Translations under genes and position numbers: made by a program
Origin: Ascidia mentula
Lineage: Eukaryota; Chordata; Ascidiacea; Phlebobranchia; Ascidiidae
Direction of reading: 5' to 3'
DNA length: 64,000 nucleotides
NCBI GenBank assembly: GCA_947561715.1
Contig: OX387200.1
Span: forward strand, 13,022,501 to 13,086,500
Notes under the pieces: generated by a model
The model's input: the letters and a program-made list of their open reading frames with translations, nothing else
Databases searched by the model: none
What the model was told of the DNA's origin: nothing
Shown here: piece after piece, positions 1-64,000 of the stretch
Layout: the number at the start of each line of letters is the position of its first letter
How positions within the stretch are numbered: the first letter of the stretch is position 1

Positions 1-173
1 TCTCTATTTCTATTCTCTTTTGCAACAATAATCTCGCTTTCGCACGATTTCGTTCGCAACCAGGGTGTCGATTTATGCCTTTTTCGCCATTCTAAGTGTT
101 CGACACGCGACGCCACTGTTCGACACGGACGGCGTGAATAAATGTTAAGTTACCGTCATGCAGTACTACGAAC

Positions 174-553
174 TAGGGTGATGCACCGAAAGTTCGGTTT
201 GCCGAATTTATTCGGCCGAAACTAAGGTTTTTATGATTATTCGGTTTCGGCCAAATTTTGCAAAAATACTTTTTTACTGCATGTAACGATTGGAATCATT
301 GTTCAAACTGCACCCATGTGTTCTTTTTATTTGTTTATTGTCACCGAAATGATGAAAATCAACTTTAAGCAGCTGGTACAGCAGTATAGGTTATTTTGTA
401 AGTGCCAACAAAGGGCTGTATGATAGGGCTGTTTTGTTTAAATTTATTGCATTTGAAGAGATCGATACCAAAATTAGTTTCCGTTTATTCGGCAACTTTT
501 GCCGAATATTTGGTTTCGGCCGAATAAAAAAATGCTGTTTCGGTGCATCACTA
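174..553. mobile_element. hAT-like MITE, 380 bp
   Basis: The termini are TAGGGTGATGCACCGAAA on the left and, reversed, TAGTGATGCACCGAAA on the right. The 8-bp target duplication CTACGAAC is exact at 166-173 and 554-561. The interior is rich in TTCGGCCGAA-type words. It is nested inside the larger hAT element at 61-1682. The short termini resemble those of the MITE at 48390-48789. Confidence 0.8.
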
Positions 554-669
554 CTACGAACAGACAAACGCTATTGTTATCTACAAATGTCCATAAATTG
601 AATTACTATAATAACTTAATTAAGCCTAACATATCGGTCACGCCAATCTTGCAACATTTACATCGATCT

Positions 670-1052
670 TACCCTATTTTACGGACCATAAAGCGCACCC
701 GATTATAAGGCGCACTGTCAATAAATTGCTTTGATTAGTTTTTTGTTCATACATAAGGCGCACCGGGCTATAGAACGCAACGTATTTTAAGGAGTATGGA
801 TTACCGTATAAAGCTCATTAAACAAAAACTTGTTACGTAATAAATGTAGGCAAGTCACAAAAGTATGAATATCATAGTTGCTAGTTGCTTTTACCGTAGT
901 TTATTGTGTAAGACGGTGATTTATTTATAATAGTATCGGTACTTTTGAGTGTAGGCACTAAAGCACTACTTGATCCATACATTAGGCGCACGATCAATTT
1001 ATGAGGAAAAAAAAGAATTTAAGTTGCGCCTTATGGTCCGTAAAATACGGTA
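670..1052. mobile_element. Inverted-repeat MITE of about 380 bp
   Basis: The left end begins TACCCTATTTTACGGACC and the right end reads the same on the reverse strand (TACCGTATTTTACGGACC). The inverted repeats run about 27 bp and contain the recurring word AAGGCGCA. No coding capacity. No convincing target duplication was read, so the superfamily is left open. It sits inside the hAT element at 61-1682. Confidence 0.7.
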
Positions 1053-2179
1053 CTAGTTTTCTTTTTTCGGAGATTGGACGCCAACGATTTTCTTGTTAAC
1101 ATGTAGTTGTTAATTTTTTGCTGTAGATGCTAGTGGCAAAAGTGGCTCGAAGACGTTGCTACCAGCCGCAAACAATTATTTGGGAAGAAATTTGTATTTC
1201 GAGTCACTATTAAACAACAGCATTTAACTGAACGGTTACGCAGTGTTGAAAACTTAATGGCATCATCGTTTCGGATCCCCACCCAAGATAAATTTGACTG
1301 TTTAGATGGCTAAATAAACGCAACCGCAATATTTTTTTTGACAAAATCCAGCCAACACTTGCTTTAACATTCAGCGAATAAACGCATTAAACTAACTATT
1401 CCAAAACATGGAGCATTGTTACCGAACACGTGGCATTGCTACAAAACAAGTACTATTTTTCGTTCAATCGAAAAAAAACATAGCAGCCTCTACAACATGC
1501 AAGGTTTTTAATTGTTTTGTCGTTATTTCGACGGGTATTCTAAACTTAAGTACAAGAATCATATAATCGAAATATGGTCGTTCTCATGCGTTAGTTACCA
1601 GACACGACATTTTTACTATTCGACACACACGACAATTTTTGTCAAGATGTTCGACACGCAATAATAAAAAATCGCAGCCCTGTTCGCAACGGTAAAAATG
1701 CGATTTTGATTAGCCGTATCTCAGAAACCAGTCTCCGTATCAAGCTCCTTTTTTTCGCCACAATTTTTTTAATTCATAACATCAACCCATCAAAAAGAAT
1801 AAATTGGTGTGATTTGTCATAATTTTGTCATAAGAAGTACATAATCGACCACAAGTTGACCATAATAAAAATAACCGTTTTTTATACAGACTTTTATTCC
1901 CTACATTAAACATATAAGCTTATATTTTGATGTTTACTGTTTTAAACCAGCGATGTCTAACCAACTGCAATTAAGTTATTGTGTGATCTTAGTGATGTAC
2001 AAATGTTACGTGATATTATATCGAAACGATAAATGAACAAAAGCTATTCCAGGAAAAGCCAAATTGATTAAAATTGACATCTGTCACTTACAACTGACGT
2101 AATACGTATTTGTGACGTCACAATATGCCTATGACATTATATGGTAGTTGAACTGCGTGCTTCGCTTCCTCTTAGCAGT

Positions 2180-2511
2180 CAGGGTTGCCAATTTTTTATT
2201 TGGCGAATTTTGGCCTTTCAAAATTTTTCTGCTGTAATGTACCGAATGTTGTATGCTTTAAGATAAACGTTTGTGAGTAGAAGATTTCTTGAGCAATTTC
2301 TGCATAACTCGGTCTCTACGTACAGCGGGTTAGTTTGTTTGAAAATACGTAGTATAACTTCCCTCTCCAAGCCGTCTTTACTTTCCCGTTTCTGCAGTCA
2401 CGGCAGAGAAAAAACGACCATTTGCAAAACCAATGACCATTTTTAAAGACTTGAAAATGGCCAAATCAGCTGCAAGAGAAAGAAACTTTTTGAGCATCGA
2501 TGCCAACCCTG
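2180..2511. mobile_element. hAT-like MITE of the CAGGGTTGCCA family
   Basis: The left end is CAGGGTTGCCA; the right end reversed is CAGGGTTGGCA. The flanking 8-mers (ttagcagt and gtttgcgc) do not match, so this is an old copy or the boundary is off. Another pair with the same termini lies at 62819-63384, and a lone left end is at about 10443. Confidence 0.55.
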
Positions 2512-3042
2512 GTTTGCGCATATGGCAATTGATTTACAACCTGTGAGATCGCAGATTGTAACATAAACAAATCAAAATACATTGTGGGATAAAAATGACA
2601 TAGCAGTTACATTGTGCAAATGAACCTGTTGACATTAAATTAAGAAAGTAAAATAGATTCGAAGAAGTGTGATGGTTCGAATCAACATGTAATTGTTTTT
2701 TGTCGAGAATAGTTTTGTGACTGTTTTTTTTTTTGGTTATTTTGGTTAAAAAACACTTTTTCAGAGGATCTTGCGTTGTCCTTTAAAAGAGTAAACTGAA
2801 AGTTGATTGTATGCAAGTTCGATTCGTACGTGACCCTTAGTCAAATAATGTCCGAATTTTTAAATTTGCCACATCGCTTATTTTGTCGAATGAAGCCTCG
2901 CCAAAGAATGATTTCGCATCTTAATCCAAATGATAATTAGGTTCGGAACCCATGTAAGTGACGTAACTATTGCTTTCCGTAGATCAAAAAACTAACTCCT
3001 AAAACAAATGAGTAACCAAACACTGTTGTTTATGCTTTGCAG

Positions 3043-11235
<8,193 letters not shown>

Positions 11236-11346
11236 TATACTCCTCAAATTTTTATTGTGTTTTTTTATTATTATTTAATATCTTTTTATTGTTTTAAATC
11301 GTCTTGTACATCGTAAATTAGTTTCTTCGTCGTAAATACACTACCA

Positions 11347-11359
11347 TTTATTGTTTATT
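11347..11359 (-). terminator. Paired AATAAA poly(A) signals of the connexin gene
   Basis: Two AATAAA hexamers on the minus strand (11354-11359 and 11347-11352) lie 73-85 bp downstream of the connexin stop codon. They are in the 196-bp gap between this gene and the convergent EGF/lectin gene, which holds nothing else recognisable. Confidence 0.6.
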
Positions 11360-11431
11360 GTACACGAGTGATACATTTGTTAGGCATGTCAATAACAAAG
11401 CTATAACACTTATTAAACAGCCTTCATTCAG

Positions 11432-14155
11432 TCATATGCCACCGTCTCCTCCGGCATCATCGCCGTTGTTGTCCAAATTGGGGTCATTTCCTCCAATGTC
11501 GTTGTAGTCGTTCAGGTCCGCCTGCTCTTGGCGATCCAATTCTATTTCCAACTCCTCTCGTTCTTCTTCGGAGTCAAGAACGAAAGTTAGGTAATCACGG
11601 TTAAAATTTTCCCGTCCCGATGAATGTTGTCCACCATGACCGACTGTGTCACCGGAAACCTTTTTTTTGTACTCCGGTTTTCCTCCACGGTATCTATGCC
11701 CAAAGCCATCGTATCGAGACTGAAACGAGGTTCCACTTTGAAGACAGCCTCTTTCAATTTCCAAATCCATTTCCACTGGGTGAAGGTCGCCAACTGTAAC
11801 CCACGTACCATCTTTAAGTTGCATTCGTTTACGTTCATCGCGGTACCAAGTGGTCTTCTTCGTTTTGTCGCTACTGAAACCCATCATTTCTCTGGTCCAG
11901 CGTTTATTTGAATATTTTGTAATGGAAGCGTAAATCAGATAAACAAACTCGGCAAAATTAAGAACCACACATATGCAGCTGTAGAGAAACATGAACCAGA
12001 GAAAAATAGTTTTCTCCATCGGACGCGAAATAAAGCAATCGACTTGATTAGGACACGGCCATCGATCGCACTTATATAATTCGGGCACCGACAATCCAAA
12101 CATCACAATTTGCAGAAAGACAAACCCAAACTCCATACAAAGACGAAGAAAAACGCTGGCAACATACCAACGAAAGTGCTGGGCGAACGTGGGCAATTGA
12201 GCTTTTAGCTTGGAAATACTCACTTTTTGTTTCATAAGTTTTAGTTGGTCGTCATAAAAATTTGGATCGGTTTTACCTTGTAATTTTGGGCTTTCGTTTA
12301 TCAAATCTGGTTCGTTGGCTAACTTTGATGGGGAAAGCCAAGGTTTGGGCGAAAAGTTATCTGAAAAAAACATCGTCATTGTCATTGAGGTTTCATTCCC
12401 ATACAAATATTTTACAGACTATACGTACATGGATATTCCGGTGGAGCTGTAGGTAAAATGGAAAAATCATTGGGGTCTTCTGGTTGGTCTCCTTTGATTT
12501 GAATGTGTTTATTGGTCTTGTCAGATGCAACGACCACTTCCGATGGCATGCGTGGCAAATTCTGGAAAAAAGTTTGGTTTCAGTAAAGGTTCACATAACA
12601 AATCTTTTTGAATCTTACTGCATTTCTGTTTTCGTGCCCTGATGGGAACCAGACAACAACATCGTTAATTGCTTGATTGTTTTCCAGATTTTCTTGTACG
12701 TGTTTGGCACTTGACACTTTTGGCGATGTTGCTTTAACTTGAGTGTTGGTGTCACTGGTTGTGGGTTCCCGCCAAACAAATATGTTTCCGGAATCTGTGT
12801 TGTTGTTGTTGTTGGTATTGTTGTTGCAATAGTTGGAATTTTTAATTAGGTCAGGTTTGGCCCGATGTTCTATTGTTCCAAATCCGCTGGTGTTGGTGCT
12901 GCTACGACGGTCGTTGCTTTTGAAATAATTGCTTTTGCGTCGGTAATCCTCTGCGCGATGGGCTGCTTTTTGATCGGACTTGGGTAGTTTAATCATTGTG
13001 CTTAGGGGGTAGGTGTAATCGCCCGTTAATCTTCTGTGATAAATGTCGCCCATCTGATCTCCCTTCAGTGAGTGCTGGTAGCTATCTTTTTCACCGTGTA
13101 GTTTATTTTCGTGCAGCTCGATTTCATTTCTTTTTTCACGTCGCTCTTTATGAGGTTTTTGTCGCTTTGAGTTGCGAATTTCTTGTGAGACTTTGTTTTG
13201 GAGGTCAGAAAAGTTGTTTGGGGATTTGGTAAATTCAGACATGCGGGTCATGTTGTTCATTTTTCCTCGCTTGTTTCTATGTTTGAAAATTAGAATAAAC
13301 GAAGATATTCGAAATTTAAATATATAAACGCAATAACTCTACCCAGAAAGCAGTTTTTCACTTCCATCATCCTCCTCGTCGTTGGATGCCCGATTTTTTT
13401 TGCTTGCAATCTTTTTCATCTTTGATTTATGAGCGGAGTAAACAACAAACATCACAGATGGCGTCGCGACAAAAAGTATTTGAAAACTCCAAAACCTGTT
13501 ACACATATCTAGATTGAAACATAGGACATCATTGCAGTTTTACTTTGCAAGTTACATCTCAAACTCCCATAAGTTATAAACGTGTAGACTACATAAGACT
13601 GTTAAATTATCGATCTCTAGATACAAAAGAAAATTGTAACCGTAATTTTGTACCACCGTGTATATAGCCATTATTTTAGATCGTCAAGAACAAGTCAATC
13701 TGTTATAAACGTGTGTGCGTTTTTTATATACTAGAATGGATCCTCATTCATTTTATTCCGACATGCCTATCTTAACATCATACCTAAGATGCGATATTGG
13801 TGAGAACGAGTTGAAGCAAACGTTTGTGCATCCAGGTTGCAGAGTATTGCACTTAAACTCGCTCTGTTCGTCGTTGTAAACTCTGTCCCCTTAAAAAAAG
13901 ACTGTCAGCTGTTTTAAGATGGAAAAGGGCTGTATAGTGAGCTGTATTATAAGATGGAAAAGGATTTTAGATAGTTGAGCGATCACCACCTAACTTTACA
14001 CATAGAAACCGGATGCAAGTTTATCAACAAAGCTTACCTACGGATGCAACAATTACCATGCGACAGACAATCAAAAACGTAATCCAAAACTTTCCGATAA
14101 GGGTGGAATGTTGATTGGCTTTTTCAATCCACCTTTCCAGAAAATGCCAAGACAT
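11432..14155 (-). CDS. Connexin (gap-junction subunit) with a very long cytoplasmic loop
   Basis: Six exons were read on the minus strand: 14038-14155, 13784-13889, 13343-13495, 12619-13276, 12429-12561, 11432-12360. All phases agree and give 698 residues. The start [18 protein letters not shown] is typical of connexins. Extracellular loop 1 has C-x6-C-x3-C ([12 protein letters not shown]) followed by SHLRFW, and loop 2 has C-x4-C-x5-C ([12 protein letters not shown]) followed by FISRP. Four membrane helices are evident. Six subunits would form a hemichannel, and two hemichannels dock into a cell-cell channel. The loop between helices 2 and 3 is about 355 residues (usually about 30-80), rich in K, E, S and an Asn run, and encoded mostly by the 658-nt exon. 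The tail is about 130 residues and acidic at its end. Converges with the EGF/lectin gene and diverges from the opsin. Confidence 0.95.
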
Positions 14156-17100
14156 TTTATTTTATTCAAATTATAATAGTCTAAAAAGTCCGCAACAATG
14201 TTTACAAGATGACTTTTTCGATTAAATACCGCAGAAAATTATGAAATTCAATTTATACTCAATAGTCAATATTGCTGCCTGCTTGCTGGCCTATAACTTA
14301 GACTGCCCGAATGCATTCAGCATGCTCTATGCTTCAATGAGATGTTGACGAAATTGTGGGATTTACACGCATCTAGGCGCAATTTTCGTCGAGACCAATC
14401 GATAGAATGTTGTAATCCGATGAACATCCAGCAATGCCGTCAACATCAGTAAGATGACAATGTACGATCAATACAACATTAATACTTCTTTCAGCGTGGC
14501 ACTTTGTTTCAGTTAATTGTCTACAATTGCTGCTTTGGGCCGGCGGTTAACTATGGTGTCGTAAGTCTGCTCCGTAATTACGGCTTGCAATTAGCATGCG
14601 GTAGATTTTAGAGTCAATTAGTTGCAAGTACACGATATTTCACCCAGAAATACATGCATGTGGTCCTACTAGTTTTCCAACTAACCTATAGTTTTATATT
14701 TCTTTGCAGCTGGCGAGTTTTGGTCTAAGGGACTATATTGCCTCTGAAGTTCATCTTTTCTGTTCTTTAACGTTCTAAGACATGAAAAAAACAGCAGAAT
14801 TTTTGTCCACTGCTTCAACCTCCAGTCCTTGCATAATTAATTTCCTTCATAGGCCATAGAGTATTGCCGAGATTCGCACAACAGAGCTTAATGCGTGGAC
14901 AAAAGCGCACTGCTTTGAAAATTGTATTAATTATTCAACATTGCACCTTATGATTTTAAAATGCGCAAATGGAACACAAGCAAGTATCAACTCTCTCACA
15001 GCAAATTTAAAATGAAACGTCACTTTATTTGTTACAGACCATTAGATTCAGAGAGTGTCATCAATTATTCAGATCTCGAGTTGGCTACTGTCAGTAATTG
15101 CCTGCTTATTTTAACCATATTCCAAATAATTATTACAGTTTATATTTTCCAGGATATCATTAACACACATAAACCTAAAAAAGTAATTGACCAAAATGTT
15201 CCTTAAAGAATTCTGATTATGTTCTCACTATTACACTTAGGAACGTTTCAATTCTCTGAAACATACCGTTGCCTATACTTGCACAGATTTTACCGTGGCA
15301 ACGTTTTCCAACTGGACCACCTCTATTGTGCTACCGAGGTTAAACAAGAGCAAATTAAAGATTTCTGTCACGTCCCGCGAACCATTGCCAATTACTTGTT
15401 TGAAGCATGGTTGATCAACAACAACGAGCTGTGTTATTGCGTGGCTTTGCGCGTTTCAGTCTTACGGTAACCAATGTTGCTCAATAGCGTATATATAGTC
15501 TCCGTGTTTGGGACAATTGTGTTTCATTTTACAGAACAACTTTGTAAATGTGGGGTATACACGTAGTATCAACAGAGAGTAAACCTTGTGTCACACAATT
15601 GAAACGCCGCACATGATTTTAAAACAATACTCATGTGGTATACCATTTTGTCCATAATAATGGTAACTATTGATTAATATGTATTTCCGATGTACATAAA
15701 ATGATTGCTACGTTGAATGGTGGTTACTAATAATTGTTATTTGGGTGTTATAAATAAAGTTTTCTTTTTCGTTTTCCTGTTGATTCAATATCGTTAACCA
15801 ACACGTACTGGACGAAGCATGCTTACATTTGACAATAGGAATTTGTATCGTTTTTACCACAGGATCGTGCAAATACGAACGCAAGTATCACACCGAAATC
15901 GCCCCCTCAGATGATGTTTCCTCAATTTATGGGTTCCGCCTTGTTTGAATAATTGTGTTTGAAACAATAACGTTTGTCTTTCAATCATGCTATTTGTCCA
16001 AATACCATCGAGTTTGATGGATATGTGCGAACGCTTTTGAAATCAATTGCTGTCTTCACGGAATACAAGTAGAGTAGCACCCCCACTCATTTTAGGAACG
16101 AGCCGCCATTGTTCTGTTTAGAAGTTGCATGGTCTGCTAAACAACTACCTCACAGTTGTATTGTTCTCTACAAGAAGCATCATAATCCTCAAACCAACAT
16201 CGCTATTGCGCGTGTGTATAACGCCACAGCCAATTGAAATGTTTATCGCCCAAGCATTTCAGGTAATTAATTCTTAAAGTTAGAAACATGTCTTTTAAAC
16301 AAGATATATAAGCCACGTTTAACAATGGAGGTTTAACCGATATCCAACAATATCCAAAAAACAACAGACTTGAAATATACTTCTTCGGGTTTTCCAGAAC
16401 TTTTACCTAATCCGAACGAATTTTTCAGGAATCGAATCCGGATCAATCTAGGTTTGCTAAAATTGCATTTTTCTTTGGAAATTCAACACACATTACCTAA
16501 CGGCAATCTGTAAACTGACTTTTCAGAATATTAAAAAAAACAGAACTAATTGGAGCATGCAGGGTCATCATTGACCAGAGTCCAAAAAATAAGTTCGCGG
16601 GTTTAAGATGCCGAAATATTATTTATTTTGGGAACATTGCCCGATTTTATTCTATTGTTATATAGAATATATTCTATAGAAATATTCTATTGTTGTAGGC
16701 ATATAACTGAACAGTCCGTTGCATGCTGATGAAGGTGAGGTGAATACGCCGAAAAATACAATCGTTTACAAAAGTTACAATTGAGGATTTTCACCAAAAT
16801 TGTAAATGATAAAAGGGTAATTTAATTTTGAAATATTGCAAGATGTTCACATGACCAGTGACTTTTGACTGAGGTTTATTGTTTAAGGTCGTAAACATTG
16901 CTCATAATATACTCAATTAAGTCGAAATACTTCAAGATAATAAACAAAAAAAAACATAAATTTAAATATAAATGTCTGTCTCGTAGAAAAGAAAAGACTG
17001 CATGAATGTCCACATAACTATAATCGATTAAAACGTTTCCACCCACGGCAAAATGCCTATTATGCCAGAACATGTTGGCCAAGAACAATTTCCAATAAAT

Positions 17101-17488
17101 GTCTTGGTGTCATATTGACTGGGGTACGTGCCCTTGAAGTGCATGTGACATGGAAATTTGAAATAAAAAATATTAACTATAAAAATATCATAAACCTTAA
17201 ACAATTTTTGGCGAAAAAGGAGCCTACAACGGCCATAAATTTTTGAGATACATGTTAACGTTTAAACCGTTGCGAACGTGATCGCGACGTGCAGGAACTG
17301 CCAGCGAGGTAGGAATGGGGAGCATTTTGAAACTCGGAGTAGTTTTACATAAAAACAAAGAACACAAGTAAAAGTGCTACAAAATGATTAAGATCATTAA
17401 CTTGCGTAATAATAAAACTGTTTTACTGGGGCAGGGTATTTTTGTGGTAAGACATTAATGATTGCACTCATATCCTTTTTAAAAATGT

Positions 17489-18309
17489 CGACTTAAAGTG
17501 CATGTGACACGGACATCTACAACAAACATATTTCTAAACTTTTTCGGTTCTACGAAAACATAATAAAGTAGATACGAACAGTTTTAAATATAGGATAAAT
17601 CCCAAATTACACTTTACCTTCGACTAAACCGAAAATTCGGCAGTTAAGCCGAATAAATTCGGATAAATTATTCCAAACATGTGTGATGTAAAGCGAACTC
17701 GAAGGTTACGTACAGCGAGACAAACAGTGCGTCAGGATAATTGTGCTCTATATTTCTTAGTTTTGTTAGTTTAAAGTTTTTTTTCGATGGTCGTTGCCAT
17801 CCTTCAAAATTAATTGCTAATCATTCACCGAGAACGATTTTCTGCGTGTCCTCCTAAGTCGTCGTTTTTCAAAAGGTTATGCATGGCAATCATAAATGCT
17901 TTGACTTACCACTAAAACACCATGCTTTCCCAGTGACAGTTTTATATAAATGACCTCAAAGGTTGAAACAGTGGCCATCTGTCTGCAGCCCAAATTAACA
18001 ATCATAATCCCTTTGTTGTATTTGTTGTACTGTTTAGTGCAAAACTACTACACTGCTTTCCATTCCTACTGGTCAGGGTCGCTGGCAGTTACTCTATACG
18101 ACTCTAGCGCCTTGTAGACGTCACGCAACAATTAAAACTCGCTTTCACACGATCACATTCGTAATGGACCAAACGTAACTTTGATCAGCTGCATCTCAGA
18201 AACCTGTGGAGGTTTCAAGCTACCTTTTTTGTTAAAAATTGTGAAAAGATATAATCATTTAATAGTCGATTTATTTTTAATTTCAAATATACATGTCACA
18301 TGCACTTAC
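17489..18309 (-). mobile_element. Family A TIR transposon nested inside another family A copy
   Basis: The left terminus CTTAAAGTGCATGTGACA (from 17492) and right terminus TGTCACATGCACTTA (to about 18309) are inverted repeats. The interior matches the reverse complement of the 43454-44718 element, including the decayed hammerhead at 17.94-18.00 kb and 'gctttccattcctac'. No ORF for a transposase. Confidence 0.6.
17940..17995 (+). ncRNA. Decayed hammerhead remnant inside a family A transposon
   Basis: GAAACAG, TGGCCAT, CTGTC and TGCAGC occur in the same order as in the intact copy at 46.09 kb, but the CTGATGA core and the stem II arms are altered. Predicted inactive. Confidence 0.4.
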
Positions 18310-20092
18310 TGGTTTAAATACAGGGACAAACAGTTGTTGGTTTATTTATCGCTCCAAGTAGTATATACTGAGAGATTGTCGTTTTGACCACTCCTGGCAA
18401 GAGATTGGTAATTCATTTTTTAAGGCTGGCCACAACGGCCGAGACCACTTTTAAACCCATATTTTTTATTCGACTCAGCTGCCGAGTGATTAAATTCGTT
18501 CCCAATCTAGGTTAAACGATGCGGTACAACACTTGTTAGCGTTCAAGTTCGTTGTTACATAAATATTCGCCACATGGTTTTCGCAGTATTGGTCGTAACT
18601 AGAATGTCAAAAACATTAGATACGTCACCACAAAGGTGAGGTTAAAGTTATATCATCACACCAAACATTTTGTCAATGTGACGTGACTAAGCGAAGAAAC
18701 GCACTTTTTCCGTCCTATTGAAGTATAGAGTAATGTCGCTGCTGCTGTACCTTTTGGTTTGTGGCGTCAAAGTGATATATTTTTCTGTGATGTCACAGCT
18801 TGCCCTGGCCTTTATGGTAACGTAATTTTTCTTTTCTTTTGTTTGTAAAACTATTTTTCTATTTGTGACCATTTGGCATCTTCTATATAAGGCGCTTTAC
18901 CTATGCAAAGAAAGCCTTTTTCTGATGCAACGCCCTTGCATGGCGTCATGGCGAAAAAGGTTTATTAGTAATAGCCTAAATAAAACGCAATGCAGCAACA
19001 ATGAACTTAAAAGCTTGTGCAAATTTATTTGTAAGTTAGTTTTGCAGTAATTTTTCAGTAATTTCTGTCAAATTAAATGCAGTCCACTTTCCTTTCTAAT
19101 AATCCTGTAAGAAGTTGTGTGCAATAATAAATTTCTAATCCGGTTTAAACCGAGTTACGCCGCACAGACAGTACAGCACGGGTACAATTTAGGTCGTTTT
19201 TGCAGCAGTAGAACTCAGCTCAATATATATGTACAGAGTTCTTGTCAACAATGTATCTTTTTCAACTCTTTGGTTCGCATCGTTTTTGCCAGACAAACTA
19301 ACTCTAAGCGGACCGCTAACTACAAGTAGATTTAATATAAATTTATTGTGTGTGTCTGTGTGTTGTAAGTCTTTGTTTATTGAGTTCAGGGTTTTGTGCA
19401 CTAAAAAGAAATGCGCAACAATGACGTATGTATTCCTTTTTACACTACGATTATCACTTTTTTGCACCATAATGGCGTCATCTGTTTGTCAGTGTATCAA
19501 ATATGTGATTATTCGAATATGTAACGATGTAAAACATTCATTACACGTCCATCGATCGCTGGCAAAAGCAATTTATTCATAATAAATTTGTTAAAAGAGG
19601 ATTACTGTAAGCACTATGATGGTCCATGAACCTTTTCGGCAATCTCTATTGTTCATCTTTAATCTTTAGGCTGCTAAGGTTCGATATTGATTTGCATTCC
19701 TGTCCCACAAATGCAATCCAAGAGATGACTTTATGTTCCTTGTCAATATGTTACGTTGAACAAGACAGGAAGAGCAGGATTTTGCTTTTATATTTGTTAA
19801 AAACTTAGTGTGCACTTAATTTCGTTTTTTCCGTTGTGCGTTGGTTTTCATAAACTACATTAAACTTACTTCGAGATGTAAAGAAACGGGCGAAAGATGA
19901 CTAAGAGGCAATATTTTACTCCTGCTTTTTTCTAAACTTTTTGCTTTGGTCAAGCAATAGGCTTTGACAATGTATTTTATCTGTAAAATACTTTGAAAAA
20001 TGTATTTTATTCCAATTTATATTTAAAAGGCCTTATGTCTGTTTGCCTGACCTGTTTTCCATTTACAGGGACTAAATCTTTTTGTGTCAACA

Positions 20093-22449
20093 ATGAACGG
20101 CTCAGTTGGAGTGAATAAAAGTTTTTATTTGTTGAATTCATCATTTCCCGAAGCCTATGTGCACCCGATAAGCGATGAGATCATGTACACAATGGCCGCT
20201 CTTTTTCTAATCACAAGCGTAATTTCTATCGCCGGAAACACATTGGTCATCGCAAGTTTTTGGAGGTAATTAAGGCGTAGGTTATTTTGCACAGACATGG
20301 TGAAAGTAAGCCGAAACATTCCGGAACTCTGTTGCACTAAACAAATTCATGTCAGTACGGCGTTCCGGCAAGATACAAGGACTGGGGTGTTCAAACAAGT
20401 TAAGAGAAATTTAAATTTAGTTAATTCATTTACTTGTTTAAAACCTCACCCTTAGTTTAACACTTTTGGGTTTATTTTTCATGTAAATTTGGCTGAAACG
20501 TAGGAAAAGTATTCTATTTTTACCAATAGTGCCATCTTAATCTGAATAGTGCCAACTTAATCTGATTTTTCTTGAGTAAAAAATGTTTCAAAGAAGGTTA
20601 TCGATCTACATTTTGACAAACTTTTTGACTTTAGAATTCATCGTCTACGCAAGAAGGCGGCAAATCTTTATACGATTAATCTCGCTTTTGGAAACCTTGT
20701 GTTGGGTTTTATTGCTGGAGGAATTGCAGTATATATTCTCAAGGGAACTTTCATCTTGCAATGTCAGCTTTTCAGTAAAAGTGTACCGCATTTTTTGTAG
20801 TTTTGTAAAGTGGTTTAAAATGAAGGGTGATTGCACAGTAGTAAGGAATAACCTTGTTGTAAAACACAGGGTAACAAAGTTTAACAAACTTTTTCTCTCA
20901 GCTGGATGTTCTGCAAATGGATTTGTTGTTGGATCAGTTCATATTTCAGTTATAATGACAATTACCGCCATGTTGGCTGAGAGATACCATGTCATCTGTC
21001 GGAAGAAGACTTGGTGCAAACTCTTCCATCACAACCCAAATCTTATGCTCGTGCTCATTTGGATGTACAGGCAAGATACTACACTCATATCTGTCTTTAG
21101 CTGGTAACTGGAAAACCGTCTATTTACATTTGGTCGTTAATCAATTAATATTGCAGCAGCACGGCGCATATTTATTCTGTTTCAATGAAATCAATATAAG
21201 GCACATGTTTAAATTACAGTCTACCAGCAAAACCACGAGTTTTAGTGGAGTAGGCAAAAATAAAAAATAAATCTTACAGTTACTTTTTATGCAGCTTTGC
21301 ATGGAGTACTCCACCGCTTACTCCTTTTGTTCCGAAGTATATTAAGGAACCATTAATGCCGTGCTGTATATTTGATCGATTTACGACATCCATGGCCAAC
21401 CAGCTTTTCGTCATATCGATGTGCGTATTCGTCTTTTTCTGCCCCCTTGTGTTCATTTGCTATTGTCTGATTCGGATTTACATCTCTGTGCAAGATAGCA
21501 CAAAATCTTTGGCCCAGCATAAAGTAAGTACATTTGTATACGATATCTGGCGCGCCAAAACTATTGCTATTACCAACAATGATAAACTTTTAGGCAAAAA
21601 GAATTGTTGTGTCAAAAAGTCCAGGAGAGAGTCGACGGTGAGAGGATTTAGTTTTTTTACCAAACACATATAATAACTATTGCTAAAGGCATATAACAAA
21701 AATTTGTAAAATCTGTAAAAAGAGTAAATAGACTAGCTATTACAAACGCTTACACCGACATTTGTGCGTTACAGATCCAAACACTGCGGAAAAATAGTAG
21801 CATCTGCATTGGAAACAAAAGGTTTATAAAACATTCAATTAATTGAACGTAATAGACATAAAGATATATAGCCTGTGACTGGTTTCATTTTAGCAGGTTC
21901 TTCAAATTTTAACCGACAAACTTGCGGCAAACAGGAAACTAGACACAGCCAAATAGTAAGACAAACTTAATTGCTGGGTATTTTTCAAAGTATCTATTTA
22001 TCGTGAATTGACAGGAATGCGATGTTTTTGATTCGAGTGCACAGCTAAACGAAACTACGAGAAATGCACAGGAATCTACAAACACAAAACAGTCAGCTTC
22101 GTGCTTACTGGTGGATGGACCGCCAACCCCTCAATTACATCACAAGCTTACAAATAAATCGTCATATTCTAGCATAAAATCTCAAGAGTTTGTCATCCTC
22201 AAATCAGCTATTATCTTACTTAGTTTGTTTATATCATCATGGCTTCCTTTTACGATAATTGTCATCTTGAATTTATTGGGGTATGACACAAACGTACTTT
22301 TAACAATTGTCATGTATGTGTTTGCAAAGGCCTCATGTATTCACAGCTCTTTAGCTTACATCACTAATGCCCACTTTTTGGAAACTATAAATATGTTGAA
22401 AACATGGTCACGGCAATTGACCACAAACACGAGAAGTGGCACACAGTAA
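20093..22449 (+). CDS. Opsin-family GPCR with the retinal lysine but no NPxxY motif
   Basis: Eight exons in phase give 432 residues: 20093-20265, 20635-20774, 20902-21070, 21295-21523, 21594-21637, 21775-21821, 21894-21955, 22015-22449. Helix 1 has GNTLVI; helix 3 ends ERYHVIC exactly 24 residues after the disulphide Cys, as in bovine rhodopsin. Helix 4 W-to-PPL spacing also matches rhodopsin. The second loop KYIKE..CCIFD aligns with the RYIPE..CSCGID region, giving Glu at position 181. Position 113 is Asn, so Glu181 is the likely counterion. Helix 7 carries FAKAS, with K at position 296 for the retinal Schiff base, but NPxxY reads SSLAY. The third cytoplasmic loop is about 100 residues. The intron after 21070 begins with GC. 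An acceptor-like tract (tttccatttacag, 20056-20068) just upstream may be a trans-splice or 5'-UTR intron site. A light-sensing or photoisomerase role is inferred; subfamily is unsure (peropsin/RGR-like or an ascidian ciliary type). Confidence 0.85.
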
Positions 22450-22559
22450 ATATGGTAGAATTTCTCCATGGCTGTAATCTTTAAATCTAAAATTTATGTT
22501 GGGCAGACGATGGGCACGTAAAAAATTTTTCACCAACTTGGTGTATATATCTTCAAGAA

Positions 22560-22565
22560 AATAAA
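22560..22565 (+). terminator. AATAAA poly(A) signal of the opsin gene
   Basis: This hexamer lies 110 bp after the opsin stop codon in T-rich sequence, a normal distance for a short 3' UTR. Confidence 0.55.
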
Positions 22566-23081
22566 ATTGTCTGTACTTTTTATGTTTGCGTAGTTGGAAG
22601 TTAGTTATTTTTAAGCTATTAAAAAGGGAGGTGCATGACAGATGTCTATGTTGAGTGAAATCACTGGTTCGAATTTACTTTAAATTGCGACTAAGTATTG
22701 TTTTTAGGCCACAAAATAATTTTTGTAGCGCCATTATGTGACTAATTATCGCCGCATTGTAGTCACTAATATCGTTACAAATACCCACAATTACAACTTC
22801 ATAGATTTTTTGTTACCATATTTGTCAAAGGACATATCTGGATAAATTTACCAGTGCCTGCCCTTATACATATGTTTTTGTTTCTCTTCCTCTCCTGCAG
22901 TTTGTCAACAATACAAAACGTCGCACTGACACATGTTTTTCCGCCAAGAGGGCTGAGCTGATGAAGCCAAGACAACACCTACGGTACAAATTACTCGTAA
23001 CCAATGACCAGGCCCCAGCCGGTGCGACGTACTATGGAACCTGATCTAACAGCAAATGCGAGCCAATGAATTGAGGGATTT

Positions 23082-23285
23082 CTATCGTAAAAGGCTGGGA
23101 TTTACCGACATTGTCATGTAATCTAAATTACAAAAGGTCCTCGCACCGGCACATTTATTTTCTCTCAAAGGCTCGCCAATAGCAGTACAAGTTGTAGCGC
23201 TGACCACGCCTGTAAACAGGAGAAGCCATGCTAGAAAAATATTCGTCTTATGTTCAAGCAAAGTAGTAAATTCAGTTGATGTCAT
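23082..23285 (-). CDS. Possible first exon of a small secreted protein; unrecognised
   Basis: From the ATG at 23285 the reading frame gives a polar start, a strong hydrophobic stretch (FLAWLLLFTGVVSA) like a signal peptide, then a Cys-containing stretch (TTCTAIGEPLREN, KCAGARTFCN). A splice donor (TCG then GTAAAT) falls at 23106, so the true exon may end there rather than at the in-frame stop. No downstream exon could be joined with confidence and no family was recognised. It could equally be a chance ORF. Confidence 0.3.
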   Translation of the reverse strand: MTSTEFTTLLEHKTNIFLAWLLLFTGVVSATTCTAIGEPLRENKCAGARTFCNLDYMTMSVNPSLLR

Positions 23286-23453
23286 TGGATTTAACCTTCG
23301 AACAACAAAATGCCTGCAAACAACAAAAACGCGCAATTATTTGTTCATTTATTGATTCATAGGCAGTAGACAAAAATCGCCATAAAAATGATACGTTTCT
23401 TAAAAAAAGTTTTTAATTTTGTTCTGTTTACTAGGATTTTAAGCCCTCTAAAA

Positions 23454-23780
23454 CAGTATTTTTCAACCTTTTTGAGCCACGGAACTCTATTTTTATCAAA
23501 ATAATCTTGCGGAACACCAAATTGTTGGAAGTACTGCGGCATTGTACTTAACCAGCAATAGGCTCGCGCAATTACATTCTTATTGTTACAAAACGAATCT
23601 TATTGTTTCACAACAATAAAACATTCAAACTGGTGATAGTGAATGATTATTTTCATAAAAAAAGTGATTTTCGACCCGTGTTCCACGGAACATCAGTTCA
23701 ACTAATAAATTTCTTGCGGAACACCTGATGATCTTTCACGGAGCACTGGTGTTCCGCGGAACACTGGTTGAAAATCACTG
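23454..23780. mobile_element. hAT-like MITE, 327 bp
   Basis: The termini CAGTATTTTTCAACC and GGTTGAAAATCACTG are inverted repeats. The 8-bp duplications are CTCTAAAA (23446-23453) and CTATAAAA (23781-23788), one mismatch. The interior has repeated GGAACAC and CCGCGGAA words. Confidence 0.8.
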
Positions 23781-24779
23781 CTATAAAATACGCCAAAATT
23801 GCATTTAACCCAATGCATTTTCTATTTTGCGTGTCGGCGCACTTTTAGCAGCGTTTCCGTTAAAATCTATGCGAATGTTGACGGTACAAGTTATGTACAA
23901 TTTAGTGTAGTATTTAAATTCAAATATTATATGAGGATCACAAATGCCGATCTAGCTATGAGGTGGTTCTGTAGCACCTGCACCTAGTGATGACGAGAAT
24001 CGGGAATGACTCAGCAAACATGGCACCTGAGACTGTGAGCGTGTGAGTCGACTGTCGCACGTACCACTCAATACGTTTGAGGTAAAGATCCCTAGCACTA
24101 CAAACCTGAAACTTTACACGAATGTTAAATGGCACCTTATGAGTTACCATGTCAAAAATGGCGTCATCACCTATGACGTAACGAAATTTGCAAGACTTTG
24201 AAGTTTTCCTCTCTATACGCGCTACGCCCGCCAACGAACTGCAATAGCATACTCCGTAAGGTACAACACCCAAAAAATCAAAATGTTGTTTGATGAAAAT
24301 TTACACGTCTCACAAGTAACTCTCATTGCGTCGTGTGACTTTTACTGATTTGTTAAATGCCTTGTTAAACAAACACGCCAAAGTAAACCGCAGTTTTTAC
24401 GAAAAGAACACAGCAAACAACATGTACTCTTCTTTGATTGAGTTACTTCACCTAGCTCCACCCAAGTTATGTGTTCTGGGATTTGATGAGGTGTTGGGGG
24501 AACGTTGTTCACAGGGCAGGGTTCACGCGCATTCTGTTACGCGTTTTTCGAATGTTGTGGGACAGAGAGGTATTTAGAAGGGTGTAAGTGTTGTATCGTA
24601 GGGTGTGGTCAGTTGTGAAAGTTTGGGGATGTTATGATTTGTAGGGGTGTCAAAGTCAAATGAGGTGGTGGTCTTTTTAAGTGGTGCTTTGAGGGTGTTT
24701 TTAGCCAGGGGTAATGAAGGCTGGATAGAAGGGCAGTCGTAAAACAAGCGTAAAAATATTCCAAAGATGTATGTGCAAA

Positions 24780-25850
24780 AGTGACCGTTAGGGTCTTATG
24801 TCTAATGGAAGGGAGGACTGTTGGCAAGGGGAGAATTTTATGGCAACGAGAAGGTTCATATCTCCCTGCCTGACGCCTCTCCTGACCGGAATGTCCATCG
24901 TTGCTGAACCTTGACGATGGCCCGGAAATTGGCGGAAGAGTAAAGAGCAGAAAGGTAATGAAAGGGGAAAAGCGTTAAAATTTCTACTGGGGAGATAGCC
25001 ACGAAAAAGAAGTGAAGTCAAAGGCTTTTTTGAAGTCAAGAGAAACAAAATATGCAGAGGATACGTGTTTGAAAATGTCGCGTAGATGTTAGATCCGATG
25101 TTGAATTTCGAGCTTTTGCGAATTGTTTGGGGGAGAGTATAGAGGGGATAAAGGGTTTGATGCGAAGGTTGATGATTTTATGAAGGATCTTGAGATCGGT
25201 GCCAAGAAGGAAGATTGGGCGGTAACTAACAAAAAAGTGTCATACTTGCTTAATTAATGTATAGGGATCTAGCCCTCGGTTAAGGCATTGTTTATTTATC
25301 TGCGACAGCAAATTACTTTAGTTGCTGAAAAAGTGAAGCTACTAGCCTCTGATTTACGTCAGCAGATTTTATTTTGAAACATCGATTTCGCCTATGTACG
25401 TTACCATAAGCATCGTCAGTTTCTGCAAATACTACGTAATAGTAATAATGATTGCAATGAAACACACACAAAACACCGCTGCAACTGGAAGTCTTTTCTT
25501 TACGCCATCTCCTCAAAGCTCAAACTGTGAACTACAGTGTGGTAGCGAACCTGGTAGGTGGTAGCGGAGATGGGGCAAAAAACGCACGCTCACCGGTGAC
25601 CGTAAAAAACTAAAGTACAAACGAGTGTACCAGGTGCAATAAATGCGACTAAAATAGAAGGGTCGGGATATATTGTGTATTAGTTTTTGGTGGCCAAGAT
25701 TAAGTTTTACCGGAGCGTATGCAAAAGTATGGGTGTAGTGGTGGGTTTGAGTGAGATCGGCCCCGATTTAGTCCCAGGAGTGCAAGTATGAACTCGATGC
25801 TGAGACCGTCGGGGCCTGGGACTTTACCAGTTGTGAAGAGGATGGGACTT
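24780..25850 (-). mobile_element. Decayed non-LTR retrotransposon (LINE) reverse transcriptase fragment
   Basis: On the minus strand the RT blocks appear in the correct order: GKVPGPDGLS..EF (about 25790-25835), SYRPIFLL..KILHKII (about 25100-25235), LDFKKAFD (about 25020-25050) and RRGVRQGD (about 24857-24885). The frame is broken several times, no catalytic F/YxDD block is readable, and 25260-25640 is occupied by another repeat. The block order fits many LINE clades; none is assigned. Confidence 0.7.
25376..25423 (-). ncRNA. Decayed copy of the 7.07-kb hammerhead-like motif
   Basis: Read on the minus strand: GAAA, CTGACGA (one core base off), a long stem II region ending AGGC, GAAATCGAT, then G where H17 should be, then TTTC. 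The core change and the G at the cleavage position predict an inactive motif. Flanking sequence matches 7.06-7.16 kb. Confidence 0.4.
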
Positions 25851-26344
25851 TTTAACTTCATGTTGTATTATGGAATTGAAAGGATTTCAAGATATTATTC
25901 AGGGATTCTTGGGGAGGTTAGTAAAATCTTTGTTGGGTTTATATAAAAAGGAAGATGTTGCAACAACCTGGTCAGTGTACAGGGTTGCGAAGAAATTGCG
26001 GGTGTTTGATAAAATTTCCTTGGTGGTTGAGATGGGGAGTCCATGGTGGCCCAGTGGATCTAGAATTGGGGGGTGCCTGTGTGCTGATAGAAGTTGACTC
26101 CAGTAGCAGGTGTAAATAGCCGGTTACAGGACATTGAGGTTGGATTCACACATAAATGTATCGCTGCCGTCTCTCTGGGAACCGCAGCCCTTATAAAGTT
26201 TAGGCCTAAAAACCCTAACCCTATAGATTTTGTTATTTTGTTTGAAAACCCCAACCCAATATTAACCAACCTTGTGTTATTTTCAGTTGAAAGTCCTAAC
26301 CACGACCATTTTACAACCGTAACAAAGCTTTTGATTGAACAGTT

Positions 26345-26492
26345 TTGATCAAACATTTTTGCTTACCAGTAAAATACACGCTTGAATCGGTGTTAACAAA
26401 CTGCCGGATCCAAATTATTCGGCCGGATTTTATTGATATCTATCCGGATCTGGCCGGGCCGGATAATTTGGAACTGAGACCTTCACTAATTT
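26345..26492. mobile_element. Half copy of the 48.39-kb hAT MITE
   Basis: 'gttaacaaactgccggatcc' and 'ggccgggccggataatttgg' occur here in the same order as at 48.69-48.77 kb. The right end reads TTCACTAA instead of CATCACTA. No left half is adjacent. Confidence 0.55.
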
Positions 26493-27204
26493 CGACCTTT
26501 TTGCGTGTATACGAGCGAATTAAGTGGGGTCTTTGATGGGGTCCTAACTTAAAAGTAAAGGTTGCTGCGAGATAGAATTTGGTACGCTTTGTCACAAAGG
26601 ACATGTCTTTTGATCGATGCAAGTTTCGATTCGATTAGTAGTTTGCTTGTGACGTCACAATATTGCGTAAATCGTCCTAGTTCTAAACGACACTAGGTTT
26701 CGCAAAATCAAAATATATCTTTAAACTTATATTAGGTGTAACGTAGAGGTTAGACCTTTCTGGTGATGCCACAATGGACTCTATTGGACCAGTGGTGTTT
26801 TTCGTAATAACTGCGGTCTACTTTGGCGTGTTTGTTTAACGAGGCTTTTAACAAATAAGTAAAAGTCACACGACGCAATGCGAGTTACTTGTGAGACGTG
26901 TAAATTTCATTAAACAACATTTTGGTTTTGTGGGTGTTGTACCTTACGGAGAATGCTATTGCAGTTCGTTGGCGGGCGTAGCGCGTATGGAGAGGAAAAC
27001 TTCGAAGTCATAGGTGATGGTGCCATTTTTGGCATGGTAACTCGTAAGGTGTCATATAACATTCGTGTGAAGTTTCAGGTTTGTAGTGCTAGGGATAGCT
27101 GAGATATTAGGTGTGGTGCTAAAAGTACACCGGACCCTATGTGGCATAGGCAGTGATAAAACCATATAAGTTATCAACTCCAGCATATGATATTAACAAC
27201 CGAT

Positions 27205-27352
27205 ATGAATATATTTTTTTCTTAATTTTGGTATCGTTACAAAGGTCAGCCTATGATCTATAACGTGTGAAAACATCATGCCGCTACCTCGTAAGGTGGC
27301 TGCGTTACCTTCGCTCAAAGTTTTGTTAACTGGCGATTTTTTTTGTCAAGCG
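27205..27352 (+). repeat. Dispersed SINE-like repeat, copy 1
   Basis: About 150 bp align with the reverse complement of 50.77-50.93 kb, sharing 'tatgatctat', 'aaggtggc' and 'aactggcg' followed by a T run and 'ttgtcaa'. GGTGGCCGAGT and GAGTTCAAACT in the other copy resemble tRNA A and B boxes, but they are too close together for a normal tRNA promoter, so the tRNA origin is only a suggestion. Confidence 0.5.
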
Positions 27353-27496
27353 ATTGGGCCCAGCTGCTTCAGATGTTCAATACTGACCAAAGCAGAACCC
27401 ATTAGAATAATGCAGTTTACATAAATACATTCCTTTTAGTGCTTTTCATAACTTACTTCTTATCTAACTGTGTCTTATCTGAACTTCAACAAAATA

Positions 27497-29988
27497 ATGA
27501 AGAACAAGGTAATTAAAGTGGGAACCCGAAAAAGTCAGTTGGCAATGATTCAAACTGAATGGGTAGTACAAGAGCTGAAAAAGCTTCATGAAGATTTATC
27601 AATAGAAATAGGTATGGACAGCTATTTTTAATGTTACCTAATGAAACTTGATCTGATTATTGATTTTTTAGTTCAGATGAGCACTATTGGAGATAAAATT
27701 TTGGACAAATCCCTTTCAAAGGTATACTTATAAACTACAACCAAAATTGTCATATAATATCATGAAAGCAATCATATATAATATATGATACCAATTTAAT
27801 GTTGTTGCGATTATGTATTTACATTAAATTATTATTAATTTTATAGACTGGAGAAAAAAGTCTTTTTACAAAAGAGCTTGAAGATGCCCTACTTGCCCAT
27901 AAGGTTGATCTTGTTGTTAACTCTTTAAAAGATATGCCATCAACATTACCAGGAAACTTGACAATTTCTGCTGTATCTAGGTAAGGTTTATCACAAAATA
28001 TTAAATGTTAAATATTGCTTGATATTGTAGCAACATACAGTGTAGTTGTGCATAGTATATTAAAAATAAGGAAAACAATACAACAACGTTGTGCAGTCCG
28101 TTGATTTTTGCATTGTTTTTAAACCCATTTTGTGATGTGACAGGCGTGAAGACCCCCGGGATGCAGTCATAATGCATCCAACAAACAAAGAAAAAACTTT
28201 GGCAGATCTGGCTGCAGGAAGGCATGTATATATTAACATACATAATATTTGCATCGTGTTCAACAACTAAACTAATTGACTTTACACACAGGAAAACCGC
28301 TTACACCACTAAAAAGGCATTTCGTCCATATACTGACGAAAATGACTTGGGTTGTAACAATGCCCCCTGTTTGGAAACAATTACTAGTGCAAGCAATTTG
28401 TGGTTTATGGGTCAACGTTAAACAAAGTTTCTGTTTTTCACTGGGATTTTGACAAAAAATTTACAATGGCATTTATTTAGTTTTTAAAACAGACAAAAGT
28501 ATTTCACAAAAGGGGGTCGCAGGGGATATGCCTAAGTTTGTAGTTATAAAACTGCTTTTTCATGGAAAAGTGTGCTGTTTACTTTAGGTAAAGTTTTACT
28601 CTTTACATTAACTTTTGAACAATCTCATTTTGCAGTATTATTGGAACAAGTTCTCTACGTCGTATTGCTCAACTCAAAAAGAAATTTCCTCATTTGAAGT
28701 TCAAAAGTATTGTATCCTTACAAGTTTTTTTTTTGTTCCACTTCCCTCTCCCTTTCACAAACTGGTGGTGATCATAACAGATGTAGTATCTGCAAATTAC
28801 AACTTTTAAGTGATAAACAGCAGTTTACTTTGCGAAGTCAAGATTTACTACAGCAAACAAACATTGTCAGTGTCAAAACCAGCAGTAAACGAATACCAAG
28901 ATTTTATGAAAAATGTGTTTCTTTGTTATTATTATGTATCATGTGATTTCTTAGCAAATTAATTGTTAGCGAGGTAATCTGAACACTAGACTCCATAAGC
29001 TGGACTCTGCAAGCAACTTTTCTGCAATCATACTTGCAGTGGCTGGTATAAAGAGAATGGGGTGGGAAGAACGGATTTCCTACATATTGCCAGTAAAAAA
29101 AATAATTAAATATTCTACTTTGGCAATTTTCCCACTAATCCTAATACCAGTTCATTTTCAGACACACTATTGTTTGTATGCTGTTGGCCAAGGTGCTTTA
29201 GCCATTGAAACTAGAGCTGATGATGCTGAAAGTATAAAGTTTGTGGAAGAACTTCATGATCGTGACACTGTTATCCGAACAGTAGCTGAACGAGCTTTTT
29301 TGAAGACTTTGGTGAGTCTCTTTACTTTGCATATTTATTACCATTACACCATTTTTTCCATTGTAGAATGGTGGATGCTCAGTGCCACTAGCTGTTCATA
29401 CTTGGATTGAAAACACACAGGTGAGAGTTTAATTCTTGGACTTGCACAGAAACGTTTGTTTAAAACTTTAAAATCACTTCAGTGAATTTTGGAATTGTAT
29501 TGTTTGATGAAAAGTTGATAAAACACACCTGTGTGTTTGGGATTGTGAAAGGCTAAAATACTGCTGCTAATGAATGCTAATGAAATAATTGGAAATGCAG
29601 CTGTATATGACTGGAGGAGTGTTTAATTTAACTGGATCAAGATCACTTGTGGAGACCATGCAAGCTCAGCTCCCAAAGGATGGACAAAATTTGGTTGGTA
29701 GCTATGAATGAAATCTTGTGTTAGTTGACTGAAAAAGCAATGGTGTATATTATTATATAGTTATTATGGTTTTATATTATTTTTCTTTAGATGAGCCCTG
29801 TTGACCCAGACACATGTTGTGAATTTGCGAGCATTACAACAAGCCATAAATTGCTTGATGCTATGTTTCTCAAAGTTGCTGGCCATCTTGGACGTGATCT
29901 TGCTTTGTTTCTACTCAAGAAAGGAGCTAAAGAAATATTGGATGAAGCGCGGGAACAAAATTTGGCCAACTCTGATGATATTGTTTGA
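27497..29988 (+). CDS. HMBS: Hydroxymethylbilane synthase (porphobilinogen deaminase)
   Basis: Joins four porphobilinogens into hydroxymethylbilane in cytosolic haem synthesis. Ten exons in phase give 356 residues, near the usual 340-361: 27497-27611, 27672-27721, 27847-27980, 28144-28221, 28636-28711, 28970-29092, 29162-29311, 29367-29420, 29601-29693, 29791-29988. Family landmarks in order: GTRKSQLA at the N terminus, [40 protein letters not shown] and NGGCSVP, whose Cys carries the dipyrromethane cofactor. The ATG chosen puts GTRKSQ at the expected place for the non-extended isoform. The intron after 28221 starts with GC (AAG then GCATGT); using it keeps the [10 protein letters not shown] frame. 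That intron also contains a short dispersed repeat at 28235-28275. Converges with SYT14 across 2.7 kb. Confidence 0.97.
28235..28275 (+). repeat. Short dispersed repeat shared with 48.34-48.38 kb
   Basis: 'cgtgttcaacaactaaact' occurs in both places, preceded by a matching 'cataatatt'. This copy is in an HMBS intron; the other is in a RAB1 intron next to a hAT MITE. Confidence 0.45.
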
Positions 29989-31227
29989 ATCCCTGGATCA
30001 TCCCCAGGGGTTTAACAGAGCTGAAACTGCAGCAATCTGTGACCAAGTGGGGTATTAAAAGGTAGTGCAAGTTCATTTAGTCTACATTGTTTTGTTGCGA
30101 CATATGTATTTACTGGTTAATATCACAAATACATGTTGAAAGTTAGGTCATAACATTTCAATCGCAAGGGGAAGGTACTATGCTCAGTTTGTAAATTTAG
30201 CAACTGTTTTTTTAGTATCCCCCACACCTGAATGAATTCTATGTGTGCTTTATTGCTTTAAGGAAAGTGTTACGTAGAATGCTTGCACAAGACTTACCTT
30301 GATGAAGTAATTTGCAAATCAATTTTCAATTACGTTTTTCTCTTTTGCATTATTAACTTTTTCACAGACAGCACGGACATTTTAAATAAATTAGTGCTGC
30401 TCTAAAATATCCTACAAAACATTTCGTTGTACTGCTATTGCAATGCGTTGTTTGAATCTAATGCAACTGACCTATTTTTTGTTTTTCCTATTTAAACACC
30501 GATGCCATATTTGTGTATTTTCAAAATATTCTAAAATTGAGCATAGATTTTGCACTTCGATTTATTGCAAGATGTGAAGCGTCCAAAGTTGTTGCAAGTT
30601 AATGAGACCAAATTCAGCAAATATACAAAGTGTTACTGCTGAACTTGCCTGAATCCTTGCAATCCAATTTATTTTATAGGTTTGTGCCCTAATACGAACC
30701 TGACACACAATCGCTATCGAAAGTTTTTCACACTTGACCATCATTTAGGAAAAAATGCGTAAAATTGGGCAGTAAATGCTCAACGTGGCACCTGCAATTT
30801 TCAACACACCTGGTCAACCTATTGAGCATCAACATGGGCATTGATCTTGAACCACATTGTTTTCACGCTTGACATAACGTAAACAAGCCAACAATTTAAA
30901 TAGACATCAAATCTGCCAACAATCATTTGCGAAAATGACCTTCCCCGCAGCAGGGACGAGGCAGCAACAAGCAAGCAAAGTGGCCCAATGCCAATCTTCC
31001 TTTCACTTTACAAAGGTAGTGTACGCTGTGATTGCAGTCATTATCGAGATAAGCACTCAACAAGATGATAAGATACGGTGATTTTCTTTTTCTCGTTCAA
31101 ATTGGAGAAAAAAAAAACAATCTTCACATTTTCTGACCGCGTAACTAGGCTTACCATACGTCCCGTCTTAAACACGTTGTCCCACAAATCACATTATGCC
31201 CCCACCAACCTAATTATAGGGTGGGTA

Positions 31228-31285
31228 GCAATTCCCCTAACTCGCGACTCTGCTCTATCGATTGAGCTGCGGGAACTTGGTGGTT
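31228..31285 (-). repeat. tRNA-like remnant, possibly the head of a SINE
   Basis: The minus strand reads AGCTCAATCGATAGAGC, a good D-arm and A-box match, followed by a GCGAGTTAGGGGAATTGC stretch that only loosely resembles a B box. No anticodon arm can be drawn, so it is not a functional tRNA gene. Confidence 0.35.
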
Positions 31286-31751
31286 ATAGAATGGGAAAAG
31301 TGGCCAAGTTACAATGAACTAACAAGGGTTCGTGAGTTCACAATTGGCGTAAATAGTGGTTAACAATGGTTTTATTTCATAGCTTAGCTGTGGTGCCGCA
31401 ACAAGCGAATTTGTAAACATTGTGCTTATTTCCCTGTAAAAAAATGCCGTCATTTTAGTAACTATAATCCCCAAAATCTAATCTGGTGCGAAGTACATCG
31501 AAACTTGTGAAAAGCCGCTGGTAAAGTTTTTTTCTTTGGGTCCTTGGGTGTTGGATTTGCTTGTTGCTGTAGATCCTTGGGGGTCGAATTGGATGATAGA
31601 ATCCTCCCCAAACTGTAGGTTGTCGATAGCGATAGATTCTCAAAAAACCAGTCGTTCCGAGCAGGACATAATTGCAAATAACTCTAGGTTGTCGATACAT
31701 TACAACCTCTGCAATACGAACGTTTATTCAATGGAAGCGAGTAGAATCGAG

Positions 31752-31812
31752 CCCAATGCAAAGAGCCGAATGCAAAAACCCCAATGCAAAGAACCCAACG
31801 CAAAGGACCTAA
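31752..31812 (+). repeat. Short minisatellite, four units of about 14 bp
   Basis: Four degenerate copies of a unit like ccaatgcaaagaac stand in tandem. No function is apparent. Confidence 0.5.
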
Positions 31813-32403
31813 TTAACAGGCGCACATGACTATTTATACTTGGATTATCGGAAGATTATTGGTTGGTTTAGTCACGTGCCGTTATACATCACTTGGGTTA
31901 ATATATTACAAGAACAAAGGTGTAGTGTGACATAAGCACAGGAGAACATTTTATGTGGTAAACAGGATGTTAAATGAATCACTTTACCCAAGAACATTCG
32001 ATGGAAAAATCATTTGGATCACATTATGGGATTATGCAATATTTGTGCAAAGCAACACGCAAAACATTACGCAATACAAGCACTGATGGTTTCTGTGACG
32101 TATGTTACACTACCATAGCAAGACGTTTATTTTTATTTTTTCATCGACTTTTACCCCTTCCTTGCTTCTGGAATACGCCAATGACTGTTTTACAGTGCTA
32201 TGTGCAGCCTTCGGTCCGCCTGTGTTCCAAATTAAGTTGGGAAACATGCGTGGTGCTACAGTATGAAGGAACATCATCCATCTCCAGAGCAAGTGCTGTA
32301 ATGTGACGTGCTTCAGTTGTGTTGCTGTCTTTTGGTCTGTTCCGTTGCATGCCTGCCCACCCACCTCTGTGCACACCTTGATGCAACTCATTAATTATAG
32401 TTC

Positions 32404-32441
32404 GCACTGATGATGAACACAGCGTTGTTCGAAACGTCTGC
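32404..32441 (+). ncRNA. Minimal hammerhead-ribozyme-like motif, dimer type
   Basis: In order: GCA (stem I), CTGATGA (32407-32413), one extra T, GAACA/TGTTC stem II around CAGCGT, GAA, then ACGT and the candidate cleavage C at 32438, then TGC pairing back to GCA. Stem III is the palindrome AC/GU, so activity would need two molecules side by side. The extra base after CTGATGA is shared with the 7.07-kb copy. A decayed copy lies at about 10.04-10.33 kb. It is intergenic, between HMBS and SYT14. Confidence 0.5.
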
Positions 32442-32687
32442 TCTTTGTCTAGCACACTTGCTTTGGCTTCCTTGTTTAAGTTATTTTTAGTTGTAACATT
32501 TTGTTTGGCAGATTTTGTGACGTGCTAATACAGTTTTAACAATTGCATTTGAATATGGTTTGTTGCACTGATATCATACTACATACACTTTATTGACAAA
32601 AACACGCTATTTACAAAGAAATATAAAACAAGTTCATGACAAATACATTCCACACATTTTCACAAAAATGACAACAGTGGCATCCCG

Positions 32688-35600
32688 CTATGACTCCACT
32701 AAAGTGTGCCATCTGCTAACAACTTTTCCTTTAGCTTCTCTCATTTCCAACCAATGCTGTTCATCTGATTCACTGCTGCTGTTTTGTCCAAGGGAAATCC
32801 ATCCAATCATGAACTTACGTTTTATTGTTCGAGAGCAGTGAACACTGACCATCAGAGACACTTCAGCAAGTTGGAACAGTGCAACCTGTTAAATTCACAA
32901 AAAAATGTCAAGAAAACACAAACTGAGTGTGGCCGAAGAAATGGTAAGTGCAAGTTTCAGAATTGTAAAACATCACTATTTTTGCAACCTGAAAGTAAAA
33001 GGTTTCCTTAAAAACAGGATTTGGTTGGGAGCGTCGAACAGTTGTTTTGCTTTGGGCCATTTCCTGACATGTAGAGTTGAGCAAAACTATTTTGACATAG
33101 GTATCTAAAAAGTTCATTTTTTAAATTCATCAGAGTAGTTCAACTTTACAACCAAGAACATAGTTTACCAGGAGGTTTAGACATCGCCAAATTTCTGAAG
33201 TGTGAACCCTTGACCACTTCCACACATAATCTTCCGGTCATTTCGTTGTATGACAAAGACAACAGGAGTTCAGGTAAACTGCCCCCATGAGTTAGTGTTG
33301 ATATAGATGACATGTCTGTTTCACTCTGTGATGCTGCAGAATCTGGCTCACTCCTCTAAAACAAAACAAATTTTTAATAATGGTGCCTATATAATGCATA
33401 TTTTGTGATAATCACATACATTTACATCCATCCTTGGCTCTAGCTGTAGGGTTACAGTCAACTGAGGATCTTTGATAAGATTTAACTCATCAAAACGAAC
33501 TGTTGCCTCACCAATCAACCTATCTTTCACCTGTCAATAATGACAACATTGCATTTGTTATATTTCTCACCATTGTGTTGTTTTTTCACAAAACTTGAAG
33601 TTAACCTTTCCTATTCCATAGAGACGCAACCTGAGACCTAGGCCTTTCAGGTCTTCTGGTGAAATTTGTGACAACTTGAATGTTTCAGCAAATCTTGGAG
33701 AGTTTATGTGCTGTACTTTAGTTTTGTATCGCTTTCTTTTCGTTGGAAGAACAACCAACCGAACCTGTCCAGAGCATAAAAAAACCATACAAACATTGAA
33801 CTTTTTTAGATTGAGGTTAACTTACTTGGATAATGCTTGCACCACCCCTGTCTTTAGAAGGAAGGTCGTTTGCTTCAACTATAGTTATCTGCACCTTTCT
33901 TTCAGAAACTGAATATTGAAGTGCAATTTCAAGTGTACCACAAGCGGAAATGGGAATGTTGCTTGGTGAAATTGTTAAGTCATCATCATCATCATCATCA
34001 GGTCTTGATGGTTTAACTGCAACAGCTGCTGCTATTTCATCCTTAACATAAATTTCATTGGTTTTATGCAGCTGACATGTTTTATTCTTTTATTTACCCT
34101 TGAACAGTAAAACAGCATATTTTTACTTTAATCCTTCTTTTTCATCTGCACACATTAACAGAAACTTGTTTAATATATATAGAACTTTGACAAACAAAAT
34201 ACCATGCAATATATAACTCTACAACTTTGCAATTACTTGTTCTAAAGTAGTATTTTTTCATACTTGCATGATTTGGTCAGCTTTGTGCTGTCTTTCATCT
34301 AAGTTAATGTTCCATTCTACATCATTGCTATTTCCTGGACTTGGTGAAACTGAGACAGGACTTTCAACCTTAAATGTGATATTGACATTTATATGAGGTA
34401 AACATTAAAAAGAAACAGGCACAGCTTTAATTGCACTACAAGTTATTATTTTACATTCAATGTAATCTTTACCAAAAATACAACTGTATAAAACTGTAAA
34501 TTCTGTGTATATTTTAATTTTGATAACATTTACACTACATATAGTTTATAAATTGCCCTAACACTAATTTCAGATATTAACTTTAATTAAAAGACATGAA
34601 AAATGTTTTTTTAAAAAAAATAATTCAGGACATTTCATAACTGGAACAAATTTACATGTATTGAACAAAAAATATTGTTTTGAACTACCTGATCTTTTGA
34701 AGTTAAACTGGTAAGCGAACTTCCCAAAGAAGATGCTGACATATCGCCTGGAGTCATTGACACACTTCTTTCTGTTTTAAATTTAAAACATTGTCTGAAC
34801 TGAAAGTCTATATTTCTGTAAAACTTCACTGTTGTTTGGTACTCAGTATCGGGTACCCAACGGACGTTGACCGCAAGGTACCACAAAGTGGAAATTAGTG
34901 TGTCCGCTAGTATAAAAACTAGCACAGTGCCACTGTCAACAGCTGCACTGATGAGACCTTGCAGGTCGAAACAGTGTGTGTACACACCCTGTCTGCAGCT
35001 CTCCAATATTATGGCTTTTTTTTGCATATATTTCACAACAATCTTTGTGTATTTGTTATAATGGTGAAAATTTCACCGAGAAAAGCCGATATTTAGACAA
35101 AATAAGTATTTTAGGTTCCCTAAACTACATATAATAACCTGCTTCTTAGACTAGGTTTAAAGGGTTTTATGATAATAATAATAATAAATATAATACCTTC
35201 ATAAACACAGTTATGAGTATTATTGCATAAAATGGAAATCTTACCTACACCATGGGTGTCAAATAATTTAGTGCTTTACATAATTACACACCCAGATTCA
35301 GACAACTTTACAAATAATATTACATTGGCTATTTTTATTTACATTTTATTTGTTGCACTGCAGCCTTAAGACAAACCTGCTGAAGAAAATTTTTGGTGGG
35401 GTGATGAACTGTTGAGTGACATTTGTGATCTTCGAATAGATTTTTGCATGTGACGAATAGTTTCCTCATCACTGTCTGAACTGGAATCGCTGTCGCCAGA
35501 GTCAAAGGAGTTGGCTGCAAAAATTGGCAGGTACATTTGACATGACTTTAAAAACAGAGTTTCCACATGACTGGCCAAAAGAAATGCTGTAGCCTTGTTA

Positions 35601-37411
35601 AAAACTAAATGCATTTGCATTCCTACATTTCCGAAGGCCTTAAATAAAAATTCTAACGTCTTTATTGTACCTTTTCCATTTGTGGAGGTGACTATTTTGC
35701 TACTGCTTGTTTTCGGCACTTCAAAGATACTTCTACTTAAAGCACGAAAAATGTTTTGTATATTTGTGGACGAGCCCGCAACACTGTTACCAGTAACAAC
35801 ATCACGTGAGGATGTCTCGGTTTTATTGATGGGAGTGGTAGTAAAGTCGCGGGCATCACACAAACTATCATCATCCAGGGAATCTAGCGAGTCAAAACTG
35901 CTGGACTTTTTAGCTTGATGAGACTTGTTGCTAACCGATGGATCAGCTGACGAAAACGCATCTGACGCCATTTCAATAAAAATGGCACAATAAAAATGCG
36001 TCGCCGTTTCTTCGCAATAGTTTTGTCTTAAATGTCATTTTTAACCAATCTATACGCTAGAGTTAGAAAAAATCCTCCACACGCACGTATAGGCTACACA
36101 CAACAAAAACATTTATACCCAAACGGGCAAAGCTTATGATATGCCTCACTGTACATGAACAAATTATTTTAACGTGGACAAAATCTAGGTACCGTTACGC
36201 GTTACCAAAAATCTATGATGGCGTTTTATAATCTTTGCTACAACTTTCATGCAATCAAAATGCAGATAACTGACCATGGCCTCGAAAGTACTGGTACTTT
36301 AGAAGCTGGACTGGTGAGTTGGAGAACAGTCTTGAGAAAGCATTTTGTGAGTGTTTGTTTACTTTTGGGGAGGCGCGTTTTGTTGGTTCGGCTTTGTAGC
36401 GTTGAAATTCGCTATTGTGTTGGTGCAATAATTTGCCAGCTGGCTATATTTATCCTTACCCACGGCGATTTATTGAGGCAACAGTCGGCGAGACAGGTAT
36501 TTCTCGAGGAAGAATACCTGACACGTTGCGCAAACAAAAAGTTGATCAATTTGTAACATTTAAATTTGTGCCAGAATAATCAAAATTTAAATATTGCTTT
36601 ATGTAAGAAACATGTTGCTTGTTTAATCAACACTTTTCTCAAGTTAGCAACATGTTGAAACAGACGAAAGGGCGACCAGAGCCGGCCAAAAGGATCAGAA
36701 TAAGTCCATCACAACAACATGTTGCTTATGTCGATGTAATAAATCTTCATATAAAAGCGGTTTATAGGTCTTCCAGAAGGGAGGGAGGTGTTAACTATAA
36801 AGCCTTGTAGAAAATGTTTCCATAATTTTGCACAAACTCAAAAAACTCCTCTAAAAACAGTAACAAAATATGAACCTTTTTCTCGGTCGTTTTTTTTTAC
36901 TACAAGCATGTGTAGGACATTTCATACTTTTTTATGTTTTGGTACGGCAACCGGTGTTTTTCCATCAGTTGACATGACATGTGAAGTTCACAGATACAAT
37001 TAAAATGGGCACTTCAGATGATCAAAAAATCGCAAAATGTTTATGTTTGAAAACATACATGTATAGGGATGTAAAAAAGAAGCCGAACAGGCTTTTAATT
37101 CTGTGCACGTAGCTTATACTGTAGGTACACTGTTAAAGATTATAATCCTACCTAACGCTTTGTTTGCTGCTTGGTACTGAGGCTCCAGGAATGCGTCACA
37201 GGCGCGGAAGTTTTTAAAGCACGCTTTCTTCGTGAAAAACATGTAGAATAAAACGATGATCGCGCTCACAATAGTAATGATGACAAGAAACCACACTGCC
37301 GTTGCTGAAACTGCAAAACGATGAAAGAATGAACAGTACATTATTGTAAATATTTGTTTCTTTGTTAACATCAATCGAGCATCTTGCACCTTTAGTTAAT
37401 AAATAATTCAT
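32688..37411 (-). CDS. SYT14: Synaptotagmin 14/16-type protein: one membrane segment and two C2 domains
   Basis: Eleven exons agree in phase: 37152-37310 (membrane segment), 35671-35961, 35377-35514, 34689-34771, 34264-34368, 33826-34041, 33606-33764, 33426-33530, 33169-33355, 32989-33104, 32688-32885. A candidate 22-nt first exon (37390-37411, MNYLLTK) completes 592 residues but is weak. The helix AVWFLVIITIVSAIIVLFY is followed by KKACFKNF, like SYT14. C2A contains ANDLPSKDRGG and LGLRLRLYGIGK. C2B contains SLPELLLSLSYNEMTGRL, EVVKGSHFRNLA, RRSQPNPVFKETF and the C-terminal WHTLVES, all strongly SYT14/16-like. Members bind membranes largely without calcium and act in traffic. An alternative start at 35971 would give a form without the membrane segment. 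A GAT repeat encodes seven Asp at about 33.99 kb. An intron carries a hammerhead repeat on the opposite strand. SYT14 versus SYT16 is not resolved. Confidence 0.9.
34832..35000 (+). repeat. Dispersed repeat (about 165 bp) ending in a hammerhead ribozyme, copy 1
   Basis: It aligns with the reverse complement of 46.09-46.25 kb. Shared words are 'gtttggt', 'cccaac', 'accacaaagtggaa' and the whole ribozyme core. In both copies the hammerhead is at the 3' end of the shared region. It is inserted in a SYT14 intron, opposite to the gene's transcription. Confidence 0.65.
34941..35000 (+). ncRNA. Complete type I hammerhead ribozyme motif
   Basis: All parts are present. Stem I: AGCTGCA (34941-34947) pairs perfectly with TGCAGCT (34994-35000). 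Core: CTGATGA (34948-34954). Stem II: GACC/GGTC around TTGCA. Core: GAA (34968-34970). Stem III: ACAG (34971-34974) pairs with CTGT (34989-34992), with a self-complementary GTGTGTACACAC between them. The cleavage base is C 34993, preceded by GT as the NUH rule requires. No core base deviates. Activity is predicted, not shown. Confidence 0.85.
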
Positions 37412-38639
37412 TGAGTTAAAATGGCTTCAGGCTCAAACCAGTGGACCACGTTAAACTGGGGGTTAAACTGCAAAAGGGATAAAAAGCTTATAAAACTGAA
37501 AGAGGCCACATGCAATGTCAGCATGTAGCCTAAAGATAAAATAAAGTTTTGCTTTGTGTATTCTCTGCTCTGAATAGTAGGCTATGAAACAAATTTACAT
37601 TTTACAGCAAAATCGAGCTGTTCATTTTAAATAAACCTTTTTTTTATCTTTTTACAGATTAATTACATACCCCCATGCTCTGTACTCAGTTTCATGTTTC
37701 ATGTAAGCACCAAGCGCAATAAAACAAATCTTCTTACAACGGCATCGAAACAGGTTTTTGTTACTGAACAGAGCCAGCTGCCGCTACTTCGGTATGAGGA
37801 AAAAAGAGATCCCGTCAAAGCGGAAATGCCTATCAAACGTCAAACCGAGATATCAACACACCCATTAAAAGTTGAGTTATATACATGAAGAAAGTCAATC
37901 TCCGGTTTGTTGGCACATTTTTGTTATTGTTTCTCTGCAATTTGTGTAGCCTACATGTTATATACCAAACAATCCAATTTTTTGATATTATATTGCTGAT
38001 TAAGACTCGCTTTCGGATTATCATAGTCAAATCTATTGATACTTTTTTAAAGAATTTTCTTAAAATCTGCACCAACCACGACGTTTGATAGTAGGGCAGT
38101 ATTAAAATCTCATATTTTTTTCAATAGCAAGAATATTTTTCAATTCTTGGTACACGACACAAATGCAGTTTTGGCAAAAGTACAGAAAAGGTGTAATAGT
38201 GAAAGCCTGCATGGGCCCATTATTGCGAGGCTTCATGCAACACTTTTTAGATATGAACTTGATCATCCTATAGACAGCATGTGTTGCATTCTGAGCACCC
38301 CTAACTATCTGAGTTCCCCTCAAAGTTCGTTGACAGGATCCTTGATCCACTTATACCGATCTCATCAGATGAACAGAAAGATTCGACCATTATTTTTCTT
38401 TTATTTCGTTTTGCTTAATTGGGCTTTGGGCATTATATTTATTTAATTTTTTGGGAGGGGTATCAATAGAACCAAACAGACTCTGAATTCACTCCTGTTT
38501 CTTTGGTGATACTTGCGAAATCGACCCAATTCCTGTTCAACTGCAACTCCTGGTGTAGCCTAATTGTTGAGGTCGAAATATTTTGGCTCCATGTAATTTG
38601 AATTTTTTGTCTCTCAGGCTCCATACCTAGGAGCGCTTA

Positions 38640-38941
38640 GGGTCTGTCGATGTGGATCAAAGGAAACGTTCTGAGAACCGAGTTGGCGTTTGCGTTTCGA
38701 TGGGTTTTGCTTTAGCCAGCACGGCCGGGTGGCCACCTTTCGTCACATGCAGCTTGTCGCAACCCATCACCTCCCAGTGCGACTGGCTGCGATCCTACGA
38801 CAGTCGGTGATTCTCCGTGAGGAAATCACCTTTACATGGGCGCCTGACTCGATAACCTTTATGGTTTTATCGGCGCCCATGCCATTTCATTTGCGTAGTT
38901 GCTTTTTTTTCGCAAAATAAGCATGATTTGATTTGATTTAT
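38640..38941 (+). repeat. Likely LINE or SINE 3' end with hairpins and a GATTT-repeat tail
   Basis: Two hairpins lie in a row. GGTGATT (38806-38812) pairs with AATCACC (38824-38830). ATGGGCGCC (38836-38844) pairs perfectly with GGCGCCCAT (38872-38880), and inside it GATAACC pairs with GGTTTTATC apart from a two-base bulge. Some 45 bases downstream is a tandem GATTT tail (about 38926-38941). A hairpin plus a short tandem-repeat tail is typical of several LINE 3' ends. The 5' limit is uncertain. Confidence 0.45.
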
Positions 38942-39462
38942 TCAGCTCCGACTAAAACTGTAACTCCGGTTCCGTTCATTGTGGGACTCAAGTGTCTGTT
39001 TACACAGGTGGTAATAATCCAGTTTTAACTGGTATGCCAACACAACCTAACAACACAGGAATACATCTATTTATTACTATTTTATGTTAGATTATGTAGA
39101 TTATTTTGCATTTACGGTGTCTCCTGTAATCAGTTTGGCCTACAGTTTTGTGCTGACAAAGAAAAAATTCAGGCTTGTTTGTATCTTACAAACAGGTGAA
39201 GGAATTAAGTCCAAAAATTACAAGTAAAAACACTGGCTAGAAGGAAATCGAGAAGACGAAATAATATGTTAAAGTTGAACAGGTATTACTTCGCTATATG
39301 TAATAAGTAATAACATGATATGTTCATGGCCATCGAGAGAAAAAAATGTGTCGTCGGTGCGATATTAAAGCTTTTTGGAAAACGTATTAGGCTACCTTTA
39401 AATTTAGGGTGCAAAACAAACAATGATATTCGCGGGCCCTCCTGTTGATATTTATGTCGCCC

Positions 39463-39737
39463 CTACACGCGTATGGGCCCTGGATTGCCATACCGACTGC
39501 AGGAGTGGAGGTATATGTATACTGTAAACTCAGAATACTTCTCAAATTTCATTCTTTCCTTTTGTAATGGCAAGTGTAGTTAGCCCATAAAGTAGTACAA
39601 TGAATTGACGAGAACCGAACAGGTTAGAACCGCAGGCGGTTGTCGAGAAGCTGTCCGGAAAAGGTGGAGTTTTTCACATATCAAAAGCAACACACGTTAG
39701 AATAATCATATTTGCTCCAGGGCCCATACGCGTGTAG
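39463..39737. repeat. Perfect 22-bp inverted repeat about 230 bp apart
   Basis: The 22 bases at 39463-39484 (core ACACGCGTATGGGCCC) are the exact reverse complement of 39716-39737. It is probably a small inverted-repeat element, but target duplications were not identified. Confidence 0.5.
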
Positions 39738-41859
39738 CGAGAAAAACATAAAAACACAATGCAATGTAACGTTTACAACCAATCGTTATGAAGCAAATAA
39801 AGGGATGCATGCAAGGGCTCAAAATAAAAAACATAGGAAAAAACATTCCATGCGAAGCAATGTATTCACTTTTCCCACCAAGTTTAGTACAAAATTCATT
39901 AGTTAGATGCATTATTTGTTAGGGAAAATTTGACTACTGTGTGTTTTTAATTGATGCAGGCTAAGTACAGTAGTGTGTCGCCTGCGCAAAAATATTCCAA
40001 CAAATTTTCACGATAACCGTGTGTATTTATCCCTTCAAACACTTAACCAATTTTTTTTATTAAGGACAATGCAAAAAATTTCCAATAGTGCCCCCTGGCT
40101 GTCTTTTTGAAGCTTTTTTAAAAAATGGGTTGGTCGTTTCAGTTGGGAGAATTACAGAACAAAGGCTGCTTTTAGGTTAGCGCTGAATGTGTCACATGAC
40201 TGCGTGAAAGGCAAATCATGCCACGTCTTTTCACTGACGTCAAAGAGTAAACTGCTAAAGAAAGAGGGGCGTATGTGGCAAGTGTAATGGAAAGAAAACT
40301 GTTTTAATATGCACTTAATTAAAACAAAAGAGTAGGAGTTTTGGACACTGTCTTGTCTGGAAGATAAAATATACTTATGAAAACTGGGTAAAAATACCGC
40401 CTTATGGTCATGGTTATAAGTCCGAAAAGGTTTCAGGCATTTTGAAAATGCAACTTCGTATTTGACTATTTGTTACCGTTAGGTTTCCTGTAAGTTTAAG
40501 AGAGAGTGGACATTTTTGGGAAGTTTTACACTGCAGATTATAAATGTAACAAAAAAGGTCACTATTTATTTCTTTAGGCGTGCTTTATAAACCTTGTACA
40601 GGCCTAATTAGTCCCACATTCTTGTTAATTAGTGCTGGGAATCGTTTTCCATTCCATCTCAATAGCCATGATAATTTTCTACCTTTTACTTTCGACCATA
40701 TTGATGTTAAGATGCATTTTCAAAGGTGAAATCGGTCTGCTTATTGACACAACACATTTTGTCAAATCAGCACAGTAAGTGTCCCAGATTGGAAAGTCTG
40801 TAATTTGTGCAGATGATTTTGCGGCAAATGTCGATTGGTGTTTTTTGTACGTTAATGCATTAGCTAATTGTTATTTGCACACCATTTTTTCCAATCAGGT
40901 CAGTGTCTTATTCACAAAGAAAAGGTTAAAATTTATCTCACATGTTGAAAAATTGTGGATTTGCTTCTTGGGAATGGCCTGGTTACCTGGTGTGATTGAT
41001 TTCAAAGTTATTTTGTTGTTTAGTTTTTGCACAGTTTACTGGTGAAATTTTGCACATCTGCGAAATATATATCCTCTATGCTCGACATACTTTTCCAATC
41101 TGAACTACATGGTTACCAATATTACTGTGCTTTTAGATGACAATTCTACAAAAATTAATGGTGTATAACATGAAGATACAGAGGCAAAAGTTTAAAATAC
41201 ACTTATAAAATTATGGTGGTAAATTCAGTAACTTGTATCTCAGAAATTTTTACATAACATGCCAATATTTTTTACAACTGCCATATGAAAATCTGTGATC
41301 TGGCATTTTAAATATTACAACAATTCTTTTTCATATACATTATACACACAACATATGTATGTTGCATTATTTGTGAAATTTATGGAATATCGCCACAACT
41401 TTACTCAAAAATCTGTTTTATTTATGAATAAGTAACAAGTTGGTGTGAATATTTTTTTTTGATATAATAATAAACTATTATCTAGACTCTGTAGTGTAAT
41501 GCTTCTTGCTTTAAAAACAGGATTAGCCTAGTATGGTAAAATGGAAGTTATAATTTAAACAGGACTAAATATATATTTCGCCCTCCCCTACATTGTCAGT
41601 TCCTGTATAGTAAACTCACAGTAGACCTACTATTTATTTCTCTTTCCTGCCAGAACAGTATTCTAATCCATATTATATCATATATATGTTTTTTTCTTTA
41701 AAAAATTTACAGCATATTGTTTGTTAGATCTTTGCATTATAGTTTATTTAATTCCAAGTAAGTTTTGCTTGAGTTGAAAACTGAACTGTACATCCGAAGC
41801 AAGACTTACAACATAGAAGTGTTGTTCTTGTCATCCTAACAAAGACTGTGATACAGGTC

Positions 41860-49574
<7,715 letters not shown>

Positions 49575-52500
49575 TCGGCCATGTCTTCTATTTTTATCTG
49601 GACCAGCTCACTTCGTAAATGGGATTTATCCAATCGACTGATGCAAGCAAAATATCTCGGCTTAAAGTTGCATATCAGTCATACAATTGCTGTTTGGTCA
49701 TTGGACACATTTCATCTTCTTTTTAATTGGAAACTATAACTTTTTTGTTGTGGTTTTCCATCTATGTCAATGTGTAGATGTACGAACAAGCTAATTGTCA
49801 ATTAATAGATAAACCAGAAATATATGTACTTCTCCTTCCTGATTGTAAACTGCGATTGTGTCTTTAAGGGCAATATATTCAATCTTAAGATGCATCATTG
49901 TGTGGTTATAGGCTAATACAACACTTGTATTTATTTGTTAGTCCTTCATACACCCATGCTTGGCCATAGTTAAATTATTTTTCGGTGGTTTACTTGCTTT
50001 ATTGATGCATTAGTGTTGTCAGTGTGTAAATATGTTTATTACCACCTTTATTGACTTTATTGCTATCTTTCCATTCATAAATAGAATATTAAACTATATT
50101 TTACAGTGAACACTACATTAATTTGAATGCTGATACGATGTGTACTGTTGTTCATGATTGTGTTGAAGCTCTTACAGTGCACTGCAAATTTGATTTCAAA
50201 CACATAAGTTTGCAATTAGGAATGCAACCTTATATGTCACCACCAGTCAATTTACATATTGTGACTTTTAAATTTTCTCAATGGTATTGTCAAGGCATGT
50301 TGTTTGTAATTTTGCTTTTAATTTGGCAAATTTTTGTCCTTTCTACTTGTATGACAATGTTAAGTAGAATACAATACATTGTTACTTCAGTGACTTGAAA
50401 CAGTTTTGTATGTTTTACTACCAAATAAACTTGTCAGAAAGGATTAAGTAAGTTTCGAAGTGTACCACTGGTGTGGTTATTTAGCATGTAAAAAGTCTAA
50501 TTGGTCAAACCCCTAAGTGTTTATCATCGTAACAAAAATTAAGTTATGAAGTGGTTTCTAACTTTTCATGGCCCGGTGACTCACTCTTCCTTAACAAAAT
50601 GTGATAACGACGTACCTAAAAATCCGCCTACTATGCAAAAGCTTTTTACTGGATAACACTCAACAGCAGCATGTGCAGTTTTTACATCTGCATGTCAGCT
50701 TACGTGTAATTTTTACTCTTGTTGTAAACCGCATTGTTTCTTCAGCAACAAGTGGGCGAAATATACCAGAGAGATGTTAGTTGACAAAAAAAACGCCAGT
50801 TGACAAAAGTTTGAACTCGGGATACTCGGCCACCTTGCGAGGTATAGCGAATTACTTTTTTCAATCAAACATAGATCATAAGCTGAACTTTCCAACGATA
50901 GAAAAATTAGGAAAAAATTTATGTTCATATTCGAATATGAATATGGTATATGTGTCATAACCATGAGTAAACATCGATTTCCGCTGAAATCTGTAAAAAC
51001 GAAGATCTCTGTTGACCGTGAAAGGACGCGAATGGTTTGTCAGAAATTTTGACGGATATGCTAAAGACCAAGTTTAAACAAAATATTAAAACGTTTCGAA
51101 GCCGATTTCACTACAACCGCAATGGCTGTCAGGAGTAAGACAGGTTGACGTCCAAGATTAATTGTGTGGTCAAAATCGGTTGAAACACGTGACTTTCACG
51201 GCGATCAGGGAACGCACATATTTTTATCTATAGAAGGGTGTAGATGTGTGTTCTATTTTCAGAAAACTCCGTATAGATCTGACACCATTTCAGAATAAAC
51301 AATCTTTTATTGAGATGGCTGAAACTTCCAGTCCAATAATGAAACCACAAGTCATGGAATCGTGTGGAATCACCACAGAATGGGTGGATTCACCTTCACG
51401 TCCCCCACCAACCTTTTTCTTACTTACAACACAAGCAAATGCAATTCATTATATGTAGTGGCACTGGTCAAAGGCGCCCGCGAGGCATGTCAGGGCGGAC
51501 CAGCAAGTTACAACAGTTTAGAGTCGAGGTTATTGATTTAGAGTCAGAGGGCGGTCCTTTGTAACTACTTTTGCACACGTTTGTGTTGTCCTTTTGTACG
51601 TGGGAATTAGTTCACGAATATAAACAATTCCAATATTACATTTTTCGTATTAATATTCGCTGTGTTCACTACAGGGTTAATAGAAACCACTTTTAAACAC
51701 ACGACATTATTGTCTTACAAACTTTTTTATAGCCAGTTTGTTTATATTGCTCCTTTTTTCCATAATAGTTGATGTCTTTATTATTTGGTTTACATAAGTT
51801 TTTAATGCTACCAGCAGGAAGTGTAATCTAATTCTGGAAAATCAAATGATGATGATAGTAAATTAAGTTCAAAATTTTACTTCACAACGCATTCTATTTT
51901 TTATTAAAGTTTTTATTTTTTTTTTGTTTTTTATCTACTAATTAATTTATTTGTATATGAAATGGGCAAAAATGTAAAATTTCAGTAAATACCAACGTAC
52001 AGCAGTAAATAGAAACGTAAAATCATAAACAAATACACGGCACGTTTGTCAAGTTTATGGCAAGCAGGCTGTTTTTGACAACATCTTAAAAATATTTTCA
52101 AATGTCGTCTTTACTTGCATGTTTGTTTTTATATTCAATCAAGTGTGTTGTTTGATGTTCCATTGGTAAACAAGGTCACACAAATGCTTGGTCCGTGGCA
52201 GATAGTTTACATCCTTGGCGTAAGCAATATCATGCGCATGGGTTGTGACGACAACAGCAAACATATTTGAAAATTTAATGAGTAATTAATTGTCAATTTT
52301 CGTTTAGTAAAGCCATTGATGCTATAGGTAGTAGACACACTTTAACAAAACAAAAACGCAATTTTGTCGGTAAGAGTCTATTACATACTTCTTTTATTCG
52401 TCAGGTACAGTCTGGGAGCAAGAACTAATTTCAATGTTAGCATGTACAATTATCAAAAGCAACGTTTAGAGGTGCAACCTGTATTAATTCCCAAACAATT

Positions 52501-52660
52501 ATTTGAAATGCTGTGCAATAATGCGGAACGATTTTTATACAGGGCAAGGTCATAGCAATGCTTGTTTATTCAGCTATTGTAAACATAACAAACCTACAGG
52601 TCATAGGTCGTTTAATTACGTAAGTTATTTAATTTGTGTGAAATATTTTGTATTGAAATA
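49575..52660. other. RAB1 3' UTR and spacer before RPAIN
   Basis: The RAB1 3' UTR probably runs to an AATAAA at 50424-50429. Beyond it lie a partial hAT terminus near 50.55 kb, SINE-like repeat copy 2 at 50.77-50.93 kb, and unassigned AT-rich sequence. No gene was recognised. Confidence 0.4.
50765..50925 (-). repeat. Dispersed SINE-like repeat, copy 2
   Basis: Reverse-strand match to 27205-27352. On the minus strand it includes CAAGGTGGCCGAGT and GAGTTCAAACT, then AACTGGCG and a T run. Confidence 0.5.
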
Positions 52661-53290
52661 ATGACCGAAAAACAAACTTCGAAACGTAAAGCAATGTACA
52701 AATGTGGGTCCCCATCATGGCGAGAGACTTACAAGAGCAGATGCAAGGAAAGACTCAAAGGCAGTAGATCAAAAATGCTGGAAAAGTTTAGAAAATTGGA
52801 TCCAGTGTGTGAAACGGAATATCTAGACAATCTAATGCAACAAGAATGGATGAGAATGAAATCAGAAGGATTTAAAACAAACCAAAATGAGAACATAGAA
52901 GATGTTACTGCAACCCTTGATAAAATTAAAAGTGAACTGCTTGAATGGGAAGCCGAATCACTGCTGCAGCTTGAAGTGGATTCAGTTGACGCTGATATTG
53001 CATATCATGACCGGAAAAGTTTTGATTCAAACGATGTTATTTGCCCAGTATGCAATTTAAACTATCTTAACATACGACAAGGTTGCTTGAACTGTCAGTG
53101 TGGGTTGCATATAAATATGGAGCAAGATTCATTGTCAATAACAAATGTTAAGGCCAGTCTAGAGGAAGGAGTGTCTATACATTCAGGAAGTTGCAATTTG
53201 CGACCACAATTTAATGTTGTTTGCAATTTTGGTACATCCAATTTATTGATAACATGTGCAGTGTGTGATTTTATGTTTATTGTTGTCTAG
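52661..53290 (+). CDS. RPAIN: RPA-interacting protein (RPAIN/RIP), intronless
   Basis: Carries replication protein A into the nucleus in vertebrates. The single ORF from the ATG at 52661 gives 209 residues, close to human RPAIN (about 219). The N-terminal box KCGSPSWRETYKSRCKERL matches the RPA/importin-binding region of the family. The C-terminal zinc finger is clear: ICPVCNLNYL, CQCGLHI, EHS-like IHSGSC and ITCAVCDF. A non-ATG upstream extension of the frame is not used. Human RPAIN has several introns; here there are none although all neighbours are intron-rich, which suggests replacement by a retrocopy or intron loss. Converges with MTG1, with 199 bp between stop codons. Confidence 0.92.
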   Translation: MTEKQTSKRKAMYKCGSPSWRETYKSRCKERLKGSRSKMLEKFRKLDPVCETEYLDNLMQQEWMRMKSEGFKTNQNENIEDVTATLDKIKSELLEWEAESLLQLEVDSVDADIAYHDRKSFDSNDVICPVCNLNYLNIRQGCLNCQCGLHINMEQDSLSITNVKASLEEGVSIHSGSCNLRPQFNVVCNFGTSNLLITCAVCDFMFIVV

Positions 53291-53489
53291 GCAGATTGTT
53301 TTGTTATTGACAGGCAATAGTAATTAAAAATATTAAATTGTTTGGTTTTGCCTCATAATAATTTATTTTTCAGTCCATTCATTGGGTGTATAAATGCCAA
53401 TATTTTACAGTCCTGATTTCTTCATCCAAAAAACAAGCATCATATTCTCGATAACCAGATAAAATTTTAATGTCCAGTGTACAACTTTG

Positions 53490-55048
53490 TTACAAAACAT
53501 CATCTAAAATAAACTTTCCCAGTTTGCCTTGCAAGTATGCAGCAAGAAAAGCTTCAGCAGCAGTTTTTAAATCTGGTATTTCTACTACTTTTTTTCCAGT
53601 TCCGGTGAGAATAGAGTGCTTGCAAAATAAGTTTCTCGTCCTTGCAATATGCAACAGTACTGTTTTTACATGATCACATGGTTGTGGAAGATTAAAATGC
53701 CTTGTATACCTAAAAGCATATATGATATTAGTCATTTCACTAAATTTCTTATCAAGGTCACTTACGCAAACTCTTTTTTTTGGTTCAAACAATAAAGTAG
53801 ATAATCCACAACTAGCTCTGATCCAAACAAATCACTTCTTATGGTGTTACATATGGCCAGCTTCATGCCCACATGAAAATCTTTTATTTTTGGTTGAAAT
53901 ATTCCAGGTGTATCCATTAACCATATTTTTGGATTATCATATACCTTAGAATGTTGGCATGTTTTTTTATTTATGTATGCAAATAAATACCAAATTACAG
54001 AGTAGAAAATAAACCTACTTTCATTTAATACAATGAAAAACATAATGCAATAAATCACCTGGCATTGATCAGGCCTATTGCCTCATTAAAATTTAAAAGC
54101 ACACTGTATGTTGTAGGCACCTAATACATTTTATGTTTTGCCTACATACCTGAATTCTGCTCATTACAGCTCTGGTATGACCGGGAGAATATCCAACTGA
54201 TGTAGCTGATTTTCGATTTAAGCTCTGTTTTCTGATAGCATTGATTAGGGAAGATTTGCCAACATTAGGAATTCCCACTACCATTACATGATAGTCTGCT
54301 GTTGAACTTAACTTTAAATGTCTTGAACTTTTAATTAATTTAACGCAGCTGGGAATAATCTGAAAAAATACCTCACTTTTGAAGGCATACAGAGTGGCAA
54401 AGGTTTTTAAAATCATAGAGCACTAAACATAACAGTTTGATGTAAAGTTTTTGGGGCAAAAATAATTAATGACTTGCTTACTGTTTTAACAGACTTGTGG
54501 ACAGTTTTTATTGGTTTACAATCAGCAAACAAAACTTCTTGTGCGCCCTCCTGACGATAAATTCCATATATAGCATCAATTTGCTCTTCAGTCCCCTATT
54601 ACAAAATGCTCCATCTGTAGCAATCTTTTAAAAAGTTGTTAATACTACCTTAATGAGATCAGCCTTGTTCAATACAGTTACATATGGTTTAGCACCAAAG
54701 GCTTCTTTTAAAATAGGATTTCTTCCAGAAAGTGGTATGCGAGCATCATGTACTTCTATGACACAATCCACTTTCTGCAACATTGCTCGCATCCTGCTTA
54801 AACCTGTTGATAGTAAAATGAAATTGAAAAAAAGTAAATGTTACTTCCAGCTAATTTTTAACAGTATAATACATATCATTGTCACATTACAAAAAAGAAA
54901 TACTAAAAGTAACAATACTGGTACCCTTGGACATGTGAGAAGGAAACCAATGCTGTAGTGATGTTATGTTGCCAAAGTCGAATTCACGTCTAATATTAAT
55001 TTTTCCTCCAGTCATGTTTTCACAGAAATAACATTTCTCGTGGCGCAT
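53490..55048 (-). CDS. MTG1: Mitochondrial ribosome-associated GTPase 1
   Basis: Acts in late assembly of the large mitoribosomal subunit on the matrix side of the inner membrane. Six exons in phase: 54925-55048, 54649-54803, 54482-54595, 54150-54359, 53766-53944, 53490-53709. They give 333 residues, as in human (334). It has the circular permutation of the YlqF/RbgA family: VDCVIEVHDARIPLSGRNP and VLNKADL (G4) come before GIPNVGKSSLIN (G1) and DTPG (G3). The start HWFPSHMSKG matches WFPGHMAKG of the family. The ATG at 55048 was chosen because it gives the family length; an in-frame ATG at 55090 would add 14 residues. A mitochondrial presequence is plausible but short. Confidence 0.95.
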
Positions 55049-56126
55049 TATAGAGGTAGGTACATTTTTTATAAAGTATTTATAAATCATTACATTAAAG
55101 TCTGTTATGCTGATAGGAATACTTTTTTAATCAATTTAATTAACAAACCCCCAAACAAAATTGATTTAATTGCCAACCAAAGATTAATTTAACCTCATGT
55201 AGTGTATCATAGGAAAAATTGCCAAGATCAGTGATTCTAAAGAACAGTTGTGTGATATTTTAAGCCTAAAGAATAGTTGTCGAAATTTTAGAAAATTCCA
55301 TACACAGATAAACCAAATTATGATTTTATGCCATGGCTGTGATACAAAAACAAAATATGCACAAAAGTAAACTTTGAAAAAGGACTGCCTTTTATTTTCT
55401 GGAACCTGACAAAACATAAAATTATAATTGGCAAAAATTCTTCTTTGTAAAATCGTCCTTGAAAACAATTGTTTCTCCCAAAAATTTACACATGACTAAA
55501 CACAATTTCAACCCAGATAATTGCCTTGAAAGAGGCGGAGAGGACTACTTGTCGTAAAAGCAAAAGTCAACCTCACTATACTTGTGATGTGATATTCAAG
55601 GGGCCTGGACATGGGACCTTAACTCGTATGGGCTGTGGCATTGATGCTTTAAGACTCGTATTTGCGCCGCACCGGCTGCATCCCACTCTCGTGTAAAAAG
55701 TCCATCAACCGAAATACAGAGCGTTTGTAAGCTTTATGACACTTATGGTGCAGGTAATTATTTTACAACTGGATTGAACGTAAAGTATAGCCAATGTGAA
55801 CAGATTGTAAGTAGTGAATTACTCAAATATTTGTTTTCATTGCTGTTCAATCATGCGTGAAACTTTTAGTTTTTCTCTTGAGCCAGAAATGACAGTTGCA
55901 ACCAAAACCATGTTTTCAGAAGGGGTTTTTCCCTAAATCGCTCCCTGATATCACCAGCGTGACCATAAAAATACTGTATCGCTTTACCATAATCTGAAAG
56001 TCTCGTCGTATAAAACACCTGCAACAGGATGTCTCTGAAATATTTACATACCTTCCATTTTTTGCCAACAACGTGATCAATATGAGCACGTTTATTTAAT
56101 GTTTGTCAAACTATATTGTGGAAAAA
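55049..56126. promoter_or_regulatory. Shared divergent promoter region of MTG1 and ABCB10
   Basis: These 1.08 kb separate the two divergent start codons. No gene or repeat was recognised. Both products are mitochondrial, so co-regulation is possible, but no specific factor site is claimed. Confidence 0.4.
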
Positions 56127-59100
56127 ATGCAGAGACCTCTACTACACAAAAAAAATTATGCAAAAATGTTGTTGAAAAGGTTGTTTGTTTGCCTTCCTTA
56201 TTCAAGATGTATTCCATGGAACAGTTCATTGAAAAGGGCCTTGGATCAAAAACTATTTTTGCAACTTGCAAAACATTCTGTTTGCGCAACATACATAAAA
56301 CCAACTGAAAACCAAATACCAATTAGAATGTTTTGCAGCACTGCACACAAAAAAACTTCAACGTTAAACCAAAGCAGTGATATAACAAGACTATTGGGCT
56401 TAGCCAAGCTTAAAATAGGATACATCTCAGGTAACAAACGTTGTTTACATGTACGTTATTGTGTATTGACCCAAAAAACAAACTTTTGTAATATTTTTAT
56501 GCAGGTGCTGTTGGGTTGTTGTTTGTAAGTAGTTCCATTACACTGGCAGTGCCATATTGCATGGGAAAAATTATAGACTTAATACAATCTGTTGCAAATA
56601 ATGAAACACCACAAAATGCAATGCAACCTATAGTAACTGGGCTATGTACTTTGTTCGTTGTTGGTGCTGCAGCAAATGCTGGACGCATTTATCTCCTGGA
56701 AAGTGCAGGTGGGTAAGGTGAGAGAACATTAATGTTGCTAGTTTGCAAATGACTGTTTTTAGGACAACATATTAGAATACATTTAAGAAACAAGATCTAC
56801 AAAAGTATAATGACACAAGATATGGAGTTTTTCGACAAATCCAAAACTGGAGAAATTATCAATAGATTGGCTTCAGATGTTGAACTTGTCAGTGGCTCAG
56901 TAACTCAAAATATATCTGATGGACTACGTTCATTAGCACAGTTTTCTGCTGGTGTTGGAATGATGGTACAACTTTATCCCTTAGTTGCATGTTATATTTT
57001 TCTTAATCTGTTCTGTTATGTGATAGTATTTATTGTCACCAAAGCTGGCAAACATGATTTTGATGATTCTTCCTCCAATTGCCATTGGTGCAGTGTTTTA
57101 TGGTAGATTTATTCGCCAAATCGCCAAAAGGACGCAAACATCATTGGCTAATAGCACACAGGTATGTTTCAAACTTTGCAGTACATCTACCATTATGTGT
57201 TGCAGGTAAAAATGTGACGTTTTTTGAGAACTGTTTTAAATCTTACTGCATGATTATAAAATTTATTCCAGATGGCAAATGAAAAAATTAGCAATATAAG
57301 AACTGTACAGTCTTTTGGAAAAGAAAGACTTGAATGTGAAAATTACTTTAAAAAAGTGACTACAGTGCTTAACTATGCATTGAAAGAAGCAAAAGCAAGA
57401 GCTGTGTTTTTTGGCATGGTAAGGATCAAATTGTCCTTGGATCAATCACACAATCAACATTTCAACTTGCTTTGTTATAGAATGGACTTGCTGGAAATGT
57501 TTTTATGGTTTTAGTGCTGTACAATGGTGGAATCATGATGCACACTGGACAGATTACTGTGGGTGACTTGACAGCATTCCTTCTTTACTCTGGTTATGTA
57601 GCTCTTTCTATTCGGGGAATCAGTGAATTTTTTACTGTTGTAAATAAGTCACTTGGTGCCAGTGGGCGCTTGTGGGAGTTAATTGATATGTCTCCTAGCA
57701 TATCATTGCAAGGCAAGGTGTAAACACTAATTGGTTCTTTAAGTAAACAAGTTGCTTTTAGGGGGTTTACTTCCAAATGATAGAACATTACAATTTGACA
57801 TAGTGTTTAAAAACGTAAGTTTTGCCTACCCGGGAAGAAAACAGCAAACAATATTTTCTAATTTGCATTTAAGTTGCGAGTCTGGAAAAGTGACAGGTAC
57901 CTTTGTCAAGTGACTTATTTAGTTGTATTTATAACATTCCAAAAAAATATTTAGCACTGGTTGGTCCAAGTGGTTGTGGAAAATCCACCATAACTGCTCT
58001 TTTGATGAGATTTTACAACCCAGATGATGGAGTTATTACAATTGGACATCATGATATTACTGACATAAATGCAGAATGGCTAAGAAATAACACTGGGATT
58101 GTACCTCAGGTTTGTGCTGTTTCGATATGATGAATTCTACATACAGTTAAAAATTTCCCAAGTGGTGCCTCACAATGCACTTTTAATGTTACTGGGTAGT
58201 TGCAAGCTTACTGGGGTATTTTTGAATATCATTTCCATAGCGTAAAATCTTTAGTTGTTGACCTTTCAGCTGTTGCACAAGGAAAGGTATCAATATACAC
58301 AAGTAAATTCTAAATAAGGTTAAAACATGCATAATATCTTTGGGGGGTTCCCCATTACAACATTTTGTTGGGGATGAGTTTGTCACCAGTTCTTGAAAGT
58401 TAAGAACCACAGAGTTAAACTATTGAAAAATGTGGTTTTATATTTTTTTCGAAAATATTTTAAAACAGCTTTTTTTAAAACAACCAGTCAAGATAGAACT
58501 TATTTGTAACATATCTGAATCACCAAACATCTTGTAAATAGTTAAGATATATAAAATTAAGAATCTTTAAATATGCTACAGAATCCAGTGTTGTTTGCTG
58601 GCACTATTGGTGAAAATATTGCATATGGTTCCTTGACTCACATCAAACCATCCATGCAGCAAGTAAAACAAGCTGTACATAAAGCTAATTTAGATGAGTT
58701 TCTCATGGGTTTGCCAAAAGGTATTGAAACATTAGTTGGCGAAAGAGGAGTAATGTTATCTGGAGGACAACAGCAAAGAATAGCTATTGCGAGGGCTTTA
58801 TTAAGAAATCCTAAAATATTGTTGTTGGATGAAGCTACAAGGTTTGTGTCTGTCTGAGATCATAAAAATTTTTAGGCATAGTTTGATGACATAACACTTC
58901 TTTTAGTGCACTTGATACTGAAAGTGAAGTTTTGGTCCGTGATGCTTTAGACAAGGCATCTGTTGGAAGAACAACAATTGTCATTGCTCACCGACTGTCT
59001 ACAGTCAGAAGAGCAGACAAAATTGTGGTATTTGATCAAAATGGAAATATTGCAGAAAGTGGTTCTTACATTGAATTAATGACCTACAATAATGGAGTTT

Positions 59101-59141
59101 TTAAGAGACTGGTTGAGGAACAAAAGGTTTTATTTGCATGA
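56127..59141 (+). CDS. ABCB10: Mitochondrial ABC half-transporter, ABCB10 type
   Basis: ABCB10 is an inner-membrane homodimer tied to haem synthesis and oxidative stress. Ten exons in phase: 56127-56430, 56505-56708, 56763-56965, 57027-57161, 57272-57418, 57481-57712, 57762-57896, 57955-58109, 58582-58841, 58907-59141. They give 669 residues. The basic N terminus suits a mitochondrial presequence. The transmembrane half shows [17 protein letters not shown] and [19 protein letters not shown]. The nucleotide domain shows FAYPGR (A loop), GPSGCGKST (Walker A), [10 protein letters not shown] (Q loop), LSGGQQQR (signature), ILLLDEAT (Walker B) and IAHRLST (H loop). The third intron is only 61 nt. 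The intron after 57712 begins with GC; using it is needed to keep the frame into [14 protein letters not shown]8 is less similar. Confidence 0.95.
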
Positions 59142-59356
59142 TCAAGATAAACTGTTGATTGTGATACACCGCTTATTATTTGCGTTTCTGTACTGCTTGT
59201 TCAGAAGATACGAAATCTTGTGGAAACTGATTTTAGTATTTTTGTTCATTTACAATAATTTTTATTTACATCCCTTGTGTTAAACCTCATCTCTTTAGCT
59301 TTATAGTATACACCACTCTAAGTTATTGTTGCTAAATGTAAAACAAGACTGTCAAC

Positions 59357-61310
59357 ATGGCAACCATCTTTGCAAGAAATTATAAACATCTGTTTTCCAT
59401 CAATCTAAAAGTCGGATCGTTATCATCAACCTGTATTCATACAACATGTTACCACAGTAGACCATATGACATTGTAATTGTTGGTGGAGGGATGGTTGGT
59501 GGAGCAATGGCATGTGCTATTGGTAAGGGTATTGTGTGACTGTTTACTTAAATATGCTGCATGTTGATTTTTGCTGTTTTAAATAGGTGGGAGCAAGCAT
59601 TTTGCACACAAAAAAGTTTTATTGTTGGATACCGCCAAAGTTTGTTCAAAGCTACTTGAGAACCCTGGGCCATATGGAGCAAGAGTATGTGCTGTTTCAC
59701 CAGGAAATGCAAAATTTTTACAACAACTAGGTGTGTGGAACTTAATTCCACGCTTCACTCAAGTAAAACGTATGCAGGTACAGATGTTGCATTGCTCAAA
59801 AACACAGAAGTAGTCATAGATCCATTTTTATTTAAAAGGTATGGGATTCATGTTCTGATGGGTTAATCACATTTGAAGAAAACAATATGTGTGATGATTT
59901 ATGTTATATTGTTGAGAACGATTTGGTTGTTTGTAGTTTTGCAAAAGTATTAGAGACTAATCTAAAGGATAAGGTAGAAGTTCGTAGAAACTGCCAAGTA
60001 GTTTCTTGTGTTGGTCCGAGAAACTATGCTATAGAAAACACAAAGACTGTACCTCTAGTGAGACTGCAGCTCAATGATGGATCAGAAATTACAACAAAAC
60101 TTTTGGTAAGTTAATAAATGCACTGAAAAAGTCTTGACTTTAAATTTACCAAACTTTTCCATTGTCAGATAGCAGCTGATGGAGCCAACTCGTTATTGGC
60201 ACGCTCTTGTGATATAAAAGCAGTAACTCACAAATACAACCAGTCAGCTGTTGTTAGCAACTTATTGCATGAAAAATGTGATAATGTAGTAGCATGGCAA
60301 AGATTCCTTCCAACAGGTATATGCAGAATAGAATTTTGTTGTGCAAACATTTTAAATTTAGACTTTTAAGGGCCAATTGCTTTGTTGCCATTGAATGAAA
60401 CTACAAGCTCTTTAGTTTGGAGTACAACCCATGAGCATGCAAAAAAACTTGTTAGGATGCCAGAAGAACAATTTATATCTGAAATAAACCATGCCTTTGT
60501 AAGTTTTGACATAGTTGTTTCCTAAACATGTTCTGTAAGCAAGTTGTTTGTATCCAGTGGAAAGATTATCCATACAATAACATTGTAAAAAACATGGAAA
60601 GTTTGACGAGACATTTCCTAAGTTTAGCAAAATCAGGTCAGATTTGTAAATCTTACTGTAAAAAAAACAAAGACCCAAAATTATTATTTTTTCATTCACA
60701 GATGTTGTGATGCAATACCCACCCAGCATGTCACATTTGGTCGGGGGGCGCTTCAAATTTCCATTGGTGTGTAGTCATGGTAATGAATATGTTAAACCTC
60801 GCATAGCATTTGTTGGAGATTCTGTACACAGGTTTGAAAGATTATCATGTAAGTCTTTTTCCAACAAATTTGTGCTGTAATAGAATTCACCCTCTAGCGG
60901 GACAAGGTGTAAACTTGGGTTTTCGGGATGTTGCAAGTTTAATCCAAATCTTGGATGAGGCTGTATATGAAGGTCAAGATTTGGGTATGAGAATTGAAAA
61001 TTTCATGTGTGGATTAAAGAAAATAAATATTTACCTATTTAAAATGAACAGGTTCTCTATCTCATCTTCTGAATTTTGAATCTAAACAGCAACTAAGCAA
61101 CCTGCCCATTGTCACAGCAGTTCATGGTTTAAAAAACCTGTTTTCAACAGATTTTCCTCCTTTAGTAGCATTAAGATCTATAGGCTTACAAATGTGCAAT
61201 GCAAATTCTGGATTAAAGGTAGAATGTCTACTCTTCGGATTTTTTCAATGATTAAATACACCAACAAAACTGTTTTTCAGAAATCGTTTATTCGAGAAGC
61301 AACAAAATAA
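59357..61310 (+). CDS. COQ6: Ubiquinone biosynthesis flavin monooxygenase COQ6
   Basis: Hydroxylates the coenzyme Q ring (C5) on the matrix face of the inner membrane. Ten exons in phase: 59357-59522, 59587-59777, 59839-60105, 60169-60316, 60371-60498, 60558-60636, 60702-60831, 60884-60984, 61052-61218, 61281-61310. They give 468 residues, the same as human COQ6. Landmarks: a presequence-like N terminus, then [16 protein letters not shown] (FAD dinucleotide fold), LIAADGANS (DG motif), and [21 protein letters not shown] split over two exons (GD motif). It follows ABCB10 by 215 bp on the same strand, with no gene between. The stop codon overlaps its own AATAAA signal and lies 20 bp from the COA8 stop. 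Confidence 0.96.
61287..61292 (-). terminator. Candidate AATAAA poly(A) signal of COA8, inside the last COQ6 exon
   Basis: The minus strand reads AATAAA 39-44 bp past the COA8 stop, within COQ6 coding sequence. Confidence 0.5.
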
Positions 61311-61311
61311 A
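61306..61311 (+). terminator. Candidate AATAAA poly(A) signal of COQ6, overlapping its stop codon
   Basis: The hexamer includes the TAA stop (61308-61310). Cleavage at the usual 10-30 bp downstream would fall across the COA8 stop codon. Confidence 0.5.
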
Positions 61312-61330
61312 AATACTTGCTAATGTACAA

Positions 61331-61951
61331 TTACATCTTCCAGCACCATAAATATAATCGCTGACAGGCAACTTTAAATGAAAGAAACATCAACTGACGA
61401 TTTCTCATTTTCCACTCCCTTTAAAAAAAAAAATTTTATGCAACAAAACATCAGTACATTAAAGTATACCTGTCATATGCTTTTTGTGTTTGAAGATTTT
61501 TGTGTAAAAAACTACGATGAAATACAGCCATGTCTTCTGGGTTAAGAGTTTTGTTTTCTCTGCTTCCTGCAAGCAACTGATCCACATATATTTCACGTCT
61601 CTGTTTTAAATAAGCAAGTTTGACCATTGGTATTAGCAATAAAACAAGAAACCGTTAACACAGTTTATTTCTATTGAATAAACTCATTAGTCTAAATTAT
61701 TAACATTACTGTTTATATACCGTGGTGTATGCTTGGTTGTGATTCGTCCAAAACTGATGATGCCACTTTTGTGTTTCTGCTTGAAACAATTTCAATTGTT
61801 TTTCCAAAGACGTGTCATTTTTGTTTTGAACAATTGTCAGAGGTCGTATATTTGAAATTTTGTCTGGTTTTCCAATATATATCCTGTGTGCCACACTTTG
61901 TGTCCCAGTCAAAGTCTTGACAATATCCAGCCATTTTTTGTGTAAAGCCAT
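61331..61951 (-). CDS. COA8: Cytochrome c oxidase assembly factor 8 (APOPT1 family)
   Basis: A mitochondrial matrix protein that protects cytochrome oxidase assembly. Three exons in phase: 61721-61951, 61470-61600, 61331-61418, giving 149 residues. Family matches in order: YIGKPDKISNIRPL (human IGPPDKYSNLRPV), SLEKQLKLFQAETQKWHHQFW (human [21 protein letters not shown]), TLNPEDMAVFHRSFLHKN and YDREWKMRN (human YNRDWYKRN). The short basic N terminus could be the presequence. An ATG six bases upstream (61957) adds two residues. It converges with COQ6. Confidence 0.93.
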
Positions 61952-62106
61952 GATCATAAGAAAATTGGTACTTCGATTTAAGTTTGAAGGTACTTCCTAA
62001 CTTCCACATGTTACTAGTAACTATCATGAAAAGATTAAACAAGCAAATTTTATGCTTTGGTGAATATTCGACTACACCCATGAACGTATTTAAGTTTTGT
62101 CTATGG

Positions 62107-62372
62107 CAGTGGTTCTTAACCGGTCTGAAATTTCCCACAAAAGGGTTGTAGGTGGGTAATTAATCGACACCAAAATATACAAAAGTAGTTGATAAGTTCT
62201 GTATTTACTGTGTGTCCTACACTTATTGGCAATTGGTCGCACATTGCCATTAAAAATGTTATAAAAATATAACATATATAGGCCTGCAGCGAAAATACAA
62301 TAATTACAGTGTAAGTTCAAAATCTTAAATAGTGAAGGCGAGAAATAGGAGAAAAAAGGTTAAGAACCACTG
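62107..62372. mobile_element. hAT-like MITE with exact 8-bp duplication, upstream of COA8
   Basis: The termini CAGTGGTTCTTAACC and GGTTAAGAACCACTG are perfect inverted repeats, flanked by GTCTATGG at 62099-62106 and 62373-62380. It lies about 150 bp upstream of the COA8 start codon. Confidence 0.88.
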
Positions 62373-62818
62373 GTCTATGGGGCATGTATGGTTTTTATTC
62401 AAAACTCATTGTATCAAATCCCCTAGTAATGAAGATAACCTTTTGCCTGCCAATGTAGTGTTTTTTAGCTAGTTGGTAAACTTTCGCAACAGTGTGTTGT
62501 TGGTTGCACGGATTATCCTCCACACACAATTTTTTTCCAATTTGTATCAACGCAAGAACAAACATTAACGGCTAGGCAAATTAATTTTTTTACGCAACGA
62601 TAAACGTGAAACAAAAAATGGCATGGACACCGATACCATACAACCATAAGGGTTATCGAGTCAGCATAAACTAGCGCGCCAAGCAGCTACGTGACGTGAC
62701 ATTCACTTTTACTGAGCACAAATAAATACATTTTCCATTCAGAGGAATCCAATTCCCTACAAGCCAAATTTTCATCAAAATCTTTCCGCATGGTTGAACA
62801 GCATGCACTGCACGAGGG

Positions 62819-63384
62819 CAGGGTTGCCAGAATATTTTTTTTGTTTAGAGCCGCGAACAGCACGACTAAAAACGCCAAAACTCTTTTTGAAGGAACCAGA
62901 AAAGAGCCAATAGTTTAAATACTGTATATATTTTTTAATTTTCTGCTTCCCCTAACATATGTCAAACTGTATTTACAAGCAAAGTGCATTCATGTGGTAG
63001 AGCAACATATAACCTATTCTTTGTTTATTTATGCTCTTGGATTATTTCCGTCTTTCTATGTGCATAGCAGTGCCAGTGCTACGCAAACTTTCAACAAACA
63101 GTCTTTCAAAATTTAAATTATGACGTCACTATAGAAGTAGTCAAGTTTACGCTACCCAGCCATAGAGTTTGCAACGCTTCTGAACTAGCTTGGGCTGTGA
63201 TTCGTTTTTACCGAAAAGAAGCATGCCGCGAACCTGCTTCGTCACGGACGAGCCCTGGTAACTTCCGAACGCAAAGCCAACAGGGAAAACGCCAGAAAGG
63301 GGCCAAATAAGCCAAACCAAATTTTGGGCGCAAGACAAAATGGAAAAAAGCTAAATTCAGGGAAAATTCAATCTGGCAACCCTG
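62819..63384. mobile_element. hAT-like MITE of the CAGGGTTGCCA family, 566 bp
   Basis: The left end CAGGGTTGCCAGA and right end TCTGGCAACCCTG are perfect inverted repeats. The flanking 8-mers (cacgaggg, catgaatt) match only partly, so this is an older copy. No ORF of note. Confidence 0.65.
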
Positions 63385-64000
63385 CATGAATTTAAAAGCG
63401 AGTAATTCGAGAAAATTATTGATGCCAAATGTGGCCAAACCACTTTCACTCCTACTCCTACAATTTTTTTAATATCTCCATATCTGTTAGGAATTCGGTG
63501 CAAAATAGTGCGAAGGTAACAAAAATGCCCAAATCTATTTACCTCTGACTGGAACAAAAGCCTGGTTGTGGTTCCGATAAATAACGTATTTTCCAAAAAT
63601 AATATAATTTAAAGTTCTGTATTTTTTTCTGTAAACAACGTAACACCACACAAACGAAGCGATTTTGTAATGAAAGGTCACTTTAGTATTGAGAAAAAAA
63701 TCAAATGAACACCAAGTCTTGTTTACATTTTGCGCAAACACACGAAATTGCTGCAAACTTCTGATTTTATAGATTTTAAATACAGCGCAGTTTTAAAATT
63801 GTTATTAAAACCCTGTGTTTCGCGTTCGGGAAAACCCGGAACATTAATTTTCATGAAGTAAGTAAGTAGGACAGTAACACTTTTCTTGCCCTTTTGCCAT
63901 CCGCATTTTATTTTGAAATGAATTACTAGGCGAGAATAATGCTCATTAAAATCCCGTCTGTAGTAAGTAGTGCATAGCCAAACGTTTAGGGGGCAATCGA
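63385..64000. other. Unassigned sequence at the window end
   Basis: AT-rich sequence without a recognisable gene, repeat or RNA. Confidence 0.3.

What the first reader, a model, noticed from the sequence alone, without database searches (positions are those of the whole stretch)
34941..35000. Complete type I hammerhead ribozyme in a dispersed repeat
Every element of the hammerhead fold is seen: both core segments (CTGATGA and GAA), a perfect 7-bp stem I, a 4-bp stem II, a stem III closed by a self-complementary hairpin, and a GTC cleavage triplet ending at 34993. Hammerheads are known from satellite DNAs, retrozymes and Penelope-like elements. A short unit of about 165 bp with the ribozyme at its 3' end would be a small non-autonomous ribozyme-bearing retroelement. 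It lies antisense to SYT14.
Basis: partly seen in the sequence, partly recalled or inferred. Interest (0 to 1): 0.85.

Follow-up and report, generated by a model that had tools for sequence, protein, structure and literature searches.

The report
Sea squirt retrozyme with hammerhead ribozyme
A self-cutting RNA motif in a sea squirt genome belongs to a tiny jumping element, and the scars left where copies inserted resemble those of a larger jumping element in the same genome, which points to the enzyme that may move it.

Summary
The hammerhead is real and complete at the stated coordinates. A strict type I descriptor finds it once in the window and 0 times in 300 random windows. Rfam does not confirm it: nothing at gathering score; the type I hit has E 0.17 and a permuted type III hit E 0.018 over the window. 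The repeat is a 212-bp, 5'-truncated copy (34826-35037) of a metazoan non-LTR retrozyme whose unit is 291 bp, not 165 bp. A second, diverged family (284-bp unit) has a copy at 46053-46267, minus strand. A strict core pattern occurs 1469 times in the genome, the reversed control 0 times. The mitochondrial code shows an ascidian host. In the younger family, 24 of 28 insertions examined join two cDNAs head-to-head, and 21 of these 24 start one cDNA at unit position 14-33 and the other at 43-60; 34 of 54 insertions of both families share >=8 bp across their ends, null 2.9%. Penelope-like elements in the same genome end at two sites ~38-40 nt apart. This supports the published suggestion that Penelope-like enzymes move animal retrozymes. 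Cleavage, circles and the partner are not shown.

The parts
34826..35037 (+). Family A retrozyme copy: unit positions 122-291 then 1-43, 5'-truncated, one-sided insertion
   Evidence: blastn with the natural 291-bp array unit repeated, 87% identity
34941..35000 (+). Type I hammerhead ribozyme; predicted cut after C34993
   Evidence: sequence, descriptor scan with null, fold
34941..34947 (+). Stem I, 5' strand (pairs with 34994-35000)
   Evidence: sequence
34948..34954 (+). Core CTGATGA
   Evidence: sequence
34955..34967 (+). Stem-loop II GACCTTGCAGGTC
   Evidence: sequence and fold
34968..34970 (+). Core GAA
   Evidence: sequence
34971..34993 (+). Stem-loop III and GTC cleavage triplet ending at 34993
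   Evidence: sequence and fold
34994..35037 (+). First ~43 nt of the unit after the cut; holds the region where most family A copies end (near 40, fewer near 17)
   Evidence: end positions of copies
46053..46267 (-). Family B retrozyme copy (unit positions 116-284 then 1-47), one-sided, 5'-truncated
   Evidence: blastn with the natural 284-bp unit repeated (as locus L031, 95%); genome matches
46092..46144 (-). Hammerhead of the family B copy; stem I carries an A.C mismatch, so probably weakened; not found by the strict descriptor
   Evidence: sequence; descriptor

Best explanation
The feature is a decayed, 5'-truncated copy of a metazoan non-LTR retrozyme in an ascidian. Source loci hold tandem units; a multimeric transcript is cut by the hammerhead into monomers with 5'-OH and cyclic-phosphate ends, which a host RNA ligase closes into circles (inferred from the published retrozyme pathway, not shown here). 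A Penelope-like element (PLE) protein, reverse transcriptase plus GIY-YIG nuclease, takes the circle or an uncut multimer as template, nicks both strands of an AT-rich target about 12 bp apart, and primes one cDNA from each strand at two internal sites just 3' of the ribozyme cut, about 18 and 49 nt in family B. Each cDNA runs through the ligated or uncut junction and often round the unit more than once. The two cDNAs meet and are joined, giving a head-to-head array flanked by a target duplication; if only one end is primed, the copy is single and 5'-truncated, like the window copy. Shown by sequence: units, ends, target duplications, junction crossing, and two-site ends in resident PLEs. Inferred: cleavage, circles, and the PLE protein as the agent.
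For: Seven identical 291-bp units and one of 293 bp in locus L027; one identical 284-bp B unit cut-to-cut at 4 loci, or in any phase at 9 locus ids, two of which (L045, L046) overlap. 1469 exact core matches, reversed control 0. Strict hammerhead descriptor: 0 hits in 300 random windows. Enforcing the hammerhead costs 1.4 kcal/mol in the A and in the B unit and 5.2 in the window copy. Of 54 non-redundant insertions, 34 share >=8 bp across their ends; shuffled pairings give 2.9% on average, 13.2% at most in 500 rounds; the 34 have median 12 bp and AT 0.78 against 0.63 in flanks. Template 3' ends inside unit positions 1-60: 30 of 33 in A and 49 of 52 in B, counted by me from the table (about 20% expected if uniform). 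B two-sided insertions: 21 of 24 have one end at 14-33 and one at 43-60, none has both ends in one of these ranges (the ranges were set after seeing the data). All 37 A and 54 B segments that start in 1-60 pass through the cut junction; 18 of 43 A and 29 of 63 B segments exceed one unit (duplicated loci not removed). A self-cleaved linear monomer could not template these. Resident PLE: RVT_1 5.6e-10 and GIY-YIG 1.2e-6 in one frame. PLE 3' ends fall in two groups, 57-70 and 96-105 nt past the PLE hammerhead-like cut in one family (42 of 47 matches used), and 75-81 and 114-126 in the other, with one at 155 (43 of 44 used). PMC11167929 (parts 1-2 of 4 read): a PLE protein starts reverse transcription at two adjacent internal sites and cuts and extends both strands. 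PMC3846280 (passages): inverted pLTRs, an optional 31-bp tail on one of them, target duplications of 8-10 bp.
Against: No RNA data and no cleavage assay. Rfam score is below gathering. Family A does not follow the one-of-each rule: of 7 two-sided A insertions 2 fit, 2 have both ends at about 40, 1 has both at 12-24, 2 cannot be classed. 3 of 24 B insertions do not fit as computed; one of them (L056) looks like a fit by eye. PLE pairs as printed: 17 of 22 have one end of each kind; of the other 5, one is a true same-kind pair. No sequence is shared between retrozyme units and the PLE tails held beyond embedded or decayed retrozyme-like fragments (L063, L070, L081, L091) and chance-level matches of 8-14 nt, so no partner PLE is named. 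20 of 54 insertions share no stretch of 8 bp or more. The shared stretches were sought up to 11-12 bases inside the element, so some may include element letters. No loop-loop contact was identified next to the uninterrupted 7-bp stem I. Loci were the best-scoring of 40 candidates per search, not a random sample.
Confidence: 0.78

Rival explanations
1. Retrozyme moved by a LINE-type enzyme; the head-to-head copies come from twin priming.
For: Target duplications of ~12 bp and variable 5' truncation are also typical of LINE products (LINE features recalled). Family A two-sided copies follow the two-site rule in only 2 of 7.
Against: In twin priming (recalled) the outer end of the inverted part lies at a variable internal site. 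Here 45 of 48 outer ends of two-sided B insertions lie within unit positions 1-60 (counted). I saw no poly-A tail in the ends printed, by eye.
Confidence: 0.1
2. Satellite DNA: tandem repeats spread by unequal exchange or DNA circles, with the ribozyme as a bystander.
For: Exact tandem arrays exist; newt repeats with a hammerhead were first seen as satellite DNA (PMC7229834).
Against: Dispersed single or partial copies with target duplications and ends at fixed unit positions in the 60 loci examined, and 1469 cores in the genome.
Confidence: 0.04
3. Type III (permuted) hammerhead with a cut at the GTC ending at 34938.
For: RF00008 at 30.4 bits, E 0.018 for the window, lower than the E of the type I hit.
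Against: Below gathering; it needs a stem I without a loop (deleted in the alignment), and the upstream GTC is absent in the array units (GTGCCACTCAACAG).
Confidence: 0.02
4. Inert fossil: the window copy is real but the family is dead and no longer makes circles (not exclusive of the main reading for the past).
For: Window copies are truncated, 87% (A) and 95% (B) identical to array units; window B stem I is mismatched.
Against: 21 of 52 B segments over 100 nt are >=99% identical to the array unit, and one identical full unit recurs at several loci, so B moved recently.
Confidence: 0.1

Closest known systems
Metazoan non-LTR retrozymes (Cervera and de la Pena 2020, PMC7229834; parts 1-4 of 6 read)
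   Same: Type I hammerhead, unit in the 170-400-nt range, tandem and dispersed copies, highly self-paired RNA by prediction, target duplications longer than 4 bp, PLEs in the same genome; GC 0.48, under the paper's 50% though over the 45% of its figure legend
   Different: Ascidian host (tunicate, ascidia, Ciona, urochord: 0 occurrences in the main text); two families in one genome; two start sites and head-to-head two-sided insertions, not described in the parts read
Penelope-like elements with minimal hammerheads (PMC11167929 parts 1-2 of 4; PMC3846280 passages)
   Same: Insertion footprint: two start sites about 30-40 nt apart 3' of a hammerhead cut, both strands primed, inverted head-to-head copies, short target duplications
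   Different: The retrozyme has no RT or nuclease, a 4-bp or longer stem III instead of a 2-bp one, and starts about 18 and 49 nt past the cut, against 57-126 nt in the PLEs here (one match at 155)
Plant LTR retrozymes (PMC4918200; search listing and abstract start only)
   Same: Hammerhead-bearing non-autonomous retroelement with circular RNA
   Different: Type III ribozyme in LTRs and 600-800-nt circles, as described in PMC7229834; here type I, no LTR seen
Didemnum vexillum hammerhead annotations (PMC8704543, passages)
   Same: Type I hammerheads in an ascidian (9 loci by homology)
   Different: No repeat, retrozyme or mobility analysis in the passages seen

Membership tests
Type I hammerhead ribozyme | Conserved core CUGANGA ... 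GAA ... NUH with three helices, open at stem I | tested here: met
Type I hammerhead ribozyme | Rfam covariance model above gathering score | tested here: not met
   type I hit RF03152 32.5 bits against 56.3
Type I hammerhead ribozyme | Self-cleavage after C17 | not testable with these tools
   Needs transcription and magnesium assay
Type I hammerhead ribozyme | Loop-loop contact between stems I and II (canonical form) | tested here: inconclusive
   Stem I is an uninterrupted 7 bp with no obvious loop 1; three-dimensional contact not modelled
Metazoan non-LTR retrozyme | Tandem units of ~170-400 bp each with a type I hammerhead | tested here: met
   291-bp and 283-284-bp units
Metazoan non-LTR retrozyme | Dispersed copies with target duplications longer than 4 bp | tested here: met
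   34 of 54 share >=8 bp, null mean 2.9%
Metazoan non-LTR retrozyme | Expressed as circular and linear RNA | not testable with these tools
   No RNA data
PLE-mobilised element | Two internal RT start sites about 30-40 nt apart | tested here: met
   B: about 18 and 49 in 21 of 24 two-sided insertions; A only in part: ends mostly near 40, fewer near 17, and 2 of 7 two-sided insertions use both
PLE-mobilised element | Both target strands primed, head-to-head copies | tested here: met
   24 of 28 B insertions and 7 of 26 A insertions are two-sided
PLE-mobilised element | Shared template sequence with a resident PLE | tested here: not met
   No shared PLE stretch in 30 GIY-YIG loci nor in L092 and L093
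Penelope-like element (the retrozyme itself) | Encodes RT and GIY-YIG nuclease | tested here: not met
   The unit is 284-291 bp, too short for either domain

The most novel reading that the evidence does not exclude
Animal retrozymes are the short parasites of Penelope-like elements, as SINEs are of LINEs. Each two-sided insertion records two cDNAs, one from each nicked target strand, begun at two start sites ~31 nt apart just 3' of the ribozyme cut on a circular or multimeric retrozyme RNA. The hammerhead's role is then to make a template that is endless and carries the PLE start region in every unit.
Probability: 0.68. Interest if true: 0.72.

Novelty: new member of a known kind. Interest (0 to 1): 0.57.

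Why it matters
Who moves animal retrozymes is open: the papers seen name PLEs as candidates from co-occurrence, tandem copies and shared hammerheads (PMC7229834 part 4; PMC7761336 passages). The footprints here make that testable. The same genome holds young retrozymes and PLEs with long open frames, so a purified PLE protein can be offered retrozyme circles and the start sites mapped against positions 18 and 49. It may also add tunicates to the hosts: the searches listed no tunicate retrozyme paper, but most of the papers listed there were not opened.

Tried and rejected
Rfam RF00163 over the genome: no match, but its controls also stayed silent, so uninformative. Type III reading: rejected (see rivals). 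The CTGATGA..GAAA motif at 7075-7098 (+): by eye it lies in an open frame among EGF-like repeats just after an AG; neither descriptor finds it; taken as chance (EGF by eye, no Pfam run). Search for hammerheads in PLE loci first failed because I asked for too strict a motif; found after loosening. Sequence identity between retrozyme and PLE tails: none beyond retrozyme-like fragments (L092 and L093). Viral contigs (exact pattern) and phage records: no match. PDB by sequence for the PLE protein: none. Covariation A against B: for one A and one B row of the unit alignment, 63 pairs without gaps, 8 compensatory, 13 one-sided, 38 unchanged, 4 broken; modest support, no null run. Pfam accession PF26215, recalled as a PLE-linked domain, is not in the library. 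No covariance model of my own was built.

Rows left out before counts; segments of 30 nt or less and clusters within 30 bases of a locus end (the L027 array among them) were dropped before the 61 clusters; 7 duplicates by flank were then removed; of 47 matches, the three full-length array matches and two matches to the next unit's start were left out (42 used); of 44, the query's own place was left out (43 used).

PLE pair count in full: one search printed 22 divergent neighbour pairs, 17 with one short and one long end. Of the 5 others, three (C52:1044341, C52:21056270, C69:12189715) lie inside longer arrays, so at least one listed end is not an outer end; one (C1:10292925) has an outer minus segment of the long kind at 10292739; one (C67:6425556/6429574) is a true short-short pair. 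Three of the 17 (C1:10199754, 10212284, 10218941) look like copies of one insertion. In the 17, one end at 255 (C69:19641380) was counted as short.

Full report
OBSERVATION. Read directly, 34941-35000 holds a 7-bp stem I, CTGATGA, a 4-5-bp stem II, GAA, a stem III of 4 bp plus a mismatch plus 5 bp, and GTC ending at 34993. Alone it folds so at -21.1 kcal/mol, z -1.42, 16 of 200 shuffles as stable. A strict descriptor with all three stems gives 1 hit in the window and 0 in 300 first-order random windows; a relaxed one gives the same hit and 1 in 300. Rfam does not reach gathering; permissive hits are RF03152 (type I) 32.5 bits, E 0.17, and RF00008 (permuted) 30.4 bits, E 0.018 for the window.

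HOST. COX1 on contig C79 reads glycine at AGA/AGG under code 13 and serine under code 5 at sites that I recall as conserved glycines. This is the ascidian code. Nine contigs above 15 Mb among those seen, and 196 Mb in all, fit my recollection of Clavelina lepadiformis; the species was not tested, only its lineage looked up.

FAMILY A. The window copy with flanks has 77 matches in the genome from only 40 of 1759 candidates scored. Locus L027 holds seven identical 291-bp units and one of 293 bp, cut site to cut site, on both strands. Against that unit the window copy spans 34826-35037, positions 122-291 then 1-43, 87% identity. So the copy is truncated, crosses the cut site, and the unit is not 165 bp.

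FAMILY B. A second exact core at 46114-46137 minus led to a second family: 117 matches from 40 of 2220 candidates, unit mostly 283-284 bp with a few shorter ones; one identical unit stands cut-to-cut at 4 loci and in any phase at 9 locus ids, two of which overlap. One A and one B unit are 59% identical over 271 aligned positions. GC is 0.48 in both. The pattern CTGATGAGACCTNNNAGGTCGAAACAGTG occurs 736 times forward and 733 reverse; reversed control 0.

INSERTION FOOTPRINTS. Using tetramers of the natural units as queries, I mapped the ends of copies in L001-L060: 61 clusters, 54 after removing duplicates by flank. Shared stretches of 8 bp or more across the two ends: 34 of 54, against 2.9% on average and 13.2% at most in 500 shuffled pairings; the 34 have median 12 bp and AT 0.78 against 0.63 in flanks. 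Many copies are head-to-head: minus on the left, plus on the right, so that both outer ends are template 3' ends (24 of 28 B, 7 of 26 A). Of the 24 B insertions, 21 have one end at 14-33 and the other at 43-60; none has both in one range; three are out of range (L033, L052, L056), of which L056 looks like a fit by eye. The ranges were set after seeing the data. One-sided B: 18, 46, 47, 52. Family A: of 7 two-sided, 2 fit, 2 have both ends near 40, 1 has both at 12-24, 2 are unclassed; of 19 one-sided, 16 end at 33-52, two at 13 and 16, one at 265. 5' ends of one-sided copies are spread over the unit.

TEMPLATE. Every segment starting in 1-60 goes on through the cut junction (37 of 37 A, 54 of 54 B), and 18 of 43 A and 29 of 63 B segments are longer than one unit (duplicated loci not removed). 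The longest B segment is 970 nt, 3.4 units; the longest A one, 1164 nt, is cut by the length of the query and lies in the L027 array. A monomer that has cut itself and stayed linear would stop after at most 60 nt. The template was a closed circle or an uncut multimer; these data do not tell which.

RESIDENT PLEs. GIY-YIG matches 134 places, many in long open frames, in tandem and head-to-head arrays; some may be cellular genes. One frame has RVT_1 (5.6e-10) and GIY-YIG (1.2e-6). The 3' regions of several carry minimal hammerhead-like motifs, by my reading with a 2-bp stem III. With one PLE 3' region of each of two families as query, matches end in two groups: 57-70 and 96-105 nt past the cut in the first (42 of 47 matches used), 75-81 and 114-126 in the second with one at 155 (43 of 44 used). 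Neighbouring divergent pairs: 17 of 22 as printed have one end of each kind; the other five are explained in Tried and rejected, one being a true exception.

KNOWN MECHANISM. For an Anolis PLE, purified protein cuts and extends both strands at AT-rich targets and starts reverse transcription at two adjacent internal sites, matching the genomic 30-40-bp tail (PMC11167929, parts 1-2 of 4 and passages). In a rotifer, PLE copies show inverted pLTRs, an optional 31-bp tail on one of them, target duplications of 8-10 bp, most often head-to-head (PMC3846280, passages). So the one-tail arrangement is known for PLEs. That paper also proposes self-priming on an antisense template for the inverted copies, which differs from the two-strand priming proposed here. 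For retrozymes, PLEs are named as likely movers from co-occurrence and shared hammerheads (PMC7229834 part 4; PMC7761336 passages; PMC11722881 passages). The listings and the passages read show no report of the tail footprint in retrozymes; most listed papers were not opened, and subscription papers and preprints are not held.

WHAT IS SHOWN AND WHAT IS NOT. Shown: motif, families, copy number of a strict core, ends, target duplications, junction crossing, PLEs with a two-site end pattern. Not shown: cleavage, RNA circles, which PLE acts. No PLE sequence is shared with the retrozyme units in the loci held. The family A exceptions show that the two-site rule is not strict. Enforcing the hammerhead costs 1.4 kcal/mol in the A and B units and 5.2 in the window copy, so the window copy may be slow even where the family is active.

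CONTEXT. C2-domain matches lie on the minus strand at 32911-33120 (over cut-off) and 33570-33821 (below cut-off); the retrozyme is on the plus strand upstream of these, consistent with an antisense intronic position, which was not tested further. The gene name was not tested.

Noticed in passing
L074-L078, L092, L093 (own genome): Penelope-like elements, some with open frames of about 800-890 aa, in tandem and head-to-head arrays, with minimal hammerhead-like motifs (2-bp stem III by my reading) in the 3' region.
   Followed up: partly
L081:486-760: A third, degenerate retrozyme-like family beside a GIY-YIG locus: B-like blocks in order and a hammerhead-like core with a weak stem II. Its longest exact match to B (22 nt, unit positions 16-37) lies between the two B start sites.
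   Followed up: no
L063 and L070, about 944-995 (-): Decayed hammerhead related to the retrozyme ones, near a GIY-YIG frame.
   Followed up: no
window 7075-7098 (+): CTGATGA..GAAA with a 4-bp stem II in an open frame among EGF-like repeats; probably chance.
   Followed up: partly
L027:2419-2650: Junction of an inverted retrozyme array made of short fragments around the hammerhead, possibly a repair or template-switch joint.
   Followed up: no
L003, L027 and L032 units: The block CACAAAGTGGAA is kept between families A and B outside the ribozyme, while the units are 59% identical overall; a possible protein or RNA contact site.
   Followed up: partly
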